In this document: one piece after another, positions 1 to 64,000 of the stretch | Layout: every line of letters begins with the position of its first letter | Position numbering within the stretch: the stretch's first letter is position 1 | Position numbers and translations under genes: made by a program | Notes under the pieces: model-generated | Told to the model about the DNA's origin: nothing | Seen by the model: only the letters and a program-made list of their open reading frames with translations | The model's database searches: none | Source of the DNA: an uncultured Bacteroidales bacterium | GTDB taxonomy: Bacteria > Bacteroidota > Bacteroidia > Bacteroidales > FEN-979 | NCBI GenBank assembly: GCA_903875045.1 | Contig: CAIQUS010000012.1 | Span: 1 to 64,000 of the forward strand | Direction: 5' to 3' | DNA: 64,000 nt

Positions 1-136
1 AAACGCCAATTTTGCTGATGGCTTCCTTCAGATTTCACCTCACGGTGAACACCCTTGCCATTCGCTAACACTTCCTATCAACTCGGTGTGTGCAGGGACT
101 TACACCCTGCCAGTCAAAGAACTATGCCCGACATAC
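1..136 (-). ncRNA. Group II intron, 5' end (probably class IIC), cut by the window edge
   Basis: Read on the minus strand from 136 leftwards, the sequence opens GTATGTCGGGCATAG and then shows GGGTGTAAGTCCC, GGAAGTGTTAGCGAATGGC, AAGGGTGTTCACC and AATCTGAAGGAAGCC. These follow in order the 5' domain I landmarks of group IIC introns such as Oceanobacillus iheyensis O.i.I1 (GTGTGCCCGGCATGG, GGTGAGAGTCCC, AAGGGTGTCC, GGAATCTGAAGGAAGC). The first base lies directly after the T-tract of the icd terminator, which is the classic IIC target. The remaining domains and any reverse transcriptase lie outside the window. The match is from memory, not an alignment. Confidence 0.8.
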
Positions 137-171
137 AAAAAAAGCCGGTTCAAAGTGAACCGGCTTTTTTT
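137..171 (-). terminator. Rho-independent terminator of icd (symmetric, could act both ways)
   Basis: AAAAAAAGCCGGTTCA, loop AAG, TGAACCGGCTTTTTTT: a perfect GC-rich stem with an A-tract on one side and a T-tract on the other, 13 bases past the icd stop. On the minus strand the T-tract ends at 137 and the group II intron starts at 136. Confidence 0.93.
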
Positions 172-184
172 ATGCTTGTGTTAT

Positions 185-1450
185 TTACATATTTGACATG
201 ATCTCTGTGCCGAATTCAGAACATTTTAATTTGGTGGCACCTTCCATTAATCGCTCAAAATCATACGTAACCCTTTTGTTTTTGATAGCCCCTTCCAGTC
301 CTTTAACGATCAGGTTTGCTGCCTCGAACCAACCCATAAATTCAAACATCATTGCACCCGACAGAATCACCGATCCCGGGTTTACCTGGTCTTTCCCGGC
401 ATATTTAGGCGCTGTACCGTGTGTAGCTTCAAAAACCGCATGACCGGTTACATAGTTGATGTTCGCACCCGGGGCAATGCCAATGCCACCGACAATTGCC
501 GCCAGTGCATCGGAGATATAATCGCCATTGAGGTTCAGCGTTGCAATCACTGAATAGTCGGCCGGACGTGTGAGGATTTGCTGAAGAAATGCATCTGCAA
601 TTGAATCTTTTATAATGATTTTCCCAGCAGCAACGGCCTCTCTCTGTGCGGAATCGGCAGCAACTTCTCCATCCCTGGCTTTGATTTTATCATACGTCAG
701 CCAGGTAAACACCTGATCTCCGAACTCGCGTTCTGCAAGCAGATAACCCCATTGTTTAAACTGCCCTTCGGTGAATTTCATGATGTTCCCTTTGTGAACA
801 AGGGTAACGGAAGGTTTTTTGTGGGTAATGGCATAGAGGATTGCCGCCCTGACCAAACGCTCCGTGCCCTCTTTTGAAACCGGCTTTATGCCGATGGAGG
901 AAGTTTCCGGAAAACGGATTTTTGTAACCCCCATCTCTGCCGTGAGGAACTGTATAACTTTTTCAACCTCAGGAGTTCCTTGCATCCATTCAATTCCTGC
1001 ATAAATATCCTCTGTATTTTCCCTGAAAATGACCATATCGGTGGTTTCCGGATGTTTGACCGGAGAAGGAACACCGGCAAAATAGCGAACGGGCCTTAAA
1101 CAGGTATAAAGATCGAGGATTTGACGCAAAGCCACATTGATTGAGCGGATTCCGCCACCTACGGGTGTGGTAAGCGGCCCTTTGATTGCGACGAGATACT
1201 CACGAATTACATCCAAAGTTTCCTGAGGCAGCCATTCGCCAGTTTGCTTGTATGCCTTCTCCCCTGCCAGAACTTCCCGCCAGGCGATTTTTCGTTTGCC
1301 GGAATATGCTTTTTCAACAGCAGCATCCAATACTTTTACGCTGGCATTCCAGATGTCGGGACCAGTCCCATCACCTTCAATAAAGGGAATGACTGGATTG
1401 TCGGGCACATTGAGTTTCCCGTTTACCAAAGTTATTTTTTCTCCATTCAT
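185..1450 (-). CDS. icd: NADP-dependent isocitrate dehydrogenase
   Basis: A 421-residue protein of the usual bacterial homodimeric length. It catalyses oxidative decarboxylation of isocitrate to 2-oxoglutarate in the cytosolic TCA cycle. Family landmarks are visible: the substrate loop [16 protein letters not shown], which carries the serine equivalent to the E. coli phosphorylation site, [22 protein letters not shown], and the C-terminal cofactor region [16 protein letters not shown]. Start ATG at 1450 gives the expected N-terminus. It shares the strand of the upstream fusion gene (gap 37 bases), but a -7 box at 1477-1484 suggests its own promoter. Aconitase, the preceding pathway step, lies 4.7 kb away on the opposite strand. 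A strong terminator follows. Confidence 0.96.
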
Positions 1451-1476
1451 AAATTAAGGTTATATGATTATTGATG

Positions 1477-1484
1477 CAAAATTA
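1477..1484 (-). promoter_or_regulatory. Bacteroidota -7 box TAATTTTG for icd
   Basis: Matches TAnnTTTG on the minus strand in the short gap before the icd ATG. No clear -33 element was seen. Confidence 0.45.
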
Positions 1485-1487
1485 CAA

Positions 1488-4400
1488 CTATTTTAACTTT
1501 TTTATGAGTGCGCCCCATTTCTTATCTACTTCAAAAAAATGTTTGAGGTAATAGTTCCCGAAAAGGAAGTGGGCTTTGATAACCTCAATGCCATGAGCCT
1601 CCATGCTGGCAAAGAAATTTTCGATCATGCAGGAAGCAATGCCTTTGCCTTGCAAAGCAGAGGTAACTACAAGCCCGTCGAGCAGGATGTTGTGATCCTC
1701 CAGATACCTGTATGTTATTCCGCCGACGATCTTTTCATTTTCATCGGTCAAAACATACTGATGGTCGTTGTCGGTAATATCTTTGGGGTAATTTTCGCGA
1801 AAGAACAATTGATATAACTGACCGATTTCACGTGCAGCAACAGGCTCTCTGAGAATGTAACGTTTGCCGGACTTGTCAAGGAAGGGAAACCGAACGACGA
1901 GATGTTCCTGAAGGCTTTCACCAACTTTCATCAAATCAAACCCTTGTTCTCCCTGCAAGCGGGGGAAAACCATCCGGCTAAAAACATTTTTATCCTCCGG
2001 ATCATCAATGCCTGATTGTAGATCTGAGAGTTCAAGCAATTGAATAGCCATTCCTTCAGGCTGTTCAGCCATGCGGGCTAAAAGCTTATCAAATGCTGAT
2101 TGCATCGCAAGCGAAGCACCGGAAAAACAGGTATGCCGGTATAGGAAATAACGTACAAGTTCCGCATACTCATGCAATTTATAAAGTTCGAGCAGTTCAA
2201 GGCAAGTTTGTTCCCTGGCAACAGCAGTTGTAAGCGGATTCATTTTATGCCAGTCCTGATACTGGTCGATCGCACTGAAAAGCGCAACCGGCATATAATA
2301 CCGCTTGATTGAATTTTCAAGGTATTGATCAAGTTCCGGTTCAATCGCCATCGAATTACAACATGTTAACTGTTTTGATTTCAGTTCCTGCCTGAGTGTT
2401 TGGAGAAAAGCAGTTGCTTCTTCTTTTCCAAGCGCCTCAATGCAACCATCAAAAATCCAGGTAACCTGGAGTTGTTGGCGGCACCAAGGATAAATGGAAG
2501 CCGTTTTAGCATAATAGTCCTCGAGCATCGGTTCGATCAGAGATAAAGTGTTTTTATACTGAGCCCACCCGGCTAAAGATAATATCACGGCACTTTCGCG
2601 AAAATCCATCTCGGGAATTGCAACATTGGCAGGAGATATGGCCCCGGGAACGATTTGGTAACCGCTATGATGCCATGCATTAAATATAACAGCAAACGAC
2701 TTTATGAAAATCTTTCTCCAGGCATTTCCTCTGACAAAACCGGATGACCTGTGAATCTCTGATAATTCACGGATTCTATCCCACGCTGTCAATCCTCCTA
2801 TATACTGTGTGGTCAGAACTCCAAGGTTCGGCCGGCTGCTGCCGAGCATGGGTGCTACGGCCGGCCCGTGCGGAAACCCTGCCAGGGAGGCGAGCCAGTA
2901 AAAGGTTTCCGGTTTTGGCCTGAAAGCAACATTTCCGCTCATCACCATGTGAAGATCAAAATGTTTATCATCCCTGGTATTAATTGAAAGCCGATAATGG
3001 TTGAATTCTTTGAAAGCCAGTAATCGTAACACCCAGATTCCCTTATCGGCAACCGTCTCGAGTTCAAAGTCACGTTCATTGAACGTTAGCATGATACTCT
3101 CTTTAAGAAAAGTCGTTGACTGAAATATTTTTGTAACACGTTGCTTTTCATCGTCCGAAATTCCATGTTCAAAAACAAGTTTTGATTTCCAGGCCGAAAT
3201 CGTGTAACTGACTGATTTTTTCTCCATTTCCTTTTCAAAAACAGCAGCCAGCGAGTAGAAAAGCTTTTCTGCCAGTTTCGAGAGGAATGGATCCTGTTTA
3301 TGCAGAATCCAGCGCGAAAGTTCAGCCCTGACAGGCACGTAGTATTCAAGATGAAGTACTGCAAAGTTGTACAACATTCCCAGCACATCCCCGAATGCCC
3401 TGCGGTGCTTTTTTGTGGCGGGCCAGCGGAGATGCGTCCGATACCAATAAAGTCGTTGCTTCAGGGCATCAAGCCGGTGTTTGCCAAAATTGCCGGAAGC
3501 AATTTCGCGAATTGATTTCTCATTGAGAAATGAAAGCCCGGATTCGATGAATGAAGGCATGTTTTGAATATCCTCAGGGTTAGGTGCCTTGAGCAAGATG
3601 AGCCGGTAAGCCAAGCAGCGGATCTCCTCATCAGGATGATATGCAAGGGCTTCCAACCGGTGCCTGATGACAAAAGCCAGACGGGGCTCAGCATTCATGA
3701 GTACCTTGCCAAGATCATCCACCGCCTTGCGTGCTTCCTCCCATCCACGGAAAAATGTGATAAAAAGCAGGTTATTCACCTCGATGAGTTTTTGATCACG
3801 AATACCATGAATGACTGGAAAATTATTTGTATCCAGCAATTTAAAACCCGGAAGGTACACATTTGAAGAGCAGCCTTTCATAGGAGTATCCCACCCCTCT
3901 TTGACCGGGCAGAAAGCAATCATGGACGGATTTCCTGTCCAAATTTTCGGCTGGCGGGCCAGGAACCCCAAATCGATGCTGGTGGAATCAAGATAATATT
4001 TTAAATGACCGAGCTGAAACCATTTCCCTTGCATTTTCCTGATAGAGAGCTTCGAACCATTGCATCGGTTGGTTAAACAACGACCGTCGTAAAAAATATC
4101 CGTTTCAAGAATTCCAAGGTCACGAAAGAACCATTTGGGGATTAAAATTGTAAAGCTGCCTGCATCGATACGAACGATGTTACTCTTATATAAAGATTCA
4201 ATAACTACATTAAAATTGGTCTCAATGGCTTTACGGTTAAAAGAACCTTTGGGTGTCAGTTCTCCCTTATCAACACTGAAATCACGATCGAGAAGGGTGA
4301 AATTTATCACCCTTTCGTAAGGTGCCACATCGGTGTTGGCAGCCATTACAATCTGGTGAAAATATTCAGCGAGGTTATCCCCATGCAGCGCTTTGTAGAT

Positions 4401-6077
4401 TGAATCGGTTTTATCAGGTACGATTAGCAGAACATTGTAAGGGCGGTTGTCGCCAACAAGAAAAACGTTTTGAATTCCGGGGACTTTGTAAAACTGCTTT
4501 TCAATGACCTGTGGGGCAACGGTTTGTCCACGGTTATTTTTATAGATATCTTTAACCCGGTCGACGATCTGGAAGTAACCATCTGCGGAAATTTTAAAGA
4601 CATCGCCCGTTGAAAGCCAGGTATCTTTTTTCTCAGAAACAGGGTAAGGAATTACCTCGTCAGGTCCTGCCATTTCAAGGTATCTTCCGATATAATGCCC
4701 GCTGATTTCAAGTTCTGAGGCACTTCCGAGCCGTGTCCTGACACCTGGCAAGGGTATTCCAACGGTGAAATCCTTGTATTGTCCGGGGGGCGTCATGGTG
4801 ATGCCTCCTGTGGCCTCTGTCATGCCGAAACCACTGTTGAGATGAATGCCATATTGATTGAAAAACCTGAAAACTTCAGGATCAAGGTAACCGGCTGCCG
4901 ATAAACCCCAATGCAACCTATGACCAACTACCTCACGAACAGCTTGTTTCCTGAGATCAGGATGATCAATGGTGCTGATTAATTCCTGGCATCTTTCAAA
5001 AAGTTCCTGCCAGCGGAGGGGAATGCTGATAAAACCGGAAGGGTTCATTTTTGGAAACAGGGAGAGCAGGGTCTCTGAGGATGTGTTGCCAACGAAAATA
5101 TAGGTACCGTTCCAGAAAATAGCGCCGGTCATTTCCAGGTACCGGCCAAAGGTATGAAAAAGTGGCAGATAGCCTAAAAAAACCTCATTGCCCACTTCTG
5201 GCAGGGCAGCTGCACGGGCAAACCTTTTCGATACAATGTTATAAATGGAGAATGAAACGCCCTTTGGCAGGCCCGTACTTCCGGAAGTGAACATGGTCGT
5301 AGCCACCTGATTATTCGGCCTGGCATTCAGGCGGCCCAGTATTGCGTCAACATCCCACCTGGTTGTTTTTTTACACTCCTCCAAAAGATAGGGGATATCG
5401 CGTGTTTTTGGCGTAACCGGTTGCAATGAAAAAATAATGAACTTTGTTTCAGCCTTGTCACGAATCTTTTTGAGGACCAGCAAACGGTCTTCTGTATCAG
5501 CCAAAGCGATGTTGATGTGTAGTTCATTGAAAATGGGTACCAGCACATCGATCCTGAAATGAGGGCTGAGCGGTGTATCGTAAATGTCGAACATCAGGCA
5601 GGCCAGATCGGTGCAGGCTCCTTCAAGACAATTTTCGGTATATATGGCAACACGCGGAGTCCCAGTAACAGCTTTATAAAACACACCTGCTATTTCACGG
5701 AGATGACGGTATATTTGTTCATAAGTCCAGTCAATGGCCAATGCTGATGACATATCTTTAAACAACACATGACCTGGATGTTGAATCACCCGCTGTTCCA
5801 TCATGTCTCGAAGGGTGTAATTGGTAAACTGCATGATATGGAAAACTATTTCGGTCCATCGTATTCGATCGTCATCCAATTCCAACGCACTAAGAAAAGC
5901 GGGACTTTTTGTAATTTCAAGAAAATTGAACCAGAACGATTTCTGCAATAAATTTTCCTGATGATCCACGAAAATCCGTTCTGTTCTCCCAATAATTTCA
6001 ACTGCAATCAGGTGGCTGTTCCGGTCATGATTTTCGAGACTTTTCCATTGTTCGAGAAGTGATTCTAATTCCAACAT
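1488..6077 (-). CDS. Giant fusion: acyl-CoA ligase (AMP-forming) + uncharacterised middle + GNAT acetyltransferase
   Basis: A 1529-residue protein. Residues about 100-620 are an ANL-superfamily acyl-CoA ligase: P-loop TSGSTGLPKG (264-273), FGMTEATGG (417-425), STGD (489-492), RVKD (507-510) and a GELTPKG tail with the usual catalytic lysine region, of long-chain fatty-acyl type. Residues about 630-1400 match no domain I recognise; one part (HRLEALAYHPDEEIRCLAYR) looks HEAT-like. Residues 1407-1529 are a GNAT domain with acetyl-CoA loop LQGKGIA. No frameshift is seen and all three parts share one frame. An inferred role is activation of an acyl group coupled to transfer or protein modification; the substrate is unknown. 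It diverges from aconitase. The first 90 residues are also unassigned. Confidence 0.85.
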   Translation of the reverse strand: MLELESLLEQWKSLENHDRNSHLIAVEIIGRTERIFVDHQENLLQKSFWFNFLEITKSPAFLSALELDDDRIRWTEIVFHIMQFTNYTLRDMMEQRVIQHPGHVLFKDMSSALAIDWTYEQIYRHLREIAGVFYKAVTGTPRVAIYTENCLEGACTDLACLMFDIYDTPLSPHFRIDVLVPIFNELHINIALADTEDRLLVLKKIRDKAETKFIIFSLQPVTPKTRDIPYLLEECKKTTRWDVDAILGRLNARPNNQVATTMFTSGSTGLPKGVSFSIYNIVSKRFARAAALPEVGNEVFLGYLPLFHTFGRYLEMTGAIFWNGTYIFVGNTSSETLLSLFPKMNPSGFISIPLRWQELFERCQELISTIDHPDLRKQAVREVVGHRLHWGLSAAGYLDPEVFRFFNQYGIHLNSGFGMTEATGGITMTPPGQYKDFTVGIPLPGVRTRLGSASELEISGHYIGRYLEMAGPDEVIPYPVSEKKDTWLSTGDVFKISADGYFQIVDRVKDIYKNNRGQTVAPQVIEKQFYKVPGIQNVFLVGDNRPYNVLLIVPDKTDSIYKALHGDNLAEYFHQIVMAANTDVAPYERVINFTLLDRDFSVDKGELTPKGSFNRKAIETNFNVVIESLYKSNIVRIDAGSFTILIPKWFFRDLGILETDIFYDGRCLTNRCNGSKLSIRKMQGKWFQLGHLKYYLDSTSIDLGFLARQPKIWTGNPSMIAFCPVKEGWDTPMKGCSSNVYLPGFKLLDTNNFPVIHGIRDQKLIEVNNLLFITFFRGWEEARKAVDDLGKVLMNAEPRLAFVIRHRLEALAYHPDEEIRCLAYRLILLKAPNPEDIQNMPSFIESGLSFLNEKSIREIASGNFGKHRLDALKQRLYWYRTHLRWPATKKHRRAFGDVLGMLYNFAVLHLEYYVPVRAELSRWILHKQDPFLSKLAEKLFYSLAAVFEKEMEKKSVSYTISAWKSKLVFEHGISDDEKQRVTKIFQSTTFLKESIMLTFNERDFELETVADKGIWVLRLLAFKEFNHYRLSINTRDDKHFDLHMVMSGNVAFRPKPETFYWLASLAGFPHGPAVAPMLGSSRPNLGVLTTQYIGGLTAWDRIRELSEIHRSSGFVRGNAWRKIFIKSFAVIFNAWHHSGYQIVPGAISPANVAIPEMDFRESAVILSLAGWAQYKNTLSLIEPMLEDYYAKTASIYPWCRQQLQVTWIFDGCIEALGKEEATAFLQTLRQELKSKQLTCCNSMAIEPELDQYLENSIKRYYMPVALFSAIDQYQDWHKMNPLTTAVAREQTCLELLELYKLHEYAELVRYFLYRHTCFSGASLAMQSAFDKLLARMAEQPEGMAIQLLELSDLQSGIDDPEDKNVFSRMVFPRLQGEQGFDLMKVGESLQEHLVVRFPFLDKSGKRYILREPVAAREIGQLYQLFFRENYPKDITDNDHQYVLTDENEKIVGGITYRYLEDHNILLDGLVVTSALQGKGIASCMIENFFASMEAHGIEVIKAHFLFGNYYLKHFFEVDKKWGALIKKLK

Positions 6078-6136
6078 GCGAATATTGGTTTGAGGATGAA
6101 ATTTTTTATAAATTTATGACGTTATTTATTCATAAA

Positions 6137-6144
6137 TACCTTTA
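6137..6144 (+). promoter_or_regulatory. -7-like box TACCTTTA for aconitase
   Basis: Seven of eight fit to TAnnTTTG in the divergent intergenic region, about 50 bases before the aconitase ATG. Confidence 0.4.
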
Positions 6145-6156
6145 CTTTTAAACGTT

Positions 6157-6164
6157 CAAAAATA
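6157..6164 (-). promoter_or_regulatory. -7 box TATTTTTG for the ligase-GNAT fusion gene
   Basis: Minus-strand fit to TAnnTTTG in the 118-base divergent region, about 80 bases before the fusion gene ATG. Confidence 0.4.
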
Positions 6165-6195
6165 TCAGTTAGTTTACAATTCAAATAATTCATTT

Positions 6196-8454
6196 ATGTT
6201 GGTAAATACTACATTAATTAAAAACACCTACGAGAAAATTGCCAAAGGCGTTACATCTGCCAAAGTGTTGCTTGACAAGCCATTGACCCTGACCGAAAAA
6301 ATACTTTACGGCCATTTATCAGATTCAGATCCCGCGAAGCCCTATCTTCGCGGAGTTGATTATGTCAATTTTTTACCCGACAGGGTTGCGATGCAGGATG
6401 CGACAGCCCAGATGGCACTTCTACAGTTCATGACTGCCGGCCGCGACACTGCTGCCGTTCCTTCGACCGTACATTGCGATCATCTCATCCAGGCGCAGCT
6501 CGGGGTGAACACCGATCTTGCAACGGCAATGGTCCAGAACAAAGAAGTTTACGATTTTCTTGAAACAGTTTCGGCCAAATACGGGATTGGGTTCTGGAAA
6601 CCAGGTGCCGGCATCATCCACCAGGTTATTTTCGAAAATTACGCATTTCCGGGCGGAATGATGATTGGAACTGATTCTCATACCCCCAATGCGGGAGGAC
6701 TCGGCATGGTGGCCATTGGTGTAGGTGGTGCTGATGCTGTGGATGTGATGTCGGCCATGCCACTTGAATTGAAAATGCCAAAAATTCTTGGCATTGAGCT
6801 TACCGGAAAATTAAATGGCTGGGCTTCCGCCAAGGATGTGATCCTGAAAATTGCAGGAATTCTTACCGTAAAAGGCGGAACAGGCTTTATAGTTGAATAT
6901 TTCGGAGAAGGCGCTGAGTCGCTCTCCTGCACCGGCAAAGGAACCATTTGCAACATGGGAGCCGAAATAGGGGCTACATGTTCATTGTTTACTTACGATG
7001 CAAAAATGAAAGCCTATCTCGAAGCTACAGGGCGGAAAGAAGTTGCAGCCCTGGCAGATGCATATTCGGGATTCCTGGCACCGGATGCAGAAGTCCGTGC
7101 GAACCCTGAAAAGTATTATGATCAGTTCCTCAGGATAAATCTTTCGGAGGTGGAACCCTACATCAACGGGCCTTTTTCACCAGATATCGCACATCCCATT
7201 TCAGAATTCAAGGCATTCGTCAAAGAAAATAATTATCCGGAAACCCTGGAGGTTGGATTGATTGGTTCCTGTACGAATTCATCTTATGAAGATATTTCCC
7301 GTTCAGCTTCCGTAGCAAAGCAGGCCGGCGAGAAGAATCTGAAAGTGAAGGCAGCGTTTGTGGTAACACCAGGTTCAGAACAGATTCGTTATACCTGTGA
7401 GCGCGATGGCTTGTTGGAGATTTTCAATAACATTGGCGGCGTGATCATGGCCAACGCCTGTGGTCCCTGCATCGGCCAATGGTCGCGGAAAATTGACAAT
7501 CCCGATCGCAAAAACTCCATTCTCAACTCATTTAACCGCAATTTCGCCAAACGCAACGATGGCAACTCCGGAACCCATAGTTTCATCTCTTCTCCGGAAA
7601 TCGTTACCGCGCTGACCCTGGCCGGAAGTCTGATTTTTAACCCGATGACCGATTTTCTGACCAATGAATCGGGGCAACAGGTTAAACTTGATGAACCACA
7701 CGGAGAGGAACTTCCGTTGAAAGGTTTTGATGTGAAAGATCCGGGTTATCTTGCCCCGCCTGCAAATGCTGCATCGATCACTGTAAGTGTAAATCCTGAG
7801 TCAGACAGGCTGCAACTCCTCGAACCATTTACTCCCTGGGATGGCAAAGAGATCCACGGGATGCGTTTGCTGATCAAGGCAAAAGGGAAATGTACCACCG
7901 ACCATATCTCCATGGCAGGTCCCTGGCTGAAATTCCGCGGGCATCTTGATAACATCTCTAACAACCTTCTGATGGGGGCTGTGAACTTCTTCAACGATAA
8001 GACAAATGCAGTTAAGAATCCTGAAACAGGAGAATATGGCGAAGTGTCTAAAACAGCCAGGTATTACAAAGCCAAAGGCATCCCGACCATCATCGTAGGT
8101 GATGAAAATTATGGCGAGGGTTCTTCCCGCGAGCATGCAGCCATGGAACCACGTCACCTCGGGGTTCGGGCAGTGCTGGTAAAATCATTTGCCCGTATTC
8201 ACGAAACCAACCTGAAAAAACAGGGGATGCTGGCGCTCACCTTTGCCAACCCGGCAGATTACAATAAAATCAGGGAAGACGATATACTAGATCTGAACGG
8301 ACTTGAAACATTCATGCCCGGAAAGCCACTGGCGTTGATACTTAACCATGCTGACAGAACCAAGGAAGAAATCGCATTAAATCACAGTTATGGCGAACAG
8401 CAGATCCATTGGTTTAAAGCTGGAAGTGCACTAAATTATATGAAAACGCTATGA
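6196..8454 (+). CDS. acn: Aconitate hydratase (mitochondrial-type)
   Basis: A 752-residue protein that interconverts citrate and isocitrate in the TCA cycle. The three [4Fe-4S] ligands are seen as GSCTNSS (Cys359) and ACGPCIGQW (Cys422, Cys425). Substrate and swivel-domain motifs include [22 protein letters not shown] and [17 protein letters not shown]. The length matches mitochondrial-type aconitases (about 755) rather than AcnA/IRP1 (about 890) or AcnB. It is transcribed away from the fusion gene and, with icd, supplies the citrate-to-2-oxoglutarate arm. A degenerate GCGTGAC repeat starts three bases after its stop codon. Confidence 0.96.
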
Positions 8455-8457
8455 ATC

Positions 8458-8500
8458 GTGATGCGTGACGCGTGACGAGTGGCGCGTGACAGGTGACGGG
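8458..8500. repeat. Degenerate tandem repeat, period 7-9 (GCGTGAC family)
   Basis: CGTGATGCGTGACGCGTGAC and onward is built of variants of the word (G/A)CGTGAC. It directly follows the aconitase stop. The same word family recurs at 63936-63998. Function unknown. Confidence 0.7.
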
Positions 8501-8508
8501 TTATACGA

Positions 8509-9618
8509 TTAATGCCTCACGGAAACTTTCGAAAGGAATTTTCCTGAGGCATTTTTTAGGCATACAAGGTAAATTCCCGAAGGCAATGTTGATACCGGGA
8601 TGGTTAATTCATTTGATTTACCGGGAGGAACTGACAGTATAATTTTTCCCATAAAATTCAGAAGTTCGCACGATTCAACAGGACTTTCACTGAGTATTCT
8701 GATAAATTCGGAGGCAGGATTGGGAAAGATTTGGATGCCTTTATTTCCGGCAAATCCGGTTCCCAGCGACAAATCAACCTCCAGTGTATCACAGGGAGCT
8801 TCACATAATACCATAAGCGTGGTTGGGTCATGGTGAACCGCGGTGATCACATACCTGAACTGATTGTAAGGATAACCAGCCGGAATGATATCATTATATG
8901 CAGTGTCGGTAATCAGTGACGCATTAAGCTTTGCATAAGGGCTAAAAGCGGGACCATGGCTGCGGTAAATGTTGTATCCTAAAAACGGTCCTATGCTATC
9001 ACATTGCGGATTCTGCCAAAAAAGATGGACTGTGTTCCCTGGTTTTGTATAGTCGCATGCCACAGGGCCTTTGCACACCGGTGTTACCCTGATATTGTCG
9101 ACCGCCCAACTGGTTATATTGGCACTATTGAGCCCTGTGGCTAAAAAACCAATCCTGAACCACTTTCCGCCAACCTCAGAGATATCTATTTTCTGATGTA
9201 CCCATCCGGTTGAACCTTCGTTTTTTACTTCAATGGCATGATACCATGCATTATCAACAAAAAATTCAGCAATCAGTTTTTCTGTCCCACCTGAAGCAAC
9301 ATCGGTGAGTTTGTAATCAAATTCAAGGTATATATTTGCACAAATCCACGGTTCGCCGTGCTGTGCAGAACTCTGCATGGTGAATTGATAATCCTGAACG
9401 GCAGATGTGCCCGTAAAAAAAACTGCCGGGGCAGGGTTCCCCTGACTGGTATTCATGGTCCAGTTTCCTTGCGTGGGGATGAATGTCCAATCCTGGAAAG
9501 AAAAGGTACCGGTATCCCAGGGTTCATAAAATGGTAACGGCTGACCAATGTTGAGTTTTGGAAAACCTGCCATTGCTGTCAGCAACAGGAGCATGATCAG
9601 TTTTTGCATGGGTTTCAT
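8509..9618 (-). CDS. Secreted protein with T9SS type A sorting domain
   Basis: A 369-residue protein with a signal peptide (residues 1 to about 25, MKPMQKLIMLLLLTAMAG). A jelly-roll or MAM-like segment (about 30-185: WDTGTFSFQDW, WAVDNIRVTPVC) is followed by a fibronectin-III-like piece (about 190-285, NVHLFWQNPQCDS, GYNIYRS). The tail from about 295 is a T9SS type A sorting domain (IQIFPNPASEFIRI, LPSGIYLVCLKN). It is expected to be exported and anchored or released at the surface. No catalytic motif is visible, so its task is unknown. It is convergent with aconitase, separated by the repeat. Confidence 0.85.
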   Translation of the reverse strand: MKPMQKLIMLLLLTAMAGFPKLNIGQPLPFYEPWDTGTFSFQDWTFIPTQGNWTMNTSQGNPAPAVFFTGTSAVQDYQFTMQSSAQHGEPWICANIYLEFDYKLTDVASGGTEKLIAEFFVDNAWYHAIEVKNEGSTGWVHQKIDISEVGGKWFRIGFLATGLNSANITSWAVDNIRVTPVCKGPVACDYTKPGNTVHLFWQNPQCDSIGPFLGYNIYRSHGPAFSPYAKLNASLITDTAYNDIIPAGYPYNQFRYVITAVHHDPTTLMVLCEAPCDTLEVDLSLGTGFAGNKGIQIFPNPASEFIRILSESPVESCELLNFMGKIILSVPPGKSNELTIPVSTLPSGIYLVCLKNASGKFLSKVSVRH

Positions 9619-9665
9619 GGGAGAAAGGTTATATTATTTCGTGGAGATGGTATGAAAATTAACCG

Positions 9666-9673
9666 TAAAGGTA
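9666..9673 (-). promoter_or_regulatory. -7-like box TACCTTTA for the T9SS protein
   Basis: Minus strand, about 48 bases before the ATG at 9618; seven of eight match to TAnnTTTG. Confidence 0.4.
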
Positions 9674-9740
9674 GTGCAAAACAGGGCGGAATGCAACAGG
9701 CTGAGGAAAAAATCCGCCCCCCGGAAGATCCCAAAACCAA

Positions 9741-11117
9741 CTAATCCGGGGCTCCTTTGCTATACAGATTCTGTTTCTTCAGCCGGTTGCTGCCGGGAGG
9801 CTGCATCAGCCTGTACACCACCTCCTTTTCAGAGATTCTGAAGAGCCTTTCCGGCTCGGTACGAAGTTCCTCCAGGTATGGCTGAATTCTGAAAAACGGA
9901 ATAAAGTGAACAGTAGTTGAGTCGAGCACCATTTTCCCGGCGAAGGTGAGATTGATCACCCAGGCATCAGTTGGATGATAATGGTCGATAAAACTCCGTA
10001 GTGACCGGGTTATTTCCGGTTTTTTCAGGGAAGAGTATTTTACTTCCACCGGTAATGGATTTTCGTAACGGTCGATTACAAAATCTACTTCCGCCTTGTT
10101 GATGGTACGCCAGAAATGAAGATCATAAATGTGGCGCTGCAGGGTATCCAGTAAAATGGAACAAACAAGATTTTGAAATACAAAGCCATAATCGCGGTGG
10201 TTATGAACGTTACCAAACATGCGGATGGAAAAGTTACGCATCCCGTGATCTACGAAATAAACCACCGGGGATTTGGTGATCTCCTTCACCTTGTTGCCGT
10301 GCAAGGGTGGTATCATTTTAAGGAACCAGGTGCGGTCGGCATACCAGAGATATTTCTGGATTGTTGCCAGTGCAGCACGTGTTTCATTGGAAAGTGTTGA
10401 TAAATTGATCATTCCGCCGGTTTGGGCTGCCAGCAGGGTAATCATACGGCTGTAAATCTCCGGCCCGTGCCCCTTGAGCAACAGTTGAATGTCCCTCGTC
10501 ATGTAGGACTGGTAAATTTCATTGATCACATCCATTTTTTCATGAAGGGTCGCAGCCATGATGACACGCGGATATCCTCCGAAATTCAGATATTCATTGA
10601 GCAATACCAGGGCACCTTCGAAATCATTCATTAAATGAGCATCAAGCCGGCCTGAATGAGCATAATCAGTACGAAAATCAGCAAATTCAAAAAAGCTGAC
10701 CGGCATAACCTCGAACACCCGCTTTCTTCCGGCCATGGATTCCTGAATATTTGCACGAAGTTCCATGCTTCCGGAGCCGGAAAGAATGAACTTGACCGGA
10801 AGGTTCATGTCATACAATCCCTTCATGAAGCGCCCGGCATTTTCTTTCAGTTGAATCTCATCAATAAATACAAATACTTTCTGATTGGCGGATTCTGTTT
10901 TTATCCTTTCGATCAAAGAGGCCTGGGAGGATAATATTTTGAAGTCGGCTTCATTGTCGAGGTGGAGAAACAGGGTAGGTTTACCTTCGGCTGACAGCTT
11001 TCCGGCCATAAGATGCATCAGGGTCGTTTTTCCAACCTGACGTGGCCCGGTGATCAGTGTGATTTCAGGCTCAATCAGGTGATCCAATAACCCTTTGAGA
11101 ATGCTTCGTTGTATCAT
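9741..11117 (-). CDS. AAA_14 / DUF4143 family ATPase
   Basis: About 458 residues. The N-terminal AAA_14 ATPase has Walker A GPRQVGKTT and Walker B VFVFIDEIQ, followed by a sensor-like SGSGSMEL. The C-terminal half is DUF4143 (SNETRAALATIQKYL and a restriction-endonuclease-like DFVIDRYENPLPVEVKYS). Such proteins are common and often multicopy in Bacteroidota; their physiological role is not established. The frame extends to a TTG at 11126, but the first ATG, at 11117, gives the family-typical N-terminus MIQRSILKGLL and is chosen. A -7 box lies 30 bases upstream. No partner gene is obvious. Confidence 0.88.
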   Translation of the reverse strand: MIQRSILKGLLDHLIEPEITLITGPRQVGKTTLMHLMAGKLSAEGKPTLFLHLDNEADFKILSSQASLIERIKTESANQKVFVFIDEIQLKENAGRFMKGLYDMNLPVKFILSGSGSMELRANIQESMAGRKRVFEVMPVSFFEFADFRTDYAHSGRLDAHLMNDFEGALVLLNEYLNFGGYPRVIMAATLHEKMDVINEIYQSYMTRDIQLLLKGHGPEIYSRMITLLAAQTGGMINLSTLSNETRAALATIQKYLWYADRTWFLKMIPPLHGNKVKEITKSPVVYFVDHGMRNFSIRMFGNVHNHRDYGFVFQNLVCSILLDTLQRHIYDLHFWRTINKAEVDFVIDRYENPLPVEVKYSSLKKPEITRSLRSFIDHYHPTDAWVINLTFAGKMVLDSTTVHFIPFFRIQPYLEELRTEPERLFRISEKEVVYRLMQPPGSNRLKKQNLYSKGAPD

Positions 11118-11146
11118 TGGAAACAAATTTAACCAGATAATACCCG

Positions 11147-11154
11147 CAAATATA
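11147..11154 (-). promoter_or_regulatory. -7 box TATATTTG for the DUF4143 ATPase
   Basis: Exact minus-strand match to TAnnTTTG just upstream of the chosen ATG at 11117. Confidence 0.5.
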
Positions 11155-11172
11155 CAAATTTATTTGGTTAAA

Positions 11173-11976
11173 TCACATCTTTCCATACATTTTTTTCATT
11201 GCATTGTTGACAAGGCGGTTTGCCAACCGGCGTGGTATCATTTTCATCAGGAAGAAATATTGCAACCGGTTTGTCAATCCCGGGATGGAGATTATTTTAT
11301 GGCCAAGTTTAGTGATGGCATAATCTGCAACTTCTTCAGGTTGCATGACCGGGGGTTTCATTTGATCAAAGCTTGGCTTGCTTTTCCAATAAGTTGGTGT
11401 GGAAACCGTTCCTGCGCAGCAAACCGATATTTCAATTCCATGATCCCTTAATTCATTATGGAGGGCCTCCGTGAGGCGGATACTGAAAGATTTTGTGGCG
11501 GCATAGGTAGCGACGTATTGCGGACCGATCAATCCGGCCAATGACGACACCAGGATGATCCCGCCGGTTTTTCCGGTGGAAATCAGCCGGGTGGAAAAAC
11601 CGTGAACAAGATGAAGCAGCGTTCTGGTGTTCACCGAAAGGAATCCATCAAGTTCGTGATCGGCAAGTTCCGTAAAACGGCACACACGGCTCCACGCGGC
11701 AACATACACCATGAGCCGGCAGTCGGCAGTTACGATTGTTTTCAGGCACTGATCAGCAGCCTCCGGGGCAGCGAGATCGAGGTGAAGCTCCATCGTCTGA
11801 ACATGATAGTCCCGGATGATTTTATTGGCAAACTCGTGCATGGCTTCCAAGTTTCTGTCAACCAGAATGATATTAAATCCCCGTTTTGCGAGGATGGTGC
11901 AAAACCCTTCCCCGAGACCTTCGGCAGCGCCTGCTACCAGTGCCCAATTGCCATAACGTTCATCAGATGATCCCAT
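11173..11976 (-). CDS. Short-chain dehydrogenase/reductase (SDR)
   Basis: A classical SDR of about 267 residues from the chosen start. It has the Rossmann glycine motif GAAEGLGEGF, an NAG-like region shifted to VYVAAW, the catalytic serine region VSSLAG and YAATK (YxxxK). Substrate unknown; the closest general resemblance is to 3-oxoacyl or hydroxysteroid reductases. A longer frame reaches 12114, but it would overlap the divergent DUF1214 gene and cover that gene's -7 box, so ATG 11976 (MGSSDERYGNWALVAG) is preferred. The Ala replacing Asn in the usual NAG motif is unusual. It is divergent from a DUF1214-sulfotransferase-SDR operon and probably functionally tied to it. Confidence 0.86.
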   Translation of the reverse strand: MGSSDERYGNWALVAGAAEGLGEGFCTILAKRGFNIILVDRNLEAMHEFANKIIRDYHVQTMELHLDLAAPEAADQCLKTIVTADCRLMVYVAAWSRVCRFTELADHELDGFLSVNTRTLLHLVHGFSTRLISTGKTGGIILVSSLAGLIGPQYVATYAATKSFSIRLTEALHNELRDHGIEISVCCAGTVSTPTYWKSKPSFDQMKPPVMQPEEVADYAITKLGHKIISIPGLTNRLQYFFLMKMIPRRLANRLVNNAMKKMYGKM

Positions 11977-11984
11977 GATTTTTC

Positions 11985-11992
11985 TATCTTTG
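11985..11992 (+). promoter_or_regulatory. -7 box TATCTTTG for the DUF1214-sulfotransferase-SDR operon
   Basis: Exact TAnnTTTG match 33 bases before the DUF1214 start. It lies between the two divergent genes only if the SDR starts at 11976, which supports that start. Confidence 0.6.
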
Positions 11993-12025
11993 CCGACTGT
12001 GCAATGATAGGCAATTATTTTCAAC

Positions 12026-13195
12026 ATGGGGAATCTGTTATTTCTGTTTTTGCGTTTGCTCAAATTTTTTCGCCGTACCGGATTAAAAATTCGGGGAAAA
12101 ACGGAGGCTGACATTCATGCGGAACGTGTTATTTCGGGAAAAGCATGGGAAGAATTCTGCGACAATCTGAAATCCGCAGGTGCTTCGCTGATGTACCCCG
12201 GCGCCCCACGCGATGCTTTCAGCCAGGCAGAAGGGCTGCGTTATTTATCACGGCTTACCCGCGGTGGGCTCGAAGCGTTTGTTGAGTATTGCGATCCGGC
12301 ATTCCCGGTACTTCGCCGCATGGCCCATGAAACCGTTAAGCTTGGGGCTGACAATCCAGACAATTACTATTTCAACGCCCAAATCAGCGGGAAATACAAT
12401 TATCGGATTTGCGGAAAGAGAAATTCAGTTCATTATATTGGTTTTTTCACACAGAACGGGAATTATGGAACGACCGGAGGCCTTGCACCCTGTGGGACCC
12501 TGGAACATTTCAACCTGAAGCTGGAAGATGATGGCAGTTTTGAGATCATCCTGAGTGAAACGCCCACAGGGAAAAACTGGTTGAAAACCGAACCTCAAAC
12601 CACCATGGTGATGGTACGGCAAACTTTTTTAAACCGGTTTACCGAAACGCCTGCCGAAGTCACCATTGAAAATCTTGATGGGCGCAAAGCTCCTGAACCT
12701 TTAACCCCCACCATGATAGATGAAGGGCTGAAAACTGCCTCCATGTTTGTTGCCGGTGCCTCCATCATGTTTGCAAAATGGGCAAACGGATTTCAGCGGC
12801 ATACCAATCAATTGCCACTTTTCAGCCCGGAAATATCAAATGCTGCAGGAGGTGACAACAACATCATTTATTATCACAGCCACTGGAAGCTTGAAGACCA
12901 TGAATCCCTCGTGATCAGGGTAAAACCACCTGATTGTGATTCGTGGAATTTTCAACTCAACAATTACTGGATGGAGTCGCTTGATTACCGGTATTTCACC
13001 ATAAGTATCAATAAAGCTTCGGCTCATTATGAACCAGATGGTTCTGTTATTGTGACCGTTGCCCATAAAGATCCGGGAAAGCCCAACTGGATCAATACCT
13101 GTGGCCATCATAACGGCACCATGTTGTGGAGGTGGTATCGGCTGGCTGAGGGGGTTGTGGCGGTGGAACCGGGGTGTAGGGTGGAGATAACTTGA
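12026..13195 (+). CDS. DUF1214 domain protein
   Basis: A 389-residue protein. The C-terminal third carries the DUF1214 signature (SWNFQLNNYWMESLDY, SAHYEPDGSVIVTVAHKDPG, NWINTCGHHNGTMLWRWY). The N-terminus is a short hydrophobic stretch (MGNLLFLFLRLLKFF) without a clear cleavage site, perhaps a membrane anchor. DUF1214 proteins are uncharacterised in detail, and in other bacteria often neighbour SDRs and sulfotransferases. Here it is first in a + strand operon with exactly those. The stop codon TGA is partly formed by the first unit of a heptamer repeat. Confidence 0.8.
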   Translation: MGNLLFLFLRLLKFFRRTGLKIRGKTEADIHAERVISGKAWEEFCDNLKSAGASLMYPGAPRDAFSQAEGLRYLSRLTRGGLEAFVEYCDPAFPVLRRMAHETVKLGADNPDNYYFNAQISGKYNYRICGKRNSVHYIGFFTQNGNYGTTGGLAPCGTLEHFNLKLEDDGSFEIILSETPTGKNWLKTEPQTTMVMVRQTFLNRFTETPAEVTIENLDGRKAPEPLTPTMIDEGLKTASMFVAGASIMFAKWANGFQRHTNQLPLFSPEISNAAGGDNNIIYYHSHWKLEDHESLVIRVKPPDCDSWNFQLNNYWMESLDYRYFTISINKASAHYEPDGSVIVTVAHKDPGKPNWINTCGHHNGTMLWRWYRLAEGVVAVEPGCRVEIT

Positions 13196-13233
13196 TTTAC
13201 GATTTACGATTTACGATTTACGATTTACGATTT
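13194..13233. repeat. Tandem heptamer GATTTAC, five copies plus a partial
   Basis: Five exact GATTTAC units (13194-13228) and GATTT. The first unit supplies the GA of the preceding gene's TGA stop codon, so the array begins inside the stop. Confidence 0.9.
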
Positions 13234-13309
13234 GGGATTTATGGGAAATTTCCGTCAGAGCCCCTGGTGGTTCAGTGCATTGAATAAGAGTTGGAGTGGC
13301 ACCTATTTT

Positions 13310-14548
13310 ATGGGGACAGAGATCAGGCTTGAAAAGAATGATCTTATCAGAAGAGCCAGAAAAATAACTGGTTTGCAGGATCTGGGCAGGGACTTTGATG
13401 ATGGGCCGCTGGAAAGATTGTTGCGGGCAGCCAACGAGGAAGCCCGACTTCATCCCATTGGCCGGTTTATCACCCGTGAACGATTTGTAAGTTTACTAAG
13501 CATCCGGCTAAGAGCCGAATATTACTTTAAAAAGTATCCGCATATTCTCGAACAGGAGTTATACCCTGCATGGATTATTGTTGGGTTGCAACGCACCGGC
13601 ACCACCAAACTGCAGCGCCTGCTTGCCGAAGACCCTGATCACCGTGTCATCCCAAGTTGGGAAGTCATCAACCCTGTCCCCATCAACCTGAATTTATACG
13701 ATCTGACACGTGTTCACCAGGTTACCCGTTCACCAGGTTGCCCAACCTACCCCCATCCCAACGACAAACGCATCGCCATTGCCAACACATCGGTGAAAGC
13801 CTTAAAGTTCATGTCGCCGGGATTTTTCGCAGTCCATCCCATTGATGCCATGGCACCAGAAGAGGATATCCTCATGCTTGATGTCAGTTTCATGAGTACA
13901 ACTCCTGAAGCGATGATGCATGTTCCATCGTATGCTGAATGGCTTGAAAAGACAGATCAATCGCAGGCTTATGCCTATTCGGTGAAGTTGTTGAAATTCA
14001 TGCAATGGATTAAACCGGCTAAACGCTGGGTTTTGAAAACCCCGCATCATCTGGAGTTTCCCGACCTGATTGAAAAACATTTTGGCGAGGTGCATTTTCT
14101 CTGGCCACACAGAAATGTCAATGAATCAGTCCCTTCATTTATCAGCATGGTGGTCTACAACCGAATGATTTTCAGCAACCATGTGGATGAAAGGGAAGTT
14201 GCCAGCCATTGGGTAAAAAAGGTTGGTTATATGCTGTCCAAGGCTCTTGAATACAGAAATAAAAACGAAAACGATGCTAAATTTACCGACATAAATTACA
14301 AAAGGTTCATTACAGATTCAGCTGGCGAACTGGCAAACATTTACAAACAGAATGGTGGTTTGACTTCTGAGTTACTGGAACTTTTCAAACAGCATGAAAC
14401 CCGGCATCCGCACCAAAAACACGGTGTCCATGAATATTCACTTGCTGATTTCGGACTAACTGAAACGGATATAGCATTGCAAACAACAGCCTACCTTAAA
14501 TTTTTCACAGAACTATATGGAAGTAACCAGGCAAAAAAAATACAATAA
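13310..14548 (+). CDS. Sulfotransferase family protein (Sulfotransfer_3 type)
   Basis: About 412 residues from ATG 13310. The PAPS 5'-phosphosulfate loop is GLQRTGTTKLQRLL, and the 3'-phosphate region is near HFLWPHRNVNESVPS. PAPS-dependent sulfotransferases of this type, common in mycobacteria and proteobacteria, transfer sulfate to lipid or carbohydrate hydroxyls. The frame extends upstream to a TTG (13232) and an ATG (13241) next to the heptamer repeat, but homology of MGTEIRLEKNDLIRRARK to the family N-terminus favours 13310. It overlaps the downstream SDR by 32 bases, indicating translational coupling. The acceptor is unknown. Confidence 0.85.
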   Translation: MGTEIRLEKNDLIRRARKITGLQDLGRDFDDGPLERLLRAANEEARLHPIGRFITRERFVSLLSIRLRAEYYFKKYPHILEQELYPAWIIVGLQRTGTTKLQRLLAEDPDHRVIPSWEVINPVPINLNLYDLTRVHQVTRSPGCPTYPHPNDKRIAIANTSVKALKFMSPGFFAVHPIDAMAPEEDILMLDVSFMSTTPEAMMHVPSYAEWLEKTDQSQAYAYSVKLLKFMQWIKPAKRWVLKTPHHLEFPDLIEKHFGEVHFLWPHRNVNESVPSFISMVVYNRMIFSNHVDEREVASHWVKKVGYMLSKALEYRNKNENDAKFTDINYKRFITDSAGELANIYKQNGGLTSELLELFKQHETRHPHQKHGVHEYSLADFGLTETDIALQTTAYLKFFTELYGSNQAKKIQ

Positions 14549-15590
14549 TCCAGTTACTGCAACCCTCACAGGTATCAGTGATCTTTTCCGAAAGCATGTT
14601 CCTGCAGGTGAACTGAAACCATCAGATCGATTGGAAGGAAAAACCGTGCTGGTTGATGGTTCCAGCTCAGGGCTTGGCTTTGCCATTGCCGTGGATGTTG
14701 CCCGCAGAGGTGCCAGGGTGATTATGGCATGCCGTAGCGGCGTTCCCGAGATGGCGGAGAAAGTAAAAAAACTTTCAGGCAGTCCGGATGTCCATATACT
14801 TCATGTCGACTTTTCCGATATCAGATCAATCAAACAATTGGTTGTCAATCTTAGATCCCCGTCACTGTGCGGGGATGGGCCCGGTGAAGGCTCAAAAATC
14901 GATATCCTCATCTGCAATGCCGGCATCGTGCCAAAAGAAAGCCGTAAAACCCCTCAGGGTCTGGAAGAGATGTTTATGGTAAACTACTTCTCCAAGTTTA
15001 TATTCGTCAATTTATTAATAGAGAACCAATGCTTTTCGAATGGAGGGACTGCTTTGCCGGATCGAAATTCGAAATTGGAAATTGGAAATTCGAATATTCC
15101 GCGCATTATTTTTATTGCCTCTGAAAGCCATCGTAACCCGGAAAAATTTGAATGGAATGATTTTGGGAAATACCGGGATTACAAAATCGGAAAATCGATT
15201 GAACTTTACGGATACTATAAATTGCTGCTTACGACATTTTCAGTTGAACTTTCGAGGCGGCTTAATCCTGATTGTAAAACAAATTTTTCTGTTTTATCGA
15301 TGTGTCCCGGCCCGGTGAACTCCAATATCGCACGGGAAGCCCCAAAAGCATTCATCCCCTTGTTGAAAACAGTGTTCGGAATATTTTTCAAGTCACCTGC
15401 CAAAGCTGCCATTCCTGCTGTTTACCTTGCAGCATCCAAGGATTTCAATGGCATTCCATTCGATTACCTGTTTCTGATGAGCCGAAAAGAGGTGGATGAA
15501 AAAGCTGCCGATCCGGAGAACGGGAAAAGGCTTTGGGATTTGTCGCAAAACTTGTGGAAGGAGCTTGATGGTTCGTATCGGCATTATTAA
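14517..15590 (+). CDS. SDR with two insertion-like segments (retinol-dehydrogenase-like)
   Basis: A 357-residue SDR: cofactor motif DGSSSGLG (the usual TG is DG), ILICNAG, catalytic IASESH and YGYYK (YxxxK). The overall pattern resembles retinol dehydrogenases and protochlorophyllide reductases. Two odd segments interrupt the fold. One is a hairpin-coding stretch, SPSLCGDGPGEGS, before the NAG motif. The other is NSKLEIGNSN, encoded by a tandem repeat, before the catalytic serine. Both keep the frame. It overlaps the sulfotransferase end, so the two are co-translated. It probably oxidises or reduces the same lipid-like substrate that the neighbours act on; this is inference. Confidence 0.83.
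   Translation: MEVTRQKKYNNPVTATLTGISDLFRKHVPAGELKPSDRLEGKTVLVDGSSSGLGFAIAVDVARRGARVIMACRSGVPEMAEKVKKLSGSPDVHILHVDFSDIRSIKQLVVNLRSPSLCGDGPGEGSKIDILICNAGIVPKESRKTPQGLEEMFMVNYFSKFIFVNLLIENQCFSNGGTALPDRNSKLEIGNSNIPRIIFIASESHRNPEKFEWNDFGKYRDYKIGKSIELYGYYKLLLTTFSVELSRRLNPDCKTNFSVLSMCPGPVNSNIAREAPKAFIPLLKTVFGIFFKSPAKAAIPAVYLAASKDFNGIPFDYLFLMSRKEVDEKAADPENGKRLWDLSQNLWKELDGSYRHY
14855..14876. repeat. Perfect hairpin inside the SDR coding sequence
   Basis: ATCCCCG, loop TCACTGTG, CGGGGAT. It encodes residues that are extra compared with the typical SDR spacing before the NAG motif, suggesting an inserted palindromic element. Confidence 0.55.
15062..15095. repeat. In-frame (GAAATTSG)n repeat inside the SDR gene
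   Basis: Variants of the word GAAATTCG / GAAATTGG run for 34 bases within the coding region and translate to the insertion NSKLEIGNSN. The frame remains open. Confidence 0.7.
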
Positions 15591-15593
15591 GTG

Positions 15594-15768
15594 GTAAGGT
15601 GGTAAAACAGTAAAACAGTAAAACAGTAAAACAGTAAAACGGTAAAACGGTAAAGTGGTAAGGAAAGATCTACTAAGCACCTTCCTTACCACCTTACCGT
15701 TTTACCACCTTACCGTTTTACCACCTTACCGTTTTACCACCTTACCGTTTTACCACCTTACCGTTTTG
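15594..15768. repeat. Inverted pair of tandem arrays between convergent genes
   Basis: The left arm holds GTAAAACA x4 and GTAAAACG x2 flanked by GGTAAGGTGG. The right arm is about five copies of the 16-mer TTACCGTTTTACCACC, largely the reverse complement of the left. The arms can fold into a long hairpin. The block fills the gap between the SDR stop and the GtrA stop and could terminate transcription both ways. No unique spacers, so not CRISPR. Confidence 0.85.
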
Positions 15769-15769
15769 A

Positions 15770-16171
15770 TCAGACGAAGGTATAATAAGCGTTGATGAGA
15801 AAGTTCCACAATGTAACCAAAAGTGTGGCCACTAGTTTTGAAACGTAAAAATTTACCTTAAATTTTCCGGTCATAGCCCAGATTATCAACAGATTGATAA
15901 TCAGTCCGATGAGTGCAATGATAAAAAATCGGGTGAATTCAAGCATTACGTTTGGATTGGTACTGTGAAAAGTCCACATCCTGTTCATCAGATAATTGGT
16001 AGTGGCAGCAAGGGCAAACCCGCAGGTATTGGCCACATATTTCTGAATTTTCAGGATCTCCTTGCATAAAAAAGTTACTCCAAAATCGACAAACACCCCG
16101 GAAAACCCAACCAGGGAAAATTTGACAAACTTCAGCAGGAATGCTTCTGTAAAAAATGTCTGTAATATCAT
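15770..16171 (-). CDS. GtrA family membrane protein
   Basis: A 133-residue protein with four hydrophobic segments (about 15-37, 42-62, 78-98, 105-127) and the GtrA pattern FSLVGFSGVFVDFG and NYLMNRMWTF. GtrA-type proteins are thought to help move polyprenyl-linked sugars across the cytoplasmic membrane for cell-surface glycan assembly. Its ATG overlaps the stop of the upstream M28 peptidase by four bases (ATGA type), so the two are co-translated. No glycosyltransferase is adjacent, so the sugar it serves cannot be inferred. Confidence 0.9.
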   Translation of the reverse strand: MILQTFFTEAFLLKFVKFSLVGFSGVFVDFGVTFLCKEILKIQKYVANTCGFALAATTNYLMNRMWTFHSTNPNVMLEFTRFFIIALIGLIINLLIIWAMTGKFKVNFYVSKLVATLLVTLWNFLINAYYTFV

Positions 16172-17946
16172 AAAGAAATGATCAGAACCTCGTTCTTTCC
16201 ATCGCGGATTATCTCAACATTCACGGTCATACCCTTTTTTAGAGATTGGAGCCGTGTCATATATTCATAAATGTTTCCGACCGATTTCCCATTTAATCCG
16301 GTGATGATGTCGCCCTTTTTCATCCCTCCTTGATCTGCAGGACCATCTTTGTTTACACCATCGATGCGCAAGCCTTTTTTTTCTGTTCCGGCAAAATCGG
16401 GCATGATGCCAAGCGTTACTTTAAACCTGCGGCCTGACCTCCCGCCTTGTTCTTTTTTGCCCGACTCTTTGAAGGTCAAGGCTTTCGGGAGATTATCAAC
16501 GGTCAGAATGATATTGGTTGCAAAATCGCCAATCTCCTTCTCCGCATCGAAATCGAGTTTTTCTGTATCATCGAACGGCGTATGATAGTCGGTATGTACA
16601 CCGGTATTAAAATAGAAGACCGGGATGTTGGAAGAATAAAAGGCAGCATGATCTGAAGGGCCATAACCATCTGGAGAATGGACAACAGCAAATGGCAAGT
16701 TGGTTTCCAGTGGTTTCAGGAGTGAGTCTGACTCAATGGCAGTGCCGGTACCACTCAGAGAGATGGAGTTTTTATCTTTTTCGAATCGTCCAACCATGTC
16801 AAAATTGAACATGGCTTTTATTTTTTTTAATTCAACCGGAGGATGGTCAACAAAGTACTTGGAACCAAGAAGTCCCAACTCCTCGCATGTGAAGGCCACA
16901 AAGATGATACTCCTTTTGGTCTTCCCTTTTTCCTGGGACAACCGCTTTGCAAGCGCCATAACCATGGCTGTTCCTGATGCATTGTCGTCGGCCCCGTTGT
17001 GAACTGCATTGGTATCGGGCATGCGCGAACCGGAACCCGTACCACCAAATCCCAGGTGGTCGTAGTGACCGCCAACAACGAGATATTCATCTTTCAACAG
17101 AGGGTCGCTTCCTTCAAGGAGAGCGACCACATTGGCCGTTTTTTCCCGTTTCTGAACAACTTCGGCCGTTCCATTCAATGTTACTCCGGTTTGAAAACTG
17201 TTCGGTGCCTTTGATGAAATAATAGTGCGATCAAGACTGTCGATGGAAATTCCCGTTTTTTTCAGGATTTTATTTGCCAGGTCACGGGTTATATTCAGGA
17301 TAGGAATCCCGGCGGTGACTTCATTGTTTTCAACAACCAGTGGCATGAGTTTGTCTTCCTTTTCAAATCCTTTGGGGGTGATCAGTAATACGCCCGCAGC
17401 ACCCTTATCTTTGGCAATCAAAATTTTGCTCCGTACATCGCCATAGGGGATGAATTTACTGTTTGAATTATCAAGATCCGGATCCGACCTGAACACCATC
17501 ACCCATTTCCCCTTCACGTCAACGCCCTTATAGTCGTTCCACTTCAGGCTGTCGATGTCAATATCGAACCCATATCCGGCAAATACCACCGGGGCATTCA
17601 CCGTGGCACTGCTTGAAAAGGAGAGCGGGATAAAATCCTTCATGATGGCAGCATCGAATCCGTCGAATGTAATACTGTTTTTATCCCCGAGTTTCACGTC
17701 GGTAACTATCTCAATCCACTGAAAACCTTTTTCATCCATCGGTTTGAGACCTGCTGCTAAAAAATGGCTGAGGATATAGTCTGCCGCCACCCTGATCTCA
17801 GGAGTGCCTGGTTTTCGCCCCTTCAATGAATCAGAAGCCAGGAATTGAACATACTCTTGCAAATCCTTTGCAGTGATTTTGGCGTTCTGTGAAAAACCAA
17901 GCGATGCCAGAAAAACCAGCAAGGGAAGGAGAAAAAGTCGTTTCAT
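16168..17946 (-). CDS. Secreted M28 aminopeptidase with PA and PDZ domains
   Basis: A 592-residue protein. A signal peptide (1 to about 20, LFLLPLLVFLASLGFSQ) precedes a protease-associated (PA) insert (about 110-230). The M28 zinc peptidase core has GGHYDHLGFG, NGADDNASGTAMV, the catalytic EELGLLGS, FNFDMVGR and a late VHTDYHTPFDD. A C-terminal PDZ domain (about 505-592) has GGMKKGDIITGLNGKSV. It probably acts in the periplasm, releasing N-terminal residues from peptides, with the PDZ binding C-terminal tails. No T9SS tail is present, so it probably stays periplasmic. It is first in a two-gene unit with GtrA. Confidence 0.93.
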   Translation of the reverse strand: MKRLFLLPLLVFLASLGFSQNAKITAKDLQEYVQFLASDSLKGRKPGTPEIRVAADYILSHFLAAGLKPMDEKGFQWIEIVTDVKLGDKNSITFDGFDAAIMKDFIPLSFSSSATVNAPVVFAGYGFDIDIDSLKWNDYKGVDVKGKWVMVFRSDPDLDNSNSKFIPYGDVRSKILIAKDKGAAGVLLITPKGFEKEDKLMPLVVENNEVTAGIPILNITRDLANKILKKTGISIDSLDRTIISSKAPNSFQTGVTLNGTAEVVQKREKTANVVALLEGSDPLLKDEYLVVGGHYDHLGFGGTGSGSRMPDTNAVHNGADDNASGTAMVMALAKRLSQEKGKTKRSIIFVAFTCEELGLLGSKYFVDHPPVELKKIKAMFNFDMVGRFEKDKNSISLSGTGTAIESDSLLKPLETNLPFAVVHSPDGYGPSDHAAFYSSNIPVFYFNTGVHTDYHTPFDDTEKLDFDAEKEIGDFATNIILTVDNLPKALTFKESGKKEQGGRSGRRFKVTLGIMPDFAGTEKKGLRIDGVNKDGPADQGGMKKGDIITGLNGKSVGNIYEYMTRLQSLKKGMTVNVEIIRDGKNEVLIISL

Positions 17947-17964
17947 TTGGTATGAGTGTTAATT

Positions 17965-18012
17965 GATGAATGAAAGCAATGAAAACAATGCAAATAATGC
18001 AGGCAATGAAAA
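17965..18012. repeat. Degenerate repeat of AATGAAA / AATGCAA words
   Basis: GAATGAAAGCAATGAAAACAATGCAAATAATGCAGGC is built of roughly 8-base variants, placed upstream of the M28-PDZ gene start. No other feature seen in the 108-base gap. Confidence 0.5.
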
Positions 18013-18054
18013 GAAAGTCGAAATTATAGTAAAGTTAATCGTAAATCGTAATTT

Positions 18055-19137
18055 CTAATTTGTCACTCCCCTGATGATCCCTCCTCCCAACACCACATCA
18101 TCTTCATAGAATACAGCGGATTGGCCTGGTGTAATGGCATCATTCGGATGAAAGAATGTAACTTTCACATCGCCGTTTTCCAAGGGTTCAATTCGTGCAT
18201 CACGTTCTTTTTGAGCCGAACGGATTTTCGCGGTACAGTCCATGGGTTGCGACAAACCCGAAAGGGCAACCCAGTTGAGGTCGGATACAATAAAAGAAGC
18301 ATTGTAGGTTTCTTCACGAATGCCCACAATGACCGTATTTGCCTCTTTGTTGAGCCCGATCACATAGAGGGGTTCGGAATAGGCAATGCCCAATCCTTTT
18401 CGCTGACCGATCGTATAATTCCAGATACCCTTATGTTGTCCGAATACCTTTCCTTTCGAATCGACAATATCCCCAGGATGATCCTCCACATCCAGGAGAT
18501 CCTTGTAGTCGCCGCTGTAGAAATCCTGACTTTCTTCCAGATCTTCGACGGTAATGCCCACCTTACGGGCCAATTCTTTGATTTCAGGTTTATTGAACCC
18601 TCCGATAGGAAGTAAAACCTGTGCCAGCTGATCCTGCGACAACCTGTGAATGAAATAAGTTTGATCCTTCTTCAGGTCAGCTGCTTTTTTCAACACATAA
18701 CGCTGGTATTTTTCGCTGAATTCAACACTGGCATAATGGCCAGTGGCGAAAAAATCGAAAGCAATCCCGCTTTTCCGGGCCATGGAGGGCAACATTCCGA
18801 ATTTGATCAGCTGGTTGCATTGGATACAAGGGTTAGGCGTTCGTCCTGCAAGATATTCCGATTTAAAATAATCAAGTACGGCCTGCTTGTATTCCGCCGA
18901 ACAATTGAATACATGATACGGTATATCCAGTTTTTTAGCTACCTCGCGGGCTTCATGAATTTCCTCCTCCTCATCAGAGCCATAGCAGGCATGTTTGCCT
19001 GTTGATTTATATTGACCGTCCCAGATCGCCATGGTGACGCCAATTACTTCGTAACCCTGCCCTTTAAGAAGGTAGGCTGCCACGGAAGAATCAACACCAC
19101 CGCTCAAACCCACGATTACGGTTGGTTTCTTTGTCAA
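18055..19137 (-). CDS. mnmA: tRNA-specific 2-thiouridylase MnmA (variant type)
   Basis: A 360-residue protein that thiolates U34 of Lys, Glu and Gln tRNAs. It has the PP-loop SGGVDSS (12-18), PNPCIQC (Cys104, Cys107), TGHYA and GQRKGLGIA. The second catalytic cysteine of the E. coli enzyme (within the ICF motif) is absent: the site reads ESQDFYSGDY. Extra cysteines appear at 51 (HACYG) and 79. This matches a variant subgroup that may use an Fe-S cluster rather than a persulfide relay; that is inference. The start must be non-ATG: TTG at 19137 directly precedes the P-loop strand, and no in-frame ATG lies upstream. Confidence 0.9.
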   Translation of the reverse strand: MTKKPTVIVGLSGGVDSSVAAYLLKGQGYEVIGVTMAIWDGQYKSTGKHACYGSDEEEEIHEAREVAKKLDIPYHVFNCSAEYKQAVLDYFKSEYLAGRTPNPCIQCNQLIKFGMLPSMARKSGIAFDFFATGHYASVEFSEKYQRYVLKKAADLKKDQTYFIHRLSQDQLAQVLLPIGGFNKPEIKELARKVGITVEDLEESQDFYSGDYKDLLDVEDHPGDIVDSKGKVFGQHKGIWNYTIGQRKGLGIAYSEPLYVIGLNKEANTVIVGIREETYNASFIVSDLNWVALSGLSQPMDCTAKIRSAQKERDARIEPLENGDVKVTFFHPNDAITPGQSAVFYEDDVVLGGGIIRGVTN

Positions 19138-19170
19138 GCTATTGTGATTTGATTAAAATTTAACTGGCTG

Positions 19171-19178
19171 CAAAGGTA
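19171..19178 (-). promoter_or_regulatory. -7 box TACCTTTG for mnmA
   Basis: Exact minus-strand match to TAnnTTTG 33 bases before the TTG start of mnmA, between it and the stop of the C69 gene. Confidence 0.55.
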
Positions 19179-19182
19179 GAAA

Positions 19183-20922
19183 TTATTTGGTTTCCGGCAC
19201 TTTGAACCGTTCACCTGTGTTTTCGATCATCTTCCGTTCCCACTCCTTGCCATAACCGGGTTGTGATGGCTTCTTCGGTACTCCTTTATCATAGCCGTTA
19301 TCGAGCAGTTGAAAGCCCTTTGTTTGCTTCACATTTCCATCAATGTATTTCATAAAGAGGTAATGGTAGAAGTTGTTCCACTGCGTGACAAGCATATTTC
19401 CGGCAAACACCGAATAATCAGTGATATAATCCAAACCGGATGATGGATTTTCCCGGTAAAGTAATCCGGCTTTGGCATCTACGATTTCTGTTTCGCGAAT
19501 GAACCGTTTTTCCAGTTCGGCCTGGTATTTTTCCACCTCGGGATGTATCAGATCGTAGCGGGAATAAGCCCAGTTATTTACCTGGCTGAAAGTCCAGTAG
19601 GCAGAGGATTCCGACCACCTGATCATGGAGCCGTTTCCACGTGCATAGCTTTCGGGTACCTCCTTTATCCCACAATACATCGGCGCATAGACACAGCCAT
19701 CGGCATCGTCAACCCCAAACCAGAAAATGCCACCGATCGGATCAGGCAACCAACTTCTCGACTGTGCAACAAAACTGTAACCTGTTTGCTGTGTGGCAAT
19801 GGCGCGTTCGTTCAAATACATCATGCTGTCAACCGTAAATTCCATCGGACGCCAACGGTATGGCGCATGAAACGGACCTGCACCCAGGTCGTAACGCATG
19901 TCGAGCGGAGTATCTTCGTAATGATCGCGCATACCGGCCATTACATCCTGAAGCGTCACAGGTGCATCAGGTTTCACCCACAATGGCAGGCGATTTGAAA
20001 CAAACCCATTCGGATTAGGGCTGCCATCCATCAACCGGGGCTGACGGGATAATTTTCCCAGGGCATAATTTGTACATTCAGGATTGTCGCGGACAACCTT
20101 GTTTATCTTCCTGAAAAACGACCACACCCGTGCATCGCAAAAGCGTGCTCCTCCGAAATTCAATGGATTATATACATCCGAAAAGCTGAATTCGCCATCA
20201 TTCCCCTTGTAAAAGCCATGAGTCCTGGCAAAACTGATAACATCGGCTGAATGAAACACAGTTTGCTGAAGATCATTCCATTTGTTGGTTTTCTGAAAAG
20301 GGAAAGTGGTGATCCGTGCCTGGTTGGCATGGCCACTTACATAACCATCGGGTATCAGCCTGGCAACCCACACGGCACCTTTCTCATACTTCCCTTTGCC
20401 GATAATCTCCATGATCCAGGCTTCATTGGCATCAGATATGGAAAATGACTCCCCTCCGGAAGCGTAGCCATATTTTTCGACCAATCCGGTCATCACCATT
20501 ATCATTTCCCGGGCTGTTTTTGAGCGCTGCAACCCGATTTTCATCAATGACCCGTAATCCAGTAATGCACCAGGCTGACTGGCCAGGGAATCCAATCCAC
20601 CAAAGGTCGTTTCACCTATGGCCACCTGATGTTCATTCATAAACTGGATTACTGAGTATGTGTGGGCTGCCTCGGGAATAATGCCGAGAAACGCCCCGCT
20701 TTCATAATGATAAATCTCGCACCTGTCGCCAGGTTTGTGATCGGCAGCCGGGTAAAAGGCGATCGACCCGTACCGGGTATGCGAATCGGCCGCGTAAGTG
20801 ATCATCACCGAGCCGTCTTTGCTGGCTCCTTTGGTAATGATGAGGTTCGTACATGCGTAGGAACTTGCGTGTTCCAGGGCAAAAAGAAAGAAAACGATGA
20901 AAAAAAACGGGGCTTTGGTCAT
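19183..20922 (-). CDS. C69 family dipeptidase
   Basis: A 579-residue protein of peptidase family C69 (PepD-like N-terminal nucleophile hydrolase). A signal peptide (1-23) ends just before Cys24 in YACTNLIITKGAS; in this family that cysteine becomes the N-terminal nucleophile. Other landmarks are YAADSHTRYG, EHQVAIGETTFGG, EAWIMEIIG and RQPRLMDGSPNPNGFVSNRL. It is expected to cleave dipeptides in the periplasm. It reads towards mnmA, with a gap of 45 bases, but mnmA has its own -7 box. Confidence 0.92.
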   Translation of the reverse strand: MTKAPFFFIVFFLFALEHASSYACTNLIITKGASKDGSVMITYAADSHTRYGSIAFYPAADHKPGDRCEIYHYESGAFLGIIPEAAHTYSVIQFMNEHQVAIGETTFGGLDSLASQPGALLDYGSLMKIGLQRSKTAREMIMVMTGLVEKYGYASGGESFSISDANEAWIMEIIGKGKYEKGAVWVARLIPDGYVSGHANQARITTFPFQKTNKWNDLQQTVFHSADVISFARTHGFYKGNDGEFSFSDVYNPLNFGGARFCDARVWSFFRKINKVVRDNPECTNYALGKLSRQPRLMDGSPNPNGFVSNRLPLWVKPDAPVTLQDVMAGMRDHYEDTPLDMRYDLGAGPFHAPYRWRPMEFTVDSMMYLNERAIATQQTGYSFVAQSRSWLPDPIGGIFWFGVDDADGCVYAPMYCGIKEVPESYARGNGSMIRWSESSAYWTFSQVNNWAYSRYDLIHPEVEKYQAELEKRFIRETEIVDAKAGLLYRENPSSGLDYITDYSVFAGNMLVTQWNNFYHYLFMKYIDGNVKQTKGFQLLDNGYDKGVPKKPSQPGYGKEWERKMIENTGERFKVPETK

Positions 20923-20984
20923 TGGCTATTATCTTTATTGTCTGGTAATCGGTTCGTTCCAGCAGTAGTTATTCTACTAAGGAA

Positions 20985-22271
20985 TTAGTCGTTTCTCTTG
21001 TATTTAATATTGGGGAATTTTTCGGTAACTTTCTCAATTAATTTTTCAGTATTATCAAAACCATTCACTTTCCCCCAATTTCTTGCTACATAATATCTTT
21101 CTCCTTCATAAATTAATTCGGGTTTTCCATTTACACGATATTTTTTTAATTCAGTGTCCGTATTAATTTCCTGTTTGGTTCTTATTAATTGAAAATTACA
21201 ACTTTTATCTTCCCGTAGAAAATTAAATACATTTTCGTCAATTAAACCTTTTTCGTCCAATAACTTCACCGTGAAAAATCCAATATCAGACTTCCTGAAA
21301 TTGGCAACAAACAGATTTTCGTCAAAATACAAACTGATAGTACTATAATCTCTATTGGTTGATGTTAAAGCATTTAACGCTTTGTTAGTTGTTTCTCTAA
21401 CTTCTTCGTCTTGCGTGTCGTCTGTACTTATAGCGTACATTGCAGACATGATTAGCTTTTCGTTCTTTTTCCAAAAGTTTGAAAGCAATTCTTTTTCCTC
21501 TTTACCAAGTGCCATGATTAAACCTTGTTTTTGGTTTGTAGTTTCGTCATCAAGTGATGGTTGACTTAATGATTGCAAATATTCTTTTATAATGAATTTT
21601 GTTCTATCGGAAATGTTTTGATTTAATGCTGGTTCAAGTAAATAATCTACTAAATCTTGATAATTGATTTGGGTGAAATATTTACAACTACATTCTGGTT
21701 CGTTTAGTTGATTTAGTTCTAAAGTTGGAATAGCAGTTAAATAGACATACAAATTTATTTCATCAACTTTATTGTTTTTTTCAAAATATTGATAATAAAC
21801 ATTTGTTTGATCATTATTTTCTTTGCTTTCAACTTTGTTCTCAATAATAAGGTTTACTTTTTGTTCTTTGTTTTCAATTATTAGTAAAACTTCTGCGTAA
21901 ATATCAAGTCTGCCAGCCCTACCCAAAGCTTTTTCCTTTTTGATAACTACGGATTTTATTGAATAATTGTCAATCAAAATTGAATTATAAAAAGCAGGAT
22001 ACTTTTTTTCAAATTCAGTCGAACATCTTACGATAATTATTTCTAAAAACTTTTGAATTGAGAAAAATGACAATAAATGGTTTTCTCTATTATCAAGCAA
22101 CCACGCAAGAAAAGAACTATGACTTATTTCTCGTCTGCTGATAGATAATATTTCAGAAAATGATTTTGAAAAGTATAAAGATTGAAGTTTTTGAACATCA
22201 ATATCATTTTTAAAATTAATTATGCTGTTGCGTATTTCTATCTTTTTTGTCAGCATATTGTTTTCATCCAT
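20985..22271 (-). CDS. PD-(D/E)XK nuclease superfamily protein (PDDEXK_4-like)
   Basis: About 428 residues and markedly AT-rich compared with its neighbours, suggesting recent transfer. The core nuclease motif is visible as GRLDIYAEV followed by NLIIENKVESKENNDQ (D...ExK), typical of PF14281-like proteins. An N-terminal segment SFLAWLLDNRENH and a basic C-terminus follow the same family pattern. The longest frame begins at a TTG (22301); ATG 22271 with an upstream AAGGAG is preferred. Such proteins occur with restriction or phage-defence genes, but no partner methylase or ATPase is present, so a defence role is unproven. Confidence 0.82.
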   Translation of the reverse strand: MDENNMLTKKIEIRNSIINFKNDIDVQKLQSLYFSKSFSEILSISRREISHSSFLAWLLDNRENHLLSFFSIQKFLEIIIVRCSTEFEKKYPAFYNSILIDNYSIKSVVIKKEKALGRAGRLDIYAEVLLIIENKEQKVNLIIENKVESKENNDQTNVYYQYFEKNNKVDEINLYVYLTAIPTLELNQLNEPECSCKYFTQINYQDLVDYLLEPALNQNISDRTKFIIKEYLQSLSQPSLDDETTNQKQGLIMALGKEEKELLSNFWKKNEKLIMSAMYAISTDDTQDEEVRETTNKALNALTSTNRDYSTISLYFDENLFVANFRKSDIGFFTVKLLDEKGLIDENVFNFLREDKSCNFQLIRTKQEINTDTELKKYRVNGKPELIYEGERYYVARNWGKVNGFDNTEKLIEKVTEKFPNIKYKRND

Positions 22272-22501
22272 TTTTCTCCTTGGTTTTAGTCGTTCTTTCA
22301 ATCCCCCATTGCTTGTAATAGCTATAATTACGCGTACATTCCATTTTTTAAAGCACTAATAAAAACAGGCCGTTTCTTTCTCCTTGAAATGGGTTCATAT
22401 ATGAAATAAAATGATTATCCACACATTATCAACTAAGTTTCGGGGGTTGAAAAAGTAATATCCAGTTTATTTGATTAAAATCTGAGATCAAAATTTCCTT
22501 T

Positions 22502-22590
22502 AGCCCTGAAAGGGCGGAATCTGTCAACACAGGGTGAAGCCCTGTGTGTAAGGAAAATGAAAAACCATCAAGCCCTGAAAGGGCGGAATA
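22502..22590. repeat. Left REP block (REP-hairpin-REP) of the RAYT element
   Basis: Two copies of AGCCCTGAAAGGGCGGAAT (22502-22520 and 22571-22589) flank a different perfect hairpin, ACACAGGG-TGAAG-CCCTGTGT (22527-22547). Each REP contains the palindrome GCCCT-GAA-AGGGC. The second copy ends 2 bases from the transposase stop. Confidence 0.88.
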
Positions 22591-22591
22591 A

Positions 22592-23044
22592 CTAATCCCA
22601 AACATATCGTTCATCATATTCGACCTTATACTTCTTAAGAAAAGCTCTGTACTCTTGCTGAAAAGTTTTTTTACTGTGATGTTCCTGTTGATTATCAATA
22701 TAGGCTATTACAGTATCCACTTCTGTAGGATTTACCGAAAAAGCACCATATCCGTCTTGCCAATAAAAGTTTTTCAACGATTGATCTCTGGTCTTCATCC
22801 ACTTTGAAGAATGTGATTTCAACTCTTCTATAAGTTTCGTAAGCGCAATTTTTTTTGACAGCATACAAAATATATGTACATGGTCGGAATAACCACCAAT
22901 TTTTACAACTTGTGATTCCAAATTATTACAGATTCCACCTAAATAACTATAAAGTTCTATATTGTATGGCGGATGAATGATTGGAGCCCTAAGTTTGGTG
23001 CTGAAAACTATATGCAGGTAGTTTTTCACAAGTGACTGTCCCAT
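22592..23044 (-). CDS. REP-associated tyrosine transposase (RAYT, IS200/IS605-like TnpA)
   Basis: A 150-residue Y1 transposase-family protein. The HUH motif reads GGYSDHVHIFCML, and the candidate nucleophile tyrosine lies near FYWQDGYGAFSV in the C-terminal helix region, followed by IDNQQEHH. RAYTs are domesticated relatives of IS200 TnpA that cut and join single-stranded palindromic REP DNA. Here the gene sits between two REP blocks facing it in opposite orientations, the layout expected of a RAYT/REP unit. The length and lack of tnpB fit a stand-alone RAYT. The reading frame is intact, so activity is plausible. Confidence 0.92.
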   Translation of the reverse strand: MGQSLVKNYLHIVFSTKLRAPIIHPPYNIELYSYLGGICNNLESQVVKIGGYSDHVHIFCMLSKKIALTKLIEELKSHSSKWMKTRDQSLKNFYWQDGYGAFSVNPTEVDTVIAYIDNQQEHHSKKTFQQEYRAFLKKYKVEYDERYVWD

Positions 23045-23054
23045 ACTATATCGA

Positions 23055-23141
23055 TTGCGCCCTTTCAGGGCTTTTAACCAGATTCTTGTTTCCTTCGATG
23101 GGCTACACCCATCGTTAATGTATTCCGCCCCATTCGGGGCT
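23055..23141. repeat. Right REP block, inverted relative to the left block
   Basis: On the minus strand it reads AGCCCCGAATGGGGCGGAAT (23122-23141), then the perfect hairpin CGATGGG-CTACA-CCCATCG (23096-23114), then AAGCCCTGAAAGGGCGCAAT (about 23055-23073). The organisation REP-hairpin-REP mirrors the left block. Confidence 0.85.
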
Positions 23142-23445
23142 GCGTTGAATATGCTTTGCAGGACTGAACTATTGCCACTTCGAGTCCGCTTTCTGCACTC
23201 ATAATAAACCCTGAAACTTGAGTTATAACATATTTCAAGTCAATCTTATAACAAATATCTAAAATAGTATCCTCTTCCAACTTTGAATAATCCCTGTTGA
23301 GCAATATCAGAATGTCGTAATCTGAAAATTCATGGGCACTGTTATTTGCCTGAGAACCAAATAACACGACATTTTAAATCGCCTGTGCATCCTGCTCCAG
23401 CAATTTAACCTTCAAATCATTTAGAATCAAACTAATATCCCCATC
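23142..23445 (-). pseudogene. Broken minimal nucleotidyltransferase (MNT-type)
   Basis: On the minus strand the frame reads ILNDLKVKLLEQDAQAI, then a TAA stop (23374-23376), then NVVLFGSQANNSAHEFSDYDILILL. The GS(x)9DYD nucleotidyltransferase core is intact, but the stop interrupts the strand just before GS, no ATG opens the frame, and the 3' end runs into the right REP block. The family normally pairs with a HEPN toxin partner, which is absent. The REP/RAYT block probably inserted into this gene or its remains. Confidence 0.8.
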
Positions 23446-23539
23446 TCAATTATTTTTAGCGAAGTTACAAAATTTTCAACGACAGGATAAGCAGTTGTCA
23501 CCAAATTGCCTGCAGAGAATATAGATGGCTGGACCAGAC

Positions 23540-26500
23540 CTATTGTTTCTTAACGACTTTGATCCGGTATACCACTCCCAATTCATCGGTGAGTTGTATC
23601 ATGTAAATTCCGGTGAGGCAGCTACCAAGGTCGAACAACCATGAATCAGAGGGATTTTCTATCTTGCCCTGACTGACAATTCTTCCGGTGGATGAAATAA
23701 CCAGGTACGTTAAATTCTTTCCGGAAGGCAGTGAAACCTCCACCTTTCCATTGGTTGGCACTGGAAATGCGGTTATTTTATCTTTGAACTTTTCCGGATT
23801 GATTCCAACAGGCCAGTCAACACAACCTGTCAAACTGAATTCTGCAGCAGAAGTCCATGCATTGCCATTCACTTCGGAGCGTGCGACCAACCGGAAATAT
23901 CTTCCTGTTTTGATACTGTCCAATATAACCGTCTGAGGCGCTGCCGTATTCACAAATAGGCCTGTCTTCACAGGAACTCCCCAATCGAGCGTATCCTCGC
24001 TCACGTAAAGTTCATAGTTTTTAATCCGTCCGTTTTCCCCATCCTGACGTGGCAGGTAGGTGAATTTGCTAAGTTTATATCTGTCTCCAAGTCCGATCTG
24101 CATTTCGTGTGGATAAGGATCACTGCCTGTACTCCAGCGGGTATGCCAGATGGTGGCAGGATCACCATCGAAACTCATGGTGGCCAGTCCCGGGTAGTTG
24201 ATCTCTTCACTGTCGACAAATATCAGCGACCACTCACTTTTAGGAAGTTCACCAGGATTGCTGCAATCGTATATCGACGGGCAACTTGCCGCGGTTACCA
24301 TATCAGCAATGGTTTTGGAATAACTGTGACCGTTTTTTGTAACTGTCAGACTGACCTGATAGGAACCGGGGTTGCCAAGCACCACCCTGGGATTGCGTAT
24401 ATTGACATTATCAATCCAGACTGGCTGTGGTGTGAAACTCCATTGCCATGTTGTACCAGTGTGATTTAAAATGGAGTGGTCTTCAAAATATAATGTATCG
24501 AACATACAGTTGTAATGAGCCTTTTCGATCCACGGATTGACGATTGTTGTGAAGGAAGTGTCGGCCATGGGTGATTCCCACACACCGCCATTGCCGCCAA
24601 CGCGTAATTTCCCATCCCTGAAAAAAGGCAAAGACATGTTTACAACCATCCCCGCAGGATAGTTGTTGCTGAATGAAGACCAGTCGGCCATGCCCGTTTT
24701 CCGGTAAAAAACCTTTGCAGATTTGCCGTTGGTGGCATTGGTAAAAAGGTAAACAAGATCATTCCCGGCAGAATCAGGCTGAACAATGAGACATTTCATA
24801 TATTCAGAAAGTGTTCCAGTCCAGTCTTCCCAGGTATCGCCACCATCGGACGACCGGAAAACTTTGCCGATATCGGCCGACCACGTTCCGTTCTGCAGGC
24901 AGGCATAGATCAAATTTTCATTGTTGGGTGAGATCGCGAAAAAAAGTTTGCCTTTCCAGTTTGAAGTGCCAAATGGCGGACTGGTCAGCGCAGGTTTTAA
25001 AACCCAGGTTATCCCGCCATCAATGGTTTTACACAAACCGGCACCCACGATGTCGGCATAAATAACCTCAGGGTTGCTATAGCTTATCTGCAGGTAACGA
25101 ACCTTCGCCGGAAAATTATAGAGCAGATCCCAGGTCACCCCCATATCCGTACTCTTCCAGAATCCTGTTCCTTCTCCAAGATAGAGCGTACCGTAGTAGT
25201 TTGGATGATGCACCAGGTTGCTTCTGCGTCCGCCGTATTCATCCATATTGGGATATTTACTGAAGATGAAACGCCCCTCCGGTTTACCCTCGGCGGTTTG
25301 AGGCAATATCCAGCCATTTCCCAGGTCGTCGAATGCGACATGACGGCTTTTTCCCTGCAATACCCATCCGGTGGGTGATTCTGCACCACCCATGCGCAGT
25401 GCCTTGGGCTGGTAAAAATCTGCAATTGACGTATTCCCGTTATGATATCTGCCGCCTACCACTACATCCTCGTTCCATCCCTGGTCAAAACCCCACATGT
25501 CGGACCCGGTAAGGCCATTTACCCTCACAAAATAGTTGGAAGCAATTCCAAAATTATCGGTGGTGAGATTCATCCCCCCGTCGGTGGAAACCCAGGAATC
25601 TCCATTTGGCAGCATTTTTATATCCTGGATGTCGGGGTGAATGCTGAAACTTCCGGAATAACCGCCCACAGCAGAAAATGTGCTGCCACCATTCAGCGAT
25701 TTATACAGGGTTGTGGTGCCAACGAGGATGATATTTTCATTCACCGGGGAAATGTCAAGCACCAGATCGAAATAACCCTGTCCGTTATTCATTGGAAATG
25801 AACCAGATAAACCGGTAGCCTGCAAGGCCCATGTCCAGGCCGATCCCGAAAAAGTGCCTTTGAGCAGGTATGGTGTGTTGTTGGCGCTCAACAAAATAGC
25901 CAGCATGATGTTTGGGTTGACCGGAGTCATGGCGAGCAATCCTCCGCTTGATTCAACAATGGTATTTGGGAAACTGTTCTGCACCTGGAAAGTCTGTCCA
26001 CCATCGACCGACATGATCACAGAAAACTTCCCATTCGCTTTGGTAAGGGCGAATACCTGGGAATTGTCATTTGGTTTGATCTCAATGTCATAAGCCGGAT
26101 CTGACCATTTTTTTGACCAGGTACCACCACCATCGGTACTGACATAAACCCCGTTGGATGAGGCAGCAAGGATCTTTTGCGGATTCACAGGGTCGATCTT
26201 CATCCGGTCGGCATTGAAAAGATTGCCGGAGGGTAACAATGGTGACCAGGTAATACCCCCGTCGGTAGTGCGGTGTACCTGATTTCCGGCGGCAACATAA
26301 ACGATATCAGGATTCGACGGATGAACAGCCACGGCAGTCACTCCTCCTCCAAAAGGATAATTTTGCCCGACGAGTTGCCAGGTAACCCCTTTGTTGATTG
26401 ATTTATTAACATAGCCGGTTTCGGTACCGCAATAGAGGATGTTGTTATCGGAGGTGGCAACATCGAACGAATAGACGTTGACCTGCCAGGGACAGGAAGA

Positions 26501-26971
26501 CGGTACCGTTGCGGAACCCGACTCATTCAGCCAGAAGGTTTCCTTTGGCCCCAGAAAGGTCCAGTCAGCACCAGTCACCGGATTTGATAATTTGTTCCGA
26601 GGTTCATCCAGTCTGGATTTTCGCATGTTTTCATAATACAGGCCCAAATCGGGTAATTCAATGGTTCCATCAGGAAGCACATTGGATCCGATCGCCCTCT
26701 GCCATATCTTAAAATATCGGATCACCGCACTTTTTTCTCCAGAATGCTGCAACATATATTGATCAAATTCGCGGTTTATCACGTTAAAATTTACCGGGTA
26801 TTGGTACAACATTTTCGCCCACAGGGGGAAATTGTCATCGTACGATGGTTTACAGCTTTTATAAATCCCTGGTAAATCATCATACTGCGTATACGGTACC
26901 TGTGCAGATGCCAGTAGATTCAACATGCAAATGGCAACCAATATCGTTACTTTACGGGTGAATGCTTTCAT
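23540..26971 (-). CDS. Large secreted BNR/sortilin-repeat protein with discoidin and T9SS domains
   Basis: A 1143-residue protein. A signal peptide (1 to about 23) precedes a beta-propeller region (about 150-790) built of BNR / Asp-box repeats (for example STDGGGTWS, SVDGGQTFQ, TTDGGITWS, SSDGGDTWE). A PKD-like domain (about 820-905) and an F5/8 type C (discoidin) domain (about 925-1045, SFDGDPATIWHTRW, IKNYELYVSEDTLDW) follow. A T9SS type A tail ends it (ITAFPVPTNGKVEVSLPSG). It is probably surface-exposed and carbohydrate-binding. No acid/base glycosidase residues could be identified, so an enzymatic role is not claimed. Confidence 0.9.
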   Translation of the reverse strand: MKAFTRKVTILVAICMLNLLASAQVPYTQYDDLPGIYKSCKPSYDDNFPLWAKMLYQYPVNFNVINREFDQYMLQHSGEKSAVIRYFKIWQRAIGSNVLPDGTIELPDLGLYYENMRKSRLDEPRNKLSNPVTGADWTFLGPKETFWLNESGSATVPSSCPWQVNVYSFDVATSDNNILYCGTETGYVNKSINKGVTWQLVGQNYPFGGGVTAVAVHPSNPDIVYVAAGNQVHRTTDGGITWSPLLPSGNLFNADRMKIDPVNPQKILAASSNGVYVSTDGGGTWSKKWSDPAYDIEIKPNDNSQVFALTKANGKFSVIMSVDGGQTFQVQNSFPNTIVESSGGLLAMTPVNPNIMLAILLSANNTPYLLKGTFSGSAWTWALQATGLSGSFPMNNGQGYFDLVLDISPVNENIILVGTTTLYKSLNGGSTFSAVGGYSGSFSIHPDIQDIKMLPNGDSWVSTDGGMNLTTDNFGIASNYFVRVNGLTGSDMWGFDQGWNEDVVVGGRYHNGNTSIADFYQPKALRMGGAESPTGWVLQGKSRHVAFDDLGNGWILPQTAEGKPEGRFIFSKYPNMDEYGGRRSNLVHHPNYYGTLYLGEGTGFWKSTDMGVTWDLLYNFPAKVRYLQISYSNPEVIYADIVGAGLCKTIDGGITWVLKPALTSPPFGTSNWKGKLFFAISPNNENLIYACLQNGTWSADIGKVFRSSDGGDTWEDWTGTLSEYMKCLIVQPDSAGNDLVYLFTNATNGKSAKVFYRKTGMADWSSFSNNYPAGMVVNMSLPFFRDGKLRVGGNGGVWESPMADTSFTTIVNPWIEKAHYNCMFDTLYFEDHSILNHTGTTWQWSFTPQPVWIDNVNIRNPRVVLGNPGSYQVSLTVTKNGHSYSKTIADMVTAASCPSIYDCSNPGELPKSEWSLIFVDSEEINYPGLATMSFDGDPATIWHTRWSTGSDPYPHEMQIGLGDRYKLSKFTYLPRQDGENGRIKNYELYVSEDTLDWGVPVKTGLFVNTAAPQTVILDSIKTGRYFRLVARSEVNGNAWTSAAEFSLTGCVDWPVGINPEKFKDKITAFPVPTNGKVEVSLPSGKNLTYLVISSTGRIVSQGKIENPSDSWLFDLGSCLTGIYMIQLTDELGVVYRIKVVKKQ

Positions 26972-27002
26972 GTGCTTTCTATATTGCTGTTATTCTGAAG
27001 TT

Positions 27003-27010
27003 CAAAGGTA
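27003..27010 (-). promoter_or_regulatory. -7 box TACCTTTG for the BNR/discoidin protein
   Basis: Exact minus-strand TAnnTTTG match, 31 bases upstream of the ATG at 26971, in the divergent gap with the M1 peptidase. Confidence 0.55.
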
Positions 27011-27131
27011 CCCATTCTTTTTTGACCGGCAAAGAACAGGATTCAGGTCGGGAATAAATTGTACCTTAGCATCGTTGTAATTTTTTTCATCCTGCTTGCA
27101 TGGTAAATTTCGGATAACTCATTTTTTCGTT

Positions 27132-29093
27132 ATGAAAAGAGCAATCTTATTTATATTTCTGATAATTCCCGGTTTTCTTCAATCCCAGATCACCTTCCGG
27201 GACGGGGACCTGATGACCATCTCCAGGGCGGAACAGGATGCTCATCAGGGAAAACTTCACTCCTCCGCATCAGAAACCACTGCAAACTATGATGTGAAGT
27301 GGTACAGGTGCGAATGGAACATCGATCCCGCCGTCAAAAAAATTTCCGGGAATGTCACAACCCTCTTTACACCGCTTCAGCAGGGATTTGATACGATGGT
27401 ATTTGATCTGAACCTGGTCCTTACAGTCGATTCGGTGCTTTACCACAACCAAAAGATGGTATGGAATCATTCCTCGGATTTACTGACGATCCATTTCCCA
27501 TCTGTCCTCCCAAAACTTATTGCCGACTCCGTTTCAGTATTCTACCATGGAATTCCGCCCGATAACGGGTTTGGCTCCTTTGAACAGCAGACTCAGAATG
27601 GGATCCCGGGTGGAATACCGATTATATGGACCCTTTCCGAACCTTACGGGGCAAGCGACTGGTGGCCATGTAAAAACGGATTGGCAGACAAGGCCGACTC
27701 CCTTGATATTTTCATCCGGGTTCCTTCGCCATTCAAAGCTGCAAGCAACGGCACTCTTGTGTCGGCGGCACCTGACGGGCCCAACACCATTTACCATTGG
27801 AAGCATCGGTACCCTATCGCCACCTATCTTGTTTGCCTGGCCGTGACCGATTATGCGTTTTACACACATCAGGTTCCTTTCGGTGGTGATACGCTGGAGG
27901 TCGTCAACTATGTCTATCCCGTTGATTCGGCTTCCTGGGTTACAGAAACGGCGAATATTGTACCGATGATCCAGGTATTTGATACCCTTTTTGGCATCTA
28001 CCCTTTTCAACTGGAGAAATATGGTCATGCTCAGTTTGGATGGGGCGGCGGGATGGAACATCAAACCATGACCTTTGTGGGGTCGTTTGGCTTTGAGCTG
28101 CTGGCCCACGAACTGGCCCATCAGTGGTTCGGAGATAAAATCACCTGCGGAAGCTGGAGTGATATCTGGCTAAACGAAGGATTTGCCACCTACCTCTCCG
28201 GACTTTGTTATGAGCACCTCGCCCCCATCTGGTGGAAAAGGTTCAGGGAGGTCAGGGTGGGTAGCATTACTTCCCAGCCAGGCGGATCGGTATTTTGCAC
28301 AGACACGACAAGCGTCAGCCGCATTTTTTCCAGCCGTCTTTCTTATGCCAAAGGCGCCATGATCCTCCATCAACTCCGATGGATCATGGGGGATCCGGCA
28401 TTTTTTACCGGTTTGAACAATTATCTCTGCGATGCAAGTCTGTCGTACGGATTTGCCCGCACAACCAATTTGAAATCGCACCTCGAAAGCGCCAGTGGCC
28501 AGGACCTGACCTGGTATTTCAACGATTGGGTTACAGGGGAAGGCTTTCCTTACTATTATGTCAGCTGGAATCAATCAGGGAACGTTGTAACCTATACAAT
28601 CAGTCAGGCTCAATCACATCCATCGGTGGCCTTTTTCAAAATGCCTGTCGCTCTACAGTTCAAAAATGCGACCAGTGATACGGTCATCCGTGTCTGGAAT
28701 ACTTTTTCCGGTCAATCATTCACCGCATCTATTCCTTTTACTGCGGATACGGTTATTTTCGATCCCGACTGCCAGTTGATCTCACGTTACAGCCCCTCCG
28801 GAGGAATTGCGGAACGATCGGGCCGATACAATTTACTGATTTTTCCCAACCCTGCGAATGACCAGGTAACGGTTTCATTTTCTCTGGATTCTCCGGAATT
28901 GATCAGTCTGGATTTATTGAATCCCGAAGGGGATCAGCTGGAAATACTTACGACCGAGACAACCTCCCCCGGCAATTATTCAAAGAGTTTCAATATCAGT
29001 GAACCACCCGGAATTTACCTTGTAAGGTTGAAAGTGGCCGGTAAGGAATATTACAGAAAACTCATTGTAGCGGATCAAACCTATGACAGGTAG
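27132..29093 (+). CDS. Secreted M1 family aminopeptidase with T9SS tail
   Basis: About 653 residues from ATG 27132 (the frame extends to a TTG at 27096; the ATG starts a clean signal peptide, MKRAILFIFLIIPGFLQSQ). It is a gluzincin of family M1: the exopeptidase motif is present as GWGGGMEHQT, and zinc ligands are HELAHQWFG (His326, His330) with Glu349 in NEGFATYLS. The C-terminus is a T9SS sorting domain (LLIFPNPANDQVTVSF, PPGIYLVRLKV). It releases N-terminal amino acids from extracellular peptides. It is shorter than PepN because the C-terminal ARM domain is replaced by the sorting tail. Confidence 0.94.
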   Translation: MKRAILFIFLIIPGFLQSQITFRDGDLMTISRAEQDAHQGKLHSSASETTANYDVKWYRCEWNIDPAVKKISGNVTTLFTPLQQGFDTMVFDLNLVLTVDSVLYHNQKMVWNHSSDLLTIHFPSVLPKLIADSVSVFYHGIPPDNGFGSFEQQTQNGIPGGIPIIWTLSEPYGASDWWPCKNGLADKADSLDIFIRVPSPFKAASNGTLVSAAPDGPNTIYHWKHRYPIATYLVCLAVTDYAFYTHQVPFGGDTLEVVNYVYPVDSASWVTETANIVPMIQVFDTLFGIYPFQLEKYGHAQFGWGGGMEHQTMTFVGSFGFELLAHELAHQWFGDKITCGSWSDIWLNEGFATYLSGLCYEHLAPIWWKRFREVRVGSITSQPGGSVFCTDTTSVSRIFSSRLSYAKGAMILHQLRWIMGDPAFFTGLNNYLCDASLSYGFARTTNLKSHLESASGQDLTWYFNDWVTGEGFPYYYVSWNQSGNVVTYTISQAQSHPSVAFFKMPVALQFKNATSDTVIRVWNTFSGQSFTASIPFTADTVIFDPDCQLISRYSPSGGIAERSGRYNLLIFPNPANDQVTVSFSLDSPELISLDLLNPEGDQLEILTTETTSPGNYSKSFNISEPPGIYLVRLKVAGKEYYRKLIVADQTYDR

Positions 29094-29124
29094 AAACCAG
29101 CTGCAAATGATTCCAATTGGCCCG

Positions 29125-29400
29125 TTATTTCTTCACTATTTCAACCCGCCTGTTTTTGGCCCGGCCATCTTCAGTTCTGTTATCGGCAACCGGTTTTTCC
29201 TGGTCCCAGCCGATAAACGATAGCCTGGCCTTATTGATCCCTTTGGCAACAATCGCATCCATGACCGCTTTCGCACGATCGTTGGAGAGTTTTTTATTGC
29301 TTGCACCGTCATAAACATTATCGGTATGGCCTTCAACTTCCATAGGTACAATCCTGATTTTTAAAACCAAACGAATGTAACCGTGGCTGATTCAGGTTTT
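29125..29400 (-). pseudogene. OmpA-like C-terminal domain remnant
   Basis: Only about 75 residues of an OmpA peptidoglycan-binding domain remain: VEGHTDNVYDGASNKKLSNDRAKAV in two halves, then LSFIGWDQEKPVADN and GRAKNRRVEIV. The frame opens after an upstream stop near 29395 with no signal peptide, beta-barrel or first part of the domain. The first possible starts are TTG 29370 and ATG 29343. The conserved Asp and Arg that bind diaminopimelate are kept, so decay is recent or a minimal protein is made. Most likely a gene fragment. Confidence 0.7.
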
Positions 29401-29413
29401 GAATTGTCGCTTT

Positions 29414-30667
29414 TCAGGCCTGTTTCCTCCTCACCGGCATGGTCATACAACGTGCACCGCCACCACCACGGGCAAGTTCGCTACCTTCAATGGCAATGAC
29501 GCATTTTTTATAGTCGTTGATATCGGTTTTACATTTAACAATCGATCTGGCCTTCACAATTTCAAAACCATGTTTCGATAATTCGTCAAGTGTATAGGTA
29601 TTCCGGGCATACCCGATCACTTTACCGGGGGCGATGGCAAAAAAATTGGCGCCTGAATGCCATTGCTCGCGCTGTTGGGTCCACGGATCGGCCGTTCCGC
29701 CGCAAATCACCGGTTCAAGCGCAAATCCAAGTTTGTTTAACGCACTAATCAGATTTGATTCATTGAAAATGGAGACTACTTTTCCCTTTTCCACAATTAT
29801 GTGAACTGTTTGCAGTTTATTGGATTTCAGGATGACGGGTTCATAGACCATGCATTTGTCGTGGTCGAGCAGTGTGAATACCATGTCGAGATGGATGAAG
29901 GATTCGGGTTTCAACGGAAGTTCCTGAACCAGGATGTGTTTCGAAAGGTTTTCCTGCTTATACCAGTTCAGCAGAAAGTCGATCCCCTGCGAAGTTGTGC
30001 GCGTTCCGGTGCCAACCAGCAACACATCCTCGCGGGCAACGATCACATCGCCACCCTCAATCGTAATATTTGGCATTTCAGGAAAATGGGCAGGATTGAT
30101 GGTTTCGATGCCGAAATTTGAGTGGTGCCTGAAAATGCTCTCCATGATAATCGACTCCCGCTCGCGGACAACACTCGCCATTTTTGAAATCAGTACTTTG
30201 TTGGATAAACATACGGCTGAGTCGCGCATGAAAAAGAAATTATGCAGCGGCATCAGTTCATAGCGTACTTTGCTCAGGAACCTGGTGAGGTTGTCTTTCG
30301 CCATCAACACCCCTTCGATGAGGGCAGTTGAAAGGTCTCCAGCCGGCAGGTCGAGTAAATAGTCGTGAATTTCTTCAACTTTTTCGTTCCGGCAAATATT
30401 GGAGACCAATTCCATCCTGGCTTCAGGGAGTTCTACCACCTCCCTTAAAAGATCCCTTACTTCAAAGGTTTGTGCAACTTTCGAGAGTACGCCTTGCAAC
30501 TGGCTGTATTCCGACAAGCCAATGTTCAGATTGAGAATGTCGCTGTAAAGAGCCCGTTCAGCATTTTCAGGGGTCATATTTTCCACTTCGGCCCCCGGAG
30601 AATGAATGATCACAGATTCCAGTTCACCGATTTCTGAACGTATATCGACAAATAATTTTTCAGCCAT
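29414..30667 (-). CDS. arcA: Arginine deiminase
   Basis: A 417-residue protein of the guanidino-group-modifying superfamily that hydrolyses arginine to citrulline and ammonia. Motifs in order: FFFMRDSAV, NITIEGGDVIV, FIHLDMVFTLLD and the nucleophile Cys407 in GGGGARCMTMP. The length (about 410) and N-terminal SEIGELESVIIHSPG fit ArcA. No arcB, arcC or arcD adjoins it, so it is not in a classical ADI operon; the window's ornithine aminotransferase is 27 kb away. It is divergent from the M3 peptidase. Confidence 0.92.
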   Translation of the reverse strand: MAEKLFVDIRSEIGELESVIIHSPGAEVENMTPENAERALYSDILNLNIGLSEYSQLQGVLSKVAQTFEVRDLLREVVELPEARMELVSNICRNEKVEEIHDYLLDLPAGDLSTALIEGVLMAKDNLTRFLSKVRYELMPLHNFFFMRDSAVCLSNKVLISKMASVVRERESIIMESIFRHHSNFGIETINPAHFPEMPNITIEGGDVIVAREDVLLVGTGTRTTSQGIDFLLNWYKQENLSKHILVQELPLKPESFIHLDMVFTLLDHDKCMVYEPVILKSNKLQTVHIIVEKGKVVSIFNESNLISALNKLGFALEPVICGGTADPWTQQREQWHSGANFFAIAPGKVIGYARNTYTLDELSKHGFEIVKARSIVKCKTDINDYKKCVIAIEGSELARGGGGARCMTMPVRRKQA

Positions 30668-30683
30668 GGTTTACAATTTAGTG

Positions 30684-30691
30684 CAAAAGTA
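30684..30691 (-). promoter_or_regulatory. -7 box TACTTTTG for arcA
   Basis: Minus-strand match to TAnnTTTG 16 bases upstream of the arcA ATG. Confidence 0.5.
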
Positions 30692-30750
30692 ATATTTCCG
30701 TCCATGGTATGCCAATAGTCCAGGGATATTCATCGAAGCGATTGTTTTCA

Positions 30751-30758
30751 TACCTTTG
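30751..30758 (+). promoter_or_regulatory. -7 box TACCTTTG for the M3 peptidase
   Basis: Exact TAnnTTTG match 24 bases upstream of ATG 30783. Its own TTG (30756) is the artificial start of the longer frame, which argues against that start. Confidence 0.6.
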
Positions 30759-30782
30759 CGATTGATTTTAAACAATCACTTT

Positions 30783-32948
30783 ATGCGTTTCATTTTAATT
30801 TTTCTGTCCGCCATGGGATTATTTACCGGATTGGCCCCTGCTCAGAACAGCAACCCTTTTTTTGAAGAATGGAAAACCCCCTTCCAGGTTCCACCTTTTG
30901 AACAAATTAAAAACGAGCACTATTTGCCGGCTTTTCAGGCCGGAATGAAGGAGCATCAGGAAGAGATTGATGCCATTGTGAATGATACCAGGCCACCAAC
31001 ATTCGAGAATACAATTGCCGCATTTGACCGCAGTGGAAGTCTACTGCGCAAAGTAAGTGCTGTTTTTTATGCTTTGAACAGTGCCAACACCAATAAAGAG
31101 ATGCAGGATCTTGCACGAAAACTTTCACCTCTCACAACAACGCATACCGACGATATTGACTTTAATCCCAAACTATTTCCACGTATAAAGATCCTCTATG
31201 ATCAAAAAGACAATCTGAACCTTGACCCGCTCCAAATGAGGCTTCTCACAGAAACCTACAAGGATTTTATCAGATCGGGTGCAGGACTCGACCCTGAAAA
31301 ACAGGATCGGCTTCGAAAACTGAACAGCCAGATTGACATGCTGCAACTTTCGTTTGGTCAAAATCTGCTGTCTGAAACCAATAATTACAAATTGATCATT
31401 GATAACAAATCAGACCTGGCTGGATTGCCGGAAGATGTTCTAAGGATTGCAGCGGAAACAGCAAACCAGGATAGTGCTACAAAAGGGAAATGGGTTTTCA
31501 CCCTGCAAAATCCAAGTATCACCCCCTTCATGCAAAGTTCGGAAAAGCGTAACCTGAGGCAGCAGATATTCAATGCTTCGCATAATCGCTGCAATAACAA
31601 CAATGAAAAGGACAACAAATCGATTATCCTTCAGCTTATACAACTCCGAACCGAGAAGGCCAGGCTGCTTGGTTATCCAACCTGGGCCGAATTTGCACTT
31701 GACGATCGTATGGCGAAAAAGCCTGAAAACGTATATAAATTGCTTGATCAGGTATGGCAACCCGCAATTATCCGGGCAAAAAGCGAATTATCCGCCATGC
31801 AACAGATCATTGACAGGGAGAACGGAGGGTTCAGTTTAGAAGATTACGACTGGCAGTTCTACAGCGAAAAACTTAAAAAAGAAGTTTACGCCCTGGATGA
31901 GGAAGTGATCAAACCCTATTTTAAACTTGAAAATGTCAGGGATGGCATTTTCTATGTGTCTGAAAAACTTTACGGGATCAAATTCACTGAGATTAAAAAT
32001 GCACCGAAATATTACGGGGATGTCACCCTTTACGAATGCAAGGATTCAGATGGAAGCCATCTGGGAGTTGTTTACCTTGATTTCCATCCCCGTGCCGGCA
32101 AACGGGGCGGTGCCTGGTGTGGAAGTTACCGGCCGCAATCGTGGCAGAACGGAAAGCGCATTGCCCCGGTGGTAACTATCGTAACCAATTTTTCGCCTCC
32201 ATCAGCCGGGAAACCGGCCCTCCTGACATCAGATGAGGTTGAGACCTTTTTTCATGAATTCGGCCATGCACTAAATGGTTTGCTGAAAAATGTCAAATAT
32301 AACGGATTATCAGGGGTGCCGCGCGATTTTGTTGAGTTGCCAAGTCAAATCATGGAGCATTGGGCGTTTGAACCTGAAGTGCTGAAAGTTTACGCAAAAC
32401 ATTTTGAAACCGGGAATATCATTCCGGCAGATCTGGTTGTAAAGATCAAAAAAAGCGCAAATTACGGCCAGGGGTTCAAAACCTCCGAATACCTGGCGGC
32501 CTGCTACCTGGATATGGATTACCATACGACCACAGAACTTTACCATGAACAGCCGAAAGGTGATCAGGCAATGTCCGCCACAGCAAGTGAAATCAATCCT
32601 CCGGATAATTCCAGTTCTGGAGTGATTGGTTTTGAGGAGACCTCCATGAAGAAGATTGGCCTTATCCCACAAATCCCGCCCCGCTACAGGTCAACATACT
32701 TTCAACATTCAATGACCGGTGGGTACACCGCCGGATATTACAGTTACATCTGGGCCGAAGTCCTTGATGCCGATGCCTTTCAGGCTTTCAAGGAAAAAGG
32801 CGATATTTTCGACCGCGAGACTGCATCGAAATTCCGACGTTATATTCTTGAACCCGGCGGTTCAACGGATGCAATGAAACTTTATCTCGAATTCAGGGGC
32901 CATGAACCCGGAATTGAGCCCCTGCTGCTGAACCGCGGTTTGAAATAA
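30783..32948 (+). CDS. dcp: M3 family oligopeptidase / peptidyl-dipeptidase
   Basis: About 721 residues from ATG 30783. A signal peptide (MRFILIFLSAMGLFTGLAPAQ) indicates periplasmic location. The M3 zinc motif is FFHEFGHALNGLL (His491, Glu492, His495) with the third ligand Glu in WEFEPEVLK-type context (here HWAFEPEVL). The family tail MTGGYTAGYYSYIWAEVLDADAF and the late LEPGGSTDAM are present. Peptidyl-dipeptidases of this group trim two residues from the C-terminus of short peptides. The N-terminal PFEQIKNEHYLPAF is typical of Dcp/OpdA. Confidence 0.93.
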   Translation: MRFILIFLSAMGLFTGLAPAQNSNPFFEEWKTPFQVPPFEQIKNEHYLPAFQAGMKEHQEEIDAIVNDTRPPTFENTIAAFDRSGSLLRKVSAVFYALNSANTNKEMQDLARKLSPLTTTHTDDIDFNPKLFPRIKILYDQKDNLNLDPLQMRLLTETYKDFIRSGAGLDPEKQDRLRKLNSQIDMLQLSFGQNLLSETNNYKLIIDNKSDLAGLPEDVLRIAAETANQDSATKGKWVFTLQNPSITPFMQSSEKRNLRQQIFNASHNRCNNNNEKDNKSIILQLIQLRTEKARLLGYPTWAEFALDDRMAKKPENVYKLLDQVWQPAIIRAKSELSAMQQIIDRENGGFSLEDYDWQFYSEKLKKEVYALDEEVIKPYFKLENVRDGIFYVSEKLYGIKFTEIKNAPKYYGDVTLYECKDSDGSHLGVVYLDFHPRAGKRGGAWCGSYRPQSWQNGKRIAPVVTIVTNFSPPSAGKPALLTSDEVETFFHEFGHALNGLLKNVKYNGLSGVPRDFVELPSQIMEHWAFEPEVLKVYAKHFETGNIIPADLVVKIKKSANYGQGFKTSEYLAACYLDMDYHTTTELYHEQPKGDQAMSATASEINPPDNSSSGVIGFEETSMKKIGLIPQIPPRYRSTYFQHSMTGGYTAGYYSYIWAEVLDADAFQAFKEKGDIFDRETASKFRRYILEPGGSTDAMKLYLEFRGHEPGIEPLLLNRGLK

Positions 32949-33064
32949 AGGCAGCGACCGGCTTTTAGCAATTTATTTGGCAGCAATTTTCAAGGTGGGT
33001 CATAAGCACCCTTGCCAGACTGTTAAAAATTGTTAAGAAAATGTCTATTTAGACTAATTCTACG

Positions 33065-33072
33065 TATATTTG
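33065..33072 (+). promoter_or_regulatory. -7 box TATATTTG upstream of the 1926-residue surface protein
   Basis: Exact TAnnTTTG match. If used, it gives a leader of about 135 bases before ATG 33213. Confidence 0.5.
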
Positions 33073-33131
33073 TGTTCTGAATAGTTCGATATCTTCTTTT
33101 CTACATCTTGTTTTTTGAGATTTCCGCGTCA

Positions 33132-33206
33132 CTGGCGGCGCCTCCTTTTGCCAGAGTATAGTTTTCATTTTTTTAACCCCGCTACAGCGGATTAACCCAC
33201 AGGAGG
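33132..33206 (+). promoter_or_regulatory. 5' leader with strong Shine-Dalgarno and complementary CCTCCT
   Basis: AGGAGG (33201-33206) lies 6 bases before ATG 33213, an unusually strong ribosome site for Bacteroidota. Upstream in the same leader, CTGGC-GGCGCCTCCTTTT-GCCAG presents CCTCCT (33141-33146), the exact complement of AGGAGG, in a hairpin loop. Pairing could hide the ribosome site; this is inference. Confidence 0.4.
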
Positions 33207-33212
33207 AATTAT

Positions 33213-36200
33213 ATGGCATTTGTAAATACCATTTCCGGCAACACTGCGTTGTTGCGGTCTCTTCATATTAAAGGAAATACCGCGGCCATTGTCCGGACAT
33301 TCATTTTCCTTTTTTCATTCATGGCAATCGAATCCTTTGCACAGGTAGTTTGCTGCCCCGATTTTTATTTAAAAGATGCTGTTGAAATATGTGCCTCAGA
33401 TTTTGCATGTACAAGTTCAACCCCTGCAGGAGGCAATGGACATGCAATGGCTGCCTGCAAATTAAGTGCACATACTTACACTGTTTATCCCAATACAGCA
33501 CCATATACGTATACCTGGACTGTAACCGGTGGCACACCAGCGAATTTCACCGGAAATCCAAACACGATTTTATGGGGATCAGGCACCACGGGATTTATCA
33601 AAGTAGTCATCAGCGGGGGCGGTTGTCTTGACTCAATCACGCAGCAAATTTGCCTGATTGATGGCCCCAAGGCCAATTTTACAGCACTGCCCAATCCTAT
33701 CTGTGCCGGTGGCCTTGTTCATTTTACAAACACATCAGCAGGCGGAGGTAATTACGTATGGGATTTTGGTGATGGCACGACTTCCAACCTTGCCGATCCG
33801 CCGGATCATAGTTATGCCTTGCCAGGCACCTATACTGTCATCCTTACCGCCTACGACATGGGTCCTCCCAAACAAGGCACAGATCAACGGACACCCTGCG
33901 GTTGCTCAGATACTGCATCAGTGGTGATTACTGTGTTAAATGGCACAGGTCCGAGCATCGAAAAAACATGCTGTTTCGGAACAGTCTGTCCCGGAGATAC
34001 TTCTTCATTTTGCACGCTCGTGGTTTGTGGTACATACAACTGGACTGTGGCTGGCGGAAGTATCATCTCAGGAGCCGGGACCAGCTGTATCAAAATCAAA
34101 TGGGATGCCGTTTATACCGTTCCAACCACTGTGTCACTTGCTGTACCAGGCTGCGGCGCTGCACCATGTCCAGGCACTACAACCCTGCAGGTACCTGTTT
34201 TGTACCCCAATCTTCCCATCAGCGGGCCCAATCCGATCTGTGTCGGATCTTCCGCCAGTTTTTCCCTTCCTTCAATGCCCGGAACCTATTATACCTGGAC
34301 TACAACAGCTCCGGCAGGGACATATACTTTTAATGAGGAGGACCGCAATGTTGCCAGTGTAAACATGACATTCAACCTTGCCGGAACTTACCAGATCAAA
34401 TGTGTTTACAACAATCCGATGTCTGGCTGCAGTGGAACAAGTATTTTCACGCTTGATGTGCTGCCGGTGTTTTCAATCAGCGGAACTGAAATGGTATGCC
34501 AATACTCAGCTCAAACATATTTTGCCACGGGTACTGCCAACTGGGTTGTTACACCGGCCGGCGCAATTGTTCCTCCGGGTTCGGGAATTTCAAAAACAAT
34601 TACCTGGAATACGCCCGGAACTTATGTAATTACAGCAACACCAACCATTGCCGGAGTTTATTGCAATGTAAATGCCATTAAGATCGTTCAGGTGGTGGCC
34701 ATCCCGGTTCTCGGACCGATTACAGGACCAACCCTCGTATGTCCCGATATAAACTCGACTTTCAGTATTACCTCCAACATGCCAGGCAATCCTTTTACCT
34801 GGCTCATCGTAAGTGGCACCGGAATCGTTCAAACCCAGTTTGGTGCAGACAAGGATTCCGCGATCATCAAACTCACCGGAACAGGTCCGACCTGGACGAT
34901 CGGGGTATACCAGGAAATAGAAATCAGTCCGGGTGTTTTATGCCAGTCATTGACACAAACACTTGTTGTTAACCGGTATGGCGCCCCAACAGTGACAGGC
35001 CCTCCGGTTGTTTGCGTGGATGCAATTACAACTTTTACAGCAACCGGCCCCACCCCACCGGGCGGATACCAATGGTCGATACTTCCTCCATATTCCAACC
35101 GGGGAACTGTTATTGGTCCCCAGGGGTTAAGTACCGCCAATATCCGTTGGCACGGGCCACCAGCAGTTGGTGTGACCGTTGTGGCATCGAATTGCGGAGG
35201 ATCAGGGTCTGCAACGGTTACCATTGCAAACCCGCCTGCCATCCCTCTCATCACTGCGAGCGGACCTGTTACCTACTGTTACCCCGCGCTGCCTGCAAGT
35301 ACTTTCGCGCTTAGTGTTCCGAATGTTTATGCGTCTTACCAATGGTACGGCCCGGGCGGACTTGTGACCGGAGCAACGAATTCTTCATACACGCCAGCCC
35401 CGGGAACCTTCCCGCCTGCAGGTGGTTCATTCATTTTTACAGTAGTTGTTTCTAATGGGATTTGTTCTGTTTCGGCAAAAATACAGATACTTATCGGCAC
35501 CTGTTCCGGGGGTGGTGGCTCACCGCCGAACCCGATTACCTGTGCCATTAATTTTACGCCACCCACTGTTTGCGTTAACCAGCCGGCAACTTTTACAGCT
35601 GTGCCAGGGGGTGTATTTTCATACCAGTGGGACTTTGGTGATGGTGCAACATCATTCGAATCACCAACACAGCATTCATACTTATCTTCGGGAATTTACA
35701 GCGTTACGCTGACAGCGACACTGGGGACCTGTGTTGCGACAAAAGTGCTGAATGTAACTGTCAACCCATCGCCAAGTTGTTTGATCACTGTGTCAGATAC
35801 CAGTTTCTGCCCCGGATATTTTGTAACTTTTTCCGGGTGCACCGGCATGAGTTCCTATCAGTGGTACAAAGATGGGAACCTCATTACCGGAGCAACAAGT
35901 GTGAATTACAACGCCTATCAGCATGGCGAATACTGGGTTGAAGTGACAAACGGTTTTGGTTGTCCAAAAACATCAAACCACATCTACATTTATAAGAAAG
36001 CTTTGCCGAAAGCCAAAATTACAGGTGACGGGTTAGTATGTTCCTACGGGGGAAGCGTGGCAAATTTTCAGCTTTCTGCCTTTTTCGATCCCAATTATTC
36101 ATATTCCTGGTCAAGTAATCCGGCCGGTGCCTCGTTCAGTCCGAACAATAACAATGCGAGTTACATCACTACTGTCAACCTTACTTTGCCCGGTGTTTTG

Positions 36201-38993
36201 CCTTATACGGCTGCCTTTGTTGTCAAAGTTACTGATCTCATCACGGGCTGTGAAAACCGTGACACCCTTTGCGTAACATTCTTTCAAACACCATCCTTAA
36301 CGGTGAATGCAACTTATTTCAGTGGTTGTGAGGGAACTCCCGATACATTGAAGCCCATTCCCAACAATCCCGCACTCTATCATTATCAGTGGAGCAATGG
36401 AAAAACTACACCCTCTATCATTGTAAAAACGGCAGGAAATTACAGTTTAACCATGACGGATAAATTGACCGGTTGCTCTGTAACTGTATTGGCAGCCATG
36501 ATTCACCCCAAACCAGACTTGAGCCTTTTTGCCAGGGGTTGCGATACGATATGTGATACGGCTTCCATGCGCTTTTATATTCCTTTGCCGCTAAATGCCT
36601 TGGCTCCATTTAACACTTACCCGGGTGCATATCCGGTGATAAAATGGTTTGACAATGGCAATTATGCAACTCCGGTTGGGACCGGGCAAACCTTTTCCTT
36701 CACAACCGGTGTCCTCGGAAATCATCAGATTTCGGTAGTTGTCGGGAATTCTTACGGATGCTATGACACTGTTGGCGTTTTTTGCCTGAATGTGAAGCAT
36801 TGTGAACCATTTACCGGACTTGATTTCGGTGATGCACCTGAAAACACTTCCGGCACCTATAATTATCAAACCCTGCTTCCCAACGGGGCCCGGCACAATA
36901 TCGTTGCCGGGGTTTACCTCGGAGGAAAGGTTGACCCAGAACCCAACGGACAACCCAGCATCGGTGCAGATTGTGATGACAACGACTGTTTGTATGCCTC
37001 CCTTGGAGATGATGAAGATGGTGTGAACATGCCGGCAGTTATTGAGATTGGCAGTACCATTAACATAACGGTACAGGCCAGTATTGCAGGATTCCTTGAT
37101 CTGTGGATCGACTATAACGTCAATGGAAATTGGACAGGGCCGGGCGAACATGTCTATAACACACAATTTTTGGCTCCCGGGCCAAACCCATTGTCATTTA
37201 CTGTACCGGCAACTGCGACGATGGGTCAATCGTATGCCCGGTTCCGTTTCCGGACTGCACAAACGCCCATCAGTTTCAATGGATTGGTGAGCGATGGCGA
37301 AGTTGAAGATTATCCTGTGTATATTGATGAGTGCTCACAAGGTACTGAATTGGACTTTGGCGATGCCCCCGACCTGCCCACAGTCGGGTTCAATTATCCA
37401 ACCCTGTTATCCAGCAATGGAGCGCGGCATGTCAAATATTTGAACATTCGCATGGGAACATTGATCGACGCGGAACCCAATGGTCAGCCAAATGCCCTGG
37501 CACTGGGCGATGACCAGTTCAACCTGGCTGATGAAGATGGTGTGCAGTTTGTCGGGACGATGTATGTCGGATTACCTGCCACCATTAAGGTAACTGCATC
37601 AGTCCCCGGATTCCTGAATGCATGGATGGACTTTGGCAAAAATGGCGACTGGGCCAACCCGGGAGAACAGATCTTTGTCAACCAGCCATTGTCAGCGGGC
37701 GTCAATAATCTGACCTTTAACATACCTGCTACCACTACACCAGGAAAAACCTTTGCAAGATTCAGATTCAATACCATCGGGGGGCTGAATTATTTCGGAC
37801 TTGCATTAAATGGCGAAGTTGAGGACTACAGGGTCCAGACATGTCCACACTGGTGGCCGGTTCACACCAATCTGAAACATTATATCACCATTCCTCACAA
37901 CCTCTCTAACCTTTATGCCGGTGATGTTCTGGGGGTATTTTATCACGATGCCGAAGGGATGCTGGTGTGCGGCGGATTATCGGAAATCAATGGCACTGAT
38001 GACCAGATAATGATTGCTTATGGTGATGATCCCAACACTCCTGTAAAAGATGGTTTTGTGGTAGGTGAACCCATCAACTGGAAATTGTGTTCGATTGTGA
38101 AAGGTGATGCAAATCCGATTGATGTGGTGTATGATTTCACCTATCCGAGCCACAATGGGCTGTTTACGCTGAATGGTTTGTCGGCACTGTCTGCAATCAA
38201 CGGTTTGCATGTCACTGCTACCGCGGTTCCCGGTACGATCTGCAGTGGAGAAACGGTGCAGCTTCATGCTGATGTCGGGGGAGCTGATGGCATTGCGTTC
38301 ACCTGGACTTCATTACCTGCCGGCTTTACTTCGGATCAGCAGAATCCTGTAACCAATCCGGCAGGCAATACCTCCTACATTGTTCATGCTTTTGACGGAG
38401 TATTCCATGCTTATGATACGGTTGTGGTCACAGTAACACAGGTAAATCCCCTGGTTGAGGTGCTTCCGCTTAATAATGTTACCATCCCTTCCGGTCAGAA
38501 CAGTTGTTACAATGCAACCATGTTCATTACGGCGGCTGGCAATGGAACTACTTTTACCGTGGAGAACGGTGGCAATGTTCAGATGATCGCAGGCCAGAGA
38601 ATCAGTCTCCTGCCGGGAACCAAAGGGAATCATGGTTCATACCTGCATGCTTCCATTACTTCTACCGGGGCATATTGCTGCAATACTACGACATCACCTC
38701 CAAACCTTATGACCGGGGTATCAACCGGAGACCAACCCGATGGTTCAAAACCATTCTTCAAAGTTTATCCAAACCCGACAACCGGCACGTTTACACTTGA
38801 ACTCAACGGAATGGCAGAGTCTTCCAAAGTTTCTGTTGAGATCTATGGAATTCTCGGTGAACAAATTCTTAAAAAGGAGATGTACGGTTCAAAACAACAG
38901 GTTTTTGATCTTTCCGGTCGTCAACATGGCGTTTACCTGATCCGCGTGATGAATGGTACGGAAATGGGACTTTCGAAAATCATCAAACAATAA
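33213..38993 (+). CDS. 1926-residue surface protein with PKD, GEVED and T9SS domains
   Basis: The N-terminal signal region (about 1-44, ending IESFAQ) is longer than usual. A long series of Ig/PKD-like modules follows (for example NYVWDFGDGTTSN near 190 and SYQWDFGDGATSF near 805), rich in paired cysteines. Two GEVED domains are at about 1200-1370 and 1380-1540 (LDFGDAPE, YARFRFRTAQ, SDGEVEDYPV; LDFGDAPD, LNGEVEDYRV). The C-terminus is a T9SS type A domain (FKVYPNPTTGTFTLEL, RQHGVYLIRVMNG). It is probably an adhesin or extracellular matrix component. The strong Shine-Dalgarno before 33213 fixes the start. A terminator follows. Confidence 0.9.
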   Translation: MAFVNTISGNTALLRSLHIKGNTAAIVRTFIFLFSFMAIESFAQVVCCPDFYLKDAVEICASDFACTSSTPAGGNGHAMAACKLSAHTYTVYPNTAPYTYTWTVTGGTPANFTGNPNTILWGSGTTGFIKVVISGGGCLDSITQQICLIDGPKANFTALPNPICAGGLVHFTNTSAGGGNYVWDFGDGTTSNLADPPDHSYALPGTYTVILTAYDMGPPKQGTDQRTPCGCSDTASVVITVLNGTGPSIEKTCCFGTVCPGDTSSFCTLVVCGTYNWTVAGGSIISGAGTSCIKIKWDAVYTVPTTVSLAVPGCGAAPCPGTTTLQVPVLYPNLPISGPNPICVGSSASFSLPSMPGTYYTWTTTAPAGTYTFNEEDRNVASVNMTFNLAGTYQIKCVYNNPMSGCSGTSIFTLDVLPVFSISGTEMVCQYSAQTYFATGTANWVVTPAGAIVPPGSGISKTITWNTPGTYVITATPTIAGVYCNVNAIKIVQVVAIPVLGPITGPTLVCPDINSTFSITSNMPGNPFTWLIVSGTGIVQTQFGADKDSAIIKLTGTGPTWTIGVYQEIEISPGVLCQSLTQTLVVNRYGAPTVTGPPVVCVDAITTFTATGPTPPGGYQWSILPPYSNRGTVIGPQGLSTANIRWHGPPAVGVTVVASNCGGSGSATVTIANPPAIPLITASGPVTYCYPALPASTFALSVPNVYASYQWYGPGGLVTGATNSSYTPAPGTFPPAGGSFIFTVVVSNGICSVSAKIQILIGTCSGGGGSPPNPITCAINFTPPTVCVNQPATFTAVPGGVFSYQWDFGDGATSFESPTQHSYLSSGIYSVTLTATLGTCVATKVLNVTVNPSPSCLITVSDTSFCPGYFVTFSGCTGMSSYQWYKDGNLITGATSVNYNAYQHGEYWVEVTNGFGCPKTSNHIYIYKKALPKAKITGDGLVCSYGGSVANFQLSAFFDPNYSYSWSSNPAGASFSPNNNNASYITTVNLTLPGVLPYTAAFVVKVTDLITGCENRDTLCVTFFQTPSLTVNATYFSGCEGTPDTLKPIPNNPALYHYQWSNGKTTPSIIVKTAGNYSLTMTDKLTGCSVTVLAAMIHPKPDLSLFARGCDTICDTASMRFYIPLPLNALAPFNTYPGAYPVIKWFDNGNYATPVGTGQTFSFTTGVLGNHQISVVVGNSYGCYDTVGVFCLNVKHCEPFTGLDFGDAPENTSGTYNYQTLLPNGARHNIVAGVYLGGKVDPEPNGQPSIGADCDDNDCLYASLGDDEDGVNMPAVIEIGSTINITVQASIAGFLDLWIDYNVNGNWTGPGEHVYNTQFLAPGPNPLSFTVPATATMGQSYARFRFRTAQTPISFNGLVSDGEVEDYPVYIDECSQGTELDFGDAPDLPTVGFNYPTLLSSNGARHVKYLNIRMGTLIDAEPNGQPNALALGDDQFNLADEDGVQFVGTMYVGLPATIKVTASVPGFLNAWMDFGKNGDWANPGEQIFVNQPLSAGVNNLTFNIPATTTPGKTFARFRFNTIGGLNYFGLALNGEVEDYRVQTCPHWWPVHTNLKHYITIPHNLSNLYAGDVLGVFYHDAEGMLVCGGLSEINGTDDQIMIAYGDDPNTPVKDGFVVGEPINWKLCSIVKGDANPIDVVYDFTYPSHNGLFTLNGLSALSAINGLHVTATAVPGTICSGETVQLHADVGGADGIAFTWTSLPAGFTSDQQNPVTNPAGNTSYIVHAFDGVFHAYDTVVVTVTQVNPLVEVLPLNNVTIPSGQNSCYNATMFITAAGNGTTFTVENGGNVQMIAGQRISLLPGTKGNHGSYLHASITSTGAYCCNTTTSPPNLMTGVSTGDQPDGSKPFFKVYPNPTTGTFTLELNGMAESSKVSVEIYGILGEQILKKEMYGSKQQVFDLSGRQHGVYLIRVMNGTEMGLSKIIKQ

Positions 38994-39020
38994 CAATTAA
39001 TTATTTAGTGATCTGATTTA

Positions 39021-39053
39021 AAGCAACTTGTCAATGACAAGTTGCTTTTTTTT
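39021..39053 (+). terminator. Rho-independent terminator after the GEVED protein
   Basis: AAGCAACTTG-TCAATGA-CAAGTTGCTTTTTTTT: a stable stem followed by eight T, 28 bases after the stop codon. Confidence 0.9.
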
Positions 39054-39089
39054 CTATTTAACCAGGAATAACAGACATCAAATTATGAT

Positions 39090-39097
39090 TATCTTTG
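39090..39097 (+). promoter_or_regulatory. -7 box TATCTTTG for the ABC exporter
   Basis: Exact TAnnTTTG match 43 bases upstream of ATG 39140, directly after the terminator. Confidence 0.6.
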
Positions 39098-39139
39098 CCG
39101 GATGGACATCTGGCTGGAGAAATACGTGAAGGGAAAATA

Positions 39140-40909
39140 ATGGAGGAGCCGAAAAAGAAAATTACCCTGTCTGGCTTACATGAGCTTTTTAAACTATACA
39201 GCTATTTAAAGCCCTATAAATATGAATATGGGCTGGGCTTGTTATTCCTTCTGGGATCGAGTGGGGCAAGCCTGGCGTTTCCAAAATTGCTGGGCGAACT
39301 GGTTGACCTGGGCAACCAGGGAAAACTTGCTTCTGAAATAAACCGCATCGCACTGATCCTGATAGTGGTATTGATAGTTCAGTCGGTGTGTTCCTATTTC
39401 CGGATTTACCTTTTTGTTCATGTAGCCGAAAAAACACTGGCTGATCTCAGGCAAAGCACTTTCAATCATTTGATCCGCCTTCCGATGAAGTTCTTCCAAC
39501 ATCGGCGGGTCGGAGAACTCAACAGCAGGATATCTTCCGACATCACCTTGTTGCAGGATGCTCTGACCAGTACCCTTGCTGAGTTTCTTCGTCAGGTGAT
39601 CATCATCATCGGAGGAATCAGCCTTCTGATGGTCACTTCATTTAAACTCACCCTGTTTATGCTTGCCATTGTCCCGGTGATCATGATCCTGGTTGTGTTT
39701 TTCGGAAGGTACATCCGGAAATTAAGCAAGCAGGCACAAAGCCAGGTGGCCGATTCAAATACCATCGTTGAAGAAACCCTGCAGGGAATCCAAAGTGTGA
39801 AATCCTTTACCAACGAATTTTTTGAGATGGCCCGTTATCGTGGCAAAACCATTGAAATTGCCCATACCGGCATTCAAAACGGCAAATTTCGCGGAGCTTT
39901 TTCATCCTTCACCATCCTGGGTCTTTTTGGCGCCATGGTCGCGGTGATATGGAAAGGGTCGGCATTGCTGGCCGCCGGAGAACTGGCCACCGGCGAACTA
40001 TTCTCCTTCGTAATCTATTCCATGTTCATTGGCGGTACCATCGGGGGCATGGCCGATGTATTTGCACGTGTGCAAAAATTCATAGGCGCCACCGAAGATC
40101 TGCTCGAAATATTTAATGAACCGGTTGAACCGGTCGAAGAGATAATCCAACTATCTTCCGATCAGCTGCTTCACGGAAATATCCGTTTCGAACAGGTTTC
40201 ATTTCACTACCCGTCACGCCCCGATATGCTGGTGATTTCAGATTTGACAGTCACTATTAAACCAGATACCCTGGTTGCACTGGTCGGTCCGAGTGGTGCA
40301 GGAAAATCCACTTTTGTGTCGTTGCTGCTCAGGCTGTATGATCCCTCAGATGGTAAAATCCTTTTTGATGAAAAGGATAGCCAGACCATTCCGCTTTCTG
40401 CATTACGCAACCAGATGGCAATTGTACCACAGGATATATTCCTGTTTGGAGGAACCATCCGTGAAAATATAGCTTACGGTAAACCGGGGGCAACAGAGGA
40501 AATGATTGCAGATGCGGCACAAAAAGCAAATGCGTGGGAATTTATCAGCCAGTTTCCCGAAGGGTTCAACACCCTTGTGGGTGAACGCGGCACCCAGCTT
40601 TCCGGTGGTCAGCGCCAGCGGATAGCCATCGCCCGGGCCGTACTGAAAGATCCGAAAATTCTGATCCTCGATGAAGCAACCTCCTCACTCGACTCCGAAT
40701 CAGAACGGCTGGTGCAGGATGCTCTTGAAAAACTGATGAAAGGAAGAACTTCCATCGTGATAGCCCATCGGCTTTCGACCATCCGCCAGGCCGACCATAT
40801 CCTGGTTCTCGAAAATGGCCGTATCGTGGAACAGGGCACGCACGAACAACTTTTACTGGTAACAGATGGGTTATACAGAAATCTCAGTGAGTTGCAATTT
40901 ACCGGATAA
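39140..40909 (+). CDS. ABC transporter, fused membrane and ATPase domains (MsbA/LmrA-like)
   Basis: About 589 residues from ATG 39140 (the longer frame begins at a TTG that is part of the -7 box). A six-helix exporter domain covers about 1-320 and the nucleotide-binding domain follows: Walker A GPSGAGKST, Q-loop IVPQDIFLFGG, signature LSGGQRQR, Walker B ILILDEATS and H-loop IAHRLST. It works as a homodimeric or heterodimeric exporter of lipids, drugs or peptides. The substrate cannot be read from the sequence. It is monocistronic, with no adjacent partner. Confidence 0.92.
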   Translation: MEEPKKKITLSGLHELFKLYSYLKPYKYEYGLGLLFLLGSSGASLAFPKLLGELVDLGNQGKLASEINRIALILIVVLIVQSVCSYFRIYLFVHVAEKTLADLRQSTFNHLIRLPMKFFQHRRVGELNSRISSDITLLQDALTSTLAEFLRQVIIIIGGISLLMVTSFKLTLFMLAIVPVIMILVVFFGRYIRKLSKQAQSQVADSNTIVEETLQGIQSVKSFTNEFFEMARYRGKTIEIAHTGIQNGKFRGAFSSFTILGLFGAMVAVIWKGSALLAAGELATGELFSFVIYSMFIGGTIGGMADVFARVQKFIGATEDLLEIFNEPVEPVEEIIQLSSDQLLHGNIRFEQVSFHYPSRPDMLVISDLTVTIKPDTLVALVGPSGAGKSTFVSLLLRLYDPSDGKILFDEKDSQTIPLSALRNQMAIVPQDIFLFGGTIRENIAYGKPGATEEMIADAAQKANAWEFISQFPEGFNTLVGERGTQLSGGQRQRIAIARAVLKDPKILILDEATSSLDSESERLVQDALEKLMKGRTSIVIAHRLSTIRQADHILVLENGRIVEQGTHEQLLLVTDGLYRNLSELQFTG

Positions 40910-40970
40910 TAAAAACAGCCACGCATTATTTTCTTAATCAGATTACCAGGCAGGAGCTTAAGTCATGGCA

Positions 40971-42011
40971 TCAATAATCTCTGATGCAACGGATGGAATA
41001 GCCGGTCGACATAAAATTCCCGTTCATGGCGCACCATAGACTACCGAAGAACAGGTTTTTTCCCCAATCTCCTACAAGGTTAGTACTGCTCCAATAGTTA
41101 CCATAAGAGCCGCGATCAGTCAGCGCGCCTGAGCTGTAGTACAATTCTCCCGCCGCATGGAGTTTTAGTGCAGAATTCCATGGGCCATTCCAGTTTGTCC
41201 AGGCACCGACTGCATTAACATTCGTCCATTCAGATTCTGAAGGGATCCGCCAGGCGGTGCCAAGTTCGAGGGTGCAGGGGTCCTTAGCGCTGATCCAGTC
41301 AGAGCGTTCTGAGATGGGTGTTATCCAGGCTGTGTTTGGTGTTCGGTTCGCGCCATCATGCTTATACCCCTGTTTGCGGTTAAACTGCCAGTACCAGCCT
41401 GCCGAAACTTCAGAGCCATCATTCACGGCGGTAGCCTGCTGATTTGCACCAAGGTTACGGGTAATCCAGCACTTTGATTGCTCGCCAGGTATCCCGGTAA
41501 CTGTTCCATAAACAACTGTTTTAGTGACCGGTGCCACCACTCCTGCCACATGATTGACAGTGACCGTAGTACCGCAGGGAAATGCAGCCTGCCCCCAGAC
41601 AGGTATCCCATAGCGAAAAGTCAGGAACTGCCCGTTTATACCCGCCGGAATGATGACCCATCGTGTGCCATTCCAGAATCGCATATCTCCAATGCTTGTA
41701 CCCGGGTCGACTGATAAAGTAACCCACGCCGTGCCGTTCCAGTAGTAATATCCTGCCGTAACATTGGTTGGGTAGTTACCGGCAACAGCAGTATTATAAA
41801 CCAACAGGCCCAAGGCAGGAGCCGTAATTGGTGAGGCAGAATTGGTTGACGTGAGTGCAATACGGGGTGGAAGAAATCCTTTGTCAGGAAAACTGATGTC
41901 TATGCCGGCTGACGCATCAGGCTGGCTGCCATTGTCATTAATGCCCATCTGGGCAATTATTGTACTGCTGTATAGCAGAAGCAATGAAATTAAAACGGGT
42001 AATTTTTTCAT
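40971..42011 (-). CDS. Secreted FISUMP-domain protein, copy A
   Basis: A 346-residue protein with a signal peptide (MKKLPVLISLLLLYSSTIIAQ). An N-terminal Bacteroidota surface module (PDASAGIDISFPDKGFLPPR, GLLVYNTAV, GYYYWNGTAW) is followed by a FISUMP (Fibrobacter succinogenes major paralogous) domain, about 165-346: CWITRNLGANQ, TAWRIPSESEW, GNYWSSTNLV, SIRCIRDY. The function of the domain is not established; it resembles sulfatase-modifying or C-type lectin-like folds. It has no T9SS tail. It is a tandem paralogue of the next gene, with 36 bases between them. Confidence 0.88.
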   Translation of the reverse strand: MKKLPVLISLLLLYSSTIIAQMGINDNGSQPDASAGIDISFPDKGFLPPRIALTSTNSASPITAPALGLLVYNTAVAGNYPTNVTAGYYYWNGTAWVTLSVDPGTSIGDMRFWNGTRWVIIPAGINGQFLTFRYGIPVWGQAAFPCGTTVTVNHVAGVVAPVTKTVVYGTVTGIPGEQSKCWITRNLGANQQATAVNDGSEVSAGWYWQFNRKQGYKHDGANRTPNTAWITPISERSDWISAKDPCTLELGTAWRIPSESEWTNVNAVGAWTNWNGPWNSALKLHAAGELYYSSGALTDRGSYGNYWSSTNLVGDWGKNLFFGSLWCAMNGNFMSTGYSIRCIRDY

Positions 42012-42047
42012 TTACGCCGGTTTGGATAAAATAAAGAATCGAACAGA

Positions 42048-43082
42048 TTAATAATTGCGGACGCAGCGCATAGCGCAGCCGTAAGCCTTGTTGATGTTGC
42101 TCATGCCGCTGGTGCCAACACTGAAACCCAAGGGACTGCCCCATGTGTTATCGTACTGTGCACTACTCCAGTAGTAGCCCGCAGAGCCGCGAGCGTATAG
42201 CCCCCCTGATACGACATGCAGGTATCCGGCGGGGTGTAATTTTAAAGCAGAACCATAAGGGCCATTGTAGTTGCCCCAGGGTCCATCAACATTACTCCAT
42301 TCAGTATACGTTGGCATCCGCCAGCCATTGCCGATCTCAATGTTACACGGGTCGTTGGTTGAAGTCCAGTCAGAATTTTCATTGATCGTATTGATCCAGG
42401 TGGTATTTGGAGTTCGGACAGAACCATCATGTTTATACCCCTGTTTGAGGTTAAACTGCCAGTACCAGCCTGCTGCGGTTTCAGAAACATCGTTCAGAGA
42501 TGTTGCCTGATTGTCGGCACCAAGATTTTTAGTTATCCAGCATTTGGCCGTTTCTCCGGGAATATTTGAAACGGTGCCATAAGTAACTGTTTTGGTAACC
42601 GGGCATACATTACCTGCAACGTGGTTGACAGTGAACGCAATGCCGCAGGCAAATGAAGGCATGACCCACCTGGGCATGCCATCGCTGAAAATCATGATTT
42701 TTCCGTTGGTCCCCGCCGGAAGTATAACCCATTGGGTCCCATTCCAGTATTGCATATCTCCATAGGTTGTCCCCTGTGGAGTTTCAAGAGGAATCCATTT
42801 TGTCCCACTCCAATAGTAATAACCAATGGTTACATTATTGGGGGAGGTGCCGGCAACAGCAGTATTGAAAACAATCAGGCCAACTGCAGGCGTCGCCACA
42901 GGGGCAGCCGAATTAGCGGATGTAAGCGCAACACGGGGCGGAAGGAAGCCTTTGTCGGTAAAATTCACATCAAGCCCGGCAGAGGCATCAGGCACCGCAC
43001 CACTGGTATTGACACCTAACTGGGCAAATAGTGTTGTGCAAATAAAAAAAAGGAAAACAAAAACCAGGGAGGATTTTTCCAT
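42048..43082 (-). CDS. Secreted FISUMP-domain protein, copy B
   Basis: A 344-residue protein, paralogue of copy A over its whole length by eye (shared segments such as AGWYWQFN, KQGYKHDG, PDASAG and GFLPPR). A signal peptide, MEKSSLVFVFLFFICTTLFAQ, opens it. The FISUMP half carries CWITKNLGADNQ, GWRMPTYTEW and YYWSSAQYD and ends CAMRCVRNY. It is first of the pair and has a -7 box upstream; copy A, 36 bases downstream, probably shares its transcript. An outer-surface role is likely but unproven. Confidence 0.88.
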   Translation of the reverse strand: MEKSSLVFVFLFFICTTLFAQLGVNTSGAVPDASAGLDVNFTDKGFLPPRVALTSANSAAPVATPAVGLIVFNTAVAGTSPNNVTIGYYYWSGTKWIPLETPQGTTYGDMQYWNGTQWVILPAGTNGKIMIFSDGMPRWVMPSFACGIAFTVNHVAGNVCPVTKTVTYGTVSNIPGETAKCWITKNLGADNQATSLNDVSETAAGWYWQFNLKQGYKHDGSVRTPNTTWINTINENSDWTSTNDPCNIEIGNGWRMPTYTEWSNVDGPWGNYNGPYGSALKLHPAGYLHVVSGGLYARGSAGYYWSSAQYDNTWGSPLGFSVGTSGMSNINKAYGCAMRCVRNY

Positions 43083-43116
43083 AGATCAGGGTAGATTGTT
43101 GAGTGATACAAGTGTT

Positions 43117-43124
43117 CAAATGTA
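43117..43124 (-). promoter_or_regulatory. -7 box TACATTTG for the FISUMP pair
   Basis: Exact minus-strand TAnnTTTG match, 34 bases upstream of the copy B ATG. Confidence 0.5.
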
Positions 43125-43217
43125 CAACATATTTGCATTTACTCAAAAGTAAATCTGGCGACGACCTAAGGAAAGGCAGATCCTTCCTGTGGAAGGTGTT
43201 ATGATCAGATAAAACCG

Positions 43218-43877
43218 TTACAGCCCCTGCAACATACTGATCATTTTAGGCTGCGGTGAGATATCGCACTTATCCGACCTTACGGAATTATGCGTATATA
43301 CTCCGGGTTCACCTTTCAATGCCCTTGTTGTAACATCCCAGATATCCGGATTGTAGGTGAGCGGAATACCATATTTATCTTTCCAAAGCAATAAAAGTTG
43401 ATGAACCGATTCGATCTGAGCATCGGTATATTTGTGAAAATATTTGAACCCCTTAAATGGTGTTGCCAACTCACAAACCTGATCACCTGGAACAATGCTG
43501 TTTACATAGGTATAAAACTTATCATCTTTCAAAGTCAGCTGGCCCCAATTGCATATTTCAACCCCGATTCCAATCCGGTCAAGGGATTTATAAGGCACAC
43601 CAAATTTAAAAAAGATTGATTCTTTCAACCCAAGATGCCATGCCCAGTTTTTTGATGAAAAACCCTGTATGATATCACCATCCGCCCAGGAATTGCTTTT
43701 ATCAGGTAATCCGCCAATAACAACACAGGTTGCAATCCTTTCAGTATTGGTTTCCCATCCTTTATAGGTTTGTTGCGGATTTGGATTCCCGGCAGTGTGA
43801 TGAAGATAAATTTGAGTTTTGGTTGTTTCCTCAACAACATATTGTGTTGCAGGAAAAGGATATTGAGTTATTTTCAT
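43218..43877 (-). CDS. N-acetylmuramoyl-L-alanine amidase (T7-lysozyme-like, Amidase_2)
   Basis: A 219-residue protein. Zinc ligands fit the T7 lysozyme pattern: a first His in YLHHTAG (26-27) and a late pair in VYTHNSVRSDKCDISP, where His and Cys are eight apart as in the phage enzyme. GIGVEICNWG and AWHLG match the fold. It cleaves the amide between MurNAc and L-Ala in peptidoglycan. No signal peptide is present, so it is cytoplasmic, phage-derived, or exported by another route such as a type VI-like or contractile system. No such genes are adjacent. Confidence 0.87.
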   Translation of the reverse strand: MKITQYPFPATQYVVEETTKTQIYLHHTAGNPNPQQTYKGWETNTERIATCVVIGGLPDKSNSWADGDIIQGFSSKNWAWHLGLKESIFFKFGVPYKSLDRIGIGVEICNWGQLTLKDDKFYTYVNSIVPGDQVCELATPFKGFKYFHKYTDAQIESVHQLLLLWKDKYGIPLTYNPDIWDVTTRALKGEPGVYTHNSVRSDKCDISPQPKMISMLQGL

Positions 43878-43935
43878 GTTTCTGTTTTTATTTGGTTAAT
43901 ACTCATTTAATTTAAAATCAGGGAACCTGATGCTT

Positions 43936-46371
43936 TCATTCATTCGTTGTCGTTCTGCAAGCGGGCAATGAGAACAGAAAGGTAGATCCTTTACCTTCTT
44001 CACTCTCAACCCTTAAGACACCTCCATGTTTCTCAACAAACTCTTTGCAAATGATCAAACCAAGGCCTGTACTGGGTTCCCCTTCGGTACCTTTGCGGTT
44101 GGTATGCTCATCAAGCCGGAAAAGATTTTCGATCATGTTCTTATTCATACCGATACCCGTGTCGCTGATGGATATTTCAACTGACTGATCACCATCGGTC
44201 TTTGCCGAAACAGTGACAATGCCTCCCCTGCGGGTGAATTTCATGGCATTGGATACCAGGTTACGCACGGTCGATCCTAACATATACCGGTCGGCAAAAA
44301 CTTCGATGGTTTCAGGAATTTCATATCTGATCTCTACTCCCTTTTTATTGGCCGGTTCTGAAACAGATATCAGGCTCTCTATTCCAAAGGACTTCAGCAA
44401 AAATGTTTCAGGCTCAAAAGTAGTCACACCCCGGCGCAGGAGTGACCACTCCAAAAGGTTTTCGAGTAACCCGAAGAGATTGGTAGCGGAGTTCCGCAAA
44501 CTCAATGCAATCTCCTGAAGCTCCTTTAATGAAAAAGTATCCAGCTCATCCACCAGCATGTTGGTAAAGCCAAGGAAGGCATTGAACGGGCTTCGTAAGT
44601 CGTGGGCAATAATGGAAAAGAATTTATCTTTTTCGTTATTTGCCTGCAATAGTTGTTCGTTTTTCAGAATAATTTCTGCTTCATCTTTTTTTCGTTCTGT
44701 GACATCGCGTACGATCGTAGTCACTTCATCAGGTCCGCTTGGTACCATCCTGGCCTCAAAATCACGTATCCCAACCGATGGCAGAGGAAGTTGATATTCA
44801 AACACCTGCATTTGTCTGGCAAGGAAGGTTTGCGCTATTTTTTCATCAACCATACCGGCAAATTCAGGTGAAGTCATTTCACGAATATTTTTACCTATGA
44901 TGGATTGGTTCTGATAAGCAAGATCTTCTTTTGCAGCTTTATAATCAAGAAAAACGCCCTGGCTGGTAAGCCTGAACATCAGGTCAGGAATGGCATCTAT
45001 AAGGGCGTGTGCATGACTTTCACTTTCCTTGAGTTCTTGTTCTACTTGTTTGCGGCCGCTGATGTCGGTGTGGGTACCAAACATCATCAGCGGTTTGCCA
45101 TCGTCGGTGCGGGTAATTAACCGTCCACGGTCATGAATCCATATCCAGTGACCATCCCTGTGTTTCATCCTGCATTCACAATCATAATAGGGAAGTTCAC
45201 CTTCAAAATGTTTCTCAAGCAATTCGTTAGAATGGATCAGATCATTGGGATGGGCCAATTTTTCCCATGTTTTAATGCTGGTTGGCAACAGTTCCTCGAG
45301 TGTAAACCCAACCATCCGGGCATACTGTTCATTGAAGACAGTTTCACCGGTTTGTACATTCCATTCCCAGGTACCGGCACGGGTTGCTTCAACGATATTC
45401 GCAAGCCTCCAGCGTTCTTCTGCCAGTTCCTCATCTGCCCGCACACGGTCGGAGATATCCCGAACGATGGCCTGTAAACACGACTCCCCTCTGATTTCGA
45501 CCTTATTCAGACTCACTTCCGCATCAAAAGCAGTACCGTCATAACGCTGATGCTTCCAATAAAAAAATTGAGGGTCGCCGACAAATGCAGCATGAATTTT
45601 TTCAGCCGATTTTTCAGAAGATAGCCGTCCATCAGGTTGCAGCAGTGGTGAAAATTCTGCAGGAGAGTGACCAACAATATCCTCCTGCCCGCATCCAAAA
45701 ACAATTTCTGTTTTAGTATTGCAACCCAGGAACACTTTTTTATTCATAATGAAAATGGCATCATTTGCCGATTCATACAAGGTCCTGAATTTGATTTCGC
45801 TTAGTTTGAGTTCATTTTCTATTTGTTTACGTCCGGTGATATCAATGGCGGTAAGGTAATATTGATTCCTATCCCCTGAAAAAATACCTGTAAGATGAAC
45901 ATTCATTGGTGGATTATCCTTTGGCGAAAGGGTTATCTCACAATCCCCTTTGGCATTGCTTGCATGCAGATTCCTCAGAAAATAATTGAATGTGGGTTTG
46001 GTGTCCCTGGAAACAAAAACGCCAAACGGACGATTTATTAAGTTCGTTCTTTCCTTGCCCAGCATTTGTGATGCGGAGATGTTTAACCCGATAATTTCAC
46101 CATCTCCTGCAAGTGTAAAATACCCTGTTGGTGCAAAATCGTATAATTCAGTATATTTTTCACTTGCAACATCCGACTGTTTTTTTGCCTCAACGAGCTG
46201 TTCATTCTGCATTTCCAGTTCGACCTGGTGTACCTCCAGTTCATAAATAAGTTTCAACATTTCGACTTCTGAAAGTGACGATGTCATTCCTGCTTCTTTC
46301 TTTTTCAGGAGTTCTTCGGCTTTTTGACGCAGGAGAGCAGCGGATTCTGATTTGATATGGGAATTTTCCAA
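43936..46371 (-). CDS. Four-PAS hybrid-free sensor histidine kinase
   Basis: An 811-residue protein. After an N-terminal coiled-coil (about 10-70) come four PAS domains (about 71-180, 190-310, 320-440 and 450-560, the third and fourth with PAC tails such as [11 protein letters not shown] and [11 protein letters not shown]). The dimerisation helix has the phospho-acceptor His590 in [12 protein letters not shown], and the ATPase has [13 protein letters not shown] and [12 protein letters not shown]. There are no transmembrane helices, so it senses a cytosolic signal. The frame begins with TTG (46371), giving the family-typical start [10 protein letters not shown]; the next ATG would remove the coiled-coil. 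There is no receiver and no neighbouring regulator, so it is an orphan kinase. Confidence 0.9.
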
Positions 46372-46466
46372 TAGTATTATGTTATTGCGATGACATTGTT
46401 ATCTTTGTTTTATTTGACCCAACTAAAACATCAAAAGCAACACACTTTGTTTGCTCTCTCTACGTA

Positions 46467-46474
46467 CAAAGATA
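46467..46474 (-). promoter_or_regulatory. -7 box TATCTTTG for the PAS kinase
   Basis: Exact minus-strand TAnnTTTG match, about 96 bases upstream of the TTG start, just before the end of the terpenoid operon. Confidence 0.5.
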
Positions 46475-46523
46475 AAACATTATACCAAGAAATATTCATT
46501 TTCCGCCTGTTTTCCGGAAGATG

Positions 46524-48380
46524 TTAATATTTACCGGCCCTGCGCAAAGCTTCAAGATAATATACCATTGGATACATCCTTTCTGAATACCATAGCGAAG
46601 CAAAATATAAACCGATCGGTTTCGCGGGAAGACCCTTCTCCTGAAATTCATGATCAAGCCAGGCAAATCCATCTTTACACCTGTCAGGAGAGGTGACTAT
46701 CAATGCACTGAGAGCCAGTGCAGTCTCTTCCATACTGCCCTGAACACCTCTGCCGGCCCCCCAGCTGCCATCTTCATTCTGCTCACCTGCCAGGAAACTC
46801 ACGGCGCAGGCCAGCATCGGTTCAATCCGACCATGGATGGGATTGTCATGGCTCATGCCGCCGATTGCATCCTGAAGATAAACTGCCACACGGGCGGTTC
46901 CGTAAACCGGATTGGTTTTATCACTGGTCATCTGGTTTCCAAACCACAATGGCAGCCATGAACCATCAACCCGTTGCTCCTTCTCCAGAAACCGGAGTGC
47001 CCGGCTAATGCCTCTATTCAATTTTTTAAATTCACTATCCTTTAATTGAGCTCCGTACCTGACGATTGTTTTGATCCATGCTAGCAATGTATGGCCGGTA
47101 AGGTCGGCGCAACTCTGATCGAATGGCAGACGACCCCAGCCTTTGCAAAACGTTGGAATCCCGCCATCACGATTCTGAAGTCCGGCAAGCCATCTGCACC
47201 CGTTCATGATTGCCGGCTTAACTGCCGGATCTTCCTGCTCCAGTTCAAGCAATGCCAGAATAGCACCCGCCGTATCATCTGCATCGGGTACCGAACCCGA
47301 AAAAGAGCTCCAACCCCACCCTCCCGGACTGGCATTGTTGAACTGGTGCGGTAACTGATACTGAAGGTTGAGCAGATGTGAACGTAACCGGACTCTTTGG
47401 TCAATCGGCAGAAATTCAGAAAGATGTCTTCCCATTGCTTTTATACCCAAAGTTGTCACCCAGGTGGACAAGTCGGTATCGATTGGCCAGCTTCCATCGG
47501 GCCGCTGAAGTTTTTTTATAAACATGATGCCCCGGATGACAACCTGGTTGTCACTGAAACCAGATTTGATCAGGCACATCGATACAAAAGCCGTTAAAGG
47601 CACAGCTTCGAGAAATCCGCCACTTTCGGGCATCATCCTCCCGAGTTTGCTTAACGCCGGTTTGATCGCCTTTTCCCTTGTAAACGAAGTGAGCGGATCA
47701 GGGCGGCTTTTATGTTTAAACAGATAGATCCCAACAGCCACAAGAGCAGGTATTGCATAACTCACAACCTGAAGATTAAAAAACCTGTACAGGGAAAACG
47801 GAAGCAATGCTAATTCGTAAGGCAGCCGGGGAATGAGTTCAAGTGCCTTGGCATCCAACACCTTGCAGATTACAAGCATCGAAAGGATGGGTACCGAAAA
47901 AGTATAATCTTTTCCATAATAACCAAGGATGGATGCTACCATTGCATCCGATTGAATCTCAACACCCTCACGGACGAGATATTGCTCCATTCCGCAGATG
48001 ATGTTGGAAAAATCAGTCATACAGACAACGTCAGATCCAGCCGCTACGGAATGTCTTCTTTTGTCATACAAATCAGCAAATTCTCTGGCACAAAACCGGA
48101 AGGCCGCATAACAGAGTAACGTTGTACTGACATTACTGAGACTATCCGGCGAATCGCCAAATCCTCCATCTGCATTGATGGTATCTGTAAGCCAGGATAA
48201 TCCTCTGACAATCCCGGGTTGTAATTGTTGCGGATCACCCAGTTTGAGTGCAACAATGGAAACAGCAGTTGCAAGCGCACTTGAAGAAAGTTCTCCCGAC
48301 CAGAATCCTTCATCATTCAATTCTGAGGTGAGTTTTCTTGCAAGTAGCTCAAACCTGTCTGTATAATTAACTAAGTCCAT
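46524..48380 (-). CDS. Squalene-hopene-cyclase-like class II terpene cyclase
   Basis: A 618-residue protein. The catalytic acid motif DXDD is intact (D366-A-D-D369, in SVPDADDTA), preceded by GGWGWSSF as in squalene-hopene cyclases. QW-type repeats occur at about 291 (LQRPDGSWPI), 401 (LQNRDGGIPT), 468 (EQRVDGSWLPLWFG) and 533 (EQNEDGSWG). Class II cyclases protonate a terminal double bond of a polyprenyl chain and build fused rings, usually membrane-associated. It is the last gene of a five-gene operon with a prenyl synthase and no squalene synthase, so squalene may not be the substrate; sesquarterpene cyclases that use longer chains are a precedent. Length is close to SHC (about 630). Confidence 0.85.
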   Translation of the reverse strand: MDLVNYTDRFELLARKLTSELNDEGFWSGELSSSALATAVSIVALKLGDPQQLQPGIVRGLSWLTDTINADGGFGDSPDSLSNVSTTLLCYAAFRFCAREFADLYDKRRHSVAAGSDVVCMTDFSNIICGMEQYLVREGVEIQSDAMVASILGYYGKDYTFSVPILSMLVICKVLDAKALELIPRLPYELALLPFSLYRFFNLQVVSYAIPALVAVGIYLFKHKSRPDPLTSFTREKAIKPALSKLGRMMPESGGFLEAVPLTAFVSMCLIKSGFSDNQVVIRGIMFIKKLQRPDGSWPIDTDLSTWVTTLGIKAMGRHLSEFLPIDQRVRLRSHLLNLQYQLPHQFNNASPGGWGWSSFSGSVPDADDTAGAILALLELEQEDPAVKPAIMNGCRWLAGLQNRDGGIPTFCKGWGRLPFDQSCADLTGHTLLAWIKTIVRYGAQLKDSEFKKLNRGISRALRFLEKEQRVDGSWLPLWFGNQMTSDKTNPVYGTARVAVYLQDAIGGMSHDNPIHGRIEPMLACAVSFLAGEQNEDGSWGAGRGVQGSMEETALALSALIVTSPDRCKDGFAWLDHEFQEKGLPAKPIGLYFASLWYSERMYPMVYYLEALRRAGKY

Positions 48381-48421
48381 TCAAAACAATATCGTAAATG
48401 TAATACTTATTAATCAGCATT

Positions 48422-49339
48422 TTATTTTGAAGGCCGTTTGATCGCCCCCAACGCCAGCAACCCGTAAAATGTATATTCCACATCAACTTCCGTATCCTGC
48501 AAAGCAGCCCTGAACCCTCCCTGGTAATATAACCCATTGATAAAGGTCATACAGTCAGGCCGGATAAACCGCAGGTCATATCCCTTTAGTTGTAAAGCGA
48601 AAAGTGCCACTGAGGTTGATAATAAATCTGGTCCGGGCGTATCTGAAAACGCTGCAAAACCGCCATTTTCCCGATAATATGTCATAATAGGCTCTGCATC
48701 TGCCTGGGCCAATCCCGATTTTATAAAATCCAGAATCCCTTGTGCAGCTACAACCGGGCATGGCTTGCCAATTCCGGTTACACCCTTTCCAACAGATTTC
48801 AATTCACGCAACACACTGGCAAAATCACGGAGATACATCAGCGACAGGATTACAAGGAACCGTTGATATCCATTCTCCTGCGTGGCACTTTTTCCTGTTA
48901 AATTTCTGATTTTTTTCACAAACCGCCCCGTTTCCGGATCACCGGGGAAGAGTGAAGCATGAAGAATTGCCAGGCAAAACAAGTCTGTTCCCTCATGATT
49001 TCGTTGCCTTACAATCGTTTTCACATAGGTTTTCAACCTGTTTAAAACGATTTCCATATCAAACGCCTCCGCCAGAAAAAAACCAAACAATGTGTAATAG
49101 AGATCGCATTTCCCGCCACGGTCAGGGAATCCGCCCTCCAAAGTTTGCTGTGAAAAAAGCCATGCGCGACATTCTCTCCGGGTGACATCATCGATCAATG
49201 CCACTCCCCTTTTGAGTACGTTGCCAATCGAATCAGCATCGCGAAGCTTCAGTAGCCGGCTACCTTTCTTCCACCATGAAAATAAATTTTGTGGCAAAAG
49301 ATTAAATATACTTGTCGAAAATTTTTCCAAGAATCTCAT
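48422..49339 (-). CDS. Half-size prenyltransferase/squalene-oxidase-repeat protein
   Basis: A 305-residue alpha-barrel-like repeat protein. Repeats read GGFPDRGGKCDLYYT (about 95), GGFAAFSDTPGPDLLSTS (about 226) and GGFRAALQDTEVDVEYTFY (about 276), the pattern shared by prenyltransferase beta subunits and terpene cyclases. No DXDD is present, and the histidine zinc ligand expected in the last repeat of protein prenyltransferases is replaced (DVEYT). It may be a non-catalytic or differently catalytic partner of the neighbouring full cyclase. Its ATG overlaps the end of the prenyl synthase gene by 38 bases, so the two are coupled. Function unassigned. Confidence 0.75.
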   Translation of the reverse strand: MRFLEKFSTSIFNLLPQNLFSWWKKGSRLLKLRDADSIGNVLKRGVALIDDVTRRECRAWLFSQQTLEGGFPDRGGKCDLYYTLFGFFLAEAFDMEIVLNRLKTYVKTIVRQRNHEGTDLFCLAILHASLFPGDPETGRFVKKIRNLTGKSATQENGYQRFLVILSLMYLRDFASVLRELKSVGKGVTGIGKPCPVVAAQGILDFIKSGLAQADAEPIMTYYRENGGFAAFSDTPGPDLLSTSVALFALQLKGYDLRFIRPDCMTFINGLYYQGGFRAALQDTEVDVEYTFYGLLALGAIKRPSK

Positions 49340-50894
49340 GAAGCGCCAGTTTTAATCCCATATTTTCGAGATTTTCGAGATTTTCCTTTGCCCGGTCAAG
49401 ATGATCCTTCAGCAATCCGGCGCAATGGTCATTCGTTTTGTTGGTATCGAGATAATGATAGATCAGGCTGAAATCACCGGCCAAAAATGCCTGCTCAACA
49501 ATGGCTCGCTCTTGATTTGGAAGGTTTTCCAACAGCATGGCAAGCATCACTGAAGGTTTTCTAAACCGGATGTCACCCTGCTGCCCTTTATAATCTTCAA
49601 GGTCATCCATGATTTGATATGCAATCCCCGTGAAATGGCTGAAACGGCCTAACCGATCAAGGGTTTCCGGACTGGCATCACCGATGATCCCGCCCAGCAG
49701 TAATGCAACCCTGAAGGCTGAGGCTGTTTTGTTTTCAAAAATATGCAGGATTTCAGGCATGGACAATATCTTTCTGCCTGCAGTTGCCAGCAATTCGGCT
49801 CCCTGGCCCAGTGTCATGGCACGGTGTCCGGATGCGATAACGCGGATGCATTCGCCGATAATGGCAGGAGGCAATCTGCTTTCGGCAATAAGCCTGTATC
49901 CCTCTCCAATAAGTAAATCCCCGGCATTGATAGCCACAGGGATGCCATATTGTGCATGAATGGTTTGCTTGCCATACCTTTTGGGATCATCGTCTTCAAT
50001 ATCATCATGAATAAGCGATGCCTTGTGAAAGCATTCCACTGATAACGCCAGCCGGCTCAGGATTGCCGGATCGGGTTCCCTGCAAAACGCCTCGTATGTT
50101 AAAGTAGCAATAAATGGCCTGATGCGCTGACCACCTGCCAACAGTGAATCGATTACAATTTTAAGGGTCTCATCCCGCTCAGGTGCGAGAAGCCGGTGTA
50201 GTTGCTCCTCGCCGAAGAGTGATGCGGTCTGGTTCCGGATGTGGTTCAGATTCAGCAACCTGACAGATGGATCCTCCTGAAAACGGTAGAGCTCCTGCCT
50301 GATCAGCGACAGATCGGCCCGGGTATCTTTGCATCCGCAGGTAAGCAGGGGGATTCCAATGCCCGGTACGGCGAATTTGCTTACCGACCGGAACATCTTT
50401 TGCAAAACATCCATGCATCCGACCCCTATTACAGCATCCACCTTCCCGCTTTCGATCAAACGGGTCGTTATGGTGGTCCCCTCTGTCACAAGTGCCACAT
50501 AGCCCAGGTTTTCTGCCTCGTGAACGATTTCAGGGATGGAGCAACTGCCACAATCGTTGCATAGCAATCCGATATTATCCAGGTCGGCCTTACAGGAATG
50601 GCTGTTCTTAAGGCACTGCGGCAACAGCAGGATCCTCCGGTGAAAAGGAACCGTTTCCACAACTCTTCTCCACACGGCATTTCCGCAACAGAGCATGATG
50701 AAACCCAGATTGGCTTGTTCCCACTTATTTTCATGCATCAACACAGAGGAGAATTTCGAGAGTTCATCCATGGTAACCGGTGGCCATACAGGATGGTTTG
50801 TGAAATAGTCATCGATCTTTTGGCGTATGTGGTTCCGAAAGTCGATTGCCTCAGGAATCTGCAACGATATGGTTTGTTCTAAAATAGTCATCAT
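49302..50894 (-). CDS. DUF116 - trans-polyprenyl diphosphate synthase fusion
   Basis: About 530 residues from ATG 50894 (a longer frame begins at TTG 50933). Residues about 50-210 are a cysteine-rich DUF116-like domain (LLLPQCLKN, CKADLDNIGLLCNDCGSC, IGVGCMD, TCGCKD; Cys94, 101, 112, 115, 118, 160, 186 and 188 counted from the chosen start). Residues about 230-530 are a trans-isoprenyl synthase: GGQRIRP, first Asp-rich motif HDDIEDDD (296-303), second DDLEDYKG (430-437), GQGAELL. Ala sits five residues before the first Asp, which in this family allows chains of C20 or longer. The fusion ties a probable metal/radical-linked domain to chain synthesis. It is the third gene of the operon. Confidence 0.87.
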   Translation of the reverse strand: MMTILEQTISLQIPEAIDFRNHIRQKIDDYFTNHPVWPPVTMDELSKFSSVLMHENKWEQANLGFIMLCCGNAVWRRVVETVPFHRRILLLPQCLKNSHSCKADLDNIGLLCNDCGSCSIPEIVHEAENLGYVALVTEGTTITTRLIESGKVDAVIGVGCMDVLQKMFRSVSKFAVPGIGIPLLTCGCKDTRADLSLIRQELYRFQEDPSVRLLNLNHIRNQTASLFGEEQLHRLLAPERDETLKIVIDSLLAGGQRIRPFIATLTYEAFCREPDPAILSRLALSVECFHKASLIHDDIEDDDPKRYGKQTIHAQYGIPVAINAGDLLIGEGYRLIAESRLPPAIIGECIRVIASGHRAMTLGQGAELLATAGRKILSMPEILHIFENKTASAFRVALLLGGIIGDASPETLDRLGRFSHFTGIAYQIMDDLEDYKGQQGDIRFRKPSVMLAMLLENLPNQERAIVEQAFLAGDFSLIYHYLDTNKTNDHCAGLLKDHLDRAKENLENLENMGLKLALHEILGKIFDKYI

Positions 50895-50959
50895 GATCTG
50901 GTTTGATGTGTTCCCACCCAAGGGGTTGGGCAAAAGTCATTTTTGTTTCATTCCGGAAA

Positions 50960-52138
50960 TTATCCATACGCACCAAGGCCAAAAAAAGCCCTCCGCTTTG
51001 CAAACCGGTATAAGCCGTTCCGTTCCGGAATGACCGGGCATTCGCCGTGGCTGCAAACCTTGCAGCCTGCCTTCAACTGCTCGTCCATCCCAGGCCTACC
51101 CGAAGTATTCTGAGCATGGTGTTCTGCTGCAAGATCGGTTAGCCAGGCCGGGTTTTCCATCAGGATACATCCATTGGTCTTGTTGTGTATGCCAGCTTTC
51201 AGATTGCGAAGGAACGCTGATTTTTGATAGGTCGTTTTCAGATTTTCCTCACCAACCACTCCACATGAATATTGTATCACCGGGCAGGGCTCAATGTGCC
51301 CGTCAGGGTTGATATGATGACTGAGCCCTTCAGCAGCCGGGCAAAACGGACGACCATCGGCATCCCAATATGAATCGATGATGACCATGGGATACTTTGT
51401 CCTGCCTTCAACCAGGAATCTTCGGAGCCGCTCAATCTCATGGGCGGATAACGCCAGTTCATAACAAGGTTGTGCCCCAACAGGCCGGTAGATATAATAC
51501 CATAAATACACCACTCCCAGCCGGTGCAACATATCAACAAACGATTCAGAAAGCGCCATCTCGATGTTCGATTTACACACGCTGATAGCCACACCGGTGA
51601 TGAGTCCATGAGATACAGAGGTCTCAATGGCACGCAGTGTACGTTTGTAAACCCCTGATCCGCCTCTCCGGATGTCGGCCACTGGTTCATCGCCCTCGAA
51701 ACTGATCAGCGGGGTTACATTGGCACATTGACGAAGTTCTTCTGCCATCGCATCGTTCAACAGCATGCCATTGGTGAAGAGTTGAAAATACGACCGCGGA
51801 TGTGCTTTGAAAACGGAGGTCAGTTTTGGATATAAAAGTGGTTCACCTCCCAGGATCCCAAAAAACCAGGAGCCATTTTCATTGCTGTCGCGGATGATGC
51901 GGTCGACCTTTTGCAATTCAAGTTCCCTGATCCCGTCTGTTTGCGACACCCAGCATCCCTGACAGGTCAGGTTGCATTTGTTGGTTACAGAAATAAACTG
52001 AAAAGCGGGAAATGCAGAACCCTTCTTCCTCTCCCGATCAAACCGGGTGAAAGTTCTGGCTCCCTTCCAAACGAGGTTTACCAGAAAAACTCTGATACAT
52101 TTCAGGTCGGCACGTAAAATATTTCTTAAAATAGACAT
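50960..52138 (-). CDS. Radical SAM enzyme with SPASM-like C-terminus
   Basis: A 392-residue protein. The radical SAM cluster motif is CNLTCQGC (Cys55, 59, 62), followed by GGEPLLYP and a TIM-barrel pattern (LFTNGMLL, ISFEGDEP, VYKRTLRAIE). The C-terminal half has further cysteines: HINPDGHIEPCPVIQYSC and CKVCSHGECPV, like SPASM or twitch auxiliary Fe-S sites. These enzymes use SAM and a reduced cluster for radical modification of substrates. It is not a clear HpnH: that protein's surrounding motif and hpn neighbours are absent. It lies between the ferredoxin (16 bases) and the prenyl synthase (65 bases). The substrate may be a prenyl chain or a cyclised terpene, by context. Confidence 0.88.
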   Translation of the reverse strand: MSILRNILRADLKCIRVFLVNLVWKGARTFTRFDRERKKGSAFPAFQFISVTNKCNLTCQGCWVSQTDGIRELELQKVDRIIRDSNENGSWFFGILGGEPLLYPKLTSVFKAHPRSYFQLFTNGMLLNDAMAEELRQCANVTPLISFEGDEPVADIRRGGSGVYKRTLRAIETSVSHGLITGVAISVCKSNIEMALSESFVDMLHRLGVVYLWYYIYRPVGAQPCYELALSAHEIERLRRFLVEGRTKYPMVIIDSYWDADGRPFCPAAEGLSHHINPDGHIEPCPVIQYSCGVVGEENLKTTYQKSAFLRNLKAGIHNKTNGCILMENPAWLTDLAAEHHAQNTSGRPGMDEQLKAGCKVCSHGECPVIPERNGLYRFAKRRAFFGLGAYG

Positions 52139-52154
52139 GTTGTCGTTTCGAAAT

Positions 52155-52934
52155 TTATTTGTTCATAACATTTTTCAGTGCCTCATCACGTTCCCGGATG
52201 GCCTGCTCCATCTCATCCTCTCGGATGACCAGGCGCCGTTTCAGTTTCCGTTGTTCGAGCGCCTGGTAAATATCACTTCCGAGAATTGCGTCTGTGTCTT
52301 GCTGCAACCGTTGCATTTCAGTTGTTTCATCCATGGATTCAGAACCTCCGATCGCCCCACCGGGAGCATACTTCGGAAAAATGATGGCCACCCGTGGGCA
52401 AATGCGGGCACAGGCCGGACAATTATTTTTACAGTTCTTAGGATTGACCACAGAAACTTTACCCTCCGTTTTCTGATAAACACCAAAAAGGCAGAAATCT
52501 GAACACTGCCCGCAGGAATTGCAACGGATTTCATCAATCACCGGATACCATGCCGGCCAGGATGGGTCGCTGACTATTTCTCTCGCTTGAACAGTGTCGG
52601 GTCCGGGAAGCCTGTAATTCTGAAGAACAGTCATGAGGTCATCAGGGTTCTCCTCCACCAGGTTAAAAAACCGGACATGATCCGTTTCGCAAATGCCGGC
52701 CTTGTTCAGCAGGAACCTGACTGCACGCGGATGACACGCAATCAGCAACACTTTTACCGGATGATTGATAAGTCCGGCCAATTCATCCGGGTTCATGGCG
52801 CTGACACCACAAAGGTCGGTGAGGGTTATCTGACGAATATCATCCGTATGATTCAGTCGTGTGGCGGTTTTGATCCACGCTGAATTATCTTTTTTTATTT
52901 GGCAATTGCAGAAGAGAACAATATTTTCAGACAT
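52155..52934 (-). CDS. Dicluster [4Fe-4S] ferredoxin-domain protein
   Basis: A 259-residue protein. Two CxxCxxCxxxC-type motifs lie at Cys138-141-144-148 (RCNSCGQCSDFC) and Cys168-172-175-179 (NCKNNCPACARIC), fit for two [4Fe-4S] clusters. The N-terminal third (VKVLLIACHPRAVRFLL) recalls the MvhD/HdrA-associated small iron-sulfur domain, not proven. The charged tail (about 205-259) is coiled-coil-like. As first gene of the operon it is the likely electron donor for the radical SAM enzyme. Confidence 0.82.
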   Translation of the reverse strand: MSENIVLFCNCQIKKDNSAWIKTATRLNHTDDIRQITLTDLCGVSAMNPDELAGLINHPVKVLLIACHPRAVRFLLNKAGICETDHVRFFNLVEENPDDLMTVLQNYRLPGPDTVQAREIVSDPSWPAWYPVIDEIRCNSCGQCSDFCLFGVYQKTEGKVSVVNPKNCKNNCPACARICPRVAIIFPKYAPGGAIGGSESMDETTEMQRLQQDTDAILGSDIYQALEQRKLKRRLVIREDEMEQAIRERDEALKNVMNK

Positions 52935-52940
52935 TTATAA

Positions 52941-52948
52941 CAAAATTA
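52941..52948 (-). promoter_or_regulatory. -7 box TAATTTTG for the terpenoid operon
   Basis: Minus-strand TAnnTTTG match ending 6 bases before the ferredoxin ATG, so the transcript would have almost no leader. Confidence 0.45.
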
Positions 52949-53082
52949 ACTGGTCGATTTCCGCGCAAACGTATCAAAAATTCCTGATTTTCATGCTATG
53001 AAAATACAACCATCTGAAAACGTGAATAAATAAATTACCTGATATCTGGTAAAAAAACGATGAACCTGAATAACAGAGGGAT

Positions 53083-53090
53083 TATCTTTG
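53083..53090 (+). promoter_or_regulatory. -7 box TATCTTTG for the SUMF1-like protein
   Basis: Exact TAnnTTTG match ending 4 bases before ATG 53095. A start point at or next to the ATG implies a leaderless message. Confidence 0.5.
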
Positions 53091-53094
53091 CATC

Positions 53095-53871
53095 ATGATG
53101 CTTTATCTCAAGGCTATATTGTTAAAAGCTTTTTTCGCTGTGTGGATATTGTTCCTGCTGCAATCCAATGCATACACCCAGTTCCCTGCCCCCGAAATGG
53201 TTTTTGTGCAGGGGGGCATCTTTAAAATGGGGTCAAAAGCGGGAGGGATTGATGAACGGCCGATTCACGATGTGATGATCGATGATTTTTATATTGGCAA
53301 ATATGAAGTACCCCAGCAGCAATGGCGAGAAATCATGGTCCAGGATACCAATAAATGCTATTTCGCCGGGTGCGATAGTTGTCCGGTTGAACGGGTGAGT
53401 TGGTACAATGCCATGGAGTTTATTGAAAAGCTAAATGAGAAAACAAAGTTAAACTACCGTCTTCCCACGGAAGCGGAATGGGAATATGCAGCAAAGGGAG
53501 GTGCTTTGTCGAAGGGTTATAAATACAGCGGGAGCAATGCAGATGTTTCAGTTGCATGGAAAGTCGGGGTTTCAAATGGGATGACCCATCCTGTTGGTCG
53601 AAAAAAACCGAATGAACTGGGAGTTTATGACATGACTGGAAATGTATTTGAATGGTGTGCCGACTGGTATTCCCCGACATGGTACCAGGTATCACCAAAA
53701 AGGAATCCGGTTGGTCCTGGCCTTGGTAGTTTTCGGGTAATCCGGGGAGGAAGCTGGTTTTATGACCAGGCAGGCCTCCGGGTCTCAGATCGGGAGAGTG
53801 CCAATCCAACTTTCAGATATGGATATGTAGGATTCCGGTTATGCCGCCCGGCAGATGGAGGAAAACAATAA
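53095..53871 (+). CDS. SUMF1-like (formylglycine-generating-enzyme fold) secreted protein
   Basis: A 258-residue protein with a signal peptide (1 to about 30). The fold motifs of the SUMF1 family are present: FVQGGIFKMGS, YEVPQQQWREIM, YRLPTEAEWEYAA, YDMTGNVFEWC, RVIRGGSWFYD and YGYVGFRLC. The two active-site cysteines of true formylglycine-generating enzyme are missing: the expected cysteine after RGGS is not present. It is therefore probably not a sulfatase activator. Similar proteins in Bacteroidota are linked to gliding or surface assembly; no specific role can be assigned. Its start lies 4 bases after a -7 box. Confidence 0.82.
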   Translation: MMLYLKAILLKAFFAVWILFLLQSNAYTQFPAPEMVFVQGGIFKMGSKAGGIDERPIHDVMIDDFYIGKYEVPQQQWREIMVQDTNKCYFAGCDSCPVERVSWYNAMEFIEKLNEKTKLNYRLPTEAEWEYAAKGGALSKGYKYSGSNADVSVAWKVGVSNGMTHPVGRKKPNELGVYDMTGNVFEWCADWYSPTWYQVSPKRNPVGPGLGSFRVIRGGSWFYDQAGLRVSDRESANPTFRYGYVGFRLCRPADGGKQ

Positions 53872-53960
53872 TAATGGCCTGTTCAACCTGCTGATCTTCC
53901 TGTTCAGCGAAAAGTTTTCCGGTTGGTCGATTTCATTATGTTTTAATTCAGATGCCATAT

Positions 53961-53968
53961 TATCTTTA
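53961..53968 (+). promoter_or_regulatory. -7-like box TATCTTTA for the secreted M28 peptidase
   Basis: Seven of eight match to TAnnTTTG, 15 bases before the chosen ATG 53984. It falls inside the longer frame that begins at 53855, so it argues for the shorter start. Confidence 0.5.
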
Positions 53969-53983
53969 TTCTCAAAAAAAAAT

Positions 53984-56290
53984 ATGGCTGGTTTAAGATT
54001 CTTTCTTCGAATGATGATCATTGCATTGGCAGTGGTCATCCCAACAACTTTCATGGCACAAACCCAGGATGTGCGCCTGGTTGATAAGTACAATGATCCA
54101 ACGGCTCCGGTAACCCGGTATTCCGAAACACCAGGTGCCGGCGGGAAGTTTACCCGGGCCACCGATCCTGCCATCGCCGCCATGGTGAGTGCCATCAATG
54201 CCGACACCCTAAGGGCAACGCTGCAGGAGATGCAACGCTGGGGATCACGGTTCTTAATGAACGATAATAAAAAGGTAATTGCCACTTCCCTGATGAACAA
54301 ATTCCTCTCTTATGGATACACCGATGTAAAACTCGATTCCTTTTACCTCATCATCCAGAATTGGGGCGGTTTTTCCGACAGTTCATGGCAATACAATGTG
54401 ATATGTACAGTCCCTGGTTCCTCTGCCCCGGAAGAGATTTACGTGGTGGGTGGACATTGGGATTCGATTTGCCTGCCCGACCCGGTCAACGATGCTCCCG
54501 GGGTAAATGACAATGGCACTGCCGTTGCCGCTACCCTTGAAATTGCCAGGGTGATGAAGCAATCCGGTTATATCCCCAAAGCTACCATTTGCTTTACGTT
54601 GTTTGCAGCAGAAGAACTGGGGCTGTTCGGATCAAGGTCAGCTTCATCAAAGGCACGGTTTGCCGGAACTGATGTGCGATATATGCTGAATATGGATATG
54701 ATCTCCAACAACCCTGAAAATCTTCCCGAAGTGAAAATCTACCAGTATTTAGGTTTTGAATGGGCCGCTTTGGTTGCGGCAGAAGCAACTGAACGATATA
54801 CTGATCTCTCGGTCGTATTCCCGCAGAACAACATGAATAGCGGCTCCGACTCCTTTCCCTATTGGTTGAATGGCTTTCCTTCTGCTTACTTTGAAGAGAT
54901 CGTTTTCAGCCCAAACTGGCATTTCCCTTCCGATACCCTTGGTAACTGCAATGTTCCTTACCTTACAAAGATCACGGGCGGCGCCCTGGCCACGCTGGCT
55001 GAGCAGCAATTGTTGCCTTACCCGCAGAATCTGAGGGCTCAATCATCCAGAGAAGAAATTACCCTGCATTGGAAATCCACCAGGAATTCATTTGTAAAAG
55101 GGTGCAACATTTACCGTTCCGACAGTCCCGGAGGCACTTATCAAAAGATCACTTCAGTCCCTGTGGCCGACTCAGTTTTCAAAGATAAACCGGCAACCCT
55201 GAACAAAGAGTATTACTATGTGGTGACCACTGTGAATAATGCGATGGAGGAGAGTGCATTTTCCAATGAAGTACTCGGGGCCCGATTCAGCTTCTGCGAT
55301 ACCCTGCTGGTAATTTCCAACATGAAAGGGAATAAAACCACCCCCGACAGCGTGCGGGCTTTTTACGACGCAGTACTGGACACTATTCCATATAAATGGA
55401 TAGATATCAATGCTGTACAAAGGATAAATCTATCCATTTTGTCGCGATACCGCTCAATCCTGTGGATGTCAAACACCCTTGAATTTGAACCATTAACAGA
55501 GGAAAATTACCAGGCTGTGATGGCTTTCAAAGACAATGGAGGGAACCTGTTGTTTGCCGGTTTGAGCCCCAGCCGTTTCTGGATAAACGGTTCCCTCACC
55601 TACCCTTTCTATATTCCCGATATGCTTTATTTTCATCAGCTGTTTAAAGTTGACACTGTTGACCGAAAACTGCAAAGTATGATGTTCAGGGCCAATGCTG
55701 TTGCTCCCGGATATAACACCCTCAACATAGACCCGTTGAAACAAATGGACAAGAACTATCCCGGTCAGATATACAATGTGGATGTTTTTTCCCCTGATCC
55801 GGAAGCTTCCATCATCTATCGGTTCGATTCTAAATACGACTCTACCACCTCCTTTGGAAAGATGAAACACCGGCCTGTTGGCCTTGAATACATGAGCGCA
55901 GGGTATAAGAGCATTCTGCTCAGTTTCCCGCTATATTACCTCGACACCAATGATGCCCGTGAATTCATGCATTACGTTGTGACGAAAAAATTTGGCTATC
56001 CTGTTGGAATTACCCCAAAAGCACCTGCTGAACCATTTGCCATGCATGTATTCCCCAACCCCGTCTCAGATGTCTGTAATGTAACGTTCACACTTGATCA
56101 GCCTGGTCGTGTAAAGCTGTTGCTGATGTCGCACCTGGGGCAAACCATTGCCACATGGCTTGACCGAAAGCTGGAAGCCGGCACCCATTCATTCTGTTAT
56201 CCAACCACCTCACTGATTCATGGTCTTTACTATGTTTTGCTGCAACAAGGTAACACCGGAACAAAAACAAATAGCGAAATAGTGAAATAG
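53984..56290 (+). CDS. Secreted M28 peptidase with T9SS tail
   Basis: About 768 residues from ATG 53984, where MAGLRFFLRMMIIALAVVIPTTFMAQ forms a signal peptide in two parts: a basic start and a hydrophobic core. The longer frame from 53855 overlaps the SUMF1-like gene and adds an unlikely leader. M28 motifs: VVGGHWDSIC, APGVNDNGTAVA, the catalytic AAEELGLFGS, LNMDMISNN and a late HFPSDT. A fibronectin-III-like module (about 355-440) and an uncharacterised part follow. The T9SS domain (MHVFPNPVSDVCNVTF) ends it. It is a surface or extracellular zinc aminopeptidase. Its stop TAG lies within a GAAATAGT repeat, so the last residues may be repeat-derived. Confidence 0.9.
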   Translation: MAGLRFFLRMMIIALAVVIPTTFMAQTQDVRLVDKYNDPTAPVTRYSETPGAGGKFTRATDPAIAAMVSAINADTLRATLQEMQRWGSRFLMNDNKKVIATSLMNKFLSYGYTDVKLDSFYLIIQNWGGFSDSSWQYNVICTVPGSSAPEEIYVVGGHWDSICLPDPVNDAPGVNDNGTAVAATLEIARVMKQSGYIPKATICFTLFAAEELGLFGSRSASSKARFAGTDVRYMLNMDMISNNPENLPEVKIYQYLGFEWAALVAAEATERYTDLSVVFPQNNMNSGSDSFPYWLNGFPSAYFEEIVFSPNWHFPSDTLGNCNVPYLTKITGGALATLAEQQLLPYPQNLRAQSSREEITLHWKSTRNSFVKGCNIYRSDSPGGTYQKITSVPVADSVFKDKPATLNKEYYYVVTTVNNAMEESAFSNEVLGARFSFCDTLLVISNMKGNKTTPDSVRAFYDAVLDTIPYKWIDINAVQRINLSILSRYRSILWMSNTLEFEPLTEENYQAVMAFKDNGGNLLFAGLSPSRFWINGSLTYPFYIPDMLYFHQLFKVDTVDRKLQSMMFRANAVAPGYNTLNIDPLKQMDKNYPGQIYNVDVFSPDPEASIIYRFDSKYDSTTSFGKMKHRPVGLEYMSAGYKSILLSFPLYYLDTNDAREFMHYVVTKKFGYPVGITPKAPAEPFAMHVFPNPVSDVCNVTFTLDQPGRVKLLLMSHLGQTIATWLDRKLEAGTHSFCYPTTSLIHGLYYVLLQQGNTGTKTNSEIVK

Positions 56291-56299
56291 TGAAATAGT
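56268..56299. repeat. GAAATAGT repeat overlapping the peptidase stop codon
   Basis: Three exact GAAATAGT units (56276-56299) preceded by a degenerate copy. The peptidase's TAG stop (56288-56290) is inside the second unit. Confidence 0.85.
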
Positions 56300-56385
56300 G
56301 AATGTGGATTTCTCCCGTCCTACACCTCAGAATTAGCAAATCAAAAAAAGTGTAACTTTGTGTTGAATAATATAAATGAAAACCG

Positions 56386-56598
56386 ATGAACGAAATAATC
56401 TTTCTTGTTGAAGAAGCGCCTGAGGGTGGTTTTACTGCAAGAGCCCTCGGGAATGATATATTTACTCAGGCGGAGACTGAGAAGCAATTGAAAGAGGTGA
56501 TAAGAGATGCTGTAATATGTCATTTTAGCAAGGAAAATCTACCAGGTGTTGTACGGCTCCATTTTGTGAAGGAGGAAATTTTTTCATTGGCCGTATGA
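56386..56598 (+). CDS. hicB: HicB-like antitoxin
   Basis: A 70-residue protein with the HicB partial RNase-H-like fold: VEEAPEGGFTARALG and DIFTQAETEKQLKEVI. It lacks a separate DNA-binding tail, which is common for short HicB proteins. It neutralises HicA and usually represses the pair. It overlaps hicA by four bases (ATGA). The gene order is antitoxin first, the reverse of the classic hicA-hicB order. It may be regulated by itself, but no operator was seen. Confidence 0.85.
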   Translation: MNEIIFLVEEAPEGGFTARALGNDIFTQAETEKQLKEVIRDAVICHFSKENLPGVVRLHFVKEEIFSLAV

Positions 56599-56834
56599 AA
56601 ATTCCGCGAAGTATCTCGGGTGTAACACTTGCTAAAAAACTAGAAAAACTTGGTTACACGATAACCCGGCAGTCAGGCAGTCACATCAGGCTTACCACAC
56701 AACTTTCCGGCGAGCATCATATCACTATTCCAAGGCATGATCCATTAAAGGTCGGGACACTATCGTCAATTATAAATGCTGTTGCAGAACACTTTCTCAC
56801 AACAAAGGAGGGCATTGTAAAAGATCTTTTCTGA
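56595..56834 (+). CDS. hicA: HicA-like mRNA interferase toxin
   Basis: A 79-residue protein. The HicA double-stranded RNA-binding-like fold has the catalytic-type histidine in RQSGSHIRLTT and the start ISGVTLAKKLEKLGY. It cleaves mRNA on activation and is held inactive by HicB. It is intact. It lies in the gap between the secreted peptidase and a decayed kinase fragment, a typical setting for an accessory toxin-antitoxin pair. Confidence 0.87.
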   Translation: MKIPRSISGVTLAKKLEKLGYTITRQSGSHIRLTTQLSGEHHITIPRHDPLKVGTLSSIINAVAEHFLTTKEGIVKDLF

Positions 56835-56856
56835 TTTTCTACTGGTACTAACTTTG

Positions 56857-57000
56857 TTAAAGCGGAATAACCAACTCCACCTTGGTACGTTTCTGCATCA
56901 GGCCGTGCCAGATGGCTTTTTCAAAAAAAGGTTGAATAAGCATCGGAGGGATCATAATGGAACCTGTACTGGTATTTTCGGCAATATTGACTGCATACTG
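56857..57000 (-). pseudogene. Fragment of a LytS/YehU-type histidine kinase
   Basis: The last 40 or so codons of the frame read MIPPMLIQPFFEKAIWHGLMQ, which matches the IPPMLLQPFVENAIWHG motif at the start of the ATP-binding domain of LytS/YehU-type (His_kinase) sensors. The motif Asn is replaced by Lys, and both the upstream sensor part and the rest of the ATPase are missing. A decayed remnant next to ornithine aminotransferase. Confidence 0.7.
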
Positions 57001-57094
57001 ATGGGAAATCATGGTTGAACCAGCCTGGTGGGCCTGACTCAACCATGAATATCCAAAATTATTGTGAATTGAATATAGGAAACAACTGCGAATT

Positions 57095-58318
57095 CTATTC
57101 CAGTTCCTTGATAGATCTGCGGATAATCTCAACCGCCTCATGGATTTGCTCCTCGGTGATTACCAAAGGAGGTGCAAACCTGATAATGTGATCGTGTGTT
57201 GGTTTCGCAAGAAGGCCGTTGTCACGCATTTTCAAACATACATCCCAGGCCGATTTGCCATTGAATGGCTTGATAACGATGGCATTCAGCAATCCTTTGC
57301 CACGAACCAGTTCAATATACGGAGAGTTGATTTTCCGTAATTCGTCACGGAAAATGACACCCATTTTCTCGGCATTCTCGGCCAGTTTTTCATCCCTGAC
57401 CACCTCCAGAGCAGCCATGGCCACCTTAGCAGCAACAGGGTTTCCACCAAAGGTTGATCCATGTTCACCCGGATGAATGCAAAGCATGATGTGATCATCG
57501 GCAAGAACGGCAGAAATGGGATAAACCCCACCAGAAAGCGCCTTCCCGAGGATAAGCACATCTGGTTTGAATCCTTCCCAATCACAAGCTAACAAACGCC
57601 CGGTGCGGGCAATCCCGGTTTGTACCTCATCTGCAATAAACAACACATTCTTTGCCTTGCACAAATCGTAGGCTTTCTTCAGATAACCTTCATCAGGTAC
57701 AAAAACACCTGCTTCACCCTGGATCGGTTCAACAAGGAACCCGGCCACGTTGGGATCTTCCAGCGCTTTGGCTAAAGCATTGAGGTCATTGTACGGTATA
57801 GACTCAAAGCCAGGGGTAAACGGCCCGAAATCTTTCCGTGCATCGGGATCATTCGACATGGAAATCACGGTAATGGTCCTTCCATGGAAGTTATCACGGC
57901 AGCAGATGATTTTAGCCTGGTTCTCAGGAATGCCCTTCACTTTATATCCCCATTTACGGGTAAGTTTAAGCGCAGTTTCATCGCCTTCTGCACCTGAATT
58001 CATCGGAAGAACACGTTGATATCCAAAATATTCGGTGATGAATTTTCCATAAACACCCAGTACATTATTATAAAAGGCACGGGAAGTCAGTTCGAGGGTT
58101 TGTGCCTGCTCAATGAGCGCACCCACAATTTTCGGATGGCAATGACCCTGATTCACAGCCGAATAGGCCGATAAAAAATCATAATAACGCTTGCCTTCCA
58201 CGTCCCACATAAAGACGCCTTTTCCTTTTGCAAGTACAACAGGCAATGGATGGTAATTATGCGCCCCGTATTTATCTTCGAGGTCGATCGCCATTTGAGA
58301 GTTTTTTACTTCGATCAT
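57095..58318 (-). CDS. rocD: Ornithine aminotransferase
   Basis: A 407-residue class III PLP aminotransferase that converts ornithine and 2-oxoglutarate to glutamate semialdehyde and glutamate. The PLP lysine is K259 in [13 protein letters not shown], with [42 protein letters not shown] and [10 protein letters not shown]. The N-terminal [13 protein letters not shown] is diagnostic of OAT rather than acetylornithine transaminase. With the window's arginine deiminase it points to arginine and ornithine use, but the two are not linked. A 32-base tandem repeat lies upstream. Confidence 0.95.
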
Positions 58319-58355
58319 AAGAGTAGATATTAGTGTTAATAATTTGGAAGAACTT

Positions 58356-58458
58356 CCCCTTCTCCTTGAGGAGAAGGGGTCAGGGGTTGAGGTGCTTTTG
58401 AGGAGAAGGGGTCAGGGGTTGAGGTGCTTTTGAGGAGAAGGGGTCAGGGGTTGAGGTG
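58356..58458. repeat. Hairpin followed by three tandem 32-mers
   Basis: A perfect hairpin, CCCCTTCTCC-TTGA-GGAGAAGGGG (58356-58379), leads into three head-to-tail units of a 32-base word starting GAGGAGAAGGGGTCAGGGG (58368, 58400; the third is cut at 58458). There is no T-tract and no unique spacer. Confidence 0.9.
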
Positions 58459-58461
58459 TAA

Positions 58462-59457
58462 TTACCTGTTAACCACAAACGATCCTGTGTTCAGCAATTC
58501 GGTTCCTGAAACCAACCGGAAGTAATACAGTCCGTTCACCAGGCTGTAAACCGGTATGGTATTGCTTTTTTGAGAAACGCTGTATGAACCAGCCAATTTC
58601 CCTGAAGAAGTATAAACTTCAAAGGAACCAGCCTTAACTTCCTTGCTTAAATCAATGTGAAGAATATCTGATGCGGGATTCGGGTAAACACTCACAGCCA
58701 CCTCAGGCATGAGGACTTGCTGGATCCCTGAAGGATAATCAAGGGTAAGGTTATCAACATACATGGTGCTTCCAACCTGACCTACGCTGCCCAAAAAATT
58801 GACTACATTAAAACCACCGCTTGAAACAACCAGCATGGTCATCGTATCAACTGTTCCGGAGCCTGTGTAATTTACAGTAATATCGAATTGGGTATAAGTA
58901 CTCACTGCGTTGTGCTGTACCATTTTACCATAACCAATGGTATCCCTTTTTTTTGTCACGGTATTCCATTTCGACAACAAAATGACTGCAGCACAGGAAT
59001 CGCCGTTCACAGGTTCAAACTTGTAATACCCTTTGAAATGTGACGGCTTGCAATCGGCGCAAGGTTTTCCCAACAATGCACGAACACCAACCATGTCCAT
59101 TTGAGCCGTGCCGATCATCCCCGGGATAAAGATCGTAACAGGACCTAAAGGGAAGTTGGCCGAAACAGCCTTGGCTGCATAATTGCCTGCATATTTATCG
59201 GTTGATTTAAATACAGTCACCGGTCCAGGGCCTCCTGCAATAGGTGGCACTGCTGCCAGTGAGTTCAGTGTTGCTGTCCAGTTATCGGTTGGACCGGTGC
59301 CAATATCATCATATTCAAGGGTAGGATTCACCACTACGTGATACCAGTTTTCAAAATCCCCGTTGGGAATTTGAACATTCTCTTTGAGAATATTCGACTG
59401 GGAAAAGGCAGAATTCATTGCCAGAGCAAGTAAGACAAAGGTAAGAAGATGTTTCAT
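58462..59457 (-). CDS. Secreted PCMD-like protein with T9SS tail
   Basis: A 331-residue protein. The signal peptide is MKHLLTFVLLALAMNSAFSQ. A PCMD-like (putative carbohydrate metabolism domain) jelly-roll covers about 30-245: VQIPNGDFENW, DNWTATLNSL, KGYYKFEPVNGDSC and TMYVDNLTLDY. A T9SS type A tail follows (VSVYPNPASDILHIDL, LVNGLYYFRLVSG). It is probably a surface-exposed glycan-binding or processing accessory protein. It is downstream of the TonB receptor on the same strand with an 82-base gap that holds another repeat; a joint role is possible. Confidence 0.85.
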   Translation of the reverse strand: MKHLLTFVLLALAMNSAFSQSNILKENVQIPNGDFENWYHVVVNPTLEYDDIGTGPTDNWTATLNSLAAVPPIAGGPGPVTVFKSTDKYAGNYAAKAVSANFPLGPVTIFIPGMIGTAQMDMVGVRALLGKPCADCKPSHFKGYYKFEPVNGDSCAAVILLSKWNTVTKKRDTIGYGKMVQHNAVSTYTQFDITVNYTGSGTVDTMTMLVVSSGGFNVVNFLGSVGQVGSTMYVDNLTLDYPSGIQQVLMPEVAVSVYPNPASDILHIDLSKEVKAGSFEVYTSSGKLAGSYSVSQKSNTIPVYSLVNGLYYFRLVSGTELLNTGSFVVNR

Positions 59458-59466
59458 TAGAAATAG

Positions 59467-59505
59467 GGTTAAGTGTTAAGTGTTACGTGTTAAGTTTTAA
59501 GTTTT
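59467..59505. repeat. Degenerate TTAAGTGT repeat
   Basis: GTTAAGTGTTAAGTGTTACGTGTTAAGTTTTAAGTTTT is built of variants of TTAAGTGT, just upstream of the PCMD-like gene start. Confidence 0.75.
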
Positions 59506-59539
59506 GGTCCTGCACTTCAAGTTTGGTGAGGGAGACCTG

Positions 59540-61951
59540 TCAGATATTATAAATCACTTGTAACTGGGTCATTCTTGGTGGCTCAATTGTAAGAGGTCGC
59601 AATGAAAACTCAGTATTCAATAAATTGTTCACAATTACCGAAAACTTGAAGTTTTTTAAGGCATAGCTCACCCGGTAATCAAGGATGAAGGTGCCTGTAT
59701 TGTGTTCTTCGCGATACTTTTTAATCCCTGTTTTCACGCCAAACATCTGACCATCCATGATGTCGTAGAAAAATTTGTCAATGTTTTTCATGTAACTATA
59801 GTAACGGCCACCGAAACCAGTGGAAAACCTTTTAAAGGTAACCTGTACATCTGCTTTCAACAAACTCTGAACACGGTATTTCAGAATATTACCAGTGGTG
59901 TCGGAGGATGTATTCAGATATGTCAGCGAATTTTTTGCATTATTCGGATTTACATAAAAAACATAATTCGGGTCGAGGGCCTCTGGCACTGAATAGGTGT
60001 AGCCAATCATAAAACTCAGGTTCAGATTTCTCGAAAGATCCCCTTCCCCGGCAAGGGATGCATCAATACCATATATTCTGGCAGGTCCTGTATTGAAAAA
60101 TTTAAACCCGACATCTTTGCTTGGATTTGGGTTGAAACCCCAATAACCAAAGTTGAATTCGACGTAATTTTTATAATTTTCATAAAATCCGGCGACGTCA
60201 AACATGCCCGCAAATTTACCAAACTTAAACAACTGCTTAAATCCAAGTTCATACGAAATGCTGGATTCAGGCGACAGTCCTGGATTGGGATAAAATCCGA
60301 AATTCCCGGAAGTGGTGGTAATATACCGCTCCCCGATGCTGGGAACACGATAACCCTGCCCGACAGAAAGCCTTACATAGCTTGACTTTGAAGCCTGAAG
60401 ATTAAGCCCGGCCCGGAAAACTGGTTTGCTTTCGGTCAGCTCAGCCAAATGATAATATTCGTATCTTCCACCCACCAGAACAGACAACCGTTTGAAAAAC
60501 TTTTTCTCCAACTGGGCATAAACCGCAAAATTTTCGGCAGTATATGTCCCGTTTTCACCCAGACTGGTTGTTCCATCCGGAGCCAGTTTGCCGGAAAAAA
60601 CTTTTCCGAAGGCATAAGAATAGATATTCATAATACCTGTAACCAACATCAGATCGCCTGCTTTTTTGAATTTATGGGTGTATTGATATTCATTAAAGAC
60701 GGTAATACTTAGTGAACTTTGATTATACAATCCATCCGTTTTCAGATAATAGACGCGGTTTTTCAATGAATGAACATCGCCATTCTTTGCATAATATTTA
60801 AGGAATGGATCTACATAAAAAGTAAATGTTTTAAAACGGGACAACGATCCCGGGAAAGACCGGTAGATATTGGTATCAGAATCATACCAGAAATAGGTTT
60901 CAGCATTTTCCTGGAACATAAAGTTTCCATTTACCCCGTAGGAAAGTCCTTCAACTTTCTTCGACCGCACCCGTGTATTGAAATAAAATTTCACCCGGTT
61001 ATTATACTGACCTTTGTTGAATACGGTATCAGCCACTTTACCTTCAGGTGTTCCCCCGATGTACCCCTGGTCCTTATAATAGCTCACGCCACCGGATAAG
61101 TCGATGTTATCAAACTTTTGTGAATGGGTGAGGGTAATACCATAGACCAGTGGGTTCATACCGCTCCATGGAGTGGCATACTTGCGTTCAGGTTTGCTGT
61201 ATACGCCAAGGAAGGTAGTAATCTTTGTGGCAGGTATCTCTTTGGGCCATGCTGTTCTTACATTAATGGCCCCATTGATGGCGGATGAACCGAAAACAAC
61301 TGAAGAGGCACCTTTCACAACCTCAATCTGGTCAACATCATCAATAGGTAGCAATGCCCAGTCGGGACGACCTGCATCACCGCGGAGCAGTGGTATTTCA
61401 TCCACCATGACCATCACACGCGATCCAAGTCCGGAGCTGAACCCGCTTCCCGCCCGGATCTGTGGTTCATTGTTCACGATGGTAATTCCCGGCATCTTGT
61501 CAATCGCCTTGTCAGCGCTGGGTAAATTGCCGATTTCGATGCTTTTCGCTTTAATAACTTCAATAGAAGAGATGGATTCCTGGATTTTCTGCGCATACTT
61601 TGAAGCAGAAACCACAACCGTACTCAACTCCTGCGAAATATTGGTCAGGTTCAGGTCAAGGGTATAGGTTTTCTGTCCATCGAGATGAATATGCTTTTCC
61701 ATCTTTTCATAACCCACAGAGGAGATAAAAAGATCATAATCACCTTTGGGTAATTCAAGGCGGTAAGACCCGTTACTGTCTGAAAAAGTTCCGGTGGACT
61801 GCCCCTTTACCCCAATGTTTACGTATGGCAATGGATCAGAAGTTTTTTCATCCGTCACCTTCCCTTTGACCACTGAAAGCTGGGCAATGGTCACCGAAGG
61901 AAGGAATGATAAAAAAAGGATAAGTATAAATAGAGATAGCGTTTGTTTCAT
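59540..61951 (-). CDS. TonB-dependent outer-membrane receptor
   Basis: An 803-residue protein. The signal peptide is MKQTLSLFILILFLSFLPSVTIAQ. A CarboxypepD_reg-like domain (about 27-110, VKGKVTDEKTSDPLPYVNIG) is followed by the plug (about 120-230, IEVVKGASSVVFGSSAINGAINVRT) and the 22-strand barrel to the C-terminal aromatic-rich YNI. It imports a ligand across the outer membrane using TonB energy. No SusD partner is present, so it is not a SusCD glycan pair; the ligand (siderophore, vitamin or peptide) is unknown. The secreted PCMD-like gene follows. Confidence 0.93.
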   Translation of the reverse strand: MKQTLSLFILILFLSFLPSVTIAQLSVVKGKVTDEKTSDPLPYVNIGVKGQSTGTFSDSNGSYRLELPKGDYDLFISSVGYEKMEKHIHLDGQKTYTLDLNLTNISQELSTVVVSASKYAQKIQESISSIEVIKAKSIEIGNLPSADKAIDKMPGITIVNNEPQIRAGSGFSSGLGSRVMVMVDEIPLLRGDAGRPDWALLPIDDVDQIEVVKGASSVVFGSSAINGAINVRTAWPKEIPATKITTFLGVYSKPERKYATPWSGMNPLVYGITLTHSQKFDNIDLSGGVSYYKDQGYIGGTPEGKVADTVFNKGQYNNRVKFYFNTRVRSKKVEGLSYGVNGNFMFQENAETYFWYDSDTNIYRSFPGSLSRFKTFTFYVDPFLKYYAKNGDVHSLKNRVYYLKTDGLYNQSSLSITVFNEYQYTHKFKKAGDLMLVTGIMNIYSYAFGKVFSGKLAPDGTTSLGENGTYTAENFAVYAQLEKKFFKRLSVLVGGRYEYYHLAELTESKPVFRAGLNLQASKSSYVRLSVGQGYRVPSIGERYITTTSGNFGFYPNPGLSPESSISYELGFKQLFKFGKFAGMFDVAGFYENYKNYVEFNFGYWGFNPNPSKDVGFKFFNTGPARIYGIDASLAGEGDLSRNLNLSFMIGYTYSVPEALDPNYVFYVNPNNAKNSLTYLNTSSDTTGNILKYRVQSLLKADVQVTFKRFSTGFGGRYYSYMKNIDKFFYDIMDGQMFGVKTGIKKYREEHNTGTFILDYRVSYALKNFKFSVIVNNLLNTEFSLRPLTIEPPRMTQLQVIYNI

Positions 61952-61969
61952 TTAAATGAATTTAACTGG

Positions 61970-61977
61970 CAAAATTA
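61970..61977 (-). promoter_or_regulatory. -7 box TAATTTTG for the TonB receptor
   Basis: Minus-strand TAnnTTTG match, 18 bases before the ATG at 61951. No recognisable riboswitch fold was seen between it and the start. Confidence 0.5.
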
Positions 61978-62011
61978 CAAAATAAATTGTAATATCCACC
62001 TATATTTTCGT

Positions 62012-63910
62012 TTATGAAATTGCTCCAAAATTGATATTCAACACTTTATAACTGTGAGATGGGGAAGGAATCAATGGCCCGAGTTCAAGGCGTGGCCACT
62101 TTTCATCAACCGAATGAATGGTTTTTTCATCCATCACGGTCACATTGGGCCAATCGCGTTGAAAGTCATCAAATTCTCTGCTTTTCCGGGTGGCATCGAT
62201 GAAAAGGGTTTTAACTTTAATTCCGGGTTCAGATTCAATGTGGAAACAATCACGGATGGGATCAATGTTATTGGCAGAAATCCAGACTATTTGCGACAGT
62301 GAATTCAGATCGAGCAGACTGTCAACGAAAAGGACAAATTTCACGTTTCCAATTTGCCTGTTTTTCAGGAGATCTGTCGCCAGAAGGCGGATTTGATGCT
62401 TCCTTGATTTCTTGACGGAAATAATCAACAATGAAATCCCCTCTGATACAAAATCCTGGCGGATTGCAGCGATTTCAGGAAATGAAGATTGTATCTCCTC
62501 TGCCGGGACCGCTTCCATTGAAAGGGAGGGGGGGGCAGTACTGTCAAATTCCTGTGATAACTTTTTGGTAGCATCTATTCCCATTTTACTGCCATAAGCA
62601 TACCGGCTGCTGGCGTGATCAAGAATATCAACGGGTCCGCGAAGAAAATGAATATCTTCAACCGGATCAACGTATTCAGATATTTTCCGGGCCAGGGCAT
62701 CGTAATCGGTGAGACTGACCGCTGAATCGGCCACTACCATGATCTTATTGAACATCATTTGTCCGGCCCCCCAAAGCGCACTCATGATTTTAGGAGCCTG
62801 GCCGGGATAGTGTTTATTGATACTCACCAACGTGATGTTGTGGAAAACGCCTTCTACAGGCATGTGCATATCTGTCACTTCCGGAGCTACGGTCATTCGG
62901 ATGGGCATCAGAAAAATCCGCTCAGTGGCCTTGCCAATCCAGCCATCTTCCTGTGGCGGTATCCCGACAATGGTTGTCGGATAAATGGCATTTTTCCGAT
63001 GGGTAATACAAGTTACATGGAACCTTGGAAAGTAATCGGCCAGGGAATAGTAACCCGTATGATCACCAAAAGGACCTTCAAGGATCAGTTCTTCCGCGGG
63101 ATCAACATAGCCCTCGATCACAAAATCAACATCAGCAGGAACTTCCAGACTGTTGGTCAAACATTTTACGAGTTCGACTTTTTTCCTGCGCAGAAAACCT
63201 GCCAGCAGGTATTCATCCAGATTTTCAGGTAAGGGGGCTGTAGCTGCATAAGTATAAACCGGATCACCGCCCAAAGTCACTGTAACCGGCATCTTTCTGC
63301 CCATCTCTTTCCATTGATGATAATGACGCGCCGATCCTTTGTGCAAGTGCCAGTGCATGCCCGTCATATCAGGCGAAAACACCTGCATGCGGTACATGCC
63401 AAGATTCCTGATCCCCGTTACCGGATCAACTGTGTGGACTCCGGGCAATGTGATAAACGGCCCGCCATCAGCCGGCCAGCATGTAAGCACAGGGATCTGT
63501 GAAAGGTCAGGGTTTTTCATCACTACTTCCTGGCACTCACCGCGTCTGTTGACCGATTTTGGCATCCAGGAAGCGACTTCCTTCAAGGTTGGAAGCAATT
63601 TCAGTTTATCCATTAAACTTGCCTTTGGCCCAAGGAACTCCTTCATCAGCCTGGCGAGGTTTGCCTCAATTTCCTCCAGGCTATTCACTCCCAAAGCCAT
63701 GCAAATCCTCCGGTCAGAAGCAAAAGCATTGATAAGTAAGGGAAATTGGGTTCCGGTATTTTCAAACAAAAGGGCTTTGCCACCGTTTTTCACCATCCTG
63801 TCGGCCACCTCCGCAATTTCAAGGTTGGGCGACACAAACTCCCTGATGCGGACCAGTTCCCCTGCCGATTCAAGCGCTGAAACAAAATGGTTGAGGGATC
63901 TATAGGACAT
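62012..63910 (-). CDS. UbiD-family decarboxylase (menaquinone-type)
   Basis: A 632-residue protein of the prenylated-FMN-dependent UbiD family. Visible motifs: CWPADGGPFITLPGV, GMHWHLHKGSARHY, an EGPFGDHTGYYSLAD segment with the catalytic Glu/Asp region, and MSALWGAGQMMFNK. The length exceeds E. coli UbiD (about 497), as seen in Bacteroidota menaquinone-biosynthesis (MenA-downstream or futalosine-type) decarboxylases. It removes a carboxyl from an aromatic quinone precursor. No UbiX partner or other men/mqn gene adjoins it. The exact quinone substrate is inference. Confidence 0.87.
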   Translation of the reverse strand: MSYRSLNHFVSALESAGELVRIREFVSPNLEIAEVADRMVKNGGKALLFENTGTQFPLLINAFASDRRICMALGVNSLEEIEANLARLMKEFLGPKASLMDKLKLLPTLKEVASWMPKSVNRRGECQEVVMKNPDLSQIPVLTCWPADGGPFITLPGVHTVDPVTGIRNLGMYRMQVFSPDMTGMHWHLHKGSARHYHQWKEMGRKMPVTVTLGGDPVYTYAATAPLPENLDEYLLAGFLRRKKVELVKCLTNSLEVPADVDFVIEGYVDPAEELILEGPFGDHTGYYSLADYFPRFHVTCITHRKNAIYPTTIVGIPPQEDGWIGKATERIFLMPIRMTVAPEVTDMHMPVEGVFHNITLVSINKHYPGQAPKIMSALWGAGQMMFNKIMVVADSAVSLTDYDALARKISEYVDPVEDIHFLRGPVDILDHASSRYAYGSKMGIDATKKLSQEFDSTAPPSLSMEAVPAEEIQSSFPEIAAIRQDFVSEGISLLIISVKKSRKHQIRLLATDLLKNRQIGNVKFVLFVDSLLDLNSLSQIVWISANNIDPIRDCFHIESEPGIKVKTLFIDATRKSREFDDFQRDWPNVTVMDEKTIHSVDEKWPRLELGPLIPSPSHSYKVLNINFGAIS

Positions 63911-63935
63911 GAAAGATTTACGAATTATGGGTTAG

Positions 63936-63998
63936 GGGTGACACGTGACGCGTAACAGGTGACACGTGACAGGTGACAAGGGACTGGTGATACGTGAT
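63936..63998. repeat. Degenerate GTGACACGTGAC repeat
   Basis: Variants of (AC/GC)GTGAC fill the region upstream of the UbiD gene and continue to the window edge. The same word family is found at 8458-8500 after aconitase. Confidence 0.7.
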
Positions 63999-64000
63999 GG

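Follow-up and report, generated by a model that had tools for sequence, protein, structure and literature searches.

A conserved five-gene operon of Bacteroidales and other bacteria as a probable squalene-independent route from polyprenyl diphosphate to a cyclised, radical-modified product

In bacteria, class II terpene cyclases are as a rule linked either to squalene or to diphosphates of C15-C20 length. In the window analyzed here (the whole stretch of 64,000 nucleotides from an uncultured Bacteroidales bacterium), such a cyclase is encoded at the end of a five-gene set on the minus strand (46524-52948). The operon probably constitutes a dedicated squalene-independent pathway, whose chemical steps and purpose we infer, and which would lead to a cyclic terpenoid lipid: the class II enzyme would close rings in a long polyprenyl diphosphate, and the radical SAM enzyme would alter it.

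Layout and co-inheritance of the five genes

The genes follow each other in the order fd, rsam, DUF116-synthase, half and cyc in the open reading frame list, with these features:

52966..52973, minus: TACGTTTG, match to the -7 box, 31 bases from the fd ATG; second box
52941..52948, minus: TAATTTTG, match to the -7 box, 6 bases from the fd ATG; the box of the preliminary description
52155..52934, minus: fd, 259-aa ferredoxin-like iron-sulfur protein with an N-terminal CxC...C...C region and two 4Fe-4S sites (open reading frame)
50960..52138, minus: rsam, 392-aa radical SAM enzyme (PF04055, 61.6 bits)
51953..51976, minus: cluster motif CNLTCQGC of rsam (translation)
49302..50894, minus: DUF116-polyprenyl diphosphate synthase fusion from its ATG start, codon 14 of the longer frame (open reading frame and Pfam)
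49302..50933, minus: the same gene from the alternative TTG start, 543 aa (open reading frame)
50295..50729, minus: DUF116 domain, seven invariant Cys, Rossmann-like predicted fold (PF01976, 106.4 bits)
49497..50168, minus: trans-polyprenyl diphosphate synthase domain (PF00348, 136.3 bits)
49986..50006, minus: first Asp-rich motif DDIEDDD, with HKASLIH in front and Ala at -5 (sequence)
48422..49339, minus: half, 305-aa single alpha/alpha toroid (PF00432, Prenyltrans, 28.0 bits; AlphaFold2 model)
46524..48380, minus: cyc, 618-aa class II (DXDD) terpene cyclase of the squalene-hopene cyclase superfamily (Pfam)
47274..47285, minus: catalytic acid motif DADD of cyc, residues 366-369 (sequence)

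The gaps of 16, 65, -38 and 41 bases given in the preliminary description were reproduced with the ATG start of DUF116-synthase, and this start (at 50894) is backed by the homologous Met, which is the start in relatives. The single -7 box reported there did not hold, because two TAnnTTTG boxes lie within 160 bases in front, and TACGTTTG has the better position for a promoter element than TAATTTTG. The protein names proposed earlier were backed by Pfam for rsam, DUF116-synthase, half and cyc. The fd product stayed under the cut-off of all Pfam Fer4 models (best 24.6 vs 25.5); the sequence nevertheless shows two clear CxxCxxC sites, and all 12 Cys are kept in 51/51 aligned members.

All five genes were found in the same order on one strand in 53 of 81 loci (the window plus 80 loci of one scan), with one gene in pieces in three of them (L054, L068 and L075). 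By record title, the carriers of complete loci belong to Bacteroidales, Verrucomicrobia, Kiritimatiellae, Lentisphaeria/Victivallales and Armatimonadetes, and the cultured Bacteroidales among the carriers include Parabacteroides, Mangrovibacterium and Carboxylicivirga. Of 14 genomes tested whose locus has no adjacent cyclase gene, 11 hold a full-length ortholog elsewhere (670-850 bits), and no full-length cyclase was found in the other three (G505, G512 and G517). Among 100 relatives, 7 hold the synthase fusion at full length, and these same 7 hold the cyclase and the rsam ortholog (394-646 bits); 6 of them also hold the half protein, which was not found in the seventh, G058. In addition, the five proteins show correlated distances over 48 loci, with coefficients of 0.918-0.962 and a permutation maximum of 0.264. 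The co-conservation in relatives on which the preliminary description had staked its reading was thus borne out, with gene order kept across phyla. These data indicated that the layout is more than chance, since it is conserved across loci and relatives, and that the five genes are a conserved, co-inherited unit. The carrier that lacks half and the three genomes that show no full-length cyclase nevertheless count against a dedicated pathway.

Predicted chemistry of the five proteins

The synthase domain scored 136.3 bits against a cut-off of 27 for polyprenyl_synt (PF00348), in the same chain as DUF116, and its best solved relative by sequence was the Pyrococcus horikoshii GGPP synthase (1wy0). 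Both Asp-rich motifs, DDIEDDD and DDLED, are present in the window protein, and the search pattern for the second did not match 13 of 72 synthases. All 72 synthases examined carry Ala at position -5 relative to the first Asp motif. According to passages of PMC4244643 and PMC7261888, changes at this -5 position lengthen the product, so that the Ala points to a chain longer than C20. Going by its motifs and this Ala, the domain would add IPP to an allylic diphosphate and so build an all-trans polyprenyl diphosphate beyond C20, and a sesquarterpene-like product size would be allowed.

The cyc protein exceeded the Pfam cut-offs for SQHop_cyclase_C (99.8 vs 26.1 bits) and SQHop_cyclase_N (44.5 vs 26.2 bits). 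D366, D368, D369 and H430 are kept in 52/52 members and Tyr 493 in at least 90%, and H430 and Tyr 493 align with H451 and Y495 of the Alicyclobacillus acidocaldarius squalene-hopene cyclase (SHC; 1gsz/2sqc). With the acid, His and Tyr conserved, cyc would protonate the distal isoprene and, like squalene-hopene cyclase, close rings by acid catalysis in the chain or in a product derived from it. The two enzymes share the DXDD acid, the neighbouring His and Tyr and the domain family; unlike SHC, cyc is co-inherited with a polyprenyl synthase, and in most carriers tested without a squalene synthase. A search for the squalene/phytoene synthase family (PF00494), the control for which was positive in 7 of 14 known genomes, found no gene in the own genome or in 12 of 17 other carriers, and a gene in 5 of the 18 carriers when the own genome is counted. 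Since they hold such a gene, squalene is a possible substrate in these five carriers, which argues against squalene independence throughout.

In the Bacillus tetraprenyl-β-curcumene (C35 sesquarterpene) pathway, an SHC-type enzyme cyclises a long linear isoprenoid. The pathway proposed here would likewise lead from a long linear isoprenoid to SHC-type cyclisation, but the tetraprenyl-β-curcumene synthase gene is absent from the five genes. To our knowledge, the Bacillus pathway has no counterpart of the radical SAM enzyme, DUF116, the ferredoxin or the half-toroid. SHC-type cyclisation of long linear isoprenoids is the subject of titles in the reference list of PMC4191879.

The half protein (Prenyltrans, 28.0 bits vs a cut-off of 26.5) was modelled by AlphaFold2 as a single alpha/alpha toroid (pLDDT 88.1), a fold that it shares with the protein geranylgeranyl transferase beta subunit and with half-size class II cyclases. 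In VIA comparisons the RabGGTase beta subunit 3c72_B (Z 19.3, rmsd 3.3, 246 aligned) and the half-size class II cyclase 8paj_B (Z 18.6) were effectively tied, and the top Foldseek match was 8pak_B (E 4.5e-04). The zinc ligands of protein prenyltransferase beta subunits are Asp, Cys and His. In contrast, half keeps neither an invariant Cys nor an invariant His that could bind zinc (no Cys in more than 80% and no His in more than 97% of 65 rows), and in a weak HMMER alignment Leu and Tyr stand at the zinc Cys and His positions. At the DXDD position it has DLLS, and its invariant acids are D238, D286 and E288. Having lost the DXDD acid, half would be a prenyl-binding toroid with one of two roles: to keep the lipid bound for a partner enzyme, or to act as a second, non-canonical cyclase.

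The rsam protein matched Radical_SAM at 61.6 bits (cut-off 29.5), with CX3CX2C at residues 55-62. C55, C59, C62, C266, C285 and C324 are kept in 41/41 members and C188 in 95%. The C terminus resembles a truncated SPASM/twitch domain (C266-X13-G-X4-C285, plus C324). A full SPASM motif comprises seven Cys, a set that rsam lacks, and no SPASM match was found for the window protein in Pfam at E up to 1. Among the matches listed, no NCBIfam family was over its cut-off; the best curated matches of the window protein, all far under cut-off, were GeoRSP (56.9), ScmF (54.9) and HpnH (53.8), and that of the Parabacteroides distasonis copy was NirJ2 (72.0). This enzyme would form or cleave an unactivated bond, located in the chain or in its head, using low-potential electrons from the iron-sulfur protein of the operon and, perhaps, from the cysteine-rich DUF116 domain.

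The neighbouring redox module and alternative products

A periplasmic redox module, which lay outside the view of the earlier reader, accompanies the operon in other genomes. In many Bacteroidales, beta-propellers, a Tat polyferredoxin and a NapH-like protein follow the cyclase directly downstream, and in the Kiritimatiellia locus L144 the module lies behind the separated cyclase, with an opposite-strand gene between the first propeller and the rest. Clusters anywhere in the locus were counted in 40 (PQQ), 28 (NHL + polyferredoxin) and 22 (NapH) of the 81 loci. In the own genome the module is on another contig, not adjacent to the operon in the window. The arrangement recalls the NapGH/MauMN-type ferredoxin pair in its Tat polyferredoxin and NapH-like membrane protein, but here the module is joined to PQQ-like and NHL beta-propellers, and the membrane protein stays under the NapH/MauN cut-off (64.5 vs 213.05).

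In many carriers the lipid may be made beside, and perhaps for, this module. One reading goes further and takes the product to be a redox-active or head-group-modified lipid, with the cyclised prenyl chain attached or radically coupled to a ring or peptide, that serves the NapH/polyferredoxin/beta-propeller module as a membrane electron carrier. The physical linkage of cyclase and module, seen even in L144 where the cyclase is apart from the early genes, speaks for it, as do the NapH/NosR-like match of the membrane protein, although under cut-off, and the NuoEF-like genes that lie close to the module in 8 of the 10 stretches read (profile-typed in L187 only). An NHL match was also present in 7/7 operon carriers among the relatives and in 26/27 further carriers, weaker outside linked cases (91-232 bits; 227 bits in the own genome vs 556 for the linked copy of G065). 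However, Pfam shows no UbiA-type prenyltransferase and no aromatic-ring enzyme among the five operon genes, and 37/93 relatives without the operon also have an NHL match, so that the lipid is not a prerequisite for a module of this type. We consider this reading unlikely. The module is not specific to the operon, which weighs as well against a dedicated pathway as proposed above.

A second alternative casts DUF116 as an iron-sulfur reductase in place of squalene synthase: it would couple two polyprenyl chains or remove their phosphates, and cyc would then see a neutral hydrocarbon. In the 72 rows used, DUF116 (106.4 bits vs a cut-off of 25) forms one protein with the synthase, and seven of its Cys are invariant; PF00494 is absent from most carriers tested. 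All this agrees with such a role. The fusion alone is already in print: PMC5898192 (2015) notes in one sentence a DUF116-polyprenyl synthetase fusion in some bacteria, named for Pirellula staleyi Psta_0175, and its passages on DUF116 propose a flavodoxin-like fold and electron transfer. The proposed electron transfer also speaks for a reductase, as does the neighbourhood of the domain in Methanomicrobia, where the paper reports genes for sulfite or nitrite reductase next to it. The domain fusion is the same, and the proposed fold agrees with the Rossmann-like model obtained here; the passages do not name a cyclase, radical SAM enzyme, ferredoxin or operon alongside the fusion. Against a reductase, the model itself gave no Foldseek match with E up to 0.001, and its best VIA match was a type II dehydroquinase (Z 8.0); the top Foldseek match, a very weak one to a protochlorophyllide reductase chain (E 0.048), leans the other way. 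DUF116 occurs also in Methanocaldococcus jannaschii and Methanosarcina acetivorans, and the archaeal contexts are described in PMC5898192 as energy conversion, so prenyl coupling is not its general role. Such a reductase is, in our judgement, improbable.

An ordinary hopanoid-like triterpenoid route, in which cyc would use squalene made elsewhere and rsam would be an adenosyl transferase like HpnH, could draw on the superfamily of cyc, on HpnH as third-best curated match of the window rsam and on the five carriers with a PF00494 gene. The operon shares with HpnH a radical SAM enzyme beside a terpenoid cyclase and a weak core-domain match, but rsam reached 53.8 bits against 225.05 for HpnH (TIGR03470; P. 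distasonis copy 35.5) and has the truncated SPASM-like C terminus. Similarly, cyc reached 85.2 bits against 431.1 for the squalene-hopene cyclase equivalog TIGR01507 (P. distasonis copy 82.5). A dedicated polyprenyl synthase is co-inherited with the cyclase, 13/18 carriers, the own genome among them, have no PF00494 gene, and three of the 14 genomes without an adjacent cyclase (G506, G510 and G515) contain, in addition to the full ortholog, another, distant cyclase-like match of 73-97 bits in frames of 667-698 residues. This route is very improbable, and the earlier view that these are not known hopanoid parts acting on squalene stood, with both curated models far under cut-off and no PF00494 gene in the genome. 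It is still harder to credit that rsam joins two lipid chains into a membrane-spanning lipid like the archaeal tetraether synthase Tes, which is among the solved relatives of the rsam profile (7tol, 30.2 bits). That match is generic, since it is outscored by radical SAM enzymes for peptides (SkfB, 78.2) and nucleosides (cytosylglucuronate decarboxylase, 48.0).

Significance of the probable squalene-independent pathway

Hopanoids and sterols are terpenoid lipids that serve as biomarkers and membrane regulators. The operon product is probably important, because the same gene order is kept in distantly related bacteria, gut species included, and it can now be looked for there. Pirellula staleyi is an aerobe, and the pathway need not be strictly anaerobic, since a fusion of the same kind is named for it. 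More tentatively, and with considerable doubt, the widespread pathway might yield a membrane lipid of a new class, a long-chain polycyclic terpenoid that is made without squalene and modified by a radical reaction and that acts as redox or anchoring cofactor for the trans-membrane NapH-like/Tat polyferredoxin/beta-propeller module; DUF116 would then be the prenyl synthase's iron-sulfur partner. Co-inheritance over several phyla, including culturable gut and marine Bacteroidales, of a pathway that includes a radical SAM step and in which an orphan cysteine-rich domain is joined to a prenyl synthase would mean an overlooked lipid family. The operon offers a direct test of the roles of DUF116 and of the DXDD-less half-toroid, and the pathway may explain unassigned lipids of gut and sediment samples.

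Gene set, start codons and putative promoter at the window locus

The five minus-strand open reading frames that the preliminary description had listed were all found, with the same coordinates and the same gaps between genes (16, 65, -38 and 41 bases with the ATG start of the fusion). The features at this locus are as follows:

46524-52934, minus strand: five-gene operon (ferredoxin, radical SAM enzyme, DUF116-polyprenyl synthase fusion, half-size toroid protein, DXDD cyclase)
49302-50933, minus strand, within the operon: the fusion, whose longest open reading frame begins with TTG; relatives indicate the ATG at 50894 instead
53095-53871, divergent and adjoining the operon: formylglycine-generating-enzyme-like (FGE-sulfatase) gene

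Pfam models assigned radical SAM to the second gene, DUF116 and polyprenyl synthase to a single chain, a prenyltransferase toroid to the half protein, and both the C and N domains of squalene cyclase to the cyclase, and the Fer4 models for the ferredoxin fell below cut-off. The -7 box proposed earlier, which ends 6 bases before the start codon, is indeed present, but it is not single, as two TAnnTTTG boxes precede the operon, and the other one, 31 bases away from the start codon, is the better promoter candidate.

Conservation and co-inheritance of the five genes

A search of 395 genomes sampled from the phylum with the N-terminal 240 residues of the fusion gave a match in the window's own genome alone, so that over a wide sampling the operon is rare. 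Seven of 100 relatives carry the fusion at full length (the own genome G000 and genomes G006, G010, G011, G022, G058 and G065), and the ordinary synthase part was matched in 98. The cyclase profile gave matches in exactly those seven genomes. The radical SAM profile matched 11 of the 100 at E up to 1e-40, with the seven fusion carriers at 394-646 bits and every other match at 216 bits or less. The half protein was found in six of the seven carriers, being absent from G058, where the remaining operon genes are spread over separate contigs.

When the alignment of the DUF116 part was scanned against one genome per species (84,980 species), 92 relatives were confirmed and 80 loci were kept. With profiles built from the kept loci, all five genes were found in order on a single strand in 53 of 81 loci, three of them with one gene in pieces (L054, L068 and L075), and thus the five genes are co-conserved across relatives. 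The titles of complete loci cover Bacteroidales of several families, Verrucomicrobia (L087, L091), Kiritimatiellae (L053), Lentisphaerales (L083), Victivallales (L077) and Armatimonadetes (L044); both Planctomycetota loci (L062, L089) hold the fusion only. Mangrovibacterium marinum DSM 28823 and Carboxylicivirga marina are examples of carriers in culture. In 11 of 14 genomes tested from the 28 incomplete loci the cyclase was encoded elsewhere in the genome (670-850 bits), one showed only a distant 88-bit match and two showed none; three of the 14 had, in addition to the ortholog, another cyclase-like match, which was distant (73-97 bits). For 48 loci, amino-acid distances were compared between the five proteins and gave correlations of 0.918-0.962, whereas 500 permutations of each pair never exceeded 0.264.

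In two radical SAM trees, the second of which omits L030 and L074 (probably mistitled) and L090 and L095 (long branches), the window falls in a supported clade of 13 or 12 rows, apart from the Parabacteroides-Marinilabiliaceae clade. The first tree required three changes between Bacteroidota and other phyla, but no sign of such transfer is left in the reduced tree, because after the four omissions a single branch (99/95) separates Bacteroidota from all other rows; the titles Verrucomicrobiota and Lentisphaerota are intermixed there, with four changes each. Locus L030, titled Alphaproteobacteria (INTA.CYC.164), carries genes as in contig C246 of G006, a genome listed in the same genus as that of the window, and groups with Bacteroidales; its title is probably wrong. 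The radical SAM gene of L074, from a bin titled Eubacteriales, is nearly identical to that of the Parabacteroides bin L073 (end branches of about 0.005), a likeness that is likely a binning or labelling error. Within Bacteroidota, three further loci (L094, L099, L105) make up a small clade that is the sister group of the large one.

Enzyme anatomy and predicted chemistry

Membership in hopanoid or carotenoid synthesis was rejected on curated cut-offs and on the absence of squalene/phytoene synthase from most carriers. Against the curated cut-offs of 431.1 bits for squalene-hopene cyclase and 225.05 bits for HpnH, the cyclase reached 85.2 and the radical SAM enzyme 53.8; the former belongs to the class II cyclases but not to the squalene-hopene cyclases, and the latter is not HpnH. 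In agreement with the earlier remark that no squalene synthase lies nearby, PF00494 was not detected anywhere in the own genome, nor in 12 more of 18 carriers; it is present in the other five (G065, G494, G496, G504 and G500 (barely above cut-off)). Among paralogous radical SAM genes (in G023, G056, G006 and G072), no second terpenoid context was evident from the first 150 residues of the neighbours.

The proton-donor machinery of the cyclase looks intact, because the three Asp of the DXDD motif and H430 are kept in 52 of 52 members and Y493 in at least 90%, and because H430 and Y493 align with H451 and Y495 of the A. acidocaldarius enzyme (profile alignment, positions counted by hand). The solved enzyme nearest in sequence to the synthase is the GGPP synthase of P. 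horikoshii, which has Tyr at position -5 relative to the first Asp motif, whereas the fusion has Ala, as do all 72 synthase members. A Sulfolobus enzyme changed at that position yields C30-C50 products, and Met to Ala in a cyanobacterial CrtE yields C25, according to passages of two papers (PMC4244643, PMC7261888). We infer from this residue a product chain longer than C20.

The DUF116 part has seven invariant Cys and is modelled with confidence (pLDDT 90.1) as Rossmann-like. Its assignment by fold was abandoned for want of a significant match: Foldseek gave none with E up to 0.001, the sequence profile none at E up to 1, and the best VIA Z of 8.0 may reflect just a common arrangement. Passages of a 2015 comparative study (PMC5898192) predict that DUF116 folds like a flavodoxin and transfers electrons, note that in Methanomicrobia its gene neighbours those of sulfite or nitrite reductase, and name its fusion to polyprenyl synthetase in Pirellula staleyi.

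The half protein was modelled as a single alpha/alpha toroid (pLDDT 88.1), with RabGGTase beta as nearest fold (Z 19.3, rmsd 3.3, 246 aligned) and half-size cyclases effectively tied. Because it has DLLS at the DXDD position, and because none of its Cys or His is sufficiently conserved for a zinc site (65 rows; a weak HMMER alignment puts Leu and Tyr at the Cys and His positions), it can be counted among neither the standard class II cyclases nor the zinc prenyltransferases; Y158, D238, D286 and E288 are invariant in all 65 rows. The radical SAM enzyme has CX3CX2C and three more invariant Cys in a truncated SPASM arrangement, with C188 in 95%, and reached no listed curated family, and the ferredoxin keeps all 12 Cys in 51 rows.

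Judging by families and motifs, the most likely scheme is that the synthase domain of the fusion would make a long polyprenyl diphosphate, that the DXDD enzyme would cyclise this chain by acid-driven chemistry, and that the co-encoded iron-sulfur protein would power a radical modification, with the half-toroid binding the lipid. By mode of working, its nearest known likeness is the cyclisation of long prenyl chains of the squalene-hopene cyclase type. The fusion alone is already in print (PMC5898192), and each enzyme comes from a known superfamily, but the five-gene combination and its product appear to be undescribed: full-text searches of an open-access library, covering mostly the titles and abstracts listed, showed no operon with a cyclase and a radical SAM gene among them, and other papers or preprints may exist. 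In a rat gut metaproteome rich in Parabacteroides (PMC13396157), COG1657 (terpene cyclase SqhC) is reported to shift; its peptides may come from the cyclase family considered here.

Association with a redox module

Clustering of neighbours over the 81 loci gave PQQ-like beta-propellers at 40, an NHL-type cluster, which lumps NHL propellers with Tat polyferredoxins, at 28, and NapH-like proteins at 22. PQQ-like genes are seen both before and after the operon, and in many loci of Tannerellaceae, Bacteroidaceae, Rikenellaceae, Marinilabiliaceae and Prolixibacteraceae the order directly after the cyclase is PQQ, NHL, Tat polyferredoxin, NapH, PQQ. The module follows the cyclase even in L144 (Kiritimatiellia, where an opposite-strand gene breaks the order) and L143 (a Prevotellaceae bin), although the cyclase sits apart from the early genes; the Prevotellaceae genome of L143 also holds a second set, L154. 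Among 12 stretches with separated cyclases, the module thus recurs in L143 and L144 and in parts in L154, PQQ-like genes are found in L147 and L153, and the half gene adjoins in L143, L145 and L154, the last with synthase and radical SAM genes also alongside; the remaining stretches showed no common neighbour by eye. The operons of L094, L099 and L105 have no adjacent NHL or NapH genes within the locus, but their genomes do have an NHL match.

All seven carriers among the relatives have an NHL match, as do 26 of another 27 carriers, but so do 37 of 93 relatives lacking the operon, which rules out a module perfectly specific to it. The match is weaker in unlinked genomes (91-232 bits; 227 in the own genome versus 556 in the linked copy of G065). 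In eight of 10 stretches read, a NuoEF-like fusion is found close to the module; it was typed by profile in the own genome only. There, away from the terpenoid operon, locus L187 (G000:C57:30000-49500) is an operon of PQQ-like and NHL propellers, polyferredoxin, NapH-like protein and NuoEF-like fusion, followed by a GltD-like flavoprotein, and is an unnamed electron-transfer system.

Because the NHL match occurs in nearly all carriers and also in relatives lacking the operon, the terpenoid genes seem to be accompanied by the redox module, whereas the module can occur without them. As for the product of the terpenoid genes, a free lipid, an intermediate carried on a diphosphate and a component of a redox lipid serving this module are all conceivable.
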